Below, piece by piece: positions 1 through 64,000 of a stretch of DNA of 64,000 nucleotides (within the stretch, counting starts at the first letter, position 1; each line of letters opens with the position of its first letter). The translations under genes were made by a program, and so were the position numbers. Under the pieces are notes generated by a model. It did not search any database. It was given only the letters and a program-made list of their open reading frames with translations, and was not told the origin of the DNA. Source of the stretch: Actinomycetospora termitidis. Its GTDB lineage: Bacteria; Actinomycetota; Actinomycetes; Mycobacteriales; Pseudonocardiaceae. The stretch spans positions 186,001 to 250,000 of the forward strand of contig NZ_JASVWF010000001.1 of assembly GCF_030286555.1 (NCBI RefSeq), in the 5' to 3' direction.

Positions 1-1254
1 GATGACGACCACGACGGCCCAGGTCAGGTACGGGTAGGCCCACATCCGCACCGGCATCGTGACGCCGTCGCGCTCCAGCGCGCGGCGCAGCCGCAGCTGC
101 GACACCGCGATCACCAGGTAGACCAGCAGCGCCACCGCACCCGACGTCGCGAGCAGGGTGGAGAAGACCTCCTCCGGGAACGCGTAGTTCGCGATCACGG
201 TGAGGAAGCCGATCGCGGTCGAGGCGAGCACCGCGGTGCGCGGGACCCCGCGCGAGGTCGTGCGGGTGACGGCCGCCGGCGCCCGGCCGCGTCGGCCGAG
301 CGAGTAGATCATCCGCGAGGCGGTGTAGAGCGCGGAGTTCAGGCAGCTCGCGACGGCCACCAGCACGACGACGTCGACGATCGCCTTCGCGCCCGGGATG
401 CCGAGCACCTCCAACGCGGCCTGGTACGACCCGTTCTCCGGCAGCCGCGGGTCGGTCCACGGCACGATGATCACGACGAGCAGGATCGACGCGAGGTAGA
501 ACAGCGAGATCCGCCAGATCACCGAGCGGGTGGCGCGCCGGATCTGCTGGGCCGGGTGGTCGGACTCCGCCGCGGCGATCGTGACGATCTCGGTGCCCAT
601 GAAGCTGAACATGGTCACGAGGACGGCCGCGACGACGGCGCCGATCCCGTTCGGCAGGAACCCGCCCTGGTCGACGAGGCGCGACAGGCCGCCGACGTCC
701 CCGGCGGGCACCGGGATCACCCCGGCCACCACGAGGACGCCGACCACGATGAACGCGACGATCGCGACCACCTTGAGCAGCGCGAACCAGAACTCGAACT
801 CGCCGTAGTTCGAGACGTCGAAGAGATTGGTGACGGTGAGCAGGAGCGTGACGACGAGCGCCCACGTCCACTGCGGTACCGCGGTCACCCACGAGTTGAG
901 GATCGTGGCGGCCGCCGTCGCCTCGACGGGGATCACCAGGACCCAGAACCACCAGTAGAGCCAGCCGACGGTGAACCCGGCCCACGGCCCGATCGCGCGC
1001 TCGGCGTAGGTGGAGAACGAGCCGGAGTCGGGCTGCGCGGCGGCCATCTCGCCGAGCATCCGCATCACGAGCACGACCAGCAGGCCCGCGAACAGGTACG
1101 ACAGCAGGACCCCGGGTCCGGCGGTCGAGATCGCCGTCCCGGAGCCCACGAAGAGCCCGGCGCCGATCACCCCGGCGATGCTGATCATCGCGACGTGCCG
1201 GTTGCGCAGTCCGGCCCGCAGCTCGGTGTCCGGACGTGCTTCCGTGTCGGTCAT
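1..1254 (-). CDS. Amino acid permease, APC superfamily (3' end cut by window edge)
   Basis: Cytoplasmic-membrane amino acid transporter of the AAT/GabP-like branch of the APC superfamily. The N-terminus MTDTEARPDTELRAGLRN is a short polar cytoplasmic tail. It is followed by GVIGAGLFVGSG at about residues 28-39, the unwound glycine-rich TM1 loop that binds the substrate backbone in this family. At least ten hydrophobic helices can be followed over the 418 residues present. The usual length is 450-500, so a short C-terminal piece lies beyond the left edge. The gene follows the crotonase gene on the same strand after 39 nt and may be co-transcribed with it. Substrate cannot be named from sequence alone; aromatic amino acids, GABA or asparagine are all possible. 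Confidence 0.9.
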   Translation of the reverse strand, partial: MTDTEARPDTELRAGLRNRHVAMISIAGVIGAGLFVGSGTAISTAGPGVLLSYLFAGLLVVLVMRMLGEMAAAQPDSGSFSTYAERAIGPWAGFTVGWLYWWFWVLVIPVEATAAATILNSWVTAVPQWTWALVVTLLLTVTNLFDVSNYGEFEFWFALLKVVAIVAFIVVGVLVVAGVIPVPAGDVGGLSRLVDQGGFLPNGIGAVVAAVLVTMFSFMGTEIVTIAAAESDHPAQQIRRATRSVIWRISLFYLASILLVVIIVPWTDPRLPENGSYQAALEVLGIPGAKAIVDVVVLVAVASCLNSALYTASRMIYSLGRRGRAPAAVTRTTSRGVPRTAVLASTAIGFLTVIANYAFPEEVFSTLLATSGAVALLVYLVIAVSQLRLRRALERDGVTMPVRMWAYPYLTWAVVVVI

Positions 1255-1293
1255 GAGCCCACCTCTCGCCCGCCTCGTGAGGTGCGCGTGAGG

Positions 1294-2040
1294 CTACTTC
1301 CCGACGAAGCGGGGCGCTCGTCGTTCTTCGCGGGCCCGGCGGCCCTCGGCGAGATCCTCGCTGGACCAGCAGGCGCTGAAGCCGGCGGCGACCGCGTCGA
1401 GGGTCTCCGGGTCGGTGGGATCCTCGAGCAGCCGGTTCACCGCGAGCTTGTTGTAGGCCAGGGTCAGCGGTGCCAGCTCCGCCATCTCGGCCGCCCAGGC
1501 GAGGGCGGACGCGGGTGCGTCCTCGGCGACGCGGTCGACGAGGCCCGCCGCGGCGGTGACGTCGAGGCGCTCGCAGGCCAGGAGCATCCGGCGTGCGGGC
1601 CCACCCCCGGCGAGCAGCGCCAGGCGGCGCACCGTCCACGGGTCGACGGCGAGCCCGAGGGCCGCCGTCGGGAGCCCGAAGACCGCCTGCTCGGAGCAGA
1701 CGCGCAGGTCCGCGGCGATGGCGAGCTGCGTCCCGGCCCCGATCGCCGGGCCCTGCACCGCCGCGACGACGGGCACCTCGACCGCGACCAGGCGCTGGAG
1801 CATCGCGTAGAGGGCGTCGAGGAACCCGGCATCGCCCACGGTGTGCAGGTCCGCGCCGGAGCAGAACGCCGTGCCCTCGCCGGTGAGCACGATCGCCCGG
1901 GCGCCGCCGGCCACGGCCTCGTCGAGGGCGGCGTGCAGGTCCCGGCAGTGCTCGGTGTCCAGGGCGTTGCGCCGGTCGGGCCGGGCGATGCGCAGCTCGG
2001 TCACCGCGTCGTGGGCGAGGGATTCGATCACGCGAGCCAT
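1294..2040 (-). CDS. Enoyl-CoA hydratase/isomerase (crotonase) family protein lacking the usual catalytic Glu
   Basis: Crotonase-fold protein of 248 residues, normal length for the family. The CoA/oxyanion-hole segments are clear: GTAFCSGADL near residues 56-65 and GPAIGAGTQLAIAADLRV near 97-114. In classical hydratases the first catalytic Glu follows in an FGxPE context. Here that stretch reads FGLPTAALG, with Thr125 where Glu is expected, and the second Glu region reads AVDPWTVRR. So hydration of enoyl-CoA by the textbook two-Glu mechanism is doubtful; an isomerase, hydrolase or decarboxylase role, or a non-catalytic one, is possible. ATG (MARVIESL) was preferred to an upstream GTG because the fold starts there. 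It may form a transcript with the downstream permease. Confidence 0.85.
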   Translation of the reverse strand: MARVIESLAHDAVTELRIARPDRRNALDTEHCRDLHAALDEAVAGGARAIVLTGEGTAFCSGADLHTVGDAGFLDALYAMLQRLVAVEVPVVAAVQGPAIGAGTQLAIAADLRVCSEQAVFGLPTAALGLAVDPWTVRRLALLAGGGPARRMLLACERLDVTAAAGLVDRVAEDAPASALAWAAEMAELAPLTLAYNKLAVNRLLEDPTDPETLDAVAAGFSACWSSEDLAEGRRAREERRAPRFVGK

Positions 2041-2139
2041 CGTGTCAGCGCGGTCGGACGGCGAACAGCGAACACCCGTGCTCACCCGCCGTCGTCACGG
2101 TGGCGCGGAGCGTGACACCCGGGTCCGGCCCGTGCCCGA

Positions 2140-2164
2140 GAACCGGTTCCGACGGAATCGGTTC
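2140..2164. promoter_or_regulatory. Inverted repeat between hxlR-type gene and crotonase gene
   Basis: Two 11-nt arms (GAACCGGTTCC and GGAATCGGTTC) separated by GAC pair with one mismatch. The element lies about 45 nt after the stop of the HxlR gene and about 100 nt before the crotonase start, both on the minus strand. It could be the terminator of the regulator gene or an operator for the crotonase gene. There is no T-tract. Confidence 0.5.
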
Positions 2165-2209
2165 TGCCGCAGGGTCCGGAGGCCGAGGTCACCGTCGGTT
2201 CGACACTCG

Positions 2210-2695
2210 TCACGCACCGTCCGGCAGCGCCGCCGCGTAGGCCGCCGCCAGCTTCGCCGTCGCCGAGGGACCGTCCGGCGCCGGAGCACCGAGGTGCACC
2301 GCGCGCAGCTCGTCCATGAACTCGGCCCACAGGGCCGGCCCGCCCGCCTCGAGGAGCTCGGCCCGCACCCGCAGCGGCTCGGAGGTCGCCCGGTGCCGCA
2401 GGCCCCACGAGCCGAGGACGGCGTAGACCGGGACGAGCTGGATCGCGGCCTCGGTGAGGCTGTAGGTCGCCCGGCGGCCGCGGCCGGGATCGTCCCGCGT
2501 GAGCAGCCCGCCCTCGACCAGCCGCTTCAGCCGGTCGGCCAGGATGTTCGACGCGATGCCCTCCTGGCTGCCCGCGAGCAGCTCGCGGAAGTGCCGACGC
2601 CCACCGAAGGTGATGTCGCGCAGGACCAGCAGGCTCCAGCGGTCGCCGAAGGCCTCCACCGCCTGGTTGATCGGGCAGCCGGATCGCGTCTCCAT
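2210..2695 (-). CDS. HxlR-family winged-helix transcriptional regulator
   Basis: DNA-binding regulator of 161 residues. The N-terminal part matches the HxlR signature, with the conserved Cys-Pro (GCPINQA, Cys7) followed by the winged helix FGDRWSLLVLRDI and, further on, GIASNILADRLKRLVEGGLL, which is the recognition helix region. HxlR proteins often sense redox state or electrophiles through the N-terminal Cys. A C-terminal extension of about 50 residues is variable in the family. The gene is divergent from an alpha/beta hydrolase with only 42 nt between starts, so it probably controls that gene and itself. On its own strand a TAAAGT hexamer lies 9 nt before the ATG and no Shine-Dalgarno is seen, so the mRNA may be leaderless. 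Confidence 0.92.
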   Translation of the reverse strand: METRSGCPINQAVEAFGDRWSLLVLRDITFGGRRHFRELLAGSQEGIASNILADRLKRLVEGGLLTRDDPGRGRRATYSLTEAAIQLVPVYAVLGSWGLRHRATSEPLRVRAELLEAGGPALWAEFMDELRAVHLGAPAPDGPSATAKLAAAYAAALPDGA

Positions 2696-2700
2696 GGTGC

Positions 2701-2736
2701 TTGCACTTTACCATCACTTGCCGCTACAACTGGTTG
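2701..2736 (+). promoter_or_regulatory. Predicted promoter and operator of the alpha/beta hydrolase gene
   Basis: TTGCAC (-35) and TACAAC (-10) are 18 nt apart, and the ATG of the hydrolase follows the -10 by only 7 nt, so the transcript would be leaderless. Two short perfect inverted repeats, GTGC-TT-GCAC at the -35 and CAAC-TG-GTTG at the -10, are candidate HxlR half-sites. Predicted from pattern only. Confidence 0.5.
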
Positions 2737-2737
2737 C

Positions 2738-3518
2738 ATGTCACCACCACTCGCGACCGCCGAATCCCTCGGTCCCGACGACGGGCCTCCGGTCCTGCTG
2801 ATCGGTGGCGCGACCTGGTCGCGCGACTGGTGGGACGCGATCGCGACGACGCCGCTCGTCGACCGCGGCTTCCGGGTCGTGCGCTACGACCACCGCGACA
2901 CCGGCGAGGCCGAGCACTGGCCGCCCGGCGCCCCGGGCTACACCGGGGCCGACCTCACGGCCGACGCACTCGGGGTGCTCGACGGGCTGGGCATCGGCGC
3001 CGCGCACGTGATCGGGCTGTCGATGGGCGGCGGGATCGCCCAGGAGCTCGCCCTCGCCCACCGCGACCGCGTCGCCGGGCTGACCCTGATCGCCACGACC
3101 GCCGTGGACCCGCGCGTCACCGGTCTCCCGGGCTCCGACCCGTCGCTCGCCCCCGGCCCGGAGCTCGACGATCCCGTGGCGGCGATCGTCGAGGCCGAGC
3201 GCCCGTGCGCCGGCCCGCGCATGTTCGAGGAGGCGCGGATCCGGGCGATCGCCGAGCAGGTCGTGGCCCGCACGAAGGACCTCGCGAGCGCCGCCAACCA
3301 CTTTCTCGTGCTGGGGGACGCGGCGCCCGGCCCCGACGACCTGTCGACCCTGGCCGGGCTCCCGACGACCGTGGTCCACGGCACCGCCGACCCGGTCTTC
3401 CCGGTCGAGCACGGGCGCGCGCTGGCCGCCGCCATCCCGGGCGCAGAGCTCGTCGAGGTCGACGGGATGGGCCACCAGCTCCCGCCCGCGGGAGCCTGGC
3501 GACCCGTCGTCGGGAGGA

Positions 3519-3538
<20 letters not shown>
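2738..3538 (+). CDS. Alpha/beta-fold hydrolase
   Basis: Hydrolase of 266 residues of the alpha/beta hydrolase superfamily (esterase/epoxide-hydrolase-like). The nucleophile elbow is GLSMGG with Ser95. A catalytic Asp is likely in HGTADPVFP and the His in GMGHQL near the C-terminus, in correct order. An HG-type oxyanion segment is replaced by LIGGATWSRDWW. Substrate is unknown. It starts 42 nt from the divergent HxlR gene, so it is the probable target of that regulator. Its last 20 nt overlap the end of the convergent carboxylase gene. No Shine-Dalgarno precedes the ATG, in keeping with a leaderless start. Confidence 0.88.
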
Positions 3539-9044
<5,506 letters not shown>

Positions 9045-9220
9045 GCGCTCCACCCTCCCCGATGCGGCTGGAGGCGGCGTGGGGCCTTCGTCGGACGCCA
9101 TGGCGTGAAACTTGCCGTTTCCGGCGCGTACTCGCCAGTCCGTGGCGTGCGGAACCGCGCACACCGGTGACGATCGTGGGCGGGCGCGCGGTCCGACCGC
9201 GGCAGGCATGATTCGGCGTC

Positions 9221-11071
9221 GTGGAGACCCGACGCGATCCCGCCGTGGACGTCCCCGACGCCCTGTTCGACGACCCGGAGGCGGAGGCCCGCTGGCGCGG
9301 CCGCTTCACCGCCGCCCGCATCTCGGTGCCCGACTGGGCGCGCGACGCCCCGGCGCGCAGCGTCTACTCCTCGAACGCCAGCGGGACCTGGGAGGTCTAC
9401 GCCTGGGACCGACAGACCGACGCCCACCGCCGCGTCACCGACCGGCCGAACGGGACCCGGGGCGCGACCGTCTCCACCGACGGCGACTGGATCTGGTGGT
9501 TCGACGACACCGACGGCGACGAGTTCGGCACCTGGGTCCGCGAGCCGTTCGCACCCGGCACCCCGGCCGGGCCCGCCGTCCCGGGCGCCGAGCGCGGCTA
9601 CCCCGCGGGCCTCGACCTGGGCACGACGACGACCGCGATCGGCTGGTCGACCGACGACGGGTCCACGCTGGCCGTGCAGGTCGGCGACGCTCCGCTGCGC
9701 ACCGTCTACTCCCACACCGAGGACGCCGGGATCGGTGCGCTCTCCCGGGACGAGTCCCTGCTCGCGATCTCGCACTCCGAGCACGGCGACTCGCGGCACC
9801 CCGCGATCCGGGTGCTGCGGGTGGACGACTCCTCGGCCGTCGCGGACCTGTACGACGGCGAGGGCCTCGGCCTGGAGCCGATCGAGTTCGCGCCGGTCGC
9901 GGGCGACCCGCGCCTGCTCGTGCAGCACGAGCGGCGGGGCCGCGACGAGCTGCTGATCTGGGACCCGCTGACGGGCACCGAGACCGAGCTCGACATCGAC
10001 CTGCCCGGGGACCTCGGCGCCGGCTTCTACCCGGACGCGACCGCCCTGATCGTCGCGCACACGCGGGCCGGGCGGACGACGCTGCACCGCTACGACCTGG
10101 AGTCCGGGAAGCTCTCGGACTTGCCGACGGCCCGCGGCTCGGTGGGCGGCGCGGACGTCCGCCCGGACGGGTCCGTGGAGTACGGGTGGTCCTCGGCCGC
10201 CCAGCCCTCCAGCGTGCGCGTCCTGCGCCCGGACGGCACGGACGAGGTGCTGCTCACCCCGCCCGGCGACCGGCCCGCGCCGTCGGTGGTGCTGGAGGAC
10301 GCGTGGGTGCCGGGGCCGGCCGGTGACGTGCACGCGCTGTACTCCCGCCCGGAGGACACCACCGGGCCCGTCCCGACCGTCTTCCAGATCCACGGTGGGC
10401 CGCAGGCGGCGGACGAGGACCGCTACTCGGCCGTGCGCGCGGTGTGGCTGGACGCGGGCTTCGCCGTGGTGCACGTGAACTACCGCGGCTCGTCGGGCTA
10501 CGGCTCGGCCTGGCGGGACGCCATCGAGGGGCGCCCCGGGACCACTGAGCTCGAGGACGTCGCGGCCGTGCACGCGTGGGCGGTGGAGTCCGGGCTCGCC
10601 GATCCGGCCGCCTGCGTGCTCGAGGGCTGGTCGTGGGGCGGGTACCTGACGCTGCTCGGGCTCGGCCTGCAGCCGGAGCGGTGGGCGGTGGGAGCCGCCG
10701 GGGTGCCGGTGGCGGACTACCTCGCCGCCTACTCCGACGAGATGGAGCCGCTGCGGGCGTTCGACCGGTCCCTGTTCGGCGGGTCGCCCACGGAGGTGCC
10801 CGAGCGGTACCGCACGGCCTCGCCGCTGACCTACGTCGACGACGTCACGGCCCCGGTGCTGCTCCTGGCCGGTGAGAACGACCCGCGCTGCCCGATCCGA
10901 CAGATCGACAACTACCTCGACCGGCTGGCCGAGCTGGGGAAGCCGTACGCGATGGTCCGCTACGACGCGGGGCACGGGTCGCTGGTGGTCGCCGAGACGC
11001 TGAACCACACCGCCGCCGAGATCGCCTTCGTTCGGCGTGCCCTGGACATGCCTGTTCCCATCGGGTCATGA
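9221..11071 (+). CDS. S9-family serine peptidase (prolyl oligopeptidase type)
   Basis: Cytoplasmic-type peptidase of 616 residues: an N-terminal beta-propeller of about 340 residues and a C-terminal alpha/beta hydrolase domain. The catalytic triad is visible: Ser in GWSWGGY, Asp in ENDPRCP and His in GHGSL. No signal peptide. Family members cleave short peptides, often acyl-aminoacyl or dipeptidyl substrates; the exact specificity is not readable. The GTG start is preceded by CATGAT 8 nt upstream and no clear Shine-Dalgarno, so a leaderless transcript is likely. The next gene, an HpaI aldolase homologue, overlaps by ATGA, so the two are translated from one mRNA. The gene is divergent from the giant carboxylase. 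Confidence 0.9.
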   Translation: METRRDPAVDVPDALFDDPEAEARWRGRFTAARISVPDWARDAPARSVYSSNASGTWEVYAWDRQTDAHRRVTDRPNGTRGATVSTDGDWIWWFDDTDGDEFGTWVREPFAPGTPAGPAVPGAERGYPAGLDLGTTTTAIGWSTDDGSTLAVQVGDAPLRTVYSHTEDAGIGALSRDESLLAISHSEHGDSRHPAIRVLRVDDSSAVADLYDGEGLGLEPIEFAPVAGDPRLLVQHERRGRDELLIWDPLTGTETELDIDLPGDLGAGFYPDATALIVAHTRAGRTTLHRYDLESGKLSDLPTARGSVGGADVRPDGSVEYGWSSAAQPSSVRVLRPDGTDEVLLTPPGDRPAPSVVLEDAWVPGPAGDVHALYSRPEDTTGPVPTVFQIHGGPQAADEDRYSAVRAVWLDAGFAVVHVNYRGSSGYGSAWRDAIEGRPGTTELEDVAAVHAWAVESGLADPAACVLEGWSWGGYLTLLGLGLQPERWAVGAAGVPVADYLAAYSDEMEPLRAFDRSLFGGSPTEVPERYRTASPLTYVDDVTAPVLLLAGENDPRCPIRQIDNYLDRLAELGKPYAMVRYDAGHGSLVVAETLNHTAAEIAFVRRALDMPVPIGS

Positions 11072-11817
11072 CTCTCGTGGAGAAGCTGCGCAGCGGCGCG
11101 CGGACGATCGGCTACTGGGTGCTCTCGGACAACCCGCAGGCCGTGGAGCGGGTCGCCGGCGTCGGCTACGACTACGTCTGCTTCGACGCCCAGCACGGCC
11201 TGCTCGACTACCGCGCCCTGCTCGACGGGATGACCGCGCTCGACGCCCGCGGCTGCGCGGGGCTCGTCCGGGTGCAGGACAACCAGCAGTTCTGGATCGG
11301 CCAGGCGCTCGACGCGGGCGCGACCGGCGTGATCATCCCGATGGTGAACTCCGCCGACGACGCCCGCGCCGCGGTGGCGGCGTGCCGTTACCCGCCGGCC
11401 GGCCGTCGCTCGATGGGCCCGGTCCGCGCCGAGCTGCGCTTCCCGACGCGGCCCGCCGAGGCCGACGCCGCGGTGCTCTGCCTCCCGATGATCGAGACGG
11501 CGGAGGGCCTGGCCGCGGTCGAGGAGATCGCCGCGGTGCCCGGCGTCGACGGGCTGTACATCGGGCCGTCGGATCTCCGGCTCGGCCTCGGCGGGGCGGC
11601 CCCGGACGATCCCGCCTACGACGACGTGTTCGCGCAGGCCCTCGAGCGGGTCCGCGCCGCGTGCGCGTCCGCCGGGATCGTCGCCGGCATCCACACACCG
11701 AGCGGGGCCGTGGCGGCGCGGCGGTTCGCCGAGGGCTTCTCGTGGTGCAGCGTCGCGAGCGACCTGACGCACCTCGAGGAGGCGGCCCGCTCGCACCTCG
11801 GCGAGGCGCAGGGGTAG
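11068..11817 (+). CDS. HpcH/HpaI-family aldolase (class II, metal-dependent)
   Basis: Aldolase/citrate-lyase-beta family enzyme of 249 residues, usual for HpaI/GarL-like 2-oxo-3-deoxy acid aldolases that split 4-hydroxy-2-oxo acids to pyruvate and an aldehyde. Diagnostic pieces: GYDYVCFDAQHGLLDY, GVIIPMVNSADDARAAV, the Arg motif RRSMGP, the metal-binding Glu in PMIETAEGL and the Asp in GLYIGPSDLRLGLG. It overlaps the preceding S9 peptidase gene by four nucleotides (ATGA), so translation is coupled. Its stop codon abuts the stop of the convergent TetR gene with no spacer. Confidence 0.9.
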   Translation: MTLVEKLRSGARTIGYWVLSDNPQAVERVAGVGYDYVCFDAQHGLLDYRALLDGMTALDARGCAGLVRVQDNQQFWIGQALDAGATGVIIPMVNSADDARAAVAACRYPPAGRRSMGPVRAELRFPTRPAEADAAVLCLPMIETAEGLAAVEEIAAVPGVDGLYIGPSDLRLGLGGAAPDDPAYDDVFAQALERVRAACASAGIVAGIHTPSGAVAARRFAEGFSWCSVASDLTHLEEAARSHLGEAQG

Positions 11818-12381
11818 TCAGCCGACGACCGCGCGGAGGACCTCGAGCGCGGACCGCACGTGCCAGGGCAGGTCGTGCTCGCCGTCATCGGCCACCCACC
11901 GGGTGAAGGCCAGGCGGAAGACCGCCATCCCCGCGTCGGCCGCGAGCACCGCCTCCCCCTCGTCGACGCCGCGGTCCCGCAGGGCGGCGGCCATCGCGGC
12001 ACTCACCCGGGCGAGCTTGATCAGCTCGCGTTCCTGCAGCTCGGGATGGGCGTCGATGACGGCCTGCCGCGCCCGCGCCCCCGGACGACGCTCGTCGTCG
12101 AGCCAGGTGCCGGCGGCCTCGACCCCCCGGACGGCGGCCTCCAACGGCGACACGTCGGGCGGCGCGGCGGCGAGCCCCGCCAGGATCGACTCGCCGAACT
12201 GGTCCTGGCCGGCGAACAGCGCCTCGCGCTTGTCCGCGAAGTGCCGGAAGAAGGTGCGCTCGGTCAGCCCGGCCCGCTCGGCGATCTCGGCGACCGTGAC
12301 CCGGTCGTACCCGCGCTCGGTGATCAGCTCCATGGCGGCCTGCTGCAGGCGTCCCTGCGCGCCCGGCTGCCAACGACCCAT
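11818..12381 (-). CDS. TetR-family transcriptional regulator
   Basis: Repressor-type regulator of 187 residues. The N-terminal helix-turn-helix is typical: GYDRVTVAEIAERAGLTERT followed by FFRHFADKREAL. The remainder is the ligand-binding all-helical domain. The gene is divergent from an NAD-dependent epimerase/reductase gene with 98 nt between starts. That spacer holds two copies of the same perfect palindrome, which are the obvious binding sites. So it most likely represses the SDR gene and itself until a ligand is bound. The ligand is unknown. Confidence 0.92.
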   Translation of the reverse strand: MGRWQPGAQGRLQQAAMELITERGYDRVTVAEIAERAGLTERTFFRHFADKREALFAGQDQFGESILAGLAAAPPDVSPLEAAVRGVEAAGTWLDDERRPGARARQAVIDAHPELQERELIKLARVSAAMAAALRDRGVDEGEAVLAADAGMAVFRLAFTRWVADDGEHDLPWHVRSALEVLRAVVG

Positions 12382-12397
12382 GCGTCACACCCTAGGG

Positions 12398-12416
12398 GAT
12401 GTCAGACTCTGACATC
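12398..12416. promoter_or_regulatory. TetR operator 1 (GATGTCAG-N3-CTGACATC)
   Basis: Perfect 8-nt arms around ACT. It is the copy nearer the TetR gene, 17 nt before its ATG. Centre-to-centre distance to operator 2 is 32 bp, about three helical turns, so two dimers would sit on the same face of DNA. Confidence 0.85.
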
Positions 12417-12428
12417 GCGTGCTACGGT

Positions 12429-12449
12429 CGATGTCAGCCGCTGACATCG
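12429..12449. promoter_or_regulatory. TetR operator 2 (CGATGTCAG-N3-CTGACATCG)
   Basis: Perfect 9-nt arms around CCG, the same motif as operator 1. It lies 31 nt before the ATG of the SDR gene, immediately after a TACGGT hexamer that may be the -10 of that gene, so a bound repressor would block transcription start. Confidence 0.85.
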
Positions 12450-12479
12450 GCGGTCACCGTACTCTCGGAGGTTCTCCTC

Positions 12480-13400
12480 ATGCGCGTGTTCGTCACCGGG
12501 GCGTCCGGCTGGATCGGGTCCGCCGTCGTCCCGGAGCTGCTCGCGGCCGGCCACACCGTCTCCGGACTCGCCCGGTCCGACGCCTCCGCCGCCGCCGTCG
12601 AGGCCGCGGGCGCCACGGTCGTCCGCGGCGACATCACCGACCTCGACCTCCTGCGCGCCACCGCAGCCGGCGTCGACGCCGTCGTCCACCTGGCCTTCCG
12701 GCACGACATCGCCTTCTCCGGCGGGTTCGCCGACGCCGTCACCTCGGACACGGCCGCCGTCGAGGCCCTCGCCGCAGGCCTGCCGGAGGGCGGGGCCCTG
12801 GCCATCGCGGGCGGCATCCTCGGGCTGGCCTCGGGCGAGCCCGCGACCGAGCGGGACGTGCCGCCCGCGGGCTCGATGGCGGCCGGTCGCCAGGCCTCGG
12901 CCGCCGCCACGCTCGCCCTGGCCCCGCGGCTGCGCACGGCCGTCGTCCGGCTCTCACCCACGGTGCACGGTGAGGGCGACGGCGGGTTCGTTCCCACGCT
13001 CATCGCGGGCGCCCGCCGCGCCGGTGTGGCCGGCTGGACCGGTGACGGCTCGGCGCGGTGGACCGCGGTGCACGTCGCCGACGCCGCCCGACTCTTCCGC
13101 CTGGCGATCGAGGTGGCGCCGCCGGGGTCGGTGCTGCACGGGGTCGCCGACGAGGGCATCCCGATGCGCGACATCGCCGCCACGATCGGCCGGCACCTCG
13201 ACGTGCCCGTCCGCTCGATCGCCGAGGACGAGGCACCGGAGGTCTTCGGCTTCCTCGCCGCGTTCGTGGGCTACGACAGCCCGGCGACGAACGCGATCAC
13301 CCGCGAGGTCACCGGCTGGACCCCCACCGGCCCCGGCCTGCTCGAGGACCTCGACAAGGGCCACTACTTCGGTGAGGACGCGGGCAGCAAGTACGTCTGA
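12480..13400 (+). CDS. NAD(P)-dependent epimerase/reductase, extended SDR family
   Basis: Oxidoreductase of 306 residues with an N-terminal Rossmann fold: VFVTGASGWIGSAVVPELL gives the GxxGxxG dinucleotide site at residues 7-13. The usual extended-SDR Tyr-x3-Lys is not seen; the corresponding region reads GSMAAGRQASAAA. In this respect it resembles the atypical NmrA/Wcag-like reductase subgroup, and the catalytic chemistry is uncertain. The Shine-Dalgarno TCGGAGG precedes the ATG by 8 nt. Two TetR operators lie upstream and the divergent TetR gene is the likely regulator. The gene stands alone; a 53-bp palindromic element follows its stop. Confidence 0.88.
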   Translation: MRVFVTGASGWIGSAVVPELLAAGHTVSGLARSDASAAAVEAAGATVVRGDITDLDLLRATAAGVDAVVHLAFRHDIAFSGGFADAVTSDTAAVEALAAGLPEGGALAIAGGILGLASGEPATERDVPPAGSMAAGRQASAAATLALAPRLRTAVVRLSPTVHGEGDGGFVPTLIAGARRAGVAGWTGDGSARWTAVHVADAARLFRLAIEVAPPGSVLHGVADEGIPMRDIAATIGRHLDVPVRSIAEDEAPEVFGFLAAFVGYDSPATNAITREVTGWTPTGPGLLEDLDKGHYFGEDAGSKYV

Positions 13401-13425
13401 CCCCCCGCCCGCCCGCTCCCGCGGT

Positions 13426-13478
13426 TGAGCGAAGGGCACCATCGGTCGGATAGACGGGCCATGGGCGCCCTTCGCTCA
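13426..13478 (+). repeat. 53-bp palindromic element, copy 1
   Basis: TGAGCGAAGGGC, 29 nt, then GCCCTTCGCTCA: a 12-bp perfect stem. Copies with identical arm and loop length lie at 32657-32709 (inverted; its loop matches this one in most positions when reversed) and at 63434-63486 inside cobT. Here it sits between the convergent SDR and dps genes, where it could also end transcription. Confidence 0.85.
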
Positions 13479-13492
13479 GTTCGGGGCGGCCG

Positions 13493-13972
13493 TCAGGCGG
13501 CCTGCTTGGCCTGCCACATCCAGTGGGCCTCCTCGAGGCGCGCCGTCTGCCCGATCAGCAGGTCCTCGGTCACCGGGTCCGGCTCCGAGGTCTCGGCGAT
13601 GCGGGCGCGGTGGCGCGCGATCAGGACGGCGAGCGTCTCCACGATCTTCGCGGTGACGTCCTCGACGGAGTGCCAGCCCTCGTCGAAGGTCGGCAGCCCG
13701 CTCTCCTTGCCCACCGTCTCGGCGCGCCCGTCGGGCGACACACCCAGAGCGGCCGCGCGCTCCGCGACCTCGTCGGTCTGCGTGCGCGCGAGGTCGACGA
13801 GCTCGTCGAGGTGGAGGTGGGCGTCACGGAAGGTGCGGCCCAGGACGTTTCAGTGCGCCTGCTTGCCGATCAGCGACAGGTCGGTGAGGTCGGCGACGGC
13901 CTCCTGCAGCACCCGGCCGACGGTCTCCTGCGCGTCGGCGGGGAGCGGGCTCGTGATGGGTGCGGTGGCCAT
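13493..13972 (-). pseudogene. dps: dps-like ferritin gene interrupted by an in-frame TGA
   Basis: DNA-binding ferritin-like protein (Dps family), which oxidises and stores iron and shields DNA in stress. The frame is full length (159 residues) from ATG with AGGAGGATTC just upstream to the natural stop. Codon 41, however, is TGA at 13850-13852, where the family has Trp in the ferroxidase motif: GKQAH-stop-NVLGRTF against the usual HWN. The rest is well preserved: RDAHLHLDELVDLARTQTDE, VAERAAALG and the C-terminal helices. A single TGG to TGA change explains it, so either it is a very recent nonsense mutation or a sequencing error. Downstream re-initiation at GTG (13741) would give only an 82-residue fragment without the iron site. 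Confidence 0.85.
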
Positions 13973-14018
13973 GAATCCTCCTGCAGGGGTGTCGAGGGCT
14001 TCTGTGGTGGACAACAGG

Positions 14019-14055
14019 ACGGGCCCGGACCGCATTCCGGTCCGGGCCCGTTTTC
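14019..14055. terminator. Hairpin between catalase and dps genes
   Basis: Perfect 14-bp stem (ACGGGCCCGGACCG against its complement) with loop CATTC. It lies 13 nt after the catalase stop. The T-run (TTTTCTT) is on the plus-strand side, so for the minus-strand catalase transcript it is an I-shaped terminator, or a partial one allowing some readthrough into dps. Confidence 0.8.
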
Positions 14056-14064
14056 TTGAACGGA

Positions 14065-15558
14065 TCAACTCTGGGCGAGCTGCTTGACCTCCTGGCCGAG
14101 GAGCTCCCGGGTCGCCCGCTCCACGCGGTCGCCCATCTCCTGGTCGATGGACCGCCAGTAGTCGAAGGCCCGCTCCAGGACGTCCTCGCCGACCCCACCC
14201 GCGAGGTGGCCCGACACGTTCGTGACGAAGCGCTCCCGCGCGTCGTCGTCCCAGACCTCCAGCATCAGCGTGCGGGCCTGGCCCTCGTCGGAATCCTCCG
14301 GGTGCTGCACGTAGGCGGCGCGCTGGATGTCACCGTCGGCGTACCACGTCGGCGGCTGGTTCACCTGCCCCTGCGGCACCTGCGGGCTGCCCTTGGAGTT
14401 CGGGGCGTAGACCGGGTCGACCGAGTTCACCACCCGCATCGCGCCGGCGACCGTGTAGGTGTTCGTCGGGTTCTTCGGCGCGTTGACCGGGATCTGCTTG
14501 TAGTTGACCCCGAGCCGGGCACGGTGTGCGTCGGCGTAGGAGAACCCGCGCGCGAGCAGCATGCGGTCGGGCGAGAGGCCCAGTCCGGGCGGCTGGTTGT
14601 TCGGCTCGAACGCGACCTGCTCGATCTCGGTGTGGAAGTCGACCGGGTTGCGGTTCAGCGTGAGCCGCCCGACCTCCTGCAGCGGGTAGTCCGAGTGCGG
14701 CCACACCTTGGTGAGGTCGAACGGGTTGAAGCGATAGGTCTTCGCGTCCTCGAAGGGCATGATCTGCACCTTCAGCGTCCACGACGGGAAGTCGCCGCCG
14801 GCGATCGCGTCGAAGAGGTCGCGCCGGTGGTAGTCGTTGTCCTTCCCGCACATCTCGTCCGCGCGGTCCTGCGTCATGCACTCGACGCCCTGGTCCGAGA
14901 TGAAGTGGTACTTCACCCAGAACTCCTCGCCGGCGGCGTTGATCCACATGTAGGTGTGGCTCGAGTAGCCGTTCATGTGGCGCCAGGTCTCCGGCACGCC
15001 GCGGTCGCCCATCAGCCACGTGACCTGGTGCTTCGACTCCGGCGACAGGGTCCAGAAGTCCCACTGCATGTCGTGGTCGCGCAGGCCGTTGTCCGCGCGG
15101 CGCTTCTGCGACCGGATGAAGTTCTGGAATTTCATCGGGTCGCGGACGAAGAAGACTGGCGTGTTGTTGCCAACCATGTCCCAGTTGCCCTCGCGGGTGT
15201 ACAGCTTCAGCGACCACCCGCGCGGGTCGCGCCACGTGTCGGGGCTGCCGCGCTCGCCGGCGACCGTCGAGAACCGGATGATGCCCTCGGTGACCTCGCC
15301 GGGCTGGAACACCGCGGCCTTCGTGAACGCGGAGACGTCCTGGGTCACCTCGAACGTGCCGAACGCCCCGGAGCCCTTCGCGTGCGGCTGGCGCTCCGGG
15401 ATGCGCTCCCGGTTGAAGTTGGCCATCTGCTCGATCAGGTAGTGGTCCTGGAGCAGGATCGGGCCGCCCGCGCCGACGGTCATCGAGAATTCCTGGCTCT
15501 GGACCGGAATCCCCGCGTCGTCGGTGGCGACGTTCGTGGTGAGGTCGTTGTTGCTCAC
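14065..15558 (-). CDS. katA: Heme catalase, small-subunit type
   Basis: Monofunctional catalase of 497 residues (clade 3 length) that turns hydrogen peroxide into water and oxygen. The distal His lies in [15 protein letters not shown], the distal Asn region in GNNTPVFF, and the proximal heme Tyr in [14 protein letters not shown]. The C-terminus shows no extra flavodoxin-like domain, as expected for a small-subunit enzyme. Start: GTG with AGAGGG 7 nt upstream; a frame continuing further 5' is open but has no ribosome site. A strong hairpin follows, then the broken dps gene on the same strand, so the two probably formed an oxidative-stress pair. Confidence 0.95.
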
Positions 15559-15639
15559 GAGCACCCTCTCGTCGGCTGTGGTGGTACGCCGTTTCGACGA
15601 GGGGTGCCCGATCGGGTGCGGCCGGAACCGCACCCGCCG

Positions 15640-16692
15640 TCAGGAACGGACGAGCTCCTCCGCGATCTCGTAGGTGTTCAGCGCCGCGCCCTTGCGCAGG
15701 TTGTCCCCGCACACGAAGAAGTCCAGCGTGTCCGGGAAGTCCAGCGCCTGCCGGATCCGCCCGACGTAGGTCGGGTCCTCCCCGACGACGTCGGCGGGGG
15801 TCGGGAAGCGGCCCTCCTGCGGCTCGTCGACCACCACGAGCGAGGGCTGCGCCGCGAACACCTGGCGGGCGGTGTCGACGTCGACCGGCGAGGCGAACGT
15901 CGCGTGCACGGCCAGCGCGTGGGTGGTGACGACGGGGACGCGCACGCAGGTCGCGGACACCTTGAGGTCGTCGATCCCGAGGATCTTGCGCGACTCGTTG
16001 CGGACCTTCAGCTCTTCGGAGCTCCACCCGCCGTCGCGGTACGAGCCGGCCCACGGCACCACGTTGAGCGCGAGCGGGGCCGGGAAGGGCGAGTCGGTGC
16101 CGAGCCCGGCCGCCGCGACCGCCTCCCGCACGTCGCCGGCCCGGTGCCCGACGCCCTTGCCGGCGACGGCCGAGAGCTCGGCCTGCAGCCGGTCGATGCC
16201 CTCCTGGCCCGCGCCGGACGCCGCCTGGTAGCTCGCGACGACGAGTTCGGTGAGCGTGAACGCCCGGTGCAGCGCGCCCAGGGCGGCCATCATCGACAGC
16301 GTCGTGCAGTTCGGGTTCGAGACGATGCCCTTGGGTCGCGTGTGCGCCGCGGCGGCGTTCACCTCCGGCACGACCAGCGGGACGTCCGGGTCCATCCGGA
16401 ACGCGCCGGAGTTGTCGACGGCGATCGCGCCGCGGGCCACCGCGATCGGCGCCCACTCGGCGCTCACCGCGTCGGGGACGTCGAACATCGCGATGTCGAC
16501 ACCGTCGAAGGCCTCCTCGGACAGCGCGATCACCTCGAGGTCCTGCCCGCGGACGGTGAGCCGCTTGCCCGCCGAACGGGGCGAGGCGATGAGCCGGATC
16601 TCCGACCACGGCACGGTCTCCCGCGCGTCGATGATGTCGATCATGACGGAGCCGACCGCACCGGTGGCGCCGACGATGGCGAGGGTGGTCAT
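15640..16692 (-). CDS. asd: Aspartate-semialdehyde dehydrogenase
   Basis: Second enzyme of the aspartate pathway: reduces aspartyl phosphate to aspartate semialdehyde with NADPH, feeding lysine, diaminopimelate, threonine and methionine synthesis. It has 350 residues. The NADP motif is [11 protein letters not shown] (7-17), the catalytic Cys is in SNPNCTT (Cys129), and the Gln/Arg/His substrate region follows ([24 protein letters not shown]). It follows lysC by 9 nt, and its Shine-Dalgarno AGGAGACCCGT runs from the lysC stop, so the two form the classical actinobacterial lysC-asd operon. Confidence 0.97.
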
Positions 16693-16701
16693 ACGGGTCT
16701 C

Positions 16702-17967
16702 CTAGCGACCGGTGCCGGCGTGGACGACCGCCTCGGTGTCGCCGCCGAGGTCGAAGGCCTCGTGCAGGGCGCGCACGGCGTCGTCGAGCTGGGTGTCGCG
16801 GATCAGGGCGGAGATGCGGATCTCCGAGGTGTTCATCATCTCGATGTTCACGCTGGCCTCGGCGAGCGACTCGCAGAACGTCGCGGTGACGCCGGGGTGG
16901 CTGCGCATGCCCGCGCCGACGAGGGTCACCTTGCCGACGTGCTCGTCGTAGATGACCTCCTCGTGGCCGACCTCGGCCTGCACCGCGGAGAGCGTCTCGA
17001 CCGCGCGGGGGCCGTCCTTGACCGGCAGCGTGAACGTCACGTCGGTCTTGCCCGTCTTCAGGTGCGAGACGTTCTGCAGCACCATGTCGATGTTGATCTC
17101 GGCGTCCGCGACCGCGCGGAAGATGCGGGCGGCGAAGCCGGGCTGGTCGGGCACGCCGACGACGGTCACCTTGGCCTCGGACCGGTCGTGCGCGACCCCG
17201 GTGAGGACGGCCTGTTCCACGCTGAGCTCCTCGATGGACCCGACGATCGTCGTGCCGGGTTGGTCGGTGTACGAGGACCGCACCCGCAGCGGCACGCCCT
17301 CGCGGCGCGCGTACTCCACCGCGCGCAGGTGCAGCACCTTCGCCCCGCACGCGGCCATCTCGAGCATCTCCTCGTAGGTGATGGTCTCGAGCAGCTTCGC
17401 GTTCGGGACGATGCGCGGGTCGGCGGAGTAGACGCCGTCCACGTCGGTGTAGATCTCGCAGACGTCGGCCTTCATCGCGGCCGCCATCGCGACGGCGGTG
17501 GTGTCCGACCCGCCGCGTCCGAGCGTCGTGATCTCCTTGGAGTCCGCGCTCACGCCCTGGAAGCCCGCGACCAGCGCGATGCCGTCCTCGGACAGCGCGG
17601 AGAAGATGCGGCCGGGCGTCACGTCGATGATCCGAGCGTCGCCGTGCTTGCCGGTGGTGATCATCCCGGCCTGCGACCCGGTGAAGGAGCGCGCCCGCCC
17701 ACCGAGCGCCGTGATCGCCATCGCCAGCAGCGCGTTCGAGATGCGCTCGCCCGACGTCAGGAGCATGTCGAGCTCGCGCGGCGGCGGGCTCGGGTGCACG
17801 GCCAGCGCGAGATCGGTCAGCTCGTCGGTGGTGTCGCCCATCGCGGACGCGACCACCACCACGTCGTTGCCGTCCTTGCGGGTCCGCACGATCCGTTCCG
17901 CCACGCGCTTGATGCGCTCCGCGGACTGGACGGACGACCCGCCGTACTTCTGGACGACGAGCGCCAC
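16702..17967 (-). CDS. lysC: Aspartate kinase (alpha subunit, with predicted internal beta-subunit start)
   Basis: Phosphorylates aspartate, the committed step of lysine/threonine/methionine synthesis. It has 421 residues, the same length as the Corynebacterium glutamicum enzyme. [20 protein letters not shown] is the ATP-site signature; [18 protein letters not shown] is the aspartate/ATP loop. Two ACT domains in the C-terminal half carry feedback inhibition, by lysine plus threonine in relatives. An internal GTG at codon 250 (17220), with GAGGAG 6 nt upstream, would give a 172-residue beta subunit ([17 protein letters not shown]), the same split as in C. glutamicum alpha2beta2 enzyme. It is operonic with asd. 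Confidence 0.96.
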
Positions 17968-18050
17968 GGCGACCGACCTCCGGCTCCTCGGGATGGGGAC
18001 TTCAGCCGTCCACCCTAACGGAGGTCACATCCCGGGAGCCGGGCCTGTGA

Positions 18051-20504
<2,454 letters not shown>

Positions 20505-20514
20505 GTGACTCCGT

Positions 20515-20560
20515 CTCGTGAGTACTGATCCGTGTCCGGACACGGACCAGTACTCACGAG
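20515..20560. terminator. 46-bp palindrome between leuA and recR
   Basis: Two 23-nt arms beginning CTCGTGAGTACTG pair with one mismatch and no spacer. It lies between convergent genes and contains the recR stop codon. There is no T-tract on either side, so it would act as a bidirectional I-shaped terminator. Confidence 0.8.
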
Positions 20561-21183
20561 GCCGTCGGCCTCCTGCCGGCGAGCGCCCGGCCGAGCGTCA
20601 GCTCGTCGGCGAACTCCAGGTCGCCGCCCATGGGCAGGCCACTGGCCAGCTTCGTCACCGTGAGGCCGGGGAAGTCGCGGAGGAGCCGGACGAGGTAGGT
20701 CGCGGTGGCCTCGCCCTCGGTGTTGGGGTCCATCGCGAGGATGACCTCGGCGATCTCCGGCTCCTGCTCGCCGCCCTCGGTCTCCTGCCCGCCGATCCGA
20801 CGGAGCAGCTCGCGGACGCGGAGCTGGTCCGGTCCGACCCCGCCCATCGGATCCAGGGCTCCGCCCAGCACGTGGTAGCGGCCCCGGAACTCCCGGGTGC
20901 GCTCCACGGCCATGACGTCCTTGGGCTCCTCGACGACGCACACCAGCGTCGCGTCGCGTCGCGCGTCCGCGCAGATGCGGCAGCGTGGCTTCTCGCTGAC
21001 GTTGCCGCAGACCTCGCAGAACACGACGCCGGCCTTGACCTTGGCCAGCGCCTCCTGCAGGCGCGTGATGTCGGCCTCCTCGGCTCCGAGGAGGTGGAAC
21101 GCCAGGCGCTGGGCGCTCTTCGGCCCGATCCCGGGGAGCCGGCCGAGCTCGTCGATCAGGTCCTGGACCGGGCCTTCGAACAA
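20554..21183 (-). CDS. recR: Recombination mediator RecR
   Basis: DNA repair protein of the RecFOR pathway that helps load RecA at gaps. Of its 209 residues, the first 30 form the helix-hairpin-helix ([20 protein letters not shown]). A zinc site follows with Cys56, Cys59, Cys68 and Cys71, then the Toprim domain ([33 protein letters not shown]). The segment [17 protein letters not shown] is a slightly longer acidic loop than usual. It sits 4 nt after ybaB on the same strand, the common ybaB-recR pair. Its last codons and stop are part of the palindrome shared with leuA. Confidence 0.97.
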
Positions 21184-21187
21184 GGGA

Positions 21188-21535
21188 CTACATCCCCAAC
21201 TGCGGCCCGCCGCCGCCCATGTCGAGGCCGCCCGCGAGCGGTCCCATCTTCTCGGCCTGCAGCTGACCCGCGGCGTCGGCGGCGTCGGCGAGGGCGCCCA
21301 GCACGAGGTCCTGCAGGGTCTCGACGTCGCTCGGGTCGACGACCTTCGGGTCGATCGTGATCCCGCGGATCTCCCCCGCGGCGGTCTGGGTGACCGTGAC
21401 GAGACCGTTGCCGGCCTGACCGGTCACCTCGGTCTCCGCCAGCTCGGCCTGGGCGTTCATGAGCTGCTCCTGCATGGCCTGGGCCTGCTCGAGGAGGGCA
21501 CCCATGTCGGGCATGTCCGGCTGTCCTGGCTGCAC
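21188..21535 (-). CDS. YbaB/EbfC-family nucleoid-associated protein
   Basis: Small DNA-binding nucleoid protein of 115 residues. The central part [20 protein letters not shown] plus the helix [20 protein letters not shown] is the YbaB signature; the C-terminus is Gly/Met-rich ([14 protein letters not shown]). GTG start with GGGGGC directly upstream; ATG codons eight and eleven codons in are alternatives. It is paired with recR (4 nt gap), and upstream of this pair dnaX is found in the same direction, an order conserved in many bacteria (dnaX-ybaB-recR). Here the S9 peptidase gene and a hairpin array have come between. Confidence 0.93.
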
Positions 21536-21601
21536 GCCCCCAGGGTAGGGGCAACGGCGTTCCCGACGACGGGCACGGCCGTCTGATGCCAGGGTGGGGC
21601 G

Positions 21602-23407
21602 GTGAGCGACACCGCCGAACTCGTGACCCGCCTGCTCTCCGCCCGGACGTGGCGGGCCTTCGACATCGCGGCCGACGGCCGGGTGCTGGCCGGGGACGAC
21701 ACCTCGGGCACCGTGCAGCTGGTCGAACTGCGCCCCGACGGCGACCGCCGCCCGCTCACCGCGCTGCCCGGCGCCTGCTCCGGGCGCTACCTCAAGGGCG
21801 TGGAGCCGCGCACGATCGTCGTCTCGCACGACACCGACGGCGACGAGCGCGCGCAGCTCTCCCTCCTGCGTCCCGACGACGTGACCGCTCCGCTCGGGAC
21901 CGACGACCTCGAGCCGCTCGTGCGCGACCCGCGGTACATCCACTCCCTCGCCGAGGTCCTCGACGACGGGCGGGTCGTCTACGCGACGAACCGCCGCAAC
22001 GGGGTCGACTTCGACCTGGTGCTGCGCCAGGTCGCGACCGGCGAGGAGACCGTGCTCTACGACGGCGGCGGCATGGTCGGCGGCGCGGCGGTGGCGCCCG
22101 ACGGATCCGCCGCCCTGATGACGCGGCCCGGCACGCCCGCGCTGAGCTCCCAGGTCCTGCTCCTCTCGGGCAGCGGGACCACGGAGGTCACCTCCGCCGA
22201 CGAGCCGGCGATCTTCGGTGGGCTGCAGTGGCTCCCCGACTCCTCGGCGGCGCTGTGCACCACGAACACCGGGCGGGACCGGACGGGCATCGCCCGCCTG
22301 GACCCGACGTCGGGCACGGTGGACTACCTCGTCACCGACGACGCGCACGACGTCTCTGGTCGGCTCTCCCCCGACGGGCGTCTCCTGCTCGTCGTCACCG
22401 ACGACGACGGTGCCTCGCGGATGGCGATCCACGACGCCGAGAGCGGGGCCCACCTGCGCGACGTGATCACGCCCGGCGTCGGGGTCGGGGACTTCCTGAC
22501 GCTGCCGCGCTGGTCGGCCGACTCGCAGGGGCTCGCGCTGACGTGGACCTCGCCGACGGTCGCGGCCGACGTCGTGCTGGTCGACGCAGCGACCGGGCGG
22601 ACAGGGACGGTCGCCTCGTGGGCGGAGGACCTGGAGGGCCACGAGCTGGTGACCCCGACCAGCGTCGGCATCCCCACGCCCGACGGCGAGACCGTCCCGT
22701 GCTTCGTCTATGCGCCGGACGGGGCGACGGGGTCGAGCGTGCTGATCATCCACGGCGGGCCGGAGGGCCAGTCGGTGCGCTCGTTCTCACCGATCACGCA
22801 GGCCCTCGTCGCCCAGGGCCACACGGTGCTGGTGCCGAACGTGCGCGGGTCGGTGGGCTACGGGAAGCGGTGGTACTCGCTGGACGACGTCGAGAAGCGG
22901 CTGGACTCGGTCGCCGACCTCGCCGCGATCCACGCGTACCTGCCGCAGCTCGGCCTGGACCCGGCGCGCTCGGCGCTGTGGGGCGGGTCGTACGGCGGCT
23001 ACATGGTGCTCGCGGGGGCGGCGTTCCAGCCGACGCTGTGGGCGGCGGGCGTCGACATCGTGGGGATCTCCTCGCTCGTGACGTTCCTGGAGAACACCTC
23101 GCCGTACCGCCGCGCCCACCGTGAGCGGGAGTACGGGTCGCTCGAGCGCGACCGGGAGTTCCTCGAGTCCGCCTCGCCCCTGACCCGCATCACCGACGTG
23201 CGGGCGCCGCTGTTCGTCATCCACGGTGCGAACGACCCGCGGGTGCCGCTGTCCGAGGCCGAGCAGGTCGCGGAGGCCGTCCGTGCGGGCGGGGTCGAGG
23301 TGGAGCTGGTGGTCTACGACGACGAGGGGCACGGATTGGCCAAGCGCGCGAACCGGCTCGACGCCTACCCGCGGGCGATCGACTTCCTGGGGCGCGTGCT
23401 GGGCTGA
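21602..23407 (+). CDS. S9-family serine peptidase (second copy in window)
   Basis: Prolyl-oligopeptidase-type enzyme of 601 residues with an N-terminal propeller (about 1-350) and a C-terminal hydrolase domain. Catalytic Ser in GGSYGGYM, Asp in GANDPRVP, His in DEGHGL. No signal peptide, so it acts in the cytoplasm. It is not a close copy of the S9 gene at 9.2 kb; the two share the fold but differ in most propeller residues. GTG start, with no strong ribosome site. It is inserted between dnaX and ybaB-recR, in the opposite direction to both, and is followed by an unusual array of hairpins. Confidence 0.9.
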
Positions 23408-23408
23408 C

Positions 23409-23815
23409 CCGTTCGCGAGAGGTACATCAGGCACCTCCGCGGGCGTTCCGACGTGCGTGGTGTGCCTCTCGCGGAGGCCCCGGGCTACGCCGCAGCCGGC
23501 GGCCGTTCGCGAGAGCTACGTCAGGCACTGTCCCTGGCGCTCCGACATGCGTGATGTCCCCCTCGCGAATGCGCGGCCGGTGGGCCGTTCGCGAGAGCTA
23601 CGTCTGGCACCTTCCCGGGCGCTCCAAGGTGCATGGTGTCCCCCTCGCGAATGCGCGGCCGGTGGGCCGTTCGCGAGAGCTACGTCAGGCACCGTCCCGG
23701 GCGCTCCAAGGTGCATGGTGTCGCCTTCGCGGATGCGCGCCCGGTGGGCCGTTCGCGAGAGGTACATCAGGCACCTCCGCGGGCGCCCCGACGTGCTTGA
23801 TGTACCTCTCGTGCC
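23409..23815. repeat. Tandem array of five ~82-bp hairpin units
   Basis: Units begin with CCGTTCGCGAGAG at 23409, 23503, 23585, 23667 and 23749, giving spacings of 94, 82, 82 and 82 bp. Each unit is itself a hairpin, for example in the last unit CGAGAGGTACATCA pairs with TGATGTACCTCTCG, and in the third TTCGCGAG pairs with CTCGCGAA around an inner GCACCTT/AAGGTGC stem. The middle three units are the most alike; the outer two keep pairing with changed bases. The array fills the 486-nt gap between the S9 peptidase and the end of dnaX; I see no gene in it. Function unknown. Confidence 0.9.
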
Positions 23816-23893
23816 ACATGATCGACGTCCGGGCCGCAGCGCGCCCCCATGGTGGGGCACGGTGCCACCCGGACGTGGATCGAGGTCCCGGCG

Positions 23894-26128
23894 TCAGCGC
23901 CCGTCGACGCGGCGGGCGCCGAGCTGCTGGGTGAGGAGCTCCATCGCCTCGTCGTCGGGGTCACGAGCGGCCACCCGCTCGCCGCCGCCGGGGTCGGCGT
24001 GCGCCTCGGCGTACATGTCCTCCTCGCTGACCTCGTCGTCCTCCGGGGGCTCGGGGGGCGGCGGGATGTCGGCGGGCGGCGCGCTCGCACGTGGGCGCTC
24101 CGGAGCCGCGGGTTCCGAGGCGGGCGGGGCTCCGCCGTTGCCCCGGGCGCTCGGGCGCTGGAATTGCGGGCGGCCCGCGGGAGCACCCTCCGACCGCTGC
24201 GGCTCCGGACGGCTCGGGCGCGCGGGCTGCTCCGGCGCGGCGGGACGCTGGGGCGCCTGGGCCGGTCCGCCGCGCGGTGGCCCGGACGGCCGACCACCCT
24301 CGGGCTGCTGCCCGCCCGCCTGCTGGCCGGCGGCGTCGGTCGCGCGCACCGCCCACTCGCCGGAGAGCACCCGGGACAGGGCGGACGTGACGTAGCCCGC
24401 CCGGTTCGGCTGGGAGAGCTGGCGGGCGAGGGGCGCGGTCGGCATCGCGAGGACGACCGTGGTCCCCTCGAGGGCCGCGACGGTGGCGTTCTGCAGCAGC
24501 GCGTGCGTCGGCTTGTTCAGCTCGCGGACCGCCGACATGACCTCCGACCACACCCGCCGCAGGCCGGCCGCGTCCATGGCCCCGGGGGCCGTGGCCGCGG
24601 ACTGCTGCGCGGCCGCCGGCTGCTCGGGTTCCGGTGCCGCAGGACGCGCAGCCGCGGGAGATGCGGCCGCAGGTGGCGCGGACTGCGGGCGCTCGGCACG
24701 TCGGGGCGCCTCCGGCGCGGCATCGGAGCGCGGGGCCTCCACCGTGGCGGTGGGCCGCCCGGTCGGCGGCTGGACCGTGGCGTCCTGCTCGTCCGCGCGG
24801 GGCGGCGCGGACGCCTGCGCCGCGGCGGACGCCGCCGACCCGGCGGGCTGCGACGGCTGCTGTGACGCCTGCTGTGACGGCCGCCGGAAGCGGGCCTCGC
24901 CCGCCGCCTCCGCCCCGGCGTCGGGATCGCCGACCGCCAACGGGCCGCCGGCGCTCGCCGTCGCCCCGGCCTGCAGGCGCCGCTCGACGCCCTCGAGCCG
25001 CTGCACGAGCGCCGCGTCCGAGGCCGACGCGGCAGGTAGCAGCATCCGGGCGCAGACCAGCTCGAGGAGCAGCCGCGGGGCCGTCGCGCCGCGCATCTCC
25101 GTCAGGGCGGTGTGCACGAGCTCGGCATGGCGGGCGAGCGCGGCGGGGCCGAGGCGCTGCGCCTGGTCGACCATGCGCTCCAGCTCGTCGGCCGGGACGT
25201 CCACCAGGCCCTTCTCCGCCGCATCGGGGACGGCATGCACGAGGATGAGGTCGCGCAGGCGCTGCAGCAGGTCGGAGGCGAACCGTCGGGGGTCGTGGCC
25301 CGCCTCGACGAGCCGGTCGACCGCACCGAACACGGCGGCGCCGTCCTGCGCGCCGAGAGCGTCGACGACGTCGTCGAGGATCGCGACGTCGGTGACGCCG
25401 AGCAGCCCGACCGCGCGGGCGTAGGTGACCCCCTGGTCGTCCGCACCCGCGAGCAGCTGGTCGAGCACCGACAGCGAGTCACGCGCGGAGCCCCCGCCGG
25501 CCCGGATCACCAGGGGGTAGACCGCGGGCTCGACCTGCACGGCCTCCTCGCCGCAGATCCGCTCCAGCAGCCCGCGCAGCGTGCTCGGTGGGAGGAGCCG
25601 GAACGGGTAGTGGTGCGTCCGCGACCGGATCGTCGGCAGGACCTTGTCCGGCTCCGTCGTCGCGAACACGAAGATCAGGTGGTCCGGCGGCTCCTCGACG
25701 ACCTTGAGCAGCGCGTTGAACGCCGCCGTCGTCACCATGTGCGCCTCGTCGATGATGAAGACGCGGTAGCGGGAGCTGACGGGCGCGAAGTGCGCGCGAT
25801 CCCGCAGCTCGCGGGCGTCGTCGACGCCGTTGTGGCTGGCGGCGTCCATCTCCGTGACGTCGAGCGAGCCGGGCCCGTTGGGCGCCAGCGCGACGCAGGA
25901 CTCGCAGACTCCGCAGGGATCGGGCGTCGGCCCCTGCTCGCAGTTGAGCGAGCGCGCCATGATCCGGGCGGACGACGTCTTCCCGCAGCCGCGCGGGCCG
26001 GAGAACAGGTAGGCGTGGTTGATCCGCCCGGCCGACAGCGCGGTGCGCAGCGGATCGGTGACGTGCTCCTGCCCGACGACCTCGGCGAAGGTGCCGGGCC
26101 GGTATCGACGGTAGAGAGCGAGTGCCAC
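23894..26128 (-). CDS. dnaX: DNA polymerase III subunit gamma/tau
   Basis: Clamp-loader ATPase subunit of 744 residues. Walker A GPRGCGKT (44-51), the zinc-binding cysteines 63, 72, 75 and 78 (NCEQGPTPDPCGVCESC), Walker B in IIDEAHM and the SRC-like GGSARDSLSVLDQLL motif are all present. Residues from about 370 to 500 and 590 to 700 are Ala/Pro/Gln-rich linkers, with a conserved tau-like block between them (MDAAGLRRVWSEVMSAVREL) for polymerase contact. The SRP RNA gene lies just upstream on the same strand, as in many actinobacteria. No frameshift signal for a short gamma form was evident. Confidence 0.96.
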   Translation of the reverse strand: MALALYRRYRPGTFAEVVGQEHVTDPLRTALSAGRINHAYLFSGPRGCGKTSSARIMARSLNCEQGPTPDPCGVCESCVALAPNGPGSLDVTEMDAASHNGVDDARELRDRAHFAPVSSRYRVFIIDEAHMVTTAAFNALLKVVEEPPDHLIFVFATTEPDKVLPTIRSRTHHYPFRLLPPSTLRGLLERICGEEAVQVEPAVYPLVIRAGGGSARDSLSVLDQLLAGADDQGVTYARAVGLLGVTDVAILDDVVDALGAQDGAAVFGAVDRLVEAGHDPRRFASDLLQRLRDLILVHAVPDAAEKGLVDVPADELERMVDQAQRLGPAALARHAELVHTALTEMRGATAPRLLLELVCARMLLPAASASDAALVQRLEGVERRLQAGATASAGGPLAVGDPDAGAEAAGEARFRRPSQQASQQPSQPAGSAASAAAQASAPPRADEQDATVQPPTGRPTATVEAPRSDAAPEAPRRAERPQSAPPAAASPAAARPAAPEPEQPAAAQQSAATAPGAMDAAGLRRVWSEVMSAVRELNKPTHALLQNATVAALEGTTVVLAMPTAPLARQLSQPNRAGYVTSALSRVLSGEWAVRATDAAGQQAGGQQPEGGRPSGPPRGGPAQAPQRPAAPEQPARPSRPEPQRSEGAPAGRPQFQRPSARGNGGAPPASEPAAPERPRASAPPADIPPPPEPPEDDEVSEEDMYAEAHADPGGGERVAARDPDDEAMELLTQQLGARRVDGR

Positions 26129-26176
26129 GCCGCGAGGCTACGCGGGGACCCCGACAGCCTGGGCCCGGGTGAGAAA

Positions 26177-26268
26177 GGGGACCCCGCGCACCCGCCAGAG
26201 CCCGCTTACCCTTGCTGCCTTCCGGCCCTGGGGGAGTTCACAGGATGGACGCCGCGCGGGGTCCGGGG
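26177..26268 (-). ncRNA. ffs: Signal recognition particle RNA (small bacterial 4.5S type)
   Basis: On the minus strand the sequence CAGGGCCGGAAGGCAGCA matches the conserved SRP RNA apical loop that binds Ffh. The two ends pair over 11 bp (GGACCCCGCGC with GCGCGGGGTCC), giving one long hairpin of about 90 nt as expected for the short actinobacterial form. The exact ends are uncertain by a few bases. It precedes dnaX in the same direction. Confidence 0.9.
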
Positions 26269-26354
26269 ACGACTGTACCGGTCGGCGACCGCCCGGCCGA
26301 CCGGGTGGGGGTCGGGGCGTCGTCGCAGCGGAGAGCCCCTGTACTCTCGTCGGC

Positions 26355-26442
26355 GGAGGATTGGCCGAGCGGCCTAAGGCGCACGATTGGAAATCGTGTT
26401 GGGGTAACACCCTCACGGGTTCGAATCCCGTATCCTCCGCCA
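26355..26442 (+). tRNA. tRNA-Ser (anticodon GGA)
   Basis: Acceptor stem GGAGGAT pairs with ATCCTCC; the anticodon GGA is at 26389-26391 in a seven-base loop, a long variable arm follows (class II, as required for Ser), then the T loop GGTTCGAATCC. The CCA end is encoded. It reads TCC and TCT codons. Confidence 0.96.
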
Positions 26443-26466
26443 GCTCCACCCGACGCCGGTCGTCCT

Positions 26467-27096
26467 TCAGGGCCGACCGGCGTCCGTGTGTCCGGAGCCG
26501 TCCGGTCCGGTCGCCAGCTCGTCGAGGTGACGACGCAGCACGGCCCGCGCCAGGTCCGGAGGCAACGCGGACGGTCGCAGCGTGCCGCCGAGGCCCAGGC
26601 CGTCGACGAGCGCGGCCAGCCGTTCGGCCTCGACCTCGAGGTCGCCCTCCGGGACCACGCCTCCCGCGCGCAGGACGATCACGGCGAGGTCGCGCACCCC
26701 GCGGTGCAACTGCTCGGCCACCGGCCCGAACGCCGGAACCGTCCGGGCGGCCAGGGCGAACTCGAGCCACACGGCGGTCTCCCGGGCGCGGACGTCGTCC
26801 AGCGGCAGCAGCTCGGCGAACATCTCCTCCGTCACCCGACGTCGGTCGGATGCGTCGTCCAGTTCGTCGCGCCGCGCCTCGATCCGCCCGGCGATGCGCG
26901 CCATCACCTCCTCCGCGGCGGCGGTCAGCATCGCCTCGGCCGAGTCGAAGTAGTGCCGCACCGACCCGATGGCGAGACCGGCCCGCTCAGCGACCCGGCG
27001 GAGCGACACGGCCTGCAGACCGTCCTCGACGACGACGGCGAAGACCGCGTCGTACACCGCCGCACGACGCCGGACGGGATCGACGACCCTGGGCAC
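26467..27096 (-). CDS. TetR-family transcriptional regulator
   Basis: Repressor-type protein of 209 residues. The HTH is VVEDGLQAVSLRRVAERAGL followed by AIGSVRHYFDSAEAML; the C-terminal two thirds is a ligand domain of the kind in PF13977-like TetR proteins. GTG start; a TACAAA hexamer lies 6 nt before it, which suggests a leaderless transcript. It is divergent from a cluster of two tiny membrane proteins and a methyltransferase. Two matching inverted repeats in the 72-nt spacer are its likely binding sites, one of them overlapping the presumed -10 of this gene, so autorepression is expected. Confidence 0.9.
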   Translation of the reverse strand: MPRVVDPVRRRAAVYDAVFAVVVEDGLQAVSLRRVAERAGLAIGSVRHYFDSAEAMLTAAAEEVMARIAGRIEARRDELDDASDRRRVTEEMFAELLPLDDVRARETAVWLEFALAARTVPAFGPVAEQLHRGVRDLAVIVLRAGGVVPEGDLEVEAERLAALVDGLGLGGTLRPSALPPDLARAVLRRHLDELATGPDGSGHTDAGRP

Positions 27097-27105
27097 TCGA
27101 CCTTT

Positions 27106-27123
27106 GTAGCACGACCCTGCTAC
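27106..27123. promoter_or_regulatory. TetR operator 1 (GTAGCA-N6-TGCTAC)
   Basis: Perfect 6-nt arms around CGACCC. It lies 9 nt from the GTG of the TetR gene and overlaps its presumed promoter. Confidence 0.8.
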
Positions 27124-27132
27124 GTTCGTTTT

Positions 27133-27150
27133 GAAGCACGACCGTGCTAC
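27133..27150. promoter_or_regulatory. TetR operator 2 (GAAGCA-N6-TGCTAC)
   Basis: Same motif as operator 1 with one changed base and spacer CGACCG, 27 bp away centre to centre. It is 18 nt before the ATG of the small membrane protein gene. Confidence 0.8.
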
Positions 27151-27168
27151 AACAACCCGGAGGTACCG

Positions 27169-27417
27169 ATGGAAACCGTGCTCACCCTGCTGCTGGTGCG
27201 CTTCGCGATCCTGGCGGCTGTCGTCGCCGTGCTGGTCGTGGTCGGGTTCGCCGTCGTCAGCCGCCTGCGCCGACGCGGGCAGTGGGAGCGGACGCGTGAC
27301 CGGCTCACCCCGTTCGCCGCGCACGCCGCGGACCGCTACGGACGTCGGCCCGGGGCCGGCGGAGCGCTGGCCCGGGCTGCGGCCCGGCGACTGGACGACG
27401 GGCGGGACCGGCGGTGA
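27169..27417 (+). CDS. Small single-span membrane protein, TetR-regulated
   Basis: Protein of 82 residues with one N-terminal membrane helix (LTLLLVRFAILAAVVAVLVV) and a basic cytoplasmic tail rich in Arg (SRLRRRGQWERTRDRL). I do not recognise a family. CCGGAGG precedes the ATG by 6 nt. The gene lies directly behind two TetR operators and overlaps the next small gene by GTGA, so it is the first gene of a regulated three-gene unit. Role unknown; it could be a membrane stress or efflux-associated peptide. Confidence 0.75.
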   Translation: METVLTLLLVRFAILAAVVAVLVVVGFAVVSRLRRRGQWERTRDRLTPFAAHAADRYGRRPGAGGALARAAARRLDDGRDRR

Positions 27418-27572
27418 GCGGCGGGCACGAGCTGCTGGAGCACGTCGTGGTCGACCTCCTGTGGAAGGTCGGGATCGTCGCGACCCTGGCCGTCCTCGTC
27501 GCGCTCGCGTGCTGGCGGATCTCCGCGCGACCGCGGAGTGCGACCTCCCGGTCAGGACGGGGCGGACAGTAG
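27414..27572 (+). CDS. 52-residue single-span membrane protein
   Basis: A short frame beginning GTG, coupled by a 4-nt overlap to the gene before it. It encodes MSGGHELLEHVVVDLLWKVG, then a hydrophobic helix (IVATLAVLVALACW) and an Arg/Ser-rich tail. Codon usage is strongly G/C at third positions, as in real genes here. Like its neighbour it has no recognisable family. The pair look like two small membrane proteins made together under TetR control. Confidence 0.65.
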   Translation: MSGGHELLEHVVVDLLWKVGIVATLAVLVALACWRISARPRSATSRSGRGGQ

Positions 27573-27623
27573 CGACTCCCGCAGGATGGCGGCCACGACC
27601 CGCACCGGGAATCGTCGGGAACC

Positions 27624-28187
27624 GTGCCGATGAACCGGATGCACCGCCGCCTCTGCAGCTCCGCCGACTGGGCCACGAAGGTCGCGGACCGCATGCCACG
27701 GGACCTCGCGGACGTCGACCTCGGGGACGACGTCCTCGAGATCGGCCCGGGCTACGGGACCACGACCCGCGTGCTCGTCGATCGGGTGCCGCGCCTGACG
27801 GCGGTGGAGGTCGACGAGGCGTCCGCGACCCGGCTGCGGGTCGAGTTCGGCGACCGGATCGTGCACGGCGACGGCACGGCACTGCCGTTCGAGGACGGCC
27901 GGTTCTCCGCCGTCGTGTGCTTCACGATGCTCCACCACGTCCCGTCCCGGGCCCTGCAGGACCGGCTCTTCGCCGAGGCCCGCCGGGTGCTGCGCCCGGG
28001 CGGGGTGTTCCGCGGCGTCGACTCGCAGCTCTCGCTGCGCTTCCGGCTGCTGCACGTGGGCGACACGATGGTGGTCGTCGACCCGGGGACGCTGCCGGAG
28101 CGGTTGACGACGGCGGGCTTCGCTCCCGGCCCGCAGGTGGAGGTCATGCCCGACACCCGTCTTCGGTTCACCGCCCGCAGGCCCTGA
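27624..28187 (+). CDS. Class I SAM-dependent methyltransferase
   Basis: Methyltransferase of 187 residues with a complete SAM-binding Rossmann fold: motif I VLEIGPGYGTTTRVL, the acidic residue closing strand 2 in LTAVEVDEA, motif HGDGTALPFEDGRFSAVVCF and motif post-II RVLRPGGVF. Small-molecule methyltransferases of the Methyltransf_11 type look like this; the substrate is not evident. It is the third gene after the TetR operators (51-nt gap) and probably part of the same transcript. GTG start chosen; an ATG two codons on (MNRMHRRLCS) is equally possible. Confidence 0.85.
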   Translation: MPMNRMHRRLCSSADWATKVADRMPRDLADVDLGDDVLEIGPGYGTTTRVLVDRVPRLTAVEVDEASATRLRVEFGDRIVHGDGTALPFEDGRFSAVVCFTMLHHVPSRALQDRLFAEARRVLRPGGVFRGVDSQLSLRFRLLHVGDTMVVVDPGTLPERLTTAGFAPGPQVEVMPDTRLRFTARRP

Positions 28188-28199
28188 CCCGACCCGCCG

Positions 28200-28778
28200 T
28201 CAGGAACGCAGCCCCCGGACGAGCAGGGTCGCGAGCTGCTCGTAGGCCTCCGCATCGGCCAGCCCCGTCGTCGCGGCGATCCGGCGCTGCTGGATGGCCT
28301 CCATCGTCGAGGCGGCCACCTCGGCGGCGAAGGCCACGTGGACACCGCCGAAGTCCCCGGAGGCCACGCCCTCGTCGATGATCTCGCGGACGCGCCGCGC
28401 CGCCGCCCGGGTGTTCCGCTGGTAGATCCCGGCGGCCGGGGCGAACGACGCGACGTCCTCGAAGAACACCGCCGACGCCGGCGCGAGCTCGGACGACACG
28501 GCGCGCAGGTAGGCCGCGAGCCGGTCGGCGGGGTCGGTGCGGGTCGCGACGGCGGCCTCGACCCGGGCGGTGGCAGACCGGAAGAACCGGACCACGGCCG
28601 CCGTCACCAACTGCTCCTTCGAGTCCGCCAGCCCGTAGAGCGTGCGCTTGGAGCAGCGGAGCCGGGCGGCGACGTCGTCGAGGGTGAACTGCGCGAACCC
28701 CTCGGCGAGGAGCAGCTCCACGAGGGCGTCCGACAGTTCGTCGCGCCGCGCGGCGCCGCGCCGGACCGGAGATGCCAC
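28200..28778 (-). CDS. TetR-family transcriptional regulator
   Basis: Regulator of 192 residues. The HTH reads GFAQFTLDDVAARLRCSKRT followed by LYGLADSKEQLV; a TetR_C-like ligand domain follows. The start is GTG (VASPVRRGAARRDEL) because a consensus TATGAT lies exactly 6 nt before it, with TTAACA 15 nt further upstream, which is a typical leaderless promoter. A GTG seven codons upstream is the alternative. The gene is divergent from an acyl-CoA dehydrogenase. A 14-bp palindrome overlapping its -35 is the likely operator, so it probably represses fatty-acyl or related oxidation genes and itself. Confidence 0.9.
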   Translation of the reverse strand: MASPVRRGAARRDELSDALVELLLAEGFAQFTLDDVAARLRCSKRTLYGLADSKEQLVTAAVVRFFRSATARVEAAVATRTDPADRLAAYLRAVSSELAPASAVFFEDVASFAPAAGIYQRNTRAAARRVREIIDEGVASGDFGGVHVAFAAEVAASTMEAIQQRRIAATTGLADAEAYEQLATLLVRGLRS

Positions 28779-28802
28779 CTGGCGATCATATCGGCACACC
28801 GC

Positions 28803-28816
28803 TACTGTTAACGGTA
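28803..28816. promoter_or_regulatory. Candidate TetR operator TACTGTTAACGGTA
   Basis: Fourteen-base palindrome with one mismatched pair, centred on GTTAAC, and covering the -35 of the divergent TetR gene. Length and shape match operators of lipid-metabolism TetR proteins of actinobacteria. A second inverted repeat (CGGTACTC and GAGTACCG) lies just downstream at 28812-28839, in the presumed leader of the dehydrogenase gene and including its ribosome site. Confidence 0.65.
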
Positions 28817-28839
28817 CTCACGTTCCGATAGGAGTACCG

Positions 28840-29982
28840 ATGGCCGTCGACCGCCTGCTGCCCACCGACGAGGCCCGGGCCCTGATCGAGCTGACCCGCG
28901 AGGTCGCCGACAAGGAGCTGGCCACCCGGGTCGACGACCACGAGCGCGGCGACGGGATGTACCCCGAGGGCCTCTTCCGCACCCTCGGCGAGACCGGGCT
29001 GCTCGGCCTGCCCTACCCGGAGGAGTACGGCGGCGGGGCACAGCCCTACGAGGTCTACCTGCAGGTCCTCGAGGAACTGGCCGCCCGGTGGGCCACCGTC
29101 GCGGTGACGACGAGCGTGCACGGGCTCGCCTGCTTCCCGGTCGCCACGTTCGGCACCGAGGACCAGAAGCAGGAGTGGCTGCCGCGGATGCTGACCGGTG
29201 AGCTGGTCGGCGGTTACAGCCTCTCGGAGCCGCAGGCCGGGTCGGACGCCGCCGCCCTGCGGTGCCGAGCCGTGCGCGACGGCGGCGACTACCGGATCAC
29301 CGGCGAGAAGGCCTGGATCACCCACGGCGGGAAGGCCGACTTCTACGCGCTGTTCGCCCGGACCGGCGAGGGCAGCCGGGGCGTGAGCTGCTTCCTCGCG
29401 CCCGGGCAGACCGAGGGCCTCACCTTCGGGCGGCCCGAGGAGAAGATGGGCCTGCACGCGGTCCCGACGACGAGCGCCACCTGGGACGGCGGCCGCATCC
29501 CCGTCGACCGTCGGATCGGCGAGGAGGGCCAGGGCCTGCAGATCGCGTTCGCCGCGCTCGACTCCGGGCGCCTGGGGATCGCCGCCTGTGCCGTGGGCCT
29601 CGCGCAGGCGGCGCTCGACGCCGCGGTCGAGTACGCCAACGAGCGGCAGACGTTCGGGAAGAAGATCGTCGACCACCAAGGCCTCGGGTTCGTCCTCGCC
29701 GACATGGCCGCCGCGGTCGACTCGGCCCGGGCCACCTACCTCGACGCGGCCCGCCGCAAGGACGCCGGCGTGGCCTACTCCCGCCAGGCCTCCGTCGCGA
29801 AGCTGGTCGCCACCGACGCCGCGATGAAGGTGACCACCGACGCCGTGCAGGTGTTCGGCGGCGCCGGCTACACCCGCGACTTCCCGGTCGAGCGGTACAT
29901 GCGCGAGGCCAAGATCATGCAGATCTTCGAGGGCACGAACCAGATCCAGCGCCTCGTGATCTCGAGGCACTTCGCGCGCTGA
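28840..29982 (+). CDS. Acyl-CoA dehydrogenase
   Basis: FAD-dependent dehydrogenase of 380 residues that introduces a 2,3-double bond into acyl-CoA, passing electrons to ETF. Signatures: YSLSEPQAGSDAAALRC, ITGEKAWITHGG, ERQTFGKKIVDHQGLGFVLADM, and the C-terminal FGGAGYTRDFPVERYMREAKI followed by IFEGTNQIQR. The Glu in IFEGTNQ is the catalytic base position of short/medium-chain enzymes. AGGAG precedes the ATG within an inverted repeat. Control by the divergent TetR protein is likely. It stands alone, without a thiolase or hydratase next to it. Confidence 0.94.
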   Translation: MAVDRLLPTDEARALIELTREVADKELATRVDDHERGDGMYPEGLFRTLGETGLLGLPYPEEYGGGAQPYEVYLQVLEELAARWATVAVTTSVHGLACFPVATFGTEDQKQEWLPRMLTGELVGGYSLSEPQAGSDAAALRCRAVRDGGDYRITGEKAWITHGGKADFYALFARTGEGSRGVSCFLAPGQTEGLTFGRPEEKMGLHAVPTTSATWDGGRIPVDRRIGEEGQGLQIAFAALDSGRLGIAACAVGLAQAALDAAVEYANERQTFGKKIVDHQGLGFVLADMAAAVDSARATYLDAARRKDAGVAYSRQASVAKLVATDAAMKVTTDAVQVFGGAGYTRDFPVERYMREAKIMQIFEGTNQIQRLVISRHFAR

Positions 29983-30009
29983 ATCCCCCGTGTCGGACAC
30001 TGACGGGTG

Positions 30010-30783
30010 ATGCGTGGATTCCTCATCACCCTGGTCGTGCTCGCCGTGCTGCTGGTGGGCGTCGACTTCGGCGCCCGCCTCGTGGCGCAGGACCGGGTGG
30101 CCTCCCAGCTGCAGACCCAGCTCAAGTTGGACGAGCAGCCGAGCGTGGACATCCACGGCTTCCCGTTCCTGACGCAGGCCGCCTCCGGGGACTACCCGTC
30201 GGTCACCCTGACCGCCGAGCACATCCCCTACCGGCAGCTGCGCGACATCACGCTGGTCGCCGACCTGGGCGACGTGCGGTTGCCGCCGCAGTCGCTGATC
30301 GACGGGAGCGTCCGCTCGATCCCCGCGGAGACGGTGACGGCGAGCGCCCAGGTCGACCCGGCGGACCTCGCGCGGATCCTCAAGGTCTCCGACGTCACCG
30401 TCGAGCCGGTCACGGCCCAGTCGCTGGCGGCGCGGGGGTCGAAGGTCGCGGAGGTCGACCCGTCGCAGGCGGTGGAGCTGACCTCGACGACGACGGTGCT
30501 CGGCCAGCAGGTCCGCGCGTCGGTCATCGCGACGTTCCGGCTCTCCGGCGGGCAGATCGTGCTGTCCGCCCGGGACATCGCCGTGGACTCCGGTGACGCC
30601 CCGTCGTCGGTGTCGAACGCGGCCTCGGGGGCACTGCGCTCGCGGCTCGGGAGCTTCTCGGCCCGGGTCGACCCCGGTCAGCTGCCGTTCTCGATCACGG
30701 CGACCGACCTGCGCGCCGAGGACGGGAAGCTCGTCGTCTCCGGCACCGCCGAGGACGTCGACCTCCTCGGTGGCTCGCTGTAG
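30010..30783 (+). CDS. lmeA: LmeA-family (DUF2993) phospholipid-binding protein
   Basis: Protein of 257 residues anchored or exported by an N-terminal hydrophobic segment (MRGFLITLVVLAVLLVGVDFG), followed by the DUF2993 beta-rich lipid-binding domain. Typical pieces: VDIHGFPFLTQAASGDYPSV and VTLTAEHIPYRQL near residues 50-80. In mycobacteria LmeA binds phosphatidylinositol-type lipids and helps lipomannan elongation in the periplasm; the same general role is inferred here. An in-frame GTG is immediately before the ATG. It is followed after 24 nt by a Gfo/Idh oxidoreductase gene. Confidence 0.88.
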   Translation: MRGFLITLVVLAVLLVGVDFGARLVAQDRVASQLQTQLKLDEQPSVDIHGFPFLTQAASGDYPSVTLTAEHIPYRQLRDITLVADLGDVRLPPQSLIDGSVRSIPAETVTASAQVDPADLARILKVSDVTVEPVTAQSLAARGSKVAEVDPSQAVELTSTTTVLGQQVRASVIATFRLSGGQIVLSARDIAVDSGDAPSSVSNAASGALRSRLGSFSARVDPGQLPFSITATDLRAEDGKLVVSGTAEDVDLLGGSL

Positions 30784-30807
30784 TCGGCCACGTGACAGGC
30801 TGACGCC

Positions 30808-31806
30808 GTGCAGACGATCCGCTGGGGCATCGCCGGTCCGGGCCGCATCGCGGCGAACCTCGCGCGGGACCTCGTCACGGTGGAGGGCACCGAGCTCGCT
30901 GCCGTCGGGTCGCGCTCCGAGGAGCGGGCGCAGGCCTTCGCCGTCGAGCACGGGGCGGCCCGGGCCCACGGCTCGTACCGGGCGCTGATCGACGACCCGG
31001 ACGTCGACGCGATCTACATCGCCACTCCGCACCCGCAGCACGCCGACCTCGCCGTCGCCGCCCTCGAGGCGGGCAAGGCGGTGCTGGTGGAGAAGACGTT
31101 CACGGCGACGCTGGCCGGGGCGTGGCGGGTGGTGGACACCGCCCGGCGGCACGGCGTGTTCGCGATGGAGGCGATGTGGACCCGCTTCCAACCCGCCGTC
31201 GTGCGGGCCCGCGAGATCTACGAGGCCGGCGAGATCGGCGAGGTCCGCTCGGTGCAGGCCGACCTCGGCACCGTCCGCGACGTCGACCCGTCCGACCGCC
31301 TGTTCAACGCCGAGCTCGGGGGCGGCGCCCTGCTCGACCTCGCGGTCTACCCGGTGTCCTTCGCGCAGATGGTGCTCGGCGGCAGCCCGTCGCAGGTGCA
31401 TGCGGTCGGGCGGATGGAGACCACCGGCGTCGACGCGGAGAACGCGCTGCTGATGGCCTGGGAGGACGGCCGGTTCGCCACCGCGCAGACCTCCTTCCAC
31501 AGCCCGTCACCGGGCCAGGCGCGGATCTTCGGCTCGACCGGCTGGATCGACGTGCTCCCCCGCTTCCACCACCCGACGACGATCGTGGTGCACCGGTCCG
31601 CCGACGACCCCGGCGAGCGCCTGGAGCTCCCCGCGACCGGCGCCGGCTACTCCCACGAGATCGTCGAGGTCAACGAGTGCCTGCGCGCCGGGCGGACCGA
31701 GTCGGCCGTGATGCCGCTCGACGACACCCTCGCGGTCCAGGCCGTCCTCGCCGAGGCGGGCGAGCAGCTCGGGCTGACGTTCTCCGAGGATGTGCTGCGC
31801 AGGTGA
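30808..31806 (+). CDS. Gfo/Idh/MocA-family oxidoreductase
   Basis: NAD(P)-dependent dehydrogenase of 332 residues. The N-terminal Rossmann fold has GIAGPGRIAANLARDL (GxGxxA variant) and the family hallmark is VLVEKTFTA, where most members have EKP. The C-terminal alpha/beta domain holds ELGGGALLDLAVYPVSFAQM, typical of the dihydrodiol-dehydrogenase / glucose-fructose-oxidoreductase-like branch, with the catalytic-type Tyr in LAVYPV. Substrate is probably a sugar, inositol or diol. Its stop codon lies within the left arm of a perfect palindrome shared with the convergent gene. Confidence 0.92.
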   Translation: MQTIRWGIAGPGRIAANLARDLVTVEGTELAAVGSRSEERAQAFAVEHGAARAHGSYRALIDDPDVDAIYIATPHPQHADLAVAALEAGKAVLVEKTFTATLAGAWRVVDTARRHGVFAMEAMWTRFQPAVVRAREIYEAGEIGEVRSVQADLGTVRDVDPSDRLFNAELGGGALLDLAVYPVSFAQMVLGGSPSQVHAVGRMETTGVDAENALLMAWEDGRFATAQTSFHSPSPGQARIFGSTGWIDVLPRFHHPTTIVVHRSADDPGERLELPATGAGYSHEIVEVNECLRAGRTESAVMPLDDTLAVQAVLAEAGEQLGLTFSEDVLRR

Positions 31807-31844
31807 GCACTTCGAGGGCCTATAGGCCCTCGAAGTGCTCACCT
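31801..31844. terminator. Perfect 44-bp palindrome holding both stop codons
   Basis: Two 22-nt arms (left arm begins AGGTGAGCACTTCGAGGGCC) match without any mismatch or spacer. The TGA of the Gfo/Idh gene is in the left arm and the TAG of the convergent DUF429 gene overlaps the left arm near the centre. Such a cruciform/hairpin would end transcription from both sides. No T-tract. Confidence 0.85.
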
Positions 31845-32626
31845 GGCGGCAGCCACATCCGTCCCTCCAGCACCGATGTCGGGTCGGTCAGCGCCGGGAG
31901 GGACGCCAGCTCCGCGGCGTGCCCGGCCATGCCGAGGGCGGAGAACGCGGCGTCGAACGCGTCCTCGGAGGCGACGACGGCGGGGCGCAGCGCGACCGGT
32001 ATCCGCGGGTCGGCCCCGACGTGGGTCGCGCGGGCCGTCGCGGAGGACTTCACGACCGGACCCGTCATCGCGCGCGGGTAGACCTCGACGACGAGCACCC
32101 CCCGCGGTCCCGGCGCCGCGTCCAGCGGCCACACGCCGATCCCCTCCCGGCGCCATGCGCCCAGCAACGCCATCCCGCGCACCGACCCGGTGCCGACCGC
32201 GCCGGCCCCACCGACCTGGAACGTCGACAGCGGGTTCAGCCCGCGCTCGCGCGCGTCGAGCTCGGTGCGCCGGTACAACGGCAGGTCGGTCGGCTTCCGT
32301 GTGCCCGCCCGCCCCCAGAACGGTGGAGCGCACGCCCGCAGCCAGCCCTCGCCCTCGTCGCGGGCGAGGTCCCACAGCTGCGGCAGCGTGCTCACCCCGT
32401 GCCGGGCCGCGAACCAGGCGGGGAGCCCGAAGGAGAAGTCGATTCCGACGACGGCGGGTGCGGGTCCGTCGCGCAGGTCCCGCAGCAGCCCGCCGATCCC
32501 CTCGCGGTCGAGACCGCCCCGCACGGCCAGCAGCCGGCCGGGTTCCGCCTCGGCCACCCGGATGCGGCGCGCCGCGGCACGGAGGTCGCCGGACCAGTCG
32601 ACGGCGAGGACACGCACGGCAGGCAT
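31820..32626 (-). CDS. DUF429-type predicted RNase H-fold protein
   Basis: Protein of 268 residues resembling the DUF429 / predicted nuclease family with an RNase H-like fold. VRVLAVDWSGDL at the N-terminus gives the first acidic strand and VVGIDFSFGLPAWF the second; later acidic positions are in the C-terminal third (ASEDAFDAAFSALGMA). The family is uncharacterised biochemically; nuclease activity is a prediction from fold only. Start at ATG (MPAVRVLAV); upstream codons read through a palindromic repeat and are not coding. The last six codons lie inside the 44-bp palindrome. Confidence 0.75.
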   Translation of the reverse strand: MPAVRVLAVDWSGDLRAAARRIRVAEAEPGRLLAVRGGLDREGIGGLLRDLRDGPAPAVVGIDFSFGLPAWFAARHGVSTLPQLWDLARDEGEGWLRACAPPFWGRAGTRKPTDLPLYRRTELDARERGLNPLSTFQVGGAGAVGTGSVRGMALLGAWRREGIGVWPLDAAPGPRGVLVVEVYPRAMTGPVVKSSATARATHVGADPRIPVALRPAVVASEDAFDAAFSALGMAGHAAELASLPALTDPTSVLEGRMWLPPGEHFEGL

Positions 32627-32656
32627 CCTCCCGCGTGCCGTCCGCCGGGTCGGCTG

Positions 32657-32709
32657 TGAGCGAAGGGCGCCCACGGCCCGTCTCTCCGACCGAACGGGCC
32701 CTTCGCTCA
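32657..32709 (-). repeat. 53-bp palindromic element, copy 2 (inverted)
   Basis: Arms TGAGCGAAGGGC and GCCCTTCGCTCA, 29-nt loop, exactly as in copy 1. Read on the minus strand its loop matches that of copy 1 in most positions. It lies in the 312-nt spacer between the divergent DUF429 and chaplin-like genes, so here it is not a terminator between convergent genes. Nothing else but the inverted repeat at 32865 is seen in this spacer. Confidence 0.85.
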
Positions 32710-32864
32710 ACGAGGCTCGGGGCAGATCACCCGTTCGTCGCAGTAGAACGACCGCTGGGTCCTTCTACCGGACCGCTCGACCTCCAGCGAGCCGAGCCAC
32801 TCGTTCCGGGCGGATGTTCGCCGTCCCACTGGTCCCTCCCGTCACAGGAGCGCAGAGTCCGCCT

Positions 32865-32901
32865 CGACCGTTCGTCGTGCGCTCGCTGCGCCGAACGGTC
32901 G
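32865..32901. promoter_or_regulatory. Inverted repeat upstream of the chaplin-like gene
   Basis: CGACCGTTCG and CGAACGGTCG, perfect 10-nt arms with 17 nt between, ending 37 nt before the GTG start. It could be an operator or a 5'-UTR hairpin. Confidence 0.6.
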
Positions 32902-32938
32902 CTCGTTCTGCTCCAGAAGACCCTCGAGGAGGAACTCC

Positions 32939-33202
32939 GTGGCCAAGCACCGCGCTCCGCACCGGCTCACCCGGCGGGCCGCCACCCCCGTCGCCGCCCT
33001 CGCCCTGTCGGCGGCGGCGCTGACCGCCGTGGCCCCGGTGGCCTCGGCCCACCCGCGCGACGACGGGCCGTCGGGCAACGGCAACGTCGGGGTGCTCAAC
33101 GACCTGACGCTGCTGCCCGTGAACGCCTGCGGGCTGCAGGTCCCGATCCTCGGGAGCATCCTCGACGCGCCGGACGCGGACTGCTCGAACACCGACGACT
33201 GA
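32939..33202 (+). CDS. Small secreted chaplin-like protein
   Basis: Precursor of 87 residues. A basic N-terminus (MAKHRAPHRLTRRAATP) and hydrophobic core lead to a signal-peptidase site after ASA (Ala37). The mature 50 residues are small and hydrophobic with just two cysteines, in LPVNACGLQVPI and APDADC. That pattern, a Gly-Asn opening, PVNxCG and a second Cys about 20 residues on, resembles chaplins, surface peptides that form amyloid-like films on aerial hyphae and spores. The match is partial, so it may be another secreted disulfide peptide. GAGGAGG precedes the GTG start by 6 nt. Confidence 0.7.
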   Translation: MAKHRAPHRLTRRAATPVAALALSAAALTAVAPVASAHPRDDGPSGNGNVGVLNDLTLLPVNACGLQVPILGSILDAPDADCSNTDD

Positions 33203-33222
33203 GTCGGACGCCCGGGTGCGGG

Positions 33223-33259
33223 GCGTCCCCCGGAGGTCCCGTCGGGGGACGGGGGACGC
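33223..33259. terminator. Hairpin between chaplin-like gene and ligase-kinase gene
   Basis: GCGTCCCCC pairs with GGGGGACGC over 9 bp with a 19-nt loop, between two convergent genes. No T-tract. Confidence 0.7.
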
Positions 33260-33262
33260 TCC

Positions 33263-35062
33263 TCAGCCGACCAGCAACCGGCCCGCCGGCGGCTCCTCGG
33301 CCCGCGCCGCCGGCACGCGCAGCCGGATCGTCGTCCCGATCCCCGCCCGGCTGTCGACGTGCAGGTCACCCCCGCCGCCGAACGCCCGCAGCCGGCGGGT
33401 GACCTCGGCGATCCCGCCGTGTCGCGCGTCGACCTGCGACGCCGCCCGGGAGGCCTCCGGCCCCATCCCCGCGCCGTCGTCGGAGACGGTGATGACGCAG
33501 TCCGCTCCGGCCCCGGCCGCGGTCACCCGCACCGTCCCGCCGTCGAGCACCGGCTCGATGCCGTGCCGCACCGCGTTCTCCACCAGCGGCGCCACCACGA
33601 ACGGCGGCAGCACGACGTTCTCGACCTCGGGGGCGACCGTGATCTCGACCCCGAGCCGCGTCCCGAAGCGGGCCTGCTCGAGCGTGAGGTAGCGGCGGGT
33701 GTTGCGCAGTTCCTCGGCCACCGTCGTCACGGCGTCCGAGGAGCGGAACGAGTAGCGCGTGAAGTCGGCGAACTCGGTGAGCAGGTCGCGCGCCCGGCCC
33801 GGATCGACCCGCACGAAGGCCGCGATGGCGGTCAGCGCGTTGTGCACGAAGTGGGCGGAGAACCGCGAGCGCAGCGCCGCCTCCACCTCGGCGTCGGGGA
33901 GCAGGACCTCGGCACCGGCCGGCACCAGGACACCCGGCGCCTGCGGCGTCGTCGTCCCGGTCGGCTCGGCGCGCATGCCGCGGGGGTGCCCGGATCCGGC
34001 GGGTCCGGGGGCGTCGACGGTCTCCAGGTCGTCGAGCGCGAGATCCGCCGCGACGACCGGCGCGGCGATCAGCGGGGCCTGGACGGTGGCGGGGTGCGTG
34101 CCCATCCGCAGGCCCTGCCAGCTCGGGCGGCCGAGCAGGCCGGTGGGGGTCCAGCGGCGGTGCTCCACCCGGCCGACGAGGCGCGGGGCCAGCCAGTGCG
34201 CCGCGTGGGCGACGTCGTCGGGCAGGTCGCCGTCGAAGGGGCTCACCAACCGCTCCAGCCCCACCGTGGCGTCGAGGATCTCCCGGCGCGCCGCCGCCGT
34301 CACACCGGTGGAGACGCGCCCGACGTAGCGGAGCACGCCCTCGCTCGGGACCCCGAGCAGCAGGGAGCCCACCCCGTCGGCGGCGCCGCGCGGCGGCAGC
34401 CAGCCCCCGACCACGACGTCCTGGGAGCGGGTGATCTCCGCGGTGATCCAGCTCCGCGAACGCCGCCCGCTCTGGTAGGTCGACTCCAGGCGCTTGGCGA
34501 CGACGCCCTCGAGGCCGTAGTGCCGGGCGGTGGCCACGATCTCGTCGGCGCCGACCCCGGTGAACGACGGCGGGACGACGAGGTTCCCACCCGCGAGGTC
34601 GATCTCGGTGAGCAGCTCGCGCCGCTGCCGGTAGGGCATGCGGGCCGTGGACCGGCCGTCGACCTCGAGGACGTCGAACACGAAGTAGTAGACCGGCGTC
34701 CCGCTCACCAGCGCACGCGACGGGTTGCTCACCCGCCGCCGGCGCCGCAGCCGCGTGGTGCTCGGCCGGCCCACCGGGTCCTGCGCGACGACCACGCCGT
34801 CGAGCACCAGGCCGTGCGCGGCCGGCACCCCGAGCTCGGGGAAGCCGGCCGTGACGTCGTGACCGTCGGCGTCGACCAGCCGCAACCCGCCGTCGTGGGC
34901 GTAGGCGAAGGCGCGCAGCCCGGACCACACGAACTCGAACGCCCAACCGGCGCCGCGCGGGAGCTCCCCGGCGGAGGCGAGCATCGGACGGGTGCCGCCG
35001 CGCGGCCCGGGCACGGTCGGCGGGGTGAGCGAGGCGTGGGCGGCCATCGACGAGGACGTCAT
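33263..35062 (-). CDS. Fusion of a degenerate ATP-dependent DNA ligase domain with a LytS-type histidine kinase
   Basis: A 599-residue protein in two parts. Residues 20-330 follow a LigD/LigC-type ligase: RPMLASAGELPRGAGWAFEF, the LVLDGVVVAQD motif, FVFDVLEVDG, EGVVAKRLESTYQSGRRSRS and an OB-domain start VVVGGWLPPRG...GSLLLGVPSEGVLRYVGRV. The active-site Lys of the usual EVKWDG is missing: FEFVWSG has Val45 for Lys and Ser47 for Asp, and motif V (SWITAEI) lacks its lysines, so it cannot ligate. Residues 390-590 are a His_kinase/HATPase of the LytS type: FSAHFVHNALTAI with His404, VENAVRHG (N box) and SDDGAGMG. No membrane helix is seen, so it is cytosolic. I infer a sensor kinase whose input domain may bind nicked DNA or a nucleotide. 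No partner response regulator is adjacent. GGAGG precedes the ATG by 8-9 nt. Confidence 0.85.
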   Translation of the reverse strand: MTSSSMAAHASLTPPTVPGPRGGTRPMLASAGELPRGAGWAFEFVWSGLRAFAYAHDGGLRLVDADGHDVTAGFPELGVPAAHGLVLDGVVVAQDPVGRPSTTRLRRRRRVSNPSRALVSGTPVYYFVFDVLEVDGRSTARMPYRQRRELLTEIDLAGGNLVVPPSFTGVGADEIVATARHYGLEGVVAKRLESTYQSGRRSRSWITAEITRSQDVVVGGWLPPRGAADGVGSLLLGVPSEGVLRYVGRVSTGVTAAARREILDATVGLERLVSPFDGDLPDDVAHAAHWLAPRLVGRVEHRRWTPTGLLGRPSWQGLRMGTHPATVQAPLIAAPVVAADLALDDLETVDAPGPAGSGHPRGMRAEPTGTTTPQAPGVLVPAGAEVLLPDAEVEAALRSRFSAHFVHNALTAIAAFVRVDPGRARDLLTEFADFTRYSFRSSDAVTTVAEELRNTRRYLTLEQARFGTRLGVEITVAPEVENVVLPPFVVAPLVENAVRHGIEPVLDGGTVRVTAAGAGADCVITVSDDGAGMGPEASRAASQVDARHGGIAEVTRRLRAFGGGGDLHVDSRAGIGTTIRLRVPAARAEEPPAGRLLVG

Positions 35063-35284
35063 GTGCGCGCCTCCCGTCTCCTCCGCACCGGCCCGCTCCG
35101 GTGTCGGCCGCCGGACACACCCCGGTGCGTGGCCGACGCCTGCCACGGTAGCCAGACCCCCCGACGGTCACGGCTCGTTTCCGGCGCGCGCCGCGGCGCG
35201 CTGCGGCCGGACAGCGACACGACGCGACGAACGGCGCACCGTCCATCCTGACGCGCGCGGCCGGGTGGCGCACGGCCGGCGCGG

Positions 35285-35315
35285 GCCGCCGGACGACGTC
35301 TCTCGTCCGGTCGGC
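35285..35315 (-). terminator. Hairpin after the sigma/anti-sigma operon
   Basis: CCGGACGA pairs with TCGTCCGG (loop CGTCTC), extended by GCCG/CGGC with one bulged T. It lies 12 nt after the anti-sigma stop. The 264-nt gap from here to the ligase-kinase gene also contains a GC-only palindrome near 35184-35201. Confidence 0.75.
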
Positions 35316-35326
35316 CGGTCCTCGCC

Positions 35327-36157
35327 TCAGACGAGCGGGCCGCTCGCGACGACCGCCGACGGGCGCGGCGGCACCGGTCCGGTCGGCTCGGCCGACACGG
35401 CGTAGGCGCCCCGCACGAGCCCGGAGCCGGGCGGGGCCGGGGACGCCGTCCCGGTCGGGGTGTAGGTGCCCGTCCCGTCGAAGGTCCCGACCGCGGTGGC
35501 CCCTCCCCCCGCGACCCGCCAGAGCACGAACGTCCGCCCGGGTCCGAGGTCGGGCAGGTCGACCGGCACGACCCGCGCCCCGCCCGCGTCGTCGAGCACC
35601 ACCGCCATGACGACCCCGCCGGGCTGGATGAGCGCGGCGTGCCGGACGTCGGGGTTCCGCTCCTGCGCCGAGGTGATGACCTGGTCGGCCCGCGCCGCGG
35701 CGACGCTGCGCTCGTCGGCGGCCGGCCCGGTGGCCATCCCGCGCGCGGAGAGCACGATCACACCGGCGACGACCGCGATCAGGGCCAGCAGGGCGGCGCT
35801 GCGCCGCCGGGGCAGCGGGACGGGGAACGGCCGGGTCCCGTGGTCGGGTGCGACGGGCGCGGGTGCCACCGGCTCCGGCTCGGGAGCCGCGGTCCGCTCG
35901 ACCGGCGGCGGCGCGGGGTCGGCCGCCGCCGCGTCGAGGATGCGCCGGCGCAGCGACGCGGGCGGGTCGACGTCCGCGACGGCGTGGGCCAGGGCCGCCA
36001 TCGTCGCGCGCGTCTCGGCGAGCAGGGCTCGGCACGGGCCGCACGTGCGCAGGTGCTCGGCGACCCGGGCCTCTTCATCGGGCTCGAGCGCGTGCAGCGC
36101 GCGCCCGACGACGGCGCCCGCGAGCTCGCCGTCGTGCGGGATCTCCTCGGCGCTCAC
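35327..36157 (-). CDS. Anti-sigma factor with zinc-binding ZAS motif (RskA-like)
   Basis: Membrane anti-sigma factor of 276 residues. The cytoplasmic N-terminus holds the ZAS zinc motif H35-x3-C39-x2-C42 (EHLRTCGPCRALL), which binds the sigma factor. A Pro/Ala-rich linker leads to one membrane helix at about 118-138 (RRRSAALLALIAVVAGVIVL). The external part, residues 140-276, is an RskA_C-type domain with the TFVLWRVAGG core. GTG start overlaps the sigma stop by GTGA, so both are made together. Release of the sigma factor probably follows regulated proteolysis after an envelope signal. Confidence 0.9.
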   Translation of the reverse strand: MSAEEIPHDGELAGAVVGRALHALEPDEEARVAEHLRTCGPCRALLAETRATMAALAHAVADVDPPASLRRRILDAAAADPAPPPVERTAAPEPEPVAPAPVAPDHGTRPFPVPLPRRRSAALLALIAVVAGVIVLSARGMATGPAADERSVAAARADQVITSAQERNPDVRHAALIQPGGVVMAVVLDDAGGARVVPVDLPDLGPGRTFVLWRVAGGGATAVGTFDGTGTYTPTGTASPAPPGSGLVRGAYAVSAEPTGPVPPRPSAVVASGPLV

Positions 36158-36840
36158 CACGTGTCCCCGAGCAGGTCGAGGGCCGAGGTCCCGAGGACCG
36201 GGGCGAGCAGCACGCGCAGCTTCGCCACGCCGGTGAACATGCGGGACTTGACGGTGCCGATCGGGACGCCGGTGATCGAGGCGACCTCGCGTTGGGTGTA
36301 GCCGCCGTAGTAGGCGAGCCCGAGCGCCTGGCGCTGCTCGGAGGGCAGGTGGCGCAGCGCGGCGCGCACGTGCTCGGCGATGACCGAGCCGAGGGCGGCG
36401 CGGTCCGCGGAGGGCACGGCCCCCTCGGGTCCCGACGTCACCTCGGGTTCCTCGGTGGCCACGTGGTGACGACGGCGGGTGGCCTCGCGCCGCACGGCGT
36501 CGACGGACTTGTGGTGGACCAGGGTCAGCAGCCAGCTGATCACCGTGCCGCGGGTGCGGTCGAAGCGCTCCGGGTCGCGCCAGAGCACCAGGAACACCTC
36601 CTGGACGACGTCCTCGGCGAGCGTCTCGTCGGCGCAGATGCGGCGCGCGAGCGAGTACGCGGCACGCCCGTGACGGCCGTAGAGGAGGTCGAGGGCGCCG
36701 GTGTCGCGCCCGGCGAGCCGGGCGACGAGCTCGGCGTCGGTCACGTCCGCACCGACCGGAGCGGGTCCGGCGGCGGCCCCCGACCGCGTCCCGAGGGCGT
36801 CCTCGGTCACGTCGGGCCCGGCCGTGCGGGGCGGTCTCAT
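36154..36840 (-). CDS. ECF-type RNA polymerase sigma factor (SigK-like group)
   Basis: Extracytoplasmic-function sigma factor of 228 residues. Region 2 is clear: LYGRHGRAAYSLARRICADE with LAEDVVQEVFLVLWRDPERF. Region 4 is ALRHLPSEQRQALGLAYYGG with YTQREVASITGVPIGTVKSR, the -35-recognising HTH. An N-terminal tail of about 35 residues is unusual in length but common in actinobacteria. AAGGAG lies 11 nt before the ATG. It is translationally coupled to the ZAS anti-sigma gene, as in the sigK-rskA pair of mycobacteria. The ligase-kinase gene follows downstream on the same strand. Confidence 0.93.
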   Translation of the reverse strand: MRPPRTAGPDVTEDALGTRSGAAAGPAPVGADVTDAELVARLAGRDTGALDLLYGRHGRAAYSLARRICADETLAEDVVQEVFLVLWRDPERFDRTRGTVISWLLTLVHHKSVDAVRREATRRRHHVATEEPEVTSGPEGAVPSADRAALGSVIAEHVRAALRHLPSEQRQALGLAYYGGYTQREVASITGVPIGTVKSRMFTGVAKLRVLLAPVLGTSALDLLGDTW

Positions 36841-37076
36841 GGCGGGTGGTGCTCCTTCGCTCCTGGGCGTCCGGCGGCACGGGATGCCCCGGACGTCGGA
36901 GCTTTCGTGACGGTGCCCCGGGCCGGTTCGCCCCGGAGCGACCACCGACCCGTCGTCGGGAACGATCCCGGCGACGGACCTGCCCTGACGGACGGGGGCG
37001 ATGCCGTTCGCGCGTGCGGCGCGAGCGTGAGCCGACCCACCTACCCTCGGGGGAAACGCGACTGCGGAAGGTGCTC

Positions 37077-38258
37077 ATGGCTGGTCAGTGGTTCGAGTCG
37101 GTGGCGGAGGCGCAGCGCCGCGCGAAGAAGCGGCTGCCGAAGTCGGTGTACGGCGCGCTCGTGGCGGGCAGCGAGGCGGGCTACACGCTCGACGACAACA
37201 CCGGCGCCTTCCGCGAGCTGCAGTTCGCCCCGCACGTGGCGGACCTGCCCTTCGAGAAGTCCCTCGCCACGACGATCATGGGGCAGGAGATCTCGATGCC
37301 CGTCATGATCTCCCCGACCGGGGTGCAGGCGGTCAACCCGGAGGGCGAGGTCGCCGTCGCGCGGGCCGCGGCGTCGCGGGGCACGGCGATGGGCCTGTCG
37401 TCGTTCGCGAGCCGGTCGATCGAGGACGTCACGGCGGTGAACGACAAGACGTTCTTCCAGATGTACTGGGTCGGTGACCGCGAGACCCTCGCCGCGCGCG
37501 CCGAGCGGGCCAAGCGGGCCGGCGCCAAGGGCCTGATCGTCACCCTGGACTGGTCGTTCTCCCACGGCCGGGACTGGGGCAGCCCGTCCATCCCGGAGAA
37601 GATGGACTGGAAGACGATCCTCAAGTACATCCCCGAGGGCGTCACCCGCCCGCGCTGGGGCATCGAGTTCCTGCGCAGCGGCAAGATCCCCGACCTGACG
37701 GTGCCGAACATCCCGGTCGACGGCTCCGAGCCCCCGACGTTCTTCGGCGCCTACGGGCAGTGGATGTTCACCCCGCCCGCGACCTGGGCCGACGTGGCGT
37801 GGCTGCGCGAGCAGTGGGGTCGCGACCTGCCGTTCTGCGTCAAGGGCATCACCCGGGTCGACGACGCCAAGCGCGCCGTGGACGCGGGCGCCACCGCGAT
37901 CCAGGTCTCCAACCACGGCGGCAACAACCTCGACTCCACCCCGGCCCCGATCCGCGTGCTGCCCGGCATCGTCGAGGCGGTCGGGCGTGACGTCGAGGTG
38001 ATCATGGACGGCGGTGTGCGGCGCGGCTCGGACGTGGTCAAGGCGCTGTGCCTGGGCGCCAAGGCCGTCGCGATCGGCCGGGCCTACCTGTGGGGCCTGG
38101 CCGCGGCCGGCGAGACCGGCGTCGGCAACGTCCTGGACATCCTGCAGAACGGGATCGGCTCCGGGCTGATGGGCCTCGGGAAGTCCTCGGTCCACGACCT
38201 CGCCCCCGAGGACCTGATCATCCCGCCGAACTTCACCCGCCAGGCCGGGGTCGCCTGA
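37077..38258 (+). CDS. mftD: FMN-dependent alpha-hydroxy acid dehydrogenase, MftD-like (pre-mycofactocin synthase)
   Basis: Flavoenzyme of 393 residues of the lactate/glycolate oxidase family. It is closer to mycobacterial MftD (Rv0694) than to lactate dehydrogenases, with segments such as ISPTGVQAVNPEGEVAVARA, RGTAMGLSSFASRSIEDVTA and WSFSHGRDWGSPSIPEKMD nearly identical in my recollection of that protein. The catalytic His is in SNHGGNNLDSTPA; FMN is held by VIMDGGVRRGSDVVKAL and AIGRAYLWGLAA. MftD oxidises the peptide-derived precursor of the redox cofactor mycofactocin. The other mft genes are not in this window, so this is a stand-alone copy or the cluster is split. GGAAGG precedes the ATG. 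Confidence 0.85.
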   Translation: MAGQWFESVAEAQRRAKKRLPKSVYGALVAGSEAGYTLDDNTGAFRELQFAPHVADLPFEKSLATTIMGQEISMPVMISPTGVQAVNPEGEVAVARAAASRGTAMGLSSFASRSIEDVTAVNDKTFFQMYWVGDRETLAARAERAKRAGAKGLIVTLDWSFSHGRDWGSPSIPEKMDWKTILKYIPEGVTRPRWGIEFLRSGKIPDLTVPNIPVDGSEPPTFFGAYGQWMFTPPATWADVAWLREQWGRDLPFCVKGITRVDDAKRAVDAGATAIQVSNHGGNNLDSTPAPIRVLPGIVEAVGRDVEVIMDGGVRRGSDVVKALCLGAKAVAIGRAYLWGLAAAGETGVGNVLDILQNGIGSGLMGLGKSSVHDLAPEDLIIPPNFTRQAGVA

Positions 38259-38269
38259 TCACCCACTGA

Positions 38270-38316
38270 ACGAACGGCACTCTCGCGCCCATAGAAGCAG
38301 CGAGAGTGCCGTTCGT
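38270..38316. terminator. 47-bp hairpin (17-bp perfect stem) after mftD-like gene
   Basis: ACGAACGGCACTCTCGC pairs fully with GCGAGAGTGCCGTTCGT around a 13-nt loop. A degenerate copy of equal length lies at 61763-61809, so this is both a terminator and a repeat family member. Arms share the GAACGAA/GAGCGAA opening with the 53-bp elements. Confidence 0.8.
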
Positions 38317-38379
38317 GCGTTCCGGGACTGCTCCGGACGCACGAACGCCGGGCGCTCCCCGTGGGGAGACCCGGCGTCA

Positions 38380-38468
38380 TGGCGGTAGCGGTGGGATTCG
38401 AACCCACGGTGGGCAGAACCCACACGCGCTTTCGAGGCGCGCTCCTTTGGCCGCTCGGACACGCTACC
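38380..38468 (-). tRNA. tRNA-Ser (anticodon CGA)
   Basis: On the minus strand GGTAGCG pairs with CGCTACC; the anticodon loop CTCGAAA carries CGA, a long variable arm follows (class II) and the T arm contains GGTTCGAATCC. The CCA end is encoded. It reads TCG codons, common in this GC-rich genome. tadA lies directly upstream on the same strand. Confidence 0.96.
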
Positions 38469-38478
38469 GGGAGCAACC

Positions 38479-38949
38479 TTACGGGACGGCCGCGTCGCTC
38501 CCGGAAGCACCCCGGAACCACTCCCGCAGCAGCTCGGAGCACTCCTGCTCCCGCACTCCGCCGAGGACTTCCGGACGGTGCGTGAGGCGCCGGTCGCGCA
38601 CCACGTCCCACAGCGAGCCCGCCGCCCCGGTCTTGGGCTCCCACGCCCCGAACACCACCCGGTCGACCCGGGCGAGCACCGCGGCGCCGGCGCACATCGT
38701 GCAGGGCTCCAGCGTCACCGCGAGCGTGCAGCCGCCCAGCCGCCACCCGTCGCCGTGGACCCGGGCCGCCGCCCGCAGCGCGAGGATCTCGGCGTGGGCG
38801 GTCGGGTCGCCGAGGGCCTCGCGCGCGTTCGTGGCGGACGCCAGCTCCCGGCCCGCGGCGTCGACCACCACCGCACCCACCGGGACGTCGGCCGGGTGCG
38901 CCGTCCGCGCGACCTCGAGGGCCCGGACGATCAGCGACTCAGGACGCAG
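38479..38949 (-). CDS. tadA: tRNA-specific adenosine deaminase (CTG start predicted)
   Basis: Converts the wobble adenosine of tRNA-Arg(ACG) to inosine; essential in most bacteria. The zinc deaminase motifs are complete: DPTAHAEILALR (His, Glu) and TLEPCTMCAGA (two Cys). It has 156 residues. No ATG, GTG or TTG lies in frame between the upstream gene and the conserved core; the best start is CTG at 38949, with GGAG 7 nt before it, overlapping the end of the preceding gene. A second CTG five codons on is possible. It is coupled to the tRNA-deaminase-associated gene upstream, and tRNA-Ser(CGA) follows. Confidence 0.9.
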   Translation of the reverse strand: MRPESLIVRALEVARTAHPADVPVGAVVVDAAGRELASATNAREALGDPTAHAEILALRAAARVHGDGWRLGGCTLAVTLEPCTMCAGAAVLARVDRVVFGAWEPKTGAAGSLWDVVRDRRLTHRPEVLGGVREQECSELLREWFRGASGSDAAVP

Positions 38950-39478
38950 GCGCCGTCTCCACGATCCGGGAGAGCTCGTCGGCGAACCCGCAGCGCCGCG
39001 CGATCGCGGTGAGCTGCTCGTCCGGGTACAGGTCGATCTCGTCGACGAGGACGGCGAGCTCGTCGGCCGGGACCCCGAGGTCGGCGAGCATCCCGAGATC
39101 GCCCTCGGGCCACGGGTCGTCGTCCACCTCGTCCTCGTCGGGGACATCGAGGCGGAGCAGGTCGAGCACGTCGGCGGCGACGTCGTAGTCCAGCGCCGCG
39201 ACCGCGTCGGAGAGCAGCAGCGACACGCCGCCGGGGACCGGGCGCACGAGGACGAAGAACTCGTCGTCCACGTCGAGCAGTCCGATCACCGCTCCGGTGG
39301 AACGCAACGCCCGCAGAGCGGTGATGGCGGAGTCCAGGTCGGCGAGCGCGGTACGGTCCATCGAGACCGCACGCCACCTCCCCTCCTCCCGGGTCACCGC
39401 GACGGCCCAGCCGTCCAGGGGTACGACGGTGCCCTGTCCACCGCCCCGGGGGGCGGCCTGCGCGCCCTGTCCTGCCAT
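38939..39478 (-). CDS. tRNA adenosine deaminase-associated protein
   Basis: Protein of 179 residues of the actinobacterial family always found next to tadA (TIGR03941-like). It is acidic, with a run DVPDEDEVDDDPWPEGDLGM. The core GWAVAVTREEGRWRAVSMDR and SLLLSDAVAALDYDVAADVL are characteristic. Function is unknown; a chaperone or partner role for TadA is inferred from the constant pairing. It overlaps the predicted tadA start by 11 nt, so translation is coupled. Confidence 0.85.
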   Translation of the reverse strand: MAGQGAQAAPRGGGQGTVVPLDGWAVAVTREEGRWRAVSMDRTALADLDSAITALRALRSTGAVIGLLDVDDEFFVLVRPVPGGVSLLLSDAVAALDYDVAADVLDLLRLDVPDEDEVDDDPWPEGDLGMLADLGVPADELAVLVDEIDLYPDEQLTAIARRCGFADELSRIVETAPAS

Positions 39479-39601
39479 GGTCACCACGGTAGGTCCGCGC
39501 GAGCACGCCCGGCTAGGGCGCGGCCACCAGACGCACCGAATCGACACCTTCCGCGCGCCGGACGGTCGCCCGTCCGGGGTCGGGGGTGCAGGATCGGGGG
39601 C

Positions 39602-40852
39602 GTGAGGACCTCAGGCGAGACCCGGCAGGAGGTACGTCGCCGGGCCGCCCACCGCGCGCCCGAACGGGCGCTGCTCTCCGAGGCCCGCTCCCTGCAGCCG
39701 GACACCGTCGCCCTGCGCCGGACGCTGCACCGGCACCCCGAGCTCGGGCTCGACCTGCCCACGACGCAGGCCGCGGTGCTCGCCGTCCTGCGGGACCTGC
39801 CGGTGACGCTCACCTGCGGACGCTCGTCCACCTCCGTCGTCGCGACCCTGACCGGGAACCGGCCCGGACCCGCCGTCCTGCTGCGCGCCGACATGGACGC
39901 GCTGCCGCTGCACGAGGACACCGGGCTCGACCACGCCTCGCGGGTCGAGGGGGCGATGCACGCCTGCGGGCACGACCTGCACACCGCGATGCTCGCCTCG
40001 GCGGCGCGGCTGCTCGCCGGACGGCGGGACCGGCTGGCCGGGACGGTCGTGTTCATGTTCCAGCCGGGCGAGGAGTCCCGGCACGGGGCGCTCGCGATGC
40101 TCTCCGAGGGCGTGCTCGACGCCGGCGGCTCCGTGCCGACCTCGGCGATGGCGCTGCACGTGACGTCGCGGCTGGCCTCGGGGACGCTGCAGACCCGGGC
40201 GGACTCGATCATGGCCTCGTCGGACGACTTCACCGTCACCGTGCACGGCTCGGGCGGCCACGCCTCGGCGCCCCACGACGCACTCGACCCGGTGCCCGCG
40301 GCCGCGGCGATGGTCGGGGCGCTGCACACGATGGTGTCCCGGCGCATCAGCGCCTTCGACCCCGCGGTGCTCACCGTCGCGCACCTGACCGCCGGGACCA
40401 CGACCAACGTCATCCCGGAGACCGCCACCCTCGAGGGCACCGTGCGCTCGCTGTCCGAGGAGACCCGTGAGCAGTTGCTGACCGAGCTGCGCCGGGTCTG
40501 CCTCGGCGTGGCCGACGCCTACGGCTGCACCGCCACGGTGGAGATCGACCGCGGCTACCCGGTCACGGTCAACGACGGCGAGGTCGCGGAACGGGTCGCC
40601 GACGTGGGCCGCTCGGTGCTCGGGTCGCGGTTCGTCGAGCCGATGCCCGACCCGATCATGGGCTCCGAGGACTTCTCCTACGTGCTCGGGCGGGTGCCGG
40701 GTGCACTGGCGTTCCTCGGCGCGTGCCCGCCCGGGGTCGATCCCGCCGAGTCGCCGCCGAACCACTCCAACCGCGTGGTGTTCGACGAGGACGCGATGGT
40801 GGCGGGCGTCGCGCTCTACGCGGGGTACGCCCTGGACGTCCTGCGGCCCTGA
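39602..40852 (+). CDS. M20-family amidohydrolase (HipO/AbgB-like)
   Basis: Zinc/manganese amidohydrolase of 416 residues that removes N-acyl groups from amino acids or cleaves similar amides. Metal-binding motifs: LLRADMDALP, MHACGHDLHTAML and MFQPGEESRHGA; later GSGGHASAPH and HLTAGTTTNVIPE from the dimerisation/lid domain, and MGSEDFSYVL near the C-terminus. No signal peptide. GTG start is the furthest upstream reasonable one; about 20 N-terminal residues are Arg-rich and may be too long. Divergent from the tadA operon; tyrA follows after 71 nt. Confidence 0.92.
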   Translation: MRTSGETRQEVRRRAAHRAPERALLSEARSLQPDTVALRRTLHRHPELGLDLPTTQAAVLAVLRDLPVTLTCGRSSTSVVATLTGNRPGPAVLLRADMDALPLHEDTGLDHASRVEGAMHACGHDLHTAMLASAARLLAGRRDRLAGTVVFMFQPGEESRHGALAMLSEGVLDAGGSVPTSAMALHVTSRLASGTLQTRADSIMASSDDFTVTVHGSGGHASAPHDALDPVPAAAAMVGALHTMVSRRISAFDPAVLTVAHLTAGTTTNVIPETATLEGTVRSLSEETREQLLTELRRVCLGVADAYGCTATVEIDRGYPVTVNDGEVAERVADVGRSVLGSRFVEPMPDPIMGSEDFSYVLGRVPGALAFLGACPPGVDPAESPPNHSNRVVFDEDAMVAGVALYAGYALDVLRP

Positions 40853-40923
40853 GCGGCACCGCCGACGTCGCGCACTTGGGCGAACCGCGGTCACCCGGAC
40901 GGCTCGTCCTACGCTCCTGCGTC

Positions 40924-41952
40924 GTGGGGACAGTGGAACCGGACAACGGTGCCGTGCTCGCCGCGGCCCTGACGCGGCCCGTGTGCGTGCTCGGGCTCGG
41001 GCTGATCGGCGGGTCGTTGCTGCGGGCGGCCGTCGACGCCGGTCGGGACGCGTGGGGGGCCTCGGCGTCGGAGACGACGATCGAGAAGGCGCGCGCCGAC
41101 GGCTACGACGTGAGCGACACCGTCGCCGACGCGGTCCGCCGCGCCGCGGACGCCGACGCGCTGATCGTGGTCGCCGTGCCGCTGACGTCGATGGACGACG
41201 TGCTCGCGGTCGTCGGCAAGGAGGCGCCGGACTGCCGGCTCACCGACGTCACGAGCGTGAAGGAGCCGGTGCGCGACGCGGTCGAGCGCTGGGCCCCGGG
41301 CAGCCGGTTCGTGGGCGGCCACCCGATGACCGGCACCGAGTTCTCCGGGTGGGACGCCGGGTCGCTGCAGCTCTTCCACGACAAGGTGTGGGTCGTCGCC
41401 ACCGACGACGACACCGACCTCGAGGTGTGGACCGACGTCGTCGCGCTCGCGCTGGCGTGCGGCGCGACCGTGGTGCCGGCCGCCTCCGACGAGCACGACG
41501 TCGCCGTCGCCCGCATCTCCCACCTGCCGCACCTGCTGGCCGCGGTGCTGGCCGCCGTCGGGGCGGACGGGGGCGAGCTGGCCCTGGCGCTGGCGGCCGG
41601 GTCCTTCGCCGACGGGACCCGGGTCGCCGCCACCCGCCCGGAGCTCACCGCGGCGATGTGCGAGGGGAACCGCGCGGCCCTGCTCGCCGCGCTCGACGAC
41701 GCCCTCGGCCGCCTCGGCGCCGCCCGCGGGTCGCTCGCCTCCACCGGCGGCCTGCTCTCCACCCTCACCGCGGGCCACGACGGCCGCACCACCCTCGACG
41801 CGGCCCGTCTCGACCGCCGCGAGGTGCGCATCGACGTCTCCGGCACGCCGGCGGAGCGGCTCGAGGCGATGCGCGAGCTCGGCCGCAGCGGCGGGCGGAT
41901 CATCGGGTGGACCGCCGAGGCCCTGGAGGAGGCGGCCCCGGCCGACGACTGA
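40924..41952 (+). CDS. tyrA: Prephenate dehydrogenase
   Basis: Tyrosine biosynthesis: oxidative decarboxylation of prephenate to 4-hydroxyphenylpyruvate with NAD(P). It has 342 residues. The NAD site is VCVLGLGLIGGSLLRAAV (about 20-37). The substrate-binding His and neighbours are in FVGGHPMTGTEFSGW and the second half is all-helical (DEHDVAVARISHLPHLLAA). No ACT or chorismate mutase domain is fused. Start GTG with a second GTG three codons on. A long hairpin follows between this gene and the convergent pseudo-ligase gene. Confidence 0.94.
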   Translation: MGTVEPDNGAVLAAALTRPVCVLGLGLIGGSLLRAAVDAGRDAWGASASETTIEKARADGYDVSDTVADAVRRAADADALIVVAVPLTSMDDVLAVVGKEAPDCRLTDVTSVKEPVRDAVERWAPGSRFVGGHPMTGTEFSGWDAGSLQLFHDKVWVVATDDDTDLEVWTDVVALALACGATVVPAASDEHDVAVARISHLPHLLAAVLAAVGADGGELALALAAGSFADGTRVAATRPELTAAMCEGNRAALLAALDDALGRLGAARGSLASTGGLLSTLTAGHDGRTTLDAARLDRREVRIDVSGTPAERLEAMRELGRSGGRIIGWTAEALEEAAPADD

Positions 41953-41984
41953 GGCCCGCTCGGGCCCGGTCGCACGACCCCGCT

Positions 41985-42044
41985 CGCGAGTGCGACACCA
42001 CGCAGGAGCCCGGCCCCCGGAACCTGCATCACGTCGCACTCGCG
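41985..42044. terminator. Long hairpin between tyrA and the ligase-like gene
   Basis: CGCGAGTGCGAC pairs with GTCGCACTCGCG (12 bp) around a 36-nt interior that has its own GCAGG/CCTGC stem. Bidirectional, no T-tract. Confidence 0.75.
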
Positions 42045-42048
42045 CGCG

Positions 42049-42816
42049 TCACCAGAGGCCCGGGGGCTCCTCCTCGGGCTCCCGGCTGTGCCGGGCGCGC
42101 CGGACCTTTCCCGACGGCGGGTGCTCCGGCCCGCCGGGCGGGAGCGCCGAGAGCGCGGGCCCCGCGGGAGGCTGCTCCGGCAGGTCCACCGCCGTCGGCG
42201 CGGTGGGCAGCACGTCGGCGGCCGCGACGACCCGCAGCCAGTCGTGCGGGGAGTCCGCGTCGTAGCCGGTGTCCCGGCGGCGCGCCATCACGCCGGGCAG
42301 CCCCTGCTCGCGGACCCCCGCCAGCAGCGCCGGCCCGTCGTCGTACACCGGGGAGACCTGGATGCGCCCGACCTCGTCGAGGCTCAACCGCCCGAGGGTG
42401 GCCCGGCGCTCGTCGAGCGGGCGCTCGGTGAGCGGGACGCCGTAGAGCCGCAGCACGTCGTAGACCATGAAGATCGCCGGACGGGCGCGGGCGAGGGTGC
42501 GTGCCTTGCGCGGGTCGGCCCGGCGCAGCCGGTCGAACAGCGCCAGCGACGACGGCTGCCCGGCGTCGAGCAGCACCGCCTCGCCGTCGAAGAGCCCGTC
42601 GGCCACCACGTCGGCCAGCGGCGCGAACTCCGGGAACCGGGCCGTGACGTCGTCGCCCTCGAGCGTGCGCAGGCACAGCGATCCCTGCTCGACGTCGGCG
42701 AGCAGCCGGATCCCGCTCCAGTCGACCTCGTAGCTCCACTCCGGGCCCACGGGGAGGCGCCCCGGCACCGGCTGCATCGGCCGGATGCCGGCTCCGCGCA
42801 CGCCGACCTCCTGCAT
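42049..42816 (-). CDS. Degenerate ATP-dependent DNA ligase adenylation domain (near Ku)
   Basis: Protein of 255 residues. Residues 10-195 follow the adenylation domain of LigD/LigC: MQPVPGRLPVGPEWSYEVDW, VTARFPEF, LFDGEAVLLD, FMVYDVLRLYGVPLTERPLDER. Key residues are lost: YEVDWSGIR has Asp32 where the nucleophilic Lys should be and Ser34 for Asp; motif IV reads PGVMARR instead of EGVVAK. There is no OB domain; the tail of 55 residues is Pro/Glu-rich. It cannot be a working ligase. The change to WSG is shared with the ligase-kinase fusion at 33-35 kb. Ku lies 0.9 kb away on the other strand, so a DNA-end or nucleotide-binding role in repair is possible. Confidence 0.8.
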   Translation of the reverse strand: MQEVGVRGAGIRPMQPVPGRLPVGPEWSYEVDWSGIRLLADVEQGSLCLRTLEGDDVTARFPEFAPLADVVADGLFDGEAVLLDAGQPSSLALFDRLRRADPRKARTLARARPAIFMVYDVLRLYGVPLTERPLDERRATLGRLSLDEVGRIQVSPVYDDGPALLAGVREQGLPGVMARRRDTGYDADSPHDWLRVVAAADVLPTAPTAVDLPEQPPAGPALSALPPGGPEHPPSGKVRRARHSREPEEEPPGLW

Positions 42817-42879
42817 GCCGACATGGTGCCCCGTGGGTCCGACACCCTCGCCGCCGACACCCCGGGCGAGGATGGGAAC

Positions 42880-43629
42880 GTGCGTGACGAGCGGGAGATC
42901 GGCGGGGCGTGGCGCCGCCACCAGCGCCACCAGCGCCGCGAGCCGCCCGCCGACCTCGCGACGTGGGCCGACCACCTCTGGTCCGCCACGTGGGACTACG
43001 CGAGCCCGTACGCCCAGAAGATCGCGCCGTCCGCCGTCGTGCACCTGACGGCCCGCGACGGCGCGCCGCCGGAGTGGCACGGCCCGACCACCCGCCACGT
43101 CGTCCGCGAGCTCACCGGACGGGGCGGCGTCGTCGGGATCGCCCTGCGGCCGGGCCTGGCGCGGGACCTCGTCGGGCGCCCGGTGTCGACGCTCGCCGAC
43201 ACCGCGGTCGCGGCGGACGGGCCGGCCGGGATGCACGACCTCGACGCGCTCGCGGCGTGGCTGCGGGCCCGGGTGCCGGTCGCTCCGTCCCCCGACGCGC
43301 TCGTGGCCGCCGAGGCGGTCGAGCTGGCCCGGGACGACCCTAATCTGCGGCGCGTCGAGGACCTCGCCGCGCGGTGCGGCCGGCACCCGCGGCGCCTGCA
43401 ACGGCTCTTCGCCGAACACGTGGGCGTCGGACCGAAGGCCGTCCTGCGGTGGTACCGACTGGGCGAGGTGACCCGGCGGATGGCATCCGGTCGGCCCATC
43501 GCGTGGGCCGCGCTCGCCCACGACCTCGGCTACGCCGACCAGGCGCACCTCGTCCGCGACGTCACCGCCCTGCTCGGGGAGTCGCCGACCGCCTACGCCG
43601 CGCGGTATCCCCGCGCGGAAATCCTGTGA
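42880..43629 (+). CDS. AraC-family transcriptional regulator
   Basis: Regulator of 249 residues with an AraC-type double HTH at the C-terminus (LRRVEDLAARCGRHPRRLQR followed by LFAEHVGVGPKAVLRWYRLG and DLGYADQAHLVRDVTALLGE). The N-terminal 140 residues resemble the DUF6597 cupin-like sensor (LWSATWDYASPYAQKIAPSA). GTG start with GATGGGAAC upstream; a GTG 18 codons earlier is possible. It lies between the pseudo-ligase gene (divergent) and Ku (same strand, 73 nt), so it may control either, though nothing proves it. Confidence 0.88.
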   Translation: MRDEREIGGAWRRHQRHQRREPPADLATWADHLWSATWDYASPYAQKIAPSAVVHLTARDGAPPEWHGPTTRHVVRELTGRGGVVGIALRPGLARDLVGRPVSTLADTAVAADGPAGMHDLDALAAWLRARVPVAPSPDALVAAEAVELARDDPNLRRVEDLAARCGRHPRRLQRLFAEHVGVGPKAVLRWYRLGEVTRRMASGRPIAWAALAHDLGYADQAHLVRDVTALLGESPTAYAARYPRAEIL

Positions 43630-43702
43630 GGTGGGACGCCCGTGGGGCATCCTGGTGGCCGAGGTCCGGTGACGCCGGGTCACCGACGAGGGGAGCCGCG
43701 CG

Positions 43703-44719
43703 ATGCGCGCGATCTGGAACGGCGCCGTGTCGTTCGGGCTGGTCAACGTGCCCGTGCGGCTCTACGCGGCGACGTCGAACCACGACATCCGCTTCCACCA
43801 GGTGCACGAGATCGACGGCGGACGCATCCGCCAGAAGCGCACCTGCTCGGTCTGCGGGGAGGAGGTGGCCTACTCCGAGATCGCGAAGGGTTACGAGACC
43901 GACGACGGGCAGCTGATCATGCTCGACGACGACGACCTCGCCTCGCTCCCCACCGCCACCGGCCACGAGATCGACGTCGTGCAGTTCGTCCCGGCCGACG
44001 ACGTCGACCCGCTGCTGCTGGACAAGAGCTACTACCTCGAGCCCGAGAACAAGGCCCTCAAGCCGTACTCGCTGCTGCGCGAGGCCCTGCGGGAGACCGA
44101 CCGGATGGCGCTGGTGAAGGTCGCGCTGCGCCAGCGCGAGACCCTCGCCCTGCTGCGGGTCCGGGACAACGCGATCGTGCTGCAGACGATGCTCTGGCCC
44201 GACGAGGTGCGCGAGGCCGACTTCCCGGTGCTCGACAACGACGTCGAGGTCCGCCCGCAGGAGATGGCGATGGCCTCCTCGCTGATCGACTCGCTCTCCG
44301 GCGAGTTCGAGATCGGCGACTTCGAGGACGAGTACCGCAAGGCCGTCGGCGACCTCATCGAGTACAAGCGCGAGCACGGCGGCGGCCGGCCGGCACCGGA
44401 GGAGGCGCCCGCCGAGGACGCCGACGACATGACCGACCTGCTCACCGCCCTGCGCCGCTCCGTCGAGGCGGCCGGCGGGAAGTCGGCGGAGACGGCTCCC
44501 TCCGAGGAGAAGGCCGAGAAAGCCGAGAAGGCCGAGGAGAAGCCGGCCGCGACGGAGGATGACCCTGCCGAGGAGAAGCCGAAGAAGTCCACGTCGCGCA
44601 AGCGGTCGTCGACCGCGAAGGCCGACGGCGACTCGTCGTCGGGAACGAAGAAGGCCACCACGACCCGCTCGCGGCGCAAGAAGGCCGACGACGACAAGGC
44701 CGAGGAGAAGGCCAGCTAG
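43703..44719 (+). CDS. ku: Ku, non-homologous end-joining DNA end-binding protein
   Basis: Homodimeric Ku ring protein that threads onto double-strand ends and recruits LigD. It has 338 residues. The core (1-250) is canonical: MRAIWNGAVSFGLVNVPVRL, FHQVHEIDGGRIRQKRTC, YYLEPENKALKPYSLLREAL and RDNAIVLQTMLWPDEVREAD. The C-terminal 85 residues are a Lys/Glu/Ala/Ser-rich tail (KAEKAEKAEEKP, KKSTSRKRSSTAK), the extended form of actinobacterial Ku that binds DNA without ends. No catalytic LigD is in the window. A strong hairpin follows. Confidence 0.97.
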   Translation: MRAIWNGAVSFGLVNVPVRLYAATSNHDIRFHQVHEIDGGRIRQKRTCSVCGEEVAYSEIAKGYETDDGQLIMLDDDDLASLPTATGHEIDVVQFVPADDVDPLLLDKSYYLEPENKALKPYSLLREALRETDRMALVKVALRQRETLALLRVRDNAIVLQTMLWPDEVREADFPVLDNDVEVRPQEMAMASSLIDSLSGEFEIGDFEDEYRKAVGDLIEYKREHGGGRPAPEEAPAEDADDMTDLLTALRRSVEAAGGKSAETAPSEEKAEKAEKAEEKPAATEDDPAEEKPKKSTSRKRSSTAKADGDSSSGTKKATTTRSRRKKADDDKAEEKAS

Positions 44720-44731
44720 CCGTTCCGGGCG

Positions 44732-44766
44732 CTGGGTGCAAGCAATGACCCATTGCTTGCACCCAG
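44732..44766. terminator. Perfect 16-bp hairpin between Ku and CopZ-like genes
   Basis: CTGGGTGCAAGCAATG and its exact complement with a 3-nt loop ACC, 12 nt after the Ku stop and 7 nt before the end of the convergent gene. No T-tract. Confidence 0.85.
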
Positions 44767-44773
44767 GGGCCGA

Positions 44774-45001
44774 TCAGGCGCGGACGTAGGCGTCCCGGTT
44801 CGGCACGTCGTAGCCCTGGTCCTCGATCGCCTCGACGACGGACCCGAGCTGGAGCTCGTCGTCGTGCTCGACGCGCACGACGCGGTTCTCCAGGTCGACG
44901 TCGATGCCCTCGACGCCGTCGATGGGCGACAGCGCGCCCTCGATGGCGGCGCGGCAGTGGTCGCAGTGGATCTCGGGAACCGAGAGCGTCGTCGTGGCCA
45001 T
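44774..45001 (-). CDS. Heavy-metal-associated (HMA) domain protein, CopZ-like copper chaperone
   Basis: Small cytoplasmic metal chaperone of 75 residues consisting of one HMA domain. The metal site is Cys13 and Cys16 (IHCDHC) after the first strand; a conserved hydrophobic core ENRVVRVEHDDELQLGSVV and a Tyr in DQGYDV complete the ferredoxin-like fold. HCDHC in place of MxCxxC is a common actinobacterial variant. It would pass Cu(I) to a P-type ATPase, but none is nearby. GGGAGG lies 10 nt before the ATG. Confidence 0.92.
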   Translation of the reverse strand: MATTTLSVPEIHCDHCRAAIEGALSPIDGVEGIDVDLENRVVRVEHDDELQLGSVVEAIEDQGYDVPNRDAYVRA

Positions 45002-45196
45002 GTGGGTGTCCTCCCTGACTCGGCCGGTGGGGCTTCTCCCGCGACGGTGCCACGCTTCGCCGCCGGGCGTGGCGCCCACCCCGTCGGCGTTTGCCTCCGC
45101 GTCCGCCGGGGATCCCGGCCCTGTCCGTCGGCCGTCGCGCCGACCAGTACCCCCCGAGGGTATCCCACCTGCACTTTCGAGGAGTGTCACATCGTC

Positions 45197-45787
45197 ATGG
45201 CCACATCGGACCGCCCCCTCGAGGGCCGCACCGTCGGATTCCTCGCCGCGAAGGAGGGCACCGAGCAGGTCGAGCTCACCGAGCCCTGGAAGGCCGTGCA
45301 GGAGGCCGGCGGCACGCCGGTGCTCATCTCGGAGACCCCCGGCTCGATCCAGGCGTTCAACCACCTGGACAAGGGCGACCGCTTCGACGTCGACGCCGTC
45401 GTGAGCCAGGTCAAGACCGACAACTACGACGCGTTCGTCCTGCCGGGCGGGGTCGCCAACCCCGATCTGTTGCGCACCATCCCGAACTTCGTGCGTCTGG
45501 TCGGTGAGGCGTTCGCCACGGGACTGCCGGTCGCCGCGATCTGCCACGCGCCGTGGTTGCTGATCGAGGCGGACGTGGTGCGCGGCCGCCGCCTGACCTC
45601 CTTCCCCAGCCTCGCCACCGACCTGCGCAACGCGGGCGCCGAGTGGGTCGACGAGGAGGTCGTCGTCGACAACGGGCTGATCACCAGCCGCAACCCCGAC
45701 GACCTGCCGGCCTTCTGCCGCACGCTCGTCGACGAGTTCTCGAAGGCCGAGAAGCAGGCCGAGATCCACGCCGCCGAGGTGCGCTAG
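45197..45787 (+). CDS. DJ-1/PfpI-family protein (type 1 glutamine amidotransferase-like)
   Basis: Protein of 196 residues of the PfpI/YhbO branch. The nucleophile Cys is in VAAICHAPWLLIEADVVRGR with His next to it, and the Glu equivalent is in GFLAAKEGTEQVEL near residue 21. Related proteins act as glyoxalases or deglycases that help against aldehyde stress, or as cysteine peptidases in archaea. It is divergent from the CopZ-like gene; the 195-nt spacer holds no element that I can name. An upstream in-frame start cannot be excluded. Confidence 0.9.
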   Translation: MATSDRPLEGRTVGFLAAKEGTEQVELTEPWKAVQEAGGTPVLISETPGSIQAFNHLDKGDRFDVDAVVSQVKTDNYDAFVLPGGVANPDLLRTIPNFVRLVGEAFATGLPVAAICHAPWLLIEADVVRGRRLTSFPSLATDLRNAGAEWVDEEVVVDNGLITSRNPDDLPAFCRTLVDEFSKAEKQAEIHAAEVR

Positions 45788-45857
45788 ACCCTGTCCGGAC
45801 GGCGGGTGTCGGCCGACACCCGTCGTCGGGACCCGCCGATCGGGGTACAGCCGGGAC

Positions 45858-46964
45858 ATGCCTCGTCGTCGAGCACGCGTCCTGCTCCTGTCCGCCCTCG
45901 CGGCGGGCCTCGCGCTCACGGCGTGCAGCAGCCCGGCTCCCCCCGCCCCGGCCCCGGCGTCGGCACCGAGCGTCGCTCCCACCACCGGGCAGCTGGTGCC
46001 CGGCGTCCCCACCGAGGGCACCCGGCCCGACACCACGAACCTCTCGCTCGCCGCCGAGCCGCAGTCCGCGCCGGCTCCCACCACGCCGCCGCCCGGGCGG
46101 CAGGTGCAGGTCGGCCAGGCCCCCGAGGGCGTGGTGGTCGACCCGGTGACCCGCACGGTCGCGGTCGCCACCCGCAACCCGAACGCGCTGGTGCTGCTCG
46201 ACGCCGACACCGGCGCGGTGCGGGCCACCACCCCGCTGCCGGGCTTCGTGCGGCACCTCCAGCTCGCCGCACCCGGCGGGCCCGTCCTCGTGCCGGTGGA
46301 GAGCGCGAACTCCCTGGTGCGCGTGAACCTCCCCGGCGGGCAGGCGGACCCGCCGCTGTTCGTCGGCACGGTCCCGCACGACGCCACGCAGGCCCCGAAC
46401 GGCACCGCGATGACCGCCGACGAGCTCGGCGGCACGGTGTCGGCGATCCGCGACGGCCGCGTCATGAAGATGTTCACCGACGCCGTGCAACCCGCCGGCC
46501 TCGCGCCGGTCGGGAACCTCGTCGGCCTCGTCGATGTCCGCAAGAACGACCTCACGGTCTACGACGTCGACGCGCTGCGCATCGTCGGCAGCGCCCCCTC
46601 CGGCGCCGGGCCGACCCACCTCGTCGCCGACCGCCACGGCCGGATGATCGCCACCGACACCCGCGGCAACCAGGTCATTGTGTTCCAGCCGAACCCGGAC
46701 GGGCCGCCCACGCAGGTCGGGGCCGTGCCGCAGCCCGGCGGGCCCTACGGGATCACCTACGACCCGGTACGCGACCGCGTCTGGGTGGCCTCGTCGGGCA
46801 CGAACGAGGTGATCGGGTACGACATGACGGACCCGCAGCCGCGCGAGGTGTCGCGCATCGCGACGGTGCAGAACCCGTACACCGTCGGCGTCGACCCGCA
46901 GACCGGCCGGCTGTTCGTCGCCGGCGTCTCGACGGGCGTGGTGCAGATCGTGGATGTGCCGTAG
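45858..46964 (+). CDS. Secreted lipoprotein with YncE-type beta-propeller
   Basis: Lipoprotein of 368 residues. The signal peptide ends in a lipobox LTAC (Cys23), so the mature protein is lipid-anchored outside the membrane. A Pro/Ala-rich spacer (PAPPAPAPASAPSVAP) is followed by repeated blades with motifs such as GVVVDPVTRTVAVATRNPNA, HLVADRHGRMIATDTRGNQV and YGITYDPVRDRVWVASSGTN, as in YncE/SMP-30-like seven-bladed propellers. Ligand unknown. It starts 70 nt after the PfpI gene and ends in a long hairpin shared with the convergent serine hydrolase. Confidence 0.88.
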   Translation: MPRRRARVLLLSALAAGLALTACSSPAPPAPAPASAPSVAPTTGQLVPGVPTEGTRPDTTNLSLAAEPQSAPAPTTPPPGRQVQVGQAPEGVVVDPVTRTVAVATRNPNALVLLDADTGAVRATTPLPGFVRHLQLAAPGGPVLVPVESANSLVRVNLPGGQADPPLFVGTVPHDATQAPNGTAMTADELGGTVSAIRDGRVMKMFTDAVQPAGLAPVGNLVGLVDVRKNDLTVYDVDALRIVGSAPSGAGPTHLVADRHGRMIATDTRGNQVIVFQPNPDGPPTQVGAVPQPGGPYGITYDPVRDRVWVASSGTNEVIGYDMTDPQPREVSRIATVQNPYTVGVDPQTGRLFVAGVSTGVVQIVDVP

Positions 46965-46965
46965 G

Positions 46966-47011
46966 CAGGTGAGCGGAAATTGTCGCTATCACGACAATTT
47001 CTGCTCACCTG
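46966..47011. terminator. 20-bp hairpin between lipoprotein and serine-hydrolase genes
   Basis: CAGGTGAGCGGAAATTGTCG pairs with the right arm, with one G-T pair and a 6-nt loop. It lies 2 nt after one stop and 8 nt before the other. The AT-rich middle is unlike the neighbouring DNA. Confidence 0.85.
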
Positions 47012-47019
47012 AGCTCCGC

Positions 47020-48579
47020 TCACACCCGCCGGAACACCCCCAGCCCGGTCTCCTTGTTCCACGCGTTCACTGTCAGCTGTGACCCGGCGAAGACCACTCC
47101 GGAGTCCCCGAAGGCGCTCTCGCCGCGCGGGGTGAAGAAGAACGTGTCGCCGGTGTAGTGCGGGAGCGGGTACGTCTGCCGCTCCGGGCCGACCGTCAAC
47201 GACAGGGACCCGTCCGGGCCGGCGTTCACCACGAGGTCGCCCCAGAAGTCGCTGCGGTAGGTCCCGACGTAGGCCGCGGCCGGCTGCGCCGGGGCGACCT
47301 GGGCCGGCGGCCGGGTGTAGTCGGTCGGGTCGACCGGCGCGGAGAGGGACGCGAACGCCTTCCGGTACTCGCCGAGCCAGTCGACCGTCTGCCGGCCGTT
47401 CTCGACCTGGTCGACGAACCGCTTGTTGATCGCCTCGGGCAGGCCCTCCGGGTAGCCGTTGGTCAGGGTGACGATCCCGAGCTGCTCGGCGGGGATGAGC
47501 TGGACGTTCGTGGCGGCGCCGGTCGAGAACGCCCCGGAGTGGTTGACGACGAGGCGGTCCGAGGAGTCGCGGTCGACGTTCCAGCCCTCGCCGTAGAAGG
47601 CGAACGGGCCGCCCACCTCCTGCTGCGGCTCGCGCACCGCCTGCGGCCCCCAGATCTGGTTCAGCGCGTCGTCGCCCAGCACCTGGGTGGACCCGGCCTT
47701 CCCGCCGGCCAGCAGCATCGTCATCCACTTCGCCAGGTCGTTCACCGACGAGCTGGCCCCGCCGGCGGGCGCCTGCCGGTCGACGTCGAACGTGAGGGTC
47801 GGGACCCAGGCGCCGTCCGGGCCCTTCTTGTGCAGCGCCGCGCGGTCGGGGCGGGTGGCGAGGTCGGCGTACCGGTAGCTGGTCGAGGTCATCCCGAGCG
47901 GGCCGAAGATCTCCTGCTGGGCGAGGTCCGGCCACGTGGTGCCCGCGGCCCGGGCCGCCGCCTCGCCGCCCGACGTCAGGCCGAAGTTGGTGTACGAGTA
48001 GGAGTCCCGGAACGGCTCGAGCGGGAGCAGGGCCTGGCGCGCGAAGATGTCCTGCTCGCTGAAACCCAGGTCCTCGAGGATGTCCGTCGTGTCGATGCTC
48101 TCCGGCAGCCCGCTGCGGTGGGCGAGCATGTCGGCGATCGTCGCGTGCGAGCCGACCCACGGGTCCGACAGCGTCCAGCCCGGCAGCCGGGAGGCGACGG
48201 TGTCGGTCCAGGCGACCCGTCCGTGGTCGGCGGCCGCGCCGACCACCGTCCCGGCGATCGCCTTCGAGACCGAGGCCAGCTGGAAGACCGTGTCCGGGTC
48301 CACCGGCTCGGGGCGCCCGACCTGGCGGACGCCGAAGCCCTTGGAGTAGAGGACCTGACCGCGGTACACGACCGCCACGGCCGCGCCGGGCACGCCGGTC
48401 GTGCGGAGGTCGGCGTCGATGATCCCGTCGAGGGCACCGACCGCGGCGGTCACCGCCTCCGGCGTGATCCCCGACGGCGCCGCTGGCGGCGGGGCGGGCG
48501 CCGCGGAGGAGCACCCCACGAGCACCGTCGCCGCCACGACGAGAGCCGACGCGAGCTTGGTCACACTACGTGTCCGCAC
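47020..48579 (-). CDS. Serine hydrolase lipoprotein, class C beta-lactamase fold
   Basis: Protein of 519 residues with a lipoprotein signal peptide (lipobox LVGC at about 20-23). The beta-lactamase/PBP domain has the SxxK motif in LASVSKAIAG, the YxN motif in YSYTNFGL, and a likely third motif in VVNHSGAF (HxG). The C-terminal 110 residues form a DUF3471-like beta domain (YVGTYRSDFWGDLVVNAGPD). Such enzymes are usually D-Ala peptidases or esterases, rarely true beta-lactamases. GTG start; TACGGT lies 9 nt upstream and no ribosome site is present, so the mRNA may be leaderless. Confidence 0.88.
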   Translation of the reverse strand: MRTRSVTKLASALVVAATVLVGCSSAAPAPPPAAPSGITPEAVTAAVGALDGIIDADLRTTGVPGAAVAVVYRGQVLYSKGFGVRQVGRPEPVDPDTVFQLASVSKAIAGTVVGAAADHGRVAWTDTVASRLPGWTLSDPWVGSHATIADMLAHRSGLPESIDTTDILEDLGFSEQDIFARQALLPLEPFRDSYSYTNFGLTSGGEAAARAAGTTWPDLAQQEIFGPLGMTSTSYRYADLATRPDRAALHKKGPDGAWVPTLTFDVDRQAPAGGASSSVNDLAKWMTMLLAGGKAGSTQVLGDDALNQIWGPQAVREPQQEVGGPFAFYGEGWNVDRDSSDRLVVNHSGAFSTGAATNVQLIPAEQLGIVTLTNGYPEGLPEAINKRFVDQVENGRQTVDWLGEYRKAFASLSAPVDPTDYTRPPAQVAPAQPAAAYVGTYRSDFWGDLVVNAGPDGSLSLTVGPERQTYPLPHYTGDTFFFTPRGESAFGDSGVVFAGSQLTVNAWNKETGLGVFRRV

Positions 48580-48653
48580 AGGAGGACCGTATGGAGTACC
48601 TCCGCCCCGCGGAATGGACCTAGGTCGCGTTCGGTCACACGACCTGCCTCCCG

Positions 48654-49868
48654 TCAGGACGCCGCCGCGACCGCCGTCCGCTGTCCGGCCGCCTCGAGCA
48701 CGATCTCGGCGACGTCGCCGTCCGGGTCGGTGGGCCACGGGGACAGCGGGGAGGTCCGCGAGATGCCGTCGAGCACCTCGGCCAGGGCCTCCGGGGTCGT
48801 CGGCCACGGGGCGAGGCCGGCGTCGGCCAGCACCGTGGCGTTGGCCCGCCCGTGGCCCGGGATGGGGTGGTAGGTGACCGCCGGCAGGTTCGCGACGAGG
48901 GCCTCGGTCACCGAGAGCCCGCCGGCGTTGTGCAGCAGGACGTCGCAGGCCCCCATGAGCGCGGGCACGTCGTCGCGCCAGCCCAGCGCCGTGACCCGGG
49001 GCATCGCGTCGAGCTCCGCGCGCAGCGTCGTGTTGCGCCCGCACAGCACGACGACGTGGGCCGCCGGGTTCGTCAGGGCCGCGGACACCAAGGACGGCAC
49101 GTCGCCGAGCCCGAGGGACCCGGCGCTGATCAGCACCGCGGTCTCGTCGTCGCCGAGCCCGAGCGACCCCCGGGTCTCGGTGCGGTCGGCGTCGGTGTGC
49201 GCCCGGGAGAACGCGGGGCCGACCAGCGGGCCGGCCGGGCGCACCGCCACGCCGTACATCGCGTCGGCGGCCGCCGCGCACGCGCTGGTGACCGACAGGT
49301 GGGTGTCGACCCCGGGGTGCAGCCACATCCGGTGCGGCGCGGGGTCGGTGAGGTAGCTGATCACCGGGACGTCGATGCGGCCCGCGGCGCGCATGCGGCC
49401 CAGCGTCTGGCAGGACAGCGGGAACGTGGAGACCACGACGTCCGCGTCCCGCGTCCACCGCCGCACGGTGCGCTCGGAGAACGTGAGGAACGTCAGGATG
49501 ATCCCGCGGACGTCCCAGCGGTGCTCGAGGGCGTAGAACAGCCAGTCGAAGAACCGGGGCAGGCGGTTGACGGTGAAGCCGTACCCGTCGCCGATGATCA
49601 CCTGCCCGTAGCGCGGCAGGGCGTCGAGGTAGTCGTGCACGTCCACCACGGCGCCGCGGGCCCGCAGCCGGGCGGCGAGCTCGTAGGCCGCACGGTCGTG
49701 CCCGGCGCCGACGCGGGCCGTCAGCACCACGACCCGGGGCGAACGCTCCGGGCCGTCCTTGCGGCGGTCCTCCGGCGGGCGGGGACCGCGGCGCAGGACC
49801 CGCAGGTGCGGGGCGCGTCCGGGGCGCCGCCGGGCACGGGTCGTCCTCGGGACGCCGAGTACGGTCAT
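48654..49868 (-). CDS. MGDG-synthase-like glycosyltransferase (GT28 family)
   Basis: Glycosyltransferase of 404 residues. The N-terminal domain matches the MGDG-synthase acceptor domain (LTARVGAGHDRAAYELAARL, VDVHDYLDALP, PVISYLTDPAPH). The C-terminal domain is the GT28 donor-binding half: ISAGSLGLGDVPSLV, VVLCGRNTTLRAELDAM, and the nucleotide-sugar loop LLHNAGGLSVTEAL. It would transfer a sugar from an NDP-sugar to a lipid acceptor. It has a homologue 280 nt away in the opposite direction; the two differ strongly, so they are ancient paralogues or members of one pathway. Confidence 0.87.
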   Translation of the reverse strand: MTVLGVPRTTRARRRPGRAPHLRVLRRGPRPPEDRRKDGPERSPRVVVLTARVGAGHDRAAYELAARLRARGAVVDVHDYLDALPRYGQVIIGDGYGFTVNRLPRFFDWLFYALEHRWDVRGIILTFLTFSERTVRRWTRDADVVVSTFPLSCQTLGRMRAAGRIDVPVISYLTDPAPHRMWLHPGVDTHLSVTSACAAAADAMYGVAVRPAGPLVGPAFSRAHTDADRTETRGSLGLGDDETAVLISAGSLGLGDVPSLVSAALTNPAAHVVVLCGRNTTLRAELDAMPRVTALGWRDDVPALMGACDVLLHNAGGLSVTEALVANLPAVTYHPIPGHGRANATVLADAGLAPWPTTPEALAEVLDGISRTSPLSPWPTDPDGDVAEIVLEAAGQRTAVAAAS

Positions 49869-50147
49869 CGGTCGCGGGGCTCCTCTCGGGCGTGACGACT
49901 CCCCGACGGGCACGGGTCGTTCCTGTTCGTCGACGGTCGTCCGGGTGCCGTGACCCTCCCGTGAACCTACTGTGACCCACGGTGGACCTCGACGCGGGAC
50001 TCATGATCGGCGCGTCCGGAGGACGGATGATGAGGCGCGGGTGAAGGGTCGCCGAAGGACCCGTGCGTGGTTGAACGGGCGCCGCCGCTCGTGTGAACAG
50101 CACACCCGGACGGGTGCCCGGGATCGGCGATCGGGAGACTGGGCCCT

Positions 50148-51353
50148 GTGACGAGTCCGCCGATCGACCGCGCGACCCGGTTGCTGATCGTCTCCGGCGA
50201 GATCGGCCAGGGCCACGCGGCCGTGGCGCGCGCCGTCGCCACGATCGTCGCGCGGGACCGGCCGGACTGCGACATCCGGCTCGCCGAGGCGTTCGCCCGC
50301 ATGGGCCACGGCTCGGGACCGGTGTTCCGCTGGCTGTTCGAGTTCGCGGTGCAGTGGACCCCGGTGCTGCAGGAGGCCTGGTACGCCGCGGTCACCCGGT
50401 CCCGGCTGGTGCGCTGGTTCTACCGCGAGGTGATGGGCGCCTGGGTCGCCCGCGCGCTCGCCGCCGACCTCGACGGCCCGCACGCCCGCCTCGCCGCGGG
50501 CGGCCCGCCCGACGTCGTCGTCTCGACCCACCAGCTCGCGACGGCGGGCCTGGCCTGGCTGCGCCGCCGCGGCCGGCTGGACGCCCGCGTCGTCGCCGCG
50601 ATCTGCGACTTCGCCCCGCACGCGTACTGGACCTATCCCGGCGTCGACGAGTACCTCGTGCTCGACGACCTCGCCGCCGCCCCGACGCGGGTGATGGACC
50701 CCGGCGCCGGGGTGACGGTGCGCTCGGCGCTCGTCGGGGCCCCGTTCGCCCCCGTTCCCGACGACGAGGCCCGCGCGGCCCGGCAGCGGCTGGGACTGCC
50801 GTCCGACGCCCTCGTGGTGGTCGTGACGGCGGGTTCGCTCGGGCTGGGCGGCATCACCGGGGCGGTCCGGACGGCGCTGGCCGCCGACCCGCGCTGCCAC
50901 GTCGTGGCGGTGTGCGGCCGCGACGAGCGGGCCCGGACGCGCCTGCGGGAACTCGGACGCCGGGTCGGCTCGGCGCGGTTGCGGGTACCGGACTGGGTGG
51001 ACGACATGCCGACGCTGCTCGCCGCGGCGGACGTGGTGGTCAACAACTCCGGCGGCGCCAGCGCGCAGGAGGCGCTGGCCTGCGGGCGCACCCTCGTGAT
51101 CTACCAGCCGCTGCCCGGGCACGGCCGGGACTCCGCTCGCCTCCTGGGACGGGCGGGCCTGGCCCGGACCTGCCGTCGTCCGCGGGAACTGACCGGCCTG
51201 CTGCGGTCGTGGCTCGACGACCCGGCGTCGCTGCGGGCGGCGCACGCCCGGGCCGCCGAGTGGTCGCACCGTCAGGCGGGGGTCGACCTCGCCGCCGTGC
51301 TGAAGCTGCCGACGACCGTCGAGCCGGACCCGACACCGGGGCACCCACGGTGA
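50148..51353 (+). CDS. MGDG-synthase-like glycosyltransferase (second, divergent)
   Basis: Glycosyltransferase of 401 residues of the same type as its divergent neighbour: N-terminal LLIVSGEIGQGHAAVARAVA, with the GH pair of the acceptor site, AAICDFAPHAYWTYPGVDEY and PFAPVPDDEAR; donor half VVVTAGSLGLGGITGAVRTA, VVAVCGRDERARTRL, VVNNSGGASAQEALACGRTL. GTG start. The DMT transporter behind it overlaps by GTGA, so lipid glycosylation and membrane transport are made from one message. The 279-nt region between the two transferase genes must hold both promoters; no clear motif was found. Confidence 0.87.
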   Translation: MTSPPIDRATRLLIVSGEIGQGHAAVARAVATIVARDRPDCDIRLAEAFARMGHGSGPVFRWLFEFAVQWTPVLQEAWYAAVTRSRLVRWFYREVMGAWVARALAADLDGPHARLAAGGPPDVVVSTHQLATAGLAWLRRRGRLDARVVAAICDFAPHAYWTYPGVDEYLVLDDLAAAPTRVMDPGAGVTVRSALVGAPFAPVPDDEARAARQRLGLPSDALVVVVTAGSLGLGGITGAVRTALAADPRCHVVAVCGRDERARTRLRELGRRVGSARLRVPDWVDDMPTLLAAADVVVNNSGGASAQEALACGRTLVIYQPLPGHGRDSARLLGRAGLARTCRRPRELTGLLRSWLDDPASLRAAHARAAEWSHRQAGVDLAAVLKLPTTVEPDPTPGHPR

Positions 51354-52243
51354 ACGCCGCGATCGCCCTGCTGAGCGCCCTCGTCGGCGCCGCCGGGATC
51401 TCCACCGGCACCGTGCTCCAGCAGCGCGCCGGTCAGGAGATCGACGAGCCCGCGTCGACCCGGGAGCTGCTCGCGCGGGTGCTGCGCCGGCGCCGGTGGT
51501 GGGCCGGGCAGGCCGTGATCGCGGCCGGGTTCGGCTCCTACGCCTACGCGCTGCACATCGGGCCGGTCGCGCTGGTGCAGCCGGTCCTGGTGACGGGCCT
51601 GGTCTTCGGGACGATCGCCTCGGCCGCCCTGGCCGGGCGCCGCCTGGACCGGCGCCTGCTGGGTGCCTCCGTGGTGTGCGTGCTCGGGCTCGCGGCCTTC
51701 CTGGCGATCGCGCACCCCGAGGCGCCCGCCGTCATGCCGCCGCCCGCGGTCACCCCGCTCGTCGTGGTCGGCGTGCTCGCCCTCCTGGTCGGGACGCTCG
51801 GCCTGCGGGGCGCCGGGTGGCCGGAGCCGGTGCGCGCGGCGCTGCTCGCCCTCGCGACGGGCGGGTTCTACGGCCTGACCGCGACGCTGTTCGCCACGGC
51901 GCTGGCCGCCTCGAACCTCGTCGACGCGGTGGTCTCCTGGCCCTTCGCTGCTGCGCTGGTGACCTCGCTGTGCGGCTGGACGTTCTCCCAGCGCGCCCTG
52001 CACCTCGGTCGGCTGAACGCACCCGTCAACGCGGTCATCGGGACCACCGACCCCGCCGTGGCCGTCACCCTCGGCGTGCTGGTGCTGGGCGAGACCGTGC
52101 GGACCACTCCCCTGGCGCTCCTCGGGGAGGTCGTGGCGGCCGCGGTCGTCGTCGCGGGCACCGTCGTCATCACCCGCCAGAGCGCCGCCGTCCTGCGCAC
52201 CGACCGCTCCGGCTCGGGCGAACGCGCACCCGCCTGGGGCTGA
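51350..52243 (+). CDS. DMT-superfamily membrane transporter
   Basis: Integral membrane protein of 297 residues with about ten membrane helices in two EamA-like halves (LLSALVGAAGISTGTVLQQR; ALHIGPVALVQPVLVTGLVF; second half LALATGGFYGLTATLFATAL, LGRLNAPVNAVIGTTDPAVA). The layout, starting with VLQQRAG, recalls the magnesium/NIPA-like and DUF-type DMT proteins often next to lipid glycosyltransferases. It may move a lipid intermediate or small metabolite. Translationally coupled to the glycosyltransferase before it and followed after 2 nt by a 30-residue membrane peptide. Confidence 0.85.
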   Translation: MNAAIALLSALVGAAGISTGTVLQQRAGQEIDEPASTRELLARVLRRRRWWAGQAVIAAGFGSYAYALHIGPVALVQPVLVTGLVFGTIASAALAGRRLDRRLLGASVVCVLGLAAFLAIAHPEAPAVMPPPAVTPLVVVGVLALLVGTLGLRGAGWPEPVRAALLALATGGFYGLTATLFATALAASNLVDAVVSWPFAAALVTSLCGWTFSQRALHLGRLNAPVNAVIGTTDPAVAVTLGVLVLGETVRTTPLALLGEVVAAAVVVAGTVVITRQSAAVLRTDRSGSGERAPAWG

Positions 52244-52245
52244 CC

Positions 52246-52338
52246 ATGTCGTGGGACACGGTTACCGCCATCCTGCCGATCGTGCTGATCCTGATCGGGT
52301 GCACGGTCCTGGCGGTGCTGTTCAGCCGGGACCGCTGA
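52246..52338 (+). CDS. 30-residue single-span membrane peptide
   Basis: ATG two nucleotides after the transporter stop opens a frame for MSWDTVTAILPIVLILIGCT followed by VLAVLFSRDR. It is one membrane helix with an Asp at the outside end and an Arg-Asp-Arg tail. The position right behind a transporter gene, the coupled start and the membrane-ready composition suggest a real small accessory subunit. No family is known to me. Confidence 0.55.
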   Translation: MSWDTVTAILPIVLILIGCTVLAVLFSRDR

Positions 52339-52360
52339 GCGCGTTCCTGGGCCCCCGGGT

Positions 52361-52406
52361 GTGGCAGCAAAGCGTCGTCGCTGTCATCCAGTGGCAGCAT
52401 TGCCAC
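52361..52406. terminator. Hairpin between the small membrane peptide and LCP genes
   Basis: GTGGCA at the left pairs with TGCCAC at the right; a second GTGGCAGCA copy inside forms a smaller alternative hairpin (GTGGCA-GCAT-TGCCAC). It lies between convergent genes. Confidence 0.5.
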
Positions 52407-52410
52407 ATCG

Positions 52411-53607
52411 TCACGAGCCGGGCGTCACGAGGTCGTTCGGGATGTCGTCCCCGGAGCGCAGCGCGTCGAACAGGCGCTGCGAGTCGCCCTTGCGCCACAC
52501 CACGGCACCCGACACCGACCCGGACGGCGAGATCGGCACCGTCGTCGTCACGCCGCCCGACCCGACCGAGTGCATCCCCCAGCCCAGGCTCGCGAGGTGC
52601 CACACATGGGTGGACTCGTCGACGGTCAACGTGCGCACGGCCGCCGTCGCGAACGGCACCGACGCGAACGGGTTCGCGAGCGTCAGCGGGCTGGCCGCCT
52701 TCGACATGAGCGCGGAGAGGAACGCCCGCTGGTTCTGCACGCGCTGCAGGTCGGCGTTGGGGAAGGCCCGCGACCGGACGTACCCCAGCGCGTTCGGACC
52801 GTTCAGCTCCTGGCACCCGGCGGGCAGGTCGATCCCGGCCTTCGGGTCGTCGAGCGCCTCGTCGAGGCACATCTGCACCCCGCCGACCGCGTCCACCATC
52901 CCCGCGAACCCCTCGAAGCCGATCTCCGCGTAGTGGTCGATGCGCAGCCCGGTGGACTGCTCGACGGTGCGGGTGAGCAACTGCGGGCCACCGCTGGAGT
53001 AGGCCGAGTTCAGCCGGGCGGTCGTGCCGTCCACCTCGACCAGCGAGTCGCGCGGCAGGCTGACGATCGAGGTCTGCCCGCCGAACGAGCCGACGTGCAC
53101 GATCATCATCGTGTCCGTGCGGTTGCCGTCGGCCTCGCCGGTGGAGAGCTGACGCTCCTGGGCGGTCGACAGCCCGGCGCGGCTGTCCGAGCCGACGAGC
53201 AGCCAGTTCGTGCCCGAGCCCGACGCCGGACGTCCGGCGTACGACGACAGCGCCTCGGTGCGCGTCATCTGCGTGTCCAGGTACACGCCGAACCCGACGA
53301 TCAGCAGCAGGACCACCCCGACCAGCGCGGCGATCCGCCGACCCCACCGGGCCTTCCGGACGGCGGGTCGGGACGGCGGCGCGTTCCGGACGGGCGGCGG
53401 CGGTCCGACGCGGGTCGGCTGCGGCTGCGGTGGCGGCGGCGCGCCCTGGGCCGCCCGTGGGGGCTGGGGCGGGCGCGGGGGCGGTGGCGGCGGTCCCGGG
53501 CGCCGCGGGGGTGCCTGCGGCGCCTGCGGTGCCTGGGGAGGCATCGCGAAGCCGCCGGGTCGCGGTCGGGGCGCGCCGGGGCCGGGTGGGCCCGGTGCTG
53601 GAGCCAT
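52411..53607 (-). CDS. LytR-CpsA-Psr (LCP) family cell-wall glycopolymer ligase
   Basis: Membrane-anchored phosphotransferase of 398 residues that attaches arabinogalactan or other glycopolymers to peptidoglycan. About 85 cytoplasmic residues are Pro/Gln-rich (APQAPQAPPRRPGPPPPPPR-like), then one helix (IAALVGVVLLLIVGFGVYLD), then the LCP domain: WLLVGSDSRAG, NRTDTMMIVHV, IVSLPRDSLVEV (phosphate-binding Arg), LNSAYSSGGPQLL, VDAVGGVQMCLDE and YVRSRAFPNADLQRVQNQRA. All conserved Arg/Asp positions seem intact. No LytR_C domain follows. Confidence 0.94.
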   Translation of the reverse strand: MAPAPGPPGPGAPRPRPGGFAMPPQAPQAPQAPPRRPGPPPPPPRPPQPPRAAQGAPPPPQPQPTRVGPPPPVRNAPPSRPAVRKARWGRRIAALVGVVLLLIVGFGVYLDTQMTRTEALSSYAGRPASGSGTNWLLVGSDSRAGLSTAQERQLSTGEADGNRTDTMMIVHVGSFGGQTSIVSLPRDSLVEVDGTTARLNSAYSSGGPQLLTRTVEQSTGLRIDHYAEIGFEGFAGMVDAVGGVQMCLDEALDDPKAGIDLPAGCQELNGPNALGYVRSRAFPNADLQRVQNQRAFLSALMSKAASPLTLANPFASVPFATAAVRTLTVDESTHVWHLASLGWGMHSVGSGGVTTTVPISPSGSVSGAVVWRKGDSQRLFDALRSGDDIPNDLVTPGS

Positions 53608-53831
53608 CGGCCGTCTCCCTCGCTGCTCGGCTCCCCCGCCCCGGGGAACCGGGACGGGAGGGACGCCGGGGCACTCGGGCTGGCCGCACGAGTCCGGACG
53701 CCGCGTCGGAGAGCGACCATAACCACCGTCGGAGTGACGGCTCCATCCGAGTCACGACGTCCACCGAACGACGACGTTGCCTCGGGTCACCGGATCGGCG
53801 GCATCGAATCGGAGTTGCGGGGTCCGGGACG

Positions 53832-54542
53832 ATGCGCTGCGTGTACCTCGAGAACCTGGTCCGGGACGCCCGCGACCCCGGGACGCTCGGCCGGTTCTGG
53901 GCCGCGGCGCTCGGCCTGACCGAGCTGACCGACGAGCCGGACGGGTACGAGGCGCGCCTGCCGTTCGACGACCACTTCCTGGATCTGTGCTTCCAGCGGG
54001 TCGACGACCCCTCGCCGGCGCCGAACCGCCTGCACCTGGACCTCCGTGGGGGCGAGGCGCAGCAGGAGGTGGTCGACCGGCTGCTCAGGCTGGGCGCGGT
54101 CCGCGCGGACATCGGGCAGGGCGACGTGCCGTGGACGGTCCTGGCCGACCCCGAGGGCGAGGCGTTCTGCGTGATGGAGGACCGACCGGCCTACCGCCAC
54201 GGCGGGCCGCTCGCCGGGCTCCCGCTCGACAGCGCCGACCCGGAACGCGACGCCGCGTTCTGGGCGGCGGTCAGCGGGTGGGTGCGGGTCGAGGGGACCC
54301 CCGGCGTCCCGAGCCTCCGCCACCCCTCCGGCACCGGTCCGCTGCTCGAGCTCTGCCGAGAGCCCGCACCGAAGGGCGCCGGGAAGAACCGGCTGCACCT
54401 GGACCTCCGGGCGGAGCCCTCCGACCCCGCCGGCCGGGTCCTCGCCCTCGGCGCCACGCTGGTCGCCGACCCACCGTTGCCGTGGACGATCTACGCCGAC
54501 CCGTCGGGGAACGAGTTCTGCGTGCTCGACGCGCGTTCCTGA
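53832..54542 (+). CDS. VOC (glyoxalase-like) family protein, two-domain
   Basis: Protein of 236 residues made of two tandem vicinal-oxygen-chelate halves, each starting with a helix-strand (DPGTLGRFWAAALGLTEL; DPERDAAFWAAVSGWVRV) and ending in LADPEGEAFCVMED or YADPSGNEFCVLDA. The internal NRLHLDLR motif occurs in both halves, an evident duplication. Such proteins are Glyoxalase_6-type; many lack known function. The metal ligands are not clear, so enzyme activity is uncertain. Its stop is 9 nt from the end of the convergent TetR gene. Confidence 0.88.
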   Translation: MRCVYLENLVRDARDPGTLGRFWAAALGLTELTDEPDGYEARLPFDDHFLDLCFQRVDDPSPAPNRLHLDLRGGEAQQEVVDRLLRLGAVRADIGQGDVPWTVLADPEGEAFCVMEDRPAYRHGGPLAGLPLDSADPERDAAFWAAVSGWVRVEGTPGVPSLRHPSGTGPLLELCREPAPKGAGKNRLHLDLRAEPSDPAGRVLALGATLVADPPLPWTIYADPSGNEFCVLDARS

Positions 54543-54551
54543 CGGCGGGGC

Positions 54552-55211
54552 TCAGCCCCGGTCGAGGACCGCCACGCCGATCTCGGTCACCGTGTCGCCG
54601 AGGGCCAGGATCGCGTCGGCCATCGCCGAGGCCGGGACGTCCGGCGACTCGACGGCCTCGAGGACCAGCTCGTTGATCCCGCCGACCAGCGCCAGCGCCA
54701 CGCCCGCCGGGAGGTCGCGGCCCCCCGCCGCGGCCAGGGCCACGAGCCCGTCCGCGAACCGCTGCAGCACCTCTCGGCGCACAGCGAGCCCGGCCGGCCC
54801 GGCGGAGCCCACCTCGGTCAGCATTGCGCGCGTCAGCAACGGGTGCTCCGCCATGGCGGCGAGGTAGGCCCCGGTGACGCCCGCGATCTCCTCGCGCACC
54901 GGCGCGCCGGTCCCCACGGTCTGCGCCGCGGCCGCCGCGATGCGGTGCAGCGGGGCCTCGGCGACGACCCGGTAGGTGGCGAGCAGGCACTCCTCGCGGT
55001 CGGCGAAGTGCTGGTAGAAGGTCCGCTTCGAGACGCGGGCCCGGGCGACGACGTCGGTCACCGTCACGCTCGCGTAGCCCTGCTCGGCGAGCAGCTCGCC
55101 CATCGCCGCGATCAACCGATCGCGGTGGTCCGGACCCGGAGCGACCCCGGTGCGGATGGCGACCACGACCGGGTGCTCGCCGGAATCCGCCGTGTGCGCG
55201 CTCACAGACAC
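54552..55211 (-). CDS. TetR-family transcriptional regulator
   Basis: Repressor-type protein of 219 residues with an HTH AEQGYASVTVTDVVARARVS followed by KRTFYQHFADREECL. The C-terminal domain is variable. GTG start; a second GTG two codons on. It is divergent from the Baeyer-Villiger monooxygenase-SDR operon, and two copies of GGTAC-N6-GTACC lie in the 69-nt spacer, so it most likely represses that operon and itself. The inducer may be a ketone or lactone substrate or product. Confidence 0.92.
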   Translation of the reverse strand: MSVSAHTADSGEHPVVVAIRTGVAPGPDHRDRLIAAMGELLAEQGYASVTVTDVVARARVSKRTFYQHFADREECLLATYRVVAEAPLHRIAAAAAQTVGTGAPVREEIAGVTGAYLAAMAEHPLLTRAMLTEVGSAGPAGLAVRREVLQRFADGLVALAAAGGRDLPAGVALALVGGINELVLEAVESPDVPASAMADAILALGDTVTEIGVAVLDRG

Positions 55212-55217
55212 TGGCCT

Positions 55218-55237
55218 ATGGTACCAGCTCGTACCAT
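55218..55237. promoter_or_regulatory. TetR operator 1 (ATGGTAC-N6-GTACCAT)
   Basis: Perfect 7-nt arms around CAGCTC, 6 nt from the GTG of the TetR gene. Centre-to-centre distance to operator 2 is 33 bp, about three turns. Confidence 0.85.
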
Positions 55238-55252
55238 CCTCCCGAGGGAGCC

Positions 55253-55268
55253 GGTACGTCGTCGTACC
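55253..55268. promoter_or_regulatory. TetR operator 2 (GGTAC-N6-GTACC)
   Basis: Perfect 5-nt arms around GTCGTC, the same core as operator 1; it ends 12 nt before the GTG of the monooxygenase gene, just upstream of its ribosome site. Confidence 0.85.
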
Positions 55269-55280
55269 ACGGGAGGAACC

Positions 55281-56777
55281 GTGACAACACCGCAGGACAC
55301 CGCCGTGCCCCACCTGTCCGTCGCGATCGTCGGCAACGGGTTCTCCGGGCTGGGCACCGCGATCCGGCTGCGCCGGGCCGGCGTCGAGGACTTCCTGGTC
55401 TTCGAGCGCCACGGCGACGTCGGCGGCACCTGGCGCGACAACTCCTACCCCGGCTGCGCGTGCGACGTCCCGAGCCACCTGTACTCGTTCTCGTTCGCGC
55501 CGAACCCGGACTGGAGTCACGCCTTCTCGCCGCAGGAGGAGATCCACGCCTACCTGCAGCGGGTGAACCGCGAGTACGGCATCGACCGCTTCACGCGGAA
55601 CCACCACGAGGTCACGGACGCGCGGTGGGACGACGCGACGCAGCGCTGGACCGTCACCACCACCGGCGGCACCTGGACCGCCGACGCGCTCGTGCTCGGC
55701 AGCGGGGCGCTCTCGGACCCCTCGTTCCCGGACGTGCCCGGGCTCGACGACTTCGCCGGCGAGGTCTTCCACTCCGCCACCTGGCGCCACGACCTCGACC
55801 TGCGGGGCCGCCGCGTCGCGGTGATCGGGACGGGCGCGTCGGCGATCCAGTTCGTCCCGGAGATCGCACCCGTCGTCGGGAAGCTGTCCGTCTTCCAGCG
55901 GACGCCCCCGTGGATCATGCCGCGGCGCGACCGGCGGATCACCGGCGTCGAGAAGTGGCTGTTCCGCCGCTTCCCCGCGCTGCAGCGGCTGAACCGCGAG
56001 GCGATCTACTGGGGCCGCGAGACGTTCGTGTTCGGGTTCAAGGACCCGCAGCGGATGGCGAAGGCCGCGAAGCTCGCGGAGCGGCACATGCGCACCCAGG
56101 TCGCCGACCCGGAGCTGCGCGAGAAGATCACGCCGGACTACTCGATGGGCTGCAAGCGCATCCTGCTGTCCAACACCTACCTGCCGGCGCTGGACCGCGA
56201 CAACGTGGACGTGGTCACCGAGAAGATCACCGAGGTGAAGCCGCACGCGGTGGTGACCACCGACGGCACCGAGCACGAGGTCGACACGATCATCGCGGGC
56301 ACCGGCTTCGCGATCAGCGACCTGCCGATCAGCCACCGGGTGTTCGGCCGCGACGGCCGCTCGCTGGCCGAGCACTGGGGCGACACCATGTTCGCCCACA
56401 ACGGCACCATGATCGCCGGCTTCCCGAACCTGTTCACGCTGCTCGGGCCGAACACCGGCCTGGGCCACAATTCGGTCGTGTTCATGATCGAGTCCCAGAT
56501 CAACCTCGTCATGGACGTGCTGCGGCGGTTGCGCACCCGGTCGGTCGGTGCCGTCGAGCCGCGGCAGGAGGTGCAGGACCGCTTCGTCGCCGAGATGCAG
56601 CGCCTCACCGAGGGCACCGTCTGGACCGACGGCGGGTGCCGCTCCTGGTACCTCGACGGCCACGGCAACAACTCCGCGCTCTGGCCGACGTTCACGATGC
56701 CCTTCCACCGCCGCCTGCGGCACATGAAGACCGACGAGTACGTCCTGCACCCCCGACGGATCCTGGAGCGTTCGTGA
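55281..56777 (+). CDS. FAD-dependent Baeyer-Villiger-type monooxygenase
   Basis: Flavin monooxygenase of 498 residues. FAD site GNGFSG (18-23), the EKxxxxGGTW-like FERHGDVGGTWRDNSYPGCA, the Baeyer-Villiger fingerprint FAGEVFHSATWRHD, the NADPH site VIGTGASAIQFVPE and the closing GTGFAISDLPI are all present. Such enzymes insert oxygen next to a ketone, giving esters or lactones, as in cyclic-ketone or steroid breakdown. GGGAGG lies 5 nt before the GTG start. It overlaps the following SDR gene by GTGA. Control by the divergent TetR protein is likely. Confidence 0.93.
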   Translation: MTTPQDTAVPHLSVAIVGNGFSGLGTAIRLRRAGVEDFLVFERHGDVGGTWRDNSYPGCACDVPSHLYSFSFAPNPDWSHAFSPQEEIHAYLQRVNREYGIDRFTRNHHEVTDARWDDATQRWTVTTTGGTWTADALVLGSGALSDPSFPDVPGLDDFAGEVFHSATWRHDLDLRGRRVAVIGTGASAIQFVPEIAPVVGKLSVFQRTPPWIMPRRDRRITGVEKWLFRRFPALQRLNREAIYWGRETFVFGFKDPQRMAKAAKLAERHMRTQVADPELREKITPDYSMGCKRILLSNTYLPALDRDNVDVVTEKITEVKPHAVVTTDGTEHEVDTIIAGTGFAISDLPISHRVFGRDGRSLAEHWGDTMFAHNGTMIAGFPNLFTLLGPNTGLGHNSVVFMIESQINLVMDVLRRLRTRSVGAVEPRQEVQDRFVAEMQRLTEGTVWTDGGCRSWYLDGHGNNSALWPTFTMPFHRRLRHMKTDEYVLHPRRILERS

Positions 56778-57658
56778 CCTACGACATCAACGGCAAGGTC
56801 CTCTTCATCACCGGTGCCGCCCGCGGCATCGGCGAGGCCGTGGCCCGCGCCGCCGCTGCGCGGGGCGCCCGCGTGGCCCTGGTGGGTCTGGAGGCCGAGC
56901 GGCTCGAGCGCATCGCCGGCGAGCTGGGTCCGCAGCACGCCTGGGCGACCTGCGACGTCACCGACCAGGCCTCGCTCGACGCGGCCGTGAAGCACACCGT
57001 CGCCGAGCTCGGCGGCATCGACGTCGTCATCGCGAACGCCGGCATCGCGAACCACGGCACGGTGGCCACGAGCCCGGCCGACGTGATCGCCCGGGTCCTC
57101 GAGGTCAACCTCATCGGGGTGTCGCGGACGGTCTCGGCGACCGTGGCGGAGGTCGAGAAGCGGCGCGGCTACTACCTGCTCGTCTCCTCGCTCGCGGCGT
57201 TCACCGCCCTGCCCGGCATGGCGGCGTACTGCGGCTCGAAGGCCGGCGTGGAGAACTACGGCAACGCGCTGCGCTTCGAGCTCGCGCACCGCGGCGTCGG
57301 GGTCGGCACCGCGCACATGGGCTGGATCGACACCGACCTGGTGCGCGACGTGAAGGCGGACTCGTCGACGTTCGAGGACACCCTGCGCAGGCTGCCGCCG
57401 CCGCTGGGCAGCATCGCGACGGTCGACGAGTGCGTCGCGGGTTTCCTCGAGGGCATCGCGAAGCGCAAGCGGCGGGTGTTCGTCCCGAAGTCGGTCGGGC
57501 TGCTCGCCGGGCTGCGACCGGTCACCTTCTCCTGGCTCGGCGACCTGCCGATCATGGCGCAGGCGAAGAAGATGGTGCCGCAGCTCGAGGAGCAGTTCCA
57601 CCGGACCGGGCGCGCGTTCGGGCGTACGTCGGTCGGGATGGGTGGGCCGAAGGACTGA
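56774..57658 (+). CDS. Short-chain dehydrogenase/reductase
   Basis: Classical SDR of 294 residues. NAD(P) site FITGAARGIGEAVARAAA, NAG motif VVIANAGIANHG, catalytic Ser in LLVSSLAAFTALPG and Tyr-x3-Lys in AAYCGSKAG. A C-terminal extension of about 40 residues (LLAGLRPVTFSWLGDLPIMA) is common in SDRs tied to monooxygenases. Paired with a Baeyer-Villiger enzyme by a 4-nt overlap, it probably makes the ketone from an alcohol, or handles the product. Confidence 0.93.
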   Translation: MTYDINGKVLFITGAARGIGEAVARAAAARGARVALVGLEAERLERIAGELGPQHAWATCDVTDQASLDAAVKHTVAELGGIDVVIANAGIANHGTVATSPADVIARVLEVNLIGVSRTVSATVAEVEKRRGYYLLVSSLAAFTALPGMAAYCGSKAGVENYGNALRFELAHRGVGVGTAHMGWIDTDLVRDVKADSSTFEDTLRRLPPPLGSIATVDECVAGFLEGIAKRKRRVFVPKSVGLLAGLRPVTFSWLGDLPIMAQAKKMVPQLEEQFHRTGRAFGRTSVGMGGPKD

Positions 57659-57731
57659 ACGTCCTCGTTTCATTGAACGAACCCTCACCGAAATAACCTC
57701 GGCCCCACGGCGGCGGTGTTCTGATGGCCCG

Positions 57732-58931
57732 GTGACCGACCTCGCCACCGGACCCGTCTTCACCGACGACTACTGGGCCGACCCGTACGGCACGCTCTCG
57801 CGCCTGCGCGAGATCGCGCCGGTCCGGGAGGTCGATCTTCCCGACGGCGGGTCGACCTGGCTCGTGACGCGCTACGCCGACGTGCGGGCGGCGTTCGTCG
57901 ACCCCCGCCTGGCCAAGGACTTCCGCTCCACGATGCCGCCGGAGCAGCGGCCCGCGGAGCCGTTGATCCCGGGCCCGGCGGGGCACATGCTGCTGCTGAA
58001 CGACCCGCCGGTGCACACCCGGCTGCGCAAGCTCGTCGTCTCGACGTTCACCGTGCGCCGGATCGCCGCGCTGCGCCCCGCGATCGAGCAGATCGCGACC
58101 TCGCTGCTCGACCAGGCCGAGCAGGCCGCGGAGATCGACCTGGTCGCCGACTACGCCGTCCCGCTGCCGATGGCCGTGATCTGCGAGCTGCTCGGGGTGC
58201 CGATCGACGACCGGGACGCCTTCGCGCGCTGGTCGAACACGATGATCGACTCCTCGCCGCAGGAGGAGAAGCACCAGGCCCAGACGAGCCTGACCGCCTA
58301 CCTGTCCGAGCTCGTGGACGCCAAGCGCGACGCCCCGGACGACGCGCTGCTCTCCGCGCTCATCCGCGCCTCGGAGGACGGCGACGCGCTGTCCCACGAC
58401 GAGATCGTCGCGATGGGCATGATCCTGCTGATCGCCGGCCACGAGACCACCGCGAACCTGATCACCAACAGCGTCCACGCCGTCCTGCGCGACGACGAGC
58501 TGCGGGAGCGGGTGCTCGCCGCCGAGTCGCTCACGCCGATGGTCGAGGAGTTCCTGCGCTGGACGTCCCCCGTGGCGAACGCCCCGCTGCGCTTCGCCAC
58601 CGAGGACCTCGAGCTCGGCGGGGTGACCGTCCCCCGGGGCGGGGTGGTCACGCTGTCGGTGGCGGCCGCGAACCGGGACCCCGAGCGCTTCGACGCCCCC
58701 GAGCTGCACGACGCCGACCGGGACCTCACTGGTCACGTCGCCTTCGGCCACGGCATCCACTTCTGCCTCGGCGCCTCGCTCGCCCGGCTCGAGGCCGAGG
58801 TCGCCCTGACGGCGCTGTTCGACCGGTTCCCGCGGTTGGCGCCCGCCGTGCCGCTCGACGAGATCGTCTACCGGCACAGCATGCTGATCCACGCCCTCGC
58901 GGCGCTCCCGGTGCGGCTCGCGCCGGAGTAG
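57732..58931 (+). CDS. Cytochrome P450
   Basis: Soluble bacterial P450 of 399 residues. I-helix motif AGHETTANLI, EEFLRW for the ExxR K-helix region, and the heme-binding loop FGHGIHFCLGASLARLEAEV with the Cys ligand. The length and N-terminus without membrane anchor fit CYP107-like actinobacterial hydroxylases. It follows the monooxygenase-SDR operon by 73 nt on the same strand and might belong to the same catabolic or biosynthetic route. No ferredoxin or reductase is adjacent. GTG start. Confidence 0.94.
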   Translation: MTDLATGPVFTDDYWADPYGTLSRLREIAPVREVDLPDGGSTWLVTRYADVRAAFVDPRLAKDFRSTMPPEQRPAEPLIPGPAGHMLLLNDPPVHTRLRKLVVSTFTVRRIAALRPAIEQIATSLLDQAEQAAEIDLVADYAVPLPMAVICELLGVPIDDRDAFARWSNTMIDSSPQEEKHQAQTSLTAYLSELVDAKRDAPDDALLSALIRASEDGDALSHDEIVAMGMILLIAGHETTANLITNSVHAVLRDDELRERVLAAESLTPMVEEFLRWTSPVANAPLRFATEDLELGGVTVPRGGVVTLSVAAANRDPERFDAPELHDADRDLTGHVAFGHGIHFCLGASLARLEAEVALTALFDRFPRLAPAVPLDEIVYRHSMLIHALAALPVRLAPE

Positions 58932-58957
58932 GAGGGGCTCCTGCCAGACTGGTCGCC

Positions 58958-60118
58958 ATGGGTGACCAGCGGTGGGTCCTCGCGGTGGACCACGGCACCT
59001 CCACGACGACGGGTGCGGTGGCCGACGTCGACCCCGACGACGGGTGGACCCGGGTCGCGACGGTCGCGGTCGACGGGGCCGTCGAGCTGCCGTCGGTCGT
59101 GCTCTCGCGCACCGACGGCAGCGTGCTCGCCGGCCGGCCCGCGCTGGAGGCGGCCCACGCCGACCCGCAGGCGGCCGTGCTGCGCGGCCGGGACTACCTC
59201 GGCGCGGCGACCGGCGGCCGCGACGACGCCCTGCTGGCGACCTGGCCCCGCCCGACGACCGCGGTGAACGTCGCCACCGCGCTCATCGCCCGCGTTCTCC
59301 AGGCCGAGGTCGGGCGCCGCAGCACCGCACCCGCGCTGCTCGGCCTGGTCCACCCGGCGTCGTGGACCGACCCGGCGACCGGACGGGCCGCGCTCACGAC
59401 GGCGGGTCGCTCGGCCCTGGGGGCGGTCGCCGACGCGGCCGACACCGAGGTCGCGCTCGTCAGCGCCCCGGTGGCGGCGGCCGTGCGCCTCGGCGGGAGC
59501 GGACCCGTCGTCGTGGTGGACCTGGGCGGCGGCGGCACCGAGGTCACGGTGGTCGACCGCACCGAGGGCGAGCACGGGACCACGGCGGCGAGCGCCCGGC
59601 CCGGCACCCGCACCGTCGAGGTCGGGGCGGAGTCGCTCGACGACGCGCTCACCCAGCTGGTCCTCGACCGCGCCCGCCCCGCCCTCGCCGACCGCATCCG
59701 CTTCTCCGCCGACCCGGACGCCCACCGCGCCTGGTTCTGGCTGCGCCGCGGGGTGCACGACGCGAAGGCCCGGCTGGGCCGCGACGGCTTCGTCGACATC
59801 GCCGTCCCGGTGCTGCAGCCGGAGAACCCGGGCCCCGGCAGCGTCCGGATCACCCACGCCGACCTCGGGCCGCTCTTCGCCCCCGCCCTGGAGCAGGTCG
59901 GCGCCGCGGCGGTCGAGCTGCTGGGCGCCGCCGGCGACGAGCGCCCGCCGCTGCTCGTCCGCGGTGGCATCGCGGCGCTGCCCGGCGTGCGGGACTGGCT
60001 CGCCGCCCGGACCGGCTGCCCGCTCGCGGGGGTCGACGACCCCGGGGCGAGCTCCCCGAGCGGCCTGGTCTGCGGAGCGGCGGCCTGGGCGGCGGACCGG
60101 GCGTCGTTGGGGCGCTGA
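58958..60118 (+). CDS. Hsp70-family ATPase-only protein
   Basis: Protein of 386 residues with the Hsp70/actin-like nucleotide fold and no substrate-binding domain. Phosphate 1 VLAVDHGTSTTTGAVADV, phosphate 2 VVVVDLGGGGTEVTVVD, adenosine-type motif LLVRGGIAALPGVRDWL. DnaK is over 600 residues, so the C-terminal peptide-binding part is missing and the role is not that of a normal chaperone. Similar short Hsp70-like proteins in actinobacteria are uncharacterised. It starts 26 nt after the P450 gene. A long inverted repeat follows. Confidence 0.8.
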   Translation: MGDQRWVLAVDHGTSTTTGAVADVDPDDGWTRVATVAVDGAVELPSVVLSRTDGSVLAGRPALEAAHADPQAAVLRGRDYLGAATGGRDDALLATWPRPTTAVNVATALIARVLQAEVGRRSTAPALLGLVHPASWTDPATGRAALTTAGRSALGAVADAADTEVALVSAPVAAAVRLGGSGPVVVVDLGGGGTEVTVVDRTEGEHGTTAASARPGTRTVEVGAESLDDALTQLVLDRARPALADRIRFSADPDAHRAWFWLRRGVHDAKARLGRDGFVDIAVPVLQPENPGPGSVRITHADLGPLFAPALEQVGAAAVELLGAAGDERPPLLVRGGIAALPGVRDWLAARTGCPLAGVDDPGASSPSGLVCGAAAWAADRASLGR

Positions 60119-60137
60119 GCTCGCCCGTGCCTCCCTG

Positions 60138-60257
60138 TGTCAGCAGTGCGGCCATGCTGACACTGGACGTCACAATCGTGGGCGGTACGGATCCGCGCGT
60201 CACCTCGTCGTTGCGGCTTTCGTGACGTCGAGCGTCAGCATGGCCGCAGTGCTGACA
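60138..60257. repeat. Long inverted repeat, 36-nt arms with 48-nt spacer
   Basis: Left arm (60138-60173) and right arm (60222-60257) match in 33 of 36 positions when one is reversed. Each arm also forms its own small hairpin, TGTCAGCA with TGCTGACA (the right copy with one change). It lies between two plus-strand genes, ending 26 nt before the glycosylase start. Possible terminator, attenuator or repeat element. Confidence 0.85.
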
Positions 60258-60283
60258 TCGGGGGACCGGGTACACCCGGCCCC

Positions 60284-61147
60284 ATGGAGGGCGACGCCGT
60301 ACACCGGGCGGCCGCGCGGCTGAGCACGTTGGCCGGCGCGACGGTGACGCATGCCGAGTTCCGCAACCACCTCGCGACCGCCTCCCTGCGCGGCACCACG
60401 CTCGACGCGACGAAGGCGCACGGCAAGCACCTGCTGACCCGGCTCGCCGACGGCCGCACCCTGCACTCCCACCTGCGCATGGACGGCTCGTGGACGATCG
60501 TGCGCAAGCACCGCGACGACGGCCGCCCCGCCCTCCCCCGGCACCTGCTGCCCCAGCTGCGCGCCGTGCTCACGCTCGACGACGGGCGGAGCCTCGTCGG
60601 GCTGGGCGTCCCGGTGATGGACCTGCTCGCGACCCGCGATGAGCACCGCGTCGTCGGGCACCTCGGACCGGACGTCCTCGCCGGGCAGCCCACGGCGACC
60701 CAGGAGCACTTCGACCTGGACGAGGCCCTCGCGCGGCTGGGCAAGGAGCCGGGCCGGCCCGTCGTCGAGACCCTGCTGGACCAGCGCGGGGTCGCGGGCT
60801 TCGGCAACCTGTGGGCGGTCGAGCTGTGCTTCCTGCGCGGGCCGTGGCCGTGGACGCCGGTCGGCGAGGTCCCGCTGGAGCCCCTCCTCGCGCTCGGGCA
60901 GAAGATGATCCGGCACTCCCTCGAGCACGGCACCGGCATGACGACGACCGGGGTGAAGCGCCGCGGTCAGAACCACTGGGTCACCGGGCGTTCCAACCGC
61001 CCCTGCTACCGCTGCGGGACGTTGATCCGGTTCCGGCCCGCCACCGGCGCGTCTTACGCCCGGGAGGTGTGGTGGTGCCCGTCGTGCCAGCCGCGCCAGG
61101 ATGGGCGTCGTGGAGAACCCGCCGGAACCGCGGATCGGCGACCGTGA
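60284..61147 (+). CDS. Fpg/Nei-family DNA glycosylase-like protein lacking the N-terminal proline
   Basis: Base-excision repair type protein of 287 residues, most like actinobacterial Nei2. The beta-hairpin Lys (KAHGKHLL), LHSHLRMDGSW, the helix-two-turn-helix QRGVAGFGNLWAVELCF and a C-terminal zinc finger (CYRCG and WWCPSC) are present. The catalytic nucleophile in this family is Pro directly after the first Met (MPEG). Here the start reads MEGDAVHR, with a CCC codon before the ATG instead of after it. So either the Pro is lost and the enzyme has altered activity, or there is a sequence or start problem. A DUF1707 gene overlaps its end by about 47 nt. Confidence 0.88.
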   Translation: MEGDAVHRAAARLSTLAGATVTHAEFRNHLATASLRGTTLDATKAHGKHLLTRLADGRTLHSHLRMDGSWTIVRKHRDDGRPALPRHLLPQLRAVLTLDDGRSLVGLGVPVMDLLATRDEHRVVGHLGPDVLAGQPTATQEHFDLDEALARLGKEPGRPVVETLLDQRGVAGFGNLWAVELCFLRGPWPWTPVGEVPLEPLLALGQKMIRHSLEHGTGMTTTGVKRRGQNHWVTGRSNRPCYRCGTLIRFRPATGASYAREVWWCPSCQPRQDGRRGEPAGTADRRP

Positions 61148-61760
61148 GCGGCGCGAGGTCGACGAACGGCTACGCCGCGCGCACGACGACGGGATGATCA
61201 CGCTCTCCGAGTACGACGAGCGGGCGCAGGCCTGCTACGCCGCGCGCTACCGCAGCGACCTGATGCCCCTGACGGCGGACCTTCCTGACGACGAGCCGCG
61301 GCCGGCCCCTGCCCCGGAACCCGAGACCGCCGTCGTCGAACCGGCCTGGCACTCCGACACGCGCCCGCCCGAGCGCCGCTCGCGCCGCGGACACGGCGTG
61401 CTGATCGCGGTGGTCATCGGCGTCGCCGCGATCGTCGCGCCGGGCGTGTTCTCGGCCGGGCAGGGCGCCGCGGTGTTCGGCAGCCGCGTCGTGCAGGTCG
61501 CCCCGGGCGAGTCCGACGTGTCGGTGGGCGTGCTGTTCGGGTCGACGAAGGTCGTGGTCCCCGACGGCACGCAGGTCACCACCTCGGGCACCACGATCTT
61601 CGGGTCGACCGACTGCGACACCGCCTGCACCCCACGCCCGGGCGCCCCGCAGGTGCAGGTCACCGGGCGCGGCGCGTTCGGCAGCATCGACGTCCTCACC
61701 GCCACCGAGGCCGCGCAGGACCAGGACCGGCGGGACCGGGACGACGACGGCGACGGTTAG
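61101..61760 (+). CDS. DUF1707 membrane protein
   Basis: Protein of 219 residues. The N-terminal DUF1707 domain is clear (RIGDRERREVDERLRRAHDD with GMITLSEYDERAQACYAARY). A linker and one membrane helix (HGVLIAVVIGVAAIVAPGVF) lead to a LiaF-like beta-helical part (GVLFGSTKVVVPDGTQVTTS, TIFGSTDCDTACTPRPG). The family is found in actinobacterial cell-envelope stress systems; function unknown. ATG used; a GTG three codons on with AGGATGGGC before it is also likely. It overlaps the glycosylase gene, so the two are co-translated. Confidence 0.82.
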   Translation: MGVVENPPEPRIGDRERREVDERLRRAHDDGMITLSEYDERAQACYAARYRSDLMPLTADLPDDEPRPAPAPEPETAVVEPAWHSDTRPPERRSRRGHGVLIAVVIGVAAIVAPGVFSAGQGAAVFGSRVVQVAPGESDVSVGVLFGSTKVVVPDGTQVTTSGTTIFGSTDCDTACTPRPGAPQVQVTGRGAFGSIDVLTATEAAQDQDRRDRDDDGDG

Positions 61761-61762
61761 GC

Positions 61763-61809
61763 ACGAACGGCCCGTTCGCAGCGTCGACGGGCGCGAGAGT
61801 GCCGATCGC
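61763..61809. repeat. Degenerate copy of the 47-bp hairpin element
   Basis: ACGAACGGC at the left and GCGAGAGTGCCGATCGC at the right keep the length (47 bp) and part of the arms of the perfect hairpin at 38270-38316. The stem is only partly intact. It lies between the convergent DUF1707 and cysG genes. Confidence 0.6.
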
Positions 61810-61820
61810 TCGGGAGGGTT

Positions 61821-63038
61821 CTAGGGGGCCGGGAACGACGAGGGATCCGCGACCGGCCCGATCACCACGACGGCCGGCGGGCGCAGCCCCGCGTCCGCGA
61901 TGGCCGACGGCAGCTTCGCCAGCGGCGCGCGCACCGTCGCCTCGCCCGGCAGCCCGCCCTCCTGGATCGCGACGGCGGGGGTCTCCGGGTCCCGCCCGCC
62001 GTCGATGAGGGCCTCCGCGATCCGCGGGAGGTTCTCGACGGCCATGAGCAGCACGACCGTGCCGGTGAGCCGGCCGAGTGCGGCCCAGTCGACGAGGGAC
62101 TGCTCGTGCCCGGGCGGCAGGTGCCCGGAGACGACGGTGAACTCGTGGGTGACCCCGCGGTGGGTCACCGGGACGCCGGCGAACGCGGGCACGGAGATCG
62201 CGCTGGTGACGCCCGGCACGACGTCGACGGACACCCCCGCCGCCGCGCACGCCTGGATCTCCTCGTAGCCGCGGCCGAAGACGAACGGGTCGCCACCCTT
62301 GAGGCGCACGACCCGGTTCCCGGCGAGCGCCTCGTCGACCAGGACCGCGTTGATCGTGTCCTGGCTCATGTAGCGCCCGCGGGGGAGCTTGGAGGCGTCG
62401 ATGACGGTGACGTCGGGCGAGAGCTCGTCGAGCAGCGCCTGGGGGGCGAGCCGGTCGGTGACGACGACGTCGGCCTGCGCCAGCGCCTGGCGGCCCTTGA
62501 CGGTGATGAGGCCGGCGTCGCCCGGCCCGCCGCCGACGAGCGTGACGCCGGGATTCTGGGCGCCCCGGTGCCTGCGGTCGGCGAGCGTGCCGCTGCGCAG
62601 CGCCTCCACGACGCCGTCGCGCACCCCGGCCGCTCGCCGGGGGTCGCCGCCGCCGATCACGCCCACGGTGACGTCGTCGTAGCGCCCGACCGCGGGGGTG
62701 ACCGCCGTGCCCTGCTCGGCGTGGTCGGCCCGCACGCAGAACACCCGGGCCGCCTCGGCCTCGGCGGCGACGGCGGCGTTGACCGCGGCGTCGTCGGTCG
62801 CCGCCACGCAGTACCAGGCGGTGTCGAGGTCGCCGGCGGCGTAGGTCCGCTGCTCCCACGTGATCTCGCGGGAGGACGCGAGGGCCTCGAGGGCGGTCGT
62901 GACGGCGGGGCTCACGACGTGCACGTCCGCGCCGACCTCGAGCAGCCCCGCGACGCGCCGCTGGGCCACCGAGCCCCCGCCGACGACCACGACGCGGCGG
63001 TCGACGAGGTCGAGCCCGACGGGGTAGAGCGTGCTCAC
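61821..63038 (-). CDS. cysG: Siroheme/cobalamin synthase: fused precorrin-2 dehydrogenase and uroporphyrinogen-III C-methyltransferase
   Basis: Bifunctional enzyme of 405 residues, the same length as the mycobacterial CysG-like protein. The first 150 residues are the precorrin-2 dehydrogenase (VVVVGGGSVAQRRVAGLLEV; VCVRAD region). Residues 160-405 are the SAM-dependent methyltransferase: LVGGGPGDAGLITVKGRQAL, the VVTDRLAP strand, KLPRGRYMSQDTIN and RLKGGDPFVFGRGYEEIQAC, PGVTSAISVPAFAGVPVTHR. It makes precorrin-2 from uroporphyrinogen III, the branch to siroheme and vitamin B12. GTG start, overlapping the end of cobT by GTGA, so it is the second gene of a cob operon. Confidence 0.94.
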   Translation of the reverse strand: MSTLYPVGLDLVDRRVVVVGGGSVAQRRVAGLLEVGADVHVVSPAVTTALEALASSREITWEQRTYAAGDLDTAWYCVAATDDAAVNAAVAAEAEAARVFCVRADHAEQGTAVTPAVGRYDDVTVGVIGGGDPRRAAGVRDGVVEALRSGTLADRRHRGAQNPGVTLVGGGPGDAGLITVKGRQALAQADVVVTDRLAPQALLDELSPDVTVIDASKLPRGRYMSQDTINAVLVDEALAGNRVVRLKGGDPFVFGRGYEEIQACAAAGVSVDVVPGVTSAISVPAFAGVPVTHRGVTHEFTVVSGHLPPGHEQSLVDWAALGRLTGTVVLLMAVENLPRIAEALIDGGRDPETPAVAIQEGGLPGEATVRAPLAKLPSAIADAGLRPPAVVVIGPVADPSSFPAP

Positions 63039-64000
63039 GATGACTCCTCGGTCTTCTCGGCGACCCCGGCGCTGTCGAAGGTGGCGACCTCGCCCAGCGC
63101 CCGGGCTGCGGCGGCGACCAACGGGGCCGCCAGGAGCGCCCCGGTCCCTTCGCCGACCCGCATCCCGAGGTCGAGCAGCGGCTCGAGCCCCAGGTGGGTC
63201 AGGGCCAGGGTATGGGCAGGCTCCACGGAACGGTGCCCGGCCAGCCACGCGTGTGACGCAGTCGGGGCCAGCGCCGCCGCGACCAGGGCCGCCGCACCCG
63301 CGACCACGCCGTCCACGACGACCGGCGTGCGCTGCGCCGCGCCTCCGAGCAGCAGGCCCGCGATCCCGGCGATCTCCAGCCCGCCGACGGCCGCGAGCGC
63401 GCCGAGCGGGTCGTCCGCAGCCGCACTCCGTTCCGAGCGAAGGGCACCATCGCTCGATCTATCCGCCGAAGGGCGCCCATCGCCATCCGCGCCGGCCGCA
63501 CCCCGTTCCGAGCGAAGGGGCCCTTCGCTCGAACTAGTCGACTGGAGGGGCCCTTCGCTCGATCCGGGCGGCGGCAGCAGACCGTGCCGGGCCAGCGCGG
63601 TCCGGACGACGGCGGCCTTGCGCGCGAGCATCCCGTCGTCGATCCCGGTTCCGCGGCCGGTGACGACCTCCGGCGACGCGCCCGTGAACGCGCTGACCAG
63701 CGCCGCGGAGGCGGTCGTGTTCGCGATCCCCATGTCGCCGGTGACGAGCAGCCGGTTGCCGGCGGCGACCAGGTCCCGGGCCACCTCGACGCCGGCCACG
63801 ACGGCCGCCCGGGCCTCCTCGCGGCTCATCGCCGGGCCGACCGTCATGTCGGCGGTGCCGGGGCGGATCTTCCGCGGCAGCAGTCCCGGCGCCGGGTCGA
63901 GCGGAGCCGCCACCCCCACGTCCACCACGACGACCTCGGCCCCCACCTGGTGCGCGAACGCGTTCACCGCGGCGCCGCCGGCGAGGAAGTTGGCCACCAT
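63035..64000 (-). CDS. cobT: Nicotinate-nucleotide:dimethylbenzimidazole phosphoribosyltransferase (5' end beyond window)
   Basis: CobT activates the lower ligand of cobalamin by transferring ribose phosphate from nicotinate mononucleotide. The 322 codons here begin at an internal Met (MVANFLAGGAAVNAFAHQVG). Family motifs follow: LLVTGDMGIANTTASAALVS, VTGRGTGIDD, VGGLEIAGIAGLLLGGAAQR, and the catalytic Glu in MRVGEGTGALLAAPLV. Between RHGLLPPP and DDPLGALAAVGG an extra stretch of about 50 residues, rich in Ser, Glu, Gly and Arg (SSEGPLRSER, SSDGALRSER), is encoded by copies of the 53-bp palindromic element, inserted in frame. In other CobT proteins this loop is short. The gene still appears open and probably functional. 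It continues past the right edge. Confidence 0.92.
   Translation of the reverse strand: MVANFLAGGAAVNAFAHQVGAEVVVVDVGVAAPLDPAPGLLPRKIRPGTADMTVGPAMSREEARAAVVAGVEVARDLVAAGNRLLVTGDMGIANTTASAALVSAFTGASPEVVTGRGTGIDDGMLARKAAVVRTALARHGLLPPPGSSEGPLQSTSSSEGPLRSERGAAGADGDGRPSADRSSDGALRSERSAAADDPLGALAAVGGLEIAGIAGLLLGGAAQRTPVVVDGVVAGAAALVAAALAPTASHAWLAGHRSVEPAHTLALTHLGLEPLLDLGMRVGEGTGALLAAPLVAAAARALGEVATFDSAGVAEKTEESS
63434..63486 (+). repeat. 53-bp palindromic element, copy 3, inside cobT
   Basis: Left arm CGAGCGAAGGGC and right arm GCCCATCGCCAT keep the 12-29-12 layout of copies 1 and 2; the loop begins ACCATCG and ends GGGC like copy 1. It is read in frame as part of cobT on the minus strand. Confidence 0.75.
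63510..63562. repeat. Two more partial palindromes of the same family inside cobT
   Basis: GAGCGAAGGG-G-CCCTTCGCTC is a complete loop-less palindrome at 63510-63530; AGGGGCCCTTCGCTCGA at 63546-63562 is a right half. With copy 3 they build the whole extra loop of the CobT protein. Confidence 0.75.

Follow-up and report, generated by a model that had tools for sequence, protein, structure and literature searches.

LytS-type histidine kinases that work with LytTR regulators (BtsS/BtsR, YpdA/YpdB and LytS/LytR) carry a transmitter made of a PF06580 dimerisation and phospho-acceptor (DHp) domain and HATPase_c, and in BtsS and the staphylococcal LytS the input is membrane-bound (PMC5552118, PMC10653868, PMC4830213). 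We have found in Actinomycetospora termitidis a protein that shares both transmitter domains but has a dead DNA ligase as its input; also unlike the LytS-type systems, its ATP lid is altered and no regulator gene is adjacent. The ligase part has the same two-domain fold as the ligase domain of Mycobacterium tuberculosis LigD (1vs0, 6nhz) and the stand-alone LigC/LigD enzymes, with 36–38% identity over about 300 residues, and like them it occurs in the genomic company of Ku. However, the nucleophile Lys, the LDGE Glu and the catalytic residues of motifs V and VI are missing and, where LigD has polymerase or phosphoesterase domains, the fusion has none and carries the transmitter. Spo0B is a degenerate histidine kinase in which the transmitter was kept as ATP binding decayed, a situation comparable to that of the Pseudonocardia fusions described below. 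The same likeness is found in DivL, another degenerate histidine kinase (PMC9430884). Unlike these two proteins, the fusion is joined to a DNA-repair enzyme and its phospho-acceptor His is invariant. The preliminary description of this DNA knew of no described example of the architecture, and neither did we find in the open-licence literature any description of a ligase-kinase fusion or of NHEJ together with a sensor kinase, although this is weak evidence of absence.

The window, i.e., the whole stretch of 64,000 nucleotides that was analyzed, contains the features listed in Table 1. The minus-strand frame running from 35062 to 33263 codes for one unbroken protein. The plus-strand frame over the same positions is likewise open, a shadow of the high GC content, so the length of the ORF alone is no proof of a gene. 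The Pfam matches appear in the order DNA_ligase_A_M, DNA_ligase_A_C, His_kinase and HATPase_c, each of them exceeding its curated cut-off, and no input domain other than the pseudo-ligase was detected by the Pfam search. The preliminary description had placed here a single frame of 599 codons with ligase adenylation and OB motifs followed by His_kinase/HATPase; its coordinates were right, the domains were confirmed by Pfam, and the strand, which it had left unstated, is the minus one. No stop or frameshift separates the two halves, the same frame is conserved in the relatives, and the structure predicted for the first domain matches 1vs0. Chance, sequencing error and an assembly, contig or frameshift artefact could be ruled out, since we found 43 distinct fusions with the same domain order and conserved frames in four genera of the Pseudonocardiaceae. 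A pseudo-ligase joined to a LytS-type transmitter is thus a conserved architecture.

Table 1. Features of the fusion gene and its surroundings, in coordinates of the window.
Feature	Position	Strand	Evidence and remarks
Pseudo-ligase/LytS-type histidine kinase fusion	33263..35062	-	599 aa; open frame, Pfam and NCBIfam, 43 distinct same-order fusions
Pseudo nucleotidyltransferase (adenylation) domain	34445..34954	-	Residues 37-206; PF01068 5.8e-18; motif I Lys is Val45; alignment with LigD 1vs0; model matches ligases
OB-fold ligase C-terminal domain	34106..34381	-	Residues 228-319; PF04679 5.1e-17
LytS-type DHp (dimerisation/phospho-acceptor) domain	33653..33877	-	Residues 396-470, His404; PF06580 5.4e-16; His404 and Asn408 in 43/43
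HATPase_c catalytic (CA) domain	33305..33598	-	Residues 489-586; PF02518 1.4e-10; N, G1 and G3 boxes kept, G2/lid altered
zf-HC2-type anti-sigma-like protein	35327..36157	-	Pfam; upstream neighbour, adjoins the fusion in Actinomycetospora only
ECF sigma factor	36154..36945	-	Pfam Sigma70_r2/r4; upstream neighbour, adjoins the fusion in Actinomycetospora only
Second, separately derived pseudo-ligase	42049..42816	-	Adenylation domain only; PF01068 50 bits; motif I Lys replaced by Asp; start codon uncertain
Ku, DNA-end-binding protein of NHEJ	43703..44719	+	PF02735 1.2e-50; sole Ku match of the genome

The fusions compared belong to Actinomycetospora (17), to two genera known from MAGs and found by a search across the Pseudonocardiaceae, g3 (10) and g38 (2, Dino_bin20), and to Pseudonocardia (14). 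The gene was present in 16 of the 17 other Actinomycetospora genomes searched (66–86% identity, one of the 16 being a contig-end fragment), i.e., in 17/18 with that of the window, and the one genome without it is only 83% complete. No fusion was found outside the Pseudonocardiaceae among the strongest matches in 395 genomes of the class, a search in which weaker fusions would be missed; leaving aside the genome of the window, the matches with E <= 1e-66 spanned the ligase half only. The ligase halves of the fusions form one clade (support 100/96), and the 43 transmitters fall on one side of a branch that separates them from 76 actinobacterial LytS paralogues (SH-aLRT 95). Judged by either half, then, the fusion is one clade with a single origin. 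In the same g38 genome as locus L019 there is a second match to ligase plus PF06580 (G054:C543:19420-20541), possibly another copy of the fusion.

We have examined the neighbourhood of the fusion in these genera. In g3, Ku lies directly upstream of it on the same strand in 10/10 genomes, with gaps of tens of bases, and the two genes converge tail to tail, 12 bp apart, in the g38 genome G127. In Actinomycetospora, Ku was 7.9–13.7 kb away in all 15 genomes with both genes on one contig, an inherited arrangement that has to be counted once. The Pseudonocardia loci that we examined had no Ku near the fusion, and neither had the other of the two g38 genomes. We saw no further neighbours common to the Actinomycetospora, g3 and g38 loci, which leaves Ku as the one common companion. 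The fusion is therefore genomically associated with Ku in Actinomycetospora, g3 and one g38 genome, and given the role of Ku in NHEJ this linkage makes the idea of break sensing stronger than sequence alone could make it. The sigma/anti-sigma pair was considered as a core part of the system through co-transcription and dropped, as Actinomycetospora is the only genus in which it lies beside the fusion, with its end 264 bp upstream of it. Two further genes are conserved neighbours in this genus, one at 31820-32710 (minus strand), DUF429-like by eye and with no Pfam match, and one at 32939-33202 (plus strand) coding for a small, secreted-looking protein. Near the fusion gene no match to a LexA box or to a PafBC (RecA-NDp) promoter was found.

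A second pseudo-ligase, acidic (pI about 5), was found beside Ku in 14/14 Actinomycetospora loci examined. In the tree it makes up a separate clade whose sister is an active Ku-adjacent ligase of Pseudonocardia, and its origin is distinct from that of the fusion. In the window an extra gene, AraC-like by eye only, is located between it and Ku (42823-43629, plus strand). That two ligases have died separately around Ku in a single genus points to some use for dead ligases at this place.

As to the transmitter, its closest solved relative is the histidine kinase GanS (6swj), which the model matches with a Z of 19.2. The kinase half is 55% identical to the LytS paralogue of the window's genome, and the fusion DHp averages 64% identity to the intact LytS paralogue. 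The transmitter derives from the common actinobacterial LytS kinase. However, helix 1 of the fusion DHp is only 49–67% identical to the Actinomycetospora paralogue, whereas the paralogues of other genera average 88%, so the partner specificity may have shifted. The phospho-acceptor His404 and Asn408 (HxxxN) are invariant (43/43). The complete His_kinase/HATPase of the preliminary description stood in part. His404, the N box (LVENAVRHG), G1 (DDGAGM) and G3 (GIGTT) are present in the window protein, and N, G1 and G3 are intact in all 17 Actinomycetospora fusions, whose ATP site is nearly complete, but G2, the ATP lid, reads RHGGIAEV versus AHVGLGNV in the parent-type kinase. This lid is altered or deleted in every fusion lineage, the deletions being those of g3 and g38. 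Pseudonocardia has gone further: in L020, L101, L107, L148 and others the ATP domain is truncated or decayed, the N-box Asn, the lid and the C-terminal strands are gone, Pfam gives His_kinase with no HATPase_c, and the predicted model shows confident DHp helices with a truncated ATP domain. Still, the phospho-acceptor His and HxxxN were kept in 14/14. By their residues the Pseudonocardia fusions are a pseudo-ligase joined to a pseudo-kinase. Since Pseudonocardia has no N box and little of its ATP site left, and the lid is altered or missing in all lineages, kinase activity may be absent. The signalling through phosphorylation that had been proposed thus cannot as a general rule take place by autophosphorylation, even though the His is invariant.

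The likeliest alternative to a sensor starts from these same data. The protein could be a structural accessory of NHEJ: its pseudo-ligase would bind Ku or DNA ends and its DHp would merely dimerise, bridging ends or excluding active ligases, with the kinase as a leftover. The linkage to Ku agrees with this, as does the fact that several lineages have let the ATP-binding domain decay but preserve DHp and the ligase fold, and the separately derived second dead ligase of Actinomycetospora indicates that such proteins are tolerated or used around Ku. Nevertheless, a mere dimeriser need not keep the His and the Asn of HxxxN, invariant even over the broken ATP sites of Pseudonocardia, and in Actinomycetospora the CA domain, with its three boxes intact, is under purifying selection. 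On balance we consider a purely structural role rather unlikely.

The ligase half has as its closest solved relative by sequence the M. tuberculosis LigD ligase domain (E about 1e-51), the catalytic Lys of which is Lys481 (PMC8656161). In the alignment with 1vs0, Val45 occupies the position of this Lys ('EGKWDG' vs 'EFVWSG'), LDGE has become LDGV, the 'WVKDK' of motif V is 'WITAE', and in motif VI GLRPDK is replaced by GLRMGT, with loss of Asp and Lys. None of the 42 fusions that cover the position has the motif I nucleophile Lys (KxDG), and V, L, A, S, T, G or R stands in its place, while the other ligases compared retain this Lys, with the exception of the separate Ku-side pseudo-ligase clade. 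The LDGE Glu is lost (V or K) in every sequence covering it in an alignment of 20 rows, and the motif V Lys is missing in all aligned fusions but one, a Pseudonocardia sequence. Conversely, motif III/IV and the nucleotidyltransferase fold are largely kept. The model has 1vs0 as its best structural match (Z 24 over 297 residues), with an rmsd of 13.6 A because the two ligase domains are turned differently, and 313 residues of the ligase half can be superposed at 4.9 A on human ligase 1 in its DNA-bound form. Alignment and model therefore bear out what had been read from the sequence, namely Val45 in place of the active-site Lys, loss of the motif V lysines and conserved folding motifs. This half is also basic, with a net charge of about +8 and a pI of about 10, versus +0.7 and 7.7 in active ligases. 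Judging by the residues lost, the fusion is not a DNA ligase, and sealing could be carried out by the intact-motif ligases found elsewhere in the window's genome, two LigC-like and one LigB-like by motif and size.

The same residues bear on two other explanations. The adenylation pocket might persist as a site for ATP, NAD or an alarmone that controls the kinase, and the nucleotidyltransferase fold with its motif III/IV would fit such a small-molecule sensor. But what has been lost are the nucleotide contacts (motif I Lys, LDGE Glu, motif V Lys, motif VI Asp/Lys), while the retained OB domain and the more basic module fit DNA better. Nucleotide sensing thus appears less likely than DNA sensing, because the missing residues are the nucleotide-contacting ones, and we hold it to be improbable. 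Ligases with a mutated motif I Lys still act in some cases on pre-adenylated nicks, and the protein might in this way, unable to adenylate itself, seal or de-adenylate the 5'-adenylated nicks left by abortive ligation; with the LDGE Glu and the motif V and VI residues also lost, and the fused transmitter left without explanation, a residual enzyme of this kind seems very improbable.

The median dN/dS values in Actinomycetospora were 0.34 for the adenylation domain, 0.33 for OB, 0.27 for DHp and 0.32 for CA, with 0.64 for the linker; they come from simple Nei-Gojobori counts on very GC-rich genes, so that the absolute values are rough and the useful part is the contrast between regions. The g3 values were lower still. 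In Pseudonocardia the ratios are relaxed in the ligase half (0.67) and CA (0.86), DHp being the best-conserved region (0.40). Outside Pseudonocardia the dead ligase domain is under purifying selection, and in Actinomycetospora both halves are. A gene decaying without function would account for the relaxed ratios and the lost ATP domain of Pseudonocardia, but is the least credible explanation of all given the open frame under purifying selection in Actinomycetospora and g3, and its presence in nearly every Actinomycetospora genome.

We have also looked for possible partners. In the window's genome there are exactly two PF06580 kinases and a single LytTR regulator, and identical counts were obtained for three g3 genomes and four further Actinomycetospora genomes that were tested. 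LytTR regulators and an intact-type LytS paralogue were present in each of the 19 tested genomes that carry the fusion, although this paralogue is widespread in actinobacteria and its presence alone is no evidence of partnership. In the window's genome it is located at about 420.5–421.7 kb of G000:C1; its N-terminal part has no Pfam match and is 'GAF-like' only by the look of the sequence. An orphan LytTR regulator had been suggested as something to look for. However, the genome's only one, in the region of G000:C1:416113, lies near the parental-type LytS paralogue, about 3.5 kb away with two genes between (L111:6577-12225), and none is found beside the fusion. One of the two intervening genes has the look of an SppA-type protease. 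The putative link between LytTR and the fusion is based on the gene counts and the similarity of the DHp domains.

Our preferred reading is that a pseudo-ligase that reads DNA breaks or nicks feeds a LytS/LytTR circuit, via its own kinase activity or via its His-bearing dimerisation domain; we put this forward tentatively, as a proposition with slightly less than an even chance. Having lost its adenylation chemistry, an NHEJ-type DNA ligase would have been retained as a clamp that reads DNA, and it would have been joined to a transmitter copied from the common LytS kinase. The pseudo-ligase would close on DNA ends that are nicked or held by Ku but leave them unsealed, and the closing would change the geometry of the DHp dimer and alter the flow of phosphoryl groups to a response regulator, for which the genome's single LytTR regulator is the simplest candidate. 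The Actinomycetospora fusion could itself be a working kinase. In the lineages with decayed ATP sites the DHp might serve as phospho-acceptor or as phosphatase, or pair with the intact LytS paralogue in a mixed dimer. The LytS/LytTR circuit would in this way gain an input that responds to DNA breaks. The more specific version, a break sensor that recognises nicked or Ku-bound DNA through its repurposed NHEJ ligase and relays this by histidine phosphorylation, is more doubtful, and we regard it as possible but not probable; the second dead ligase beside Ku is a possible further part of the same break-signalling circuit.

According to the current view, DNA damage is perceived in bacteria mainly by indirect routes, via single-stranded DNA (RecA/LexA) or PafBC. 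Functionally, the fusion would be a two-component sensor, but one whose input is of a new kind. The series that goes from intact to decayed ATP sites with the His always kept is a natural experiment on what a DHp does without a kinase of its own, and the model is open to test in culturable soil actinomycetes. If it is true, a histidine kinase with a repair ligase as input would link breaks directly to transcription, in a two-component system stimulated by the DNA break itself, and a repair enzyme would have been turned into a receptor.
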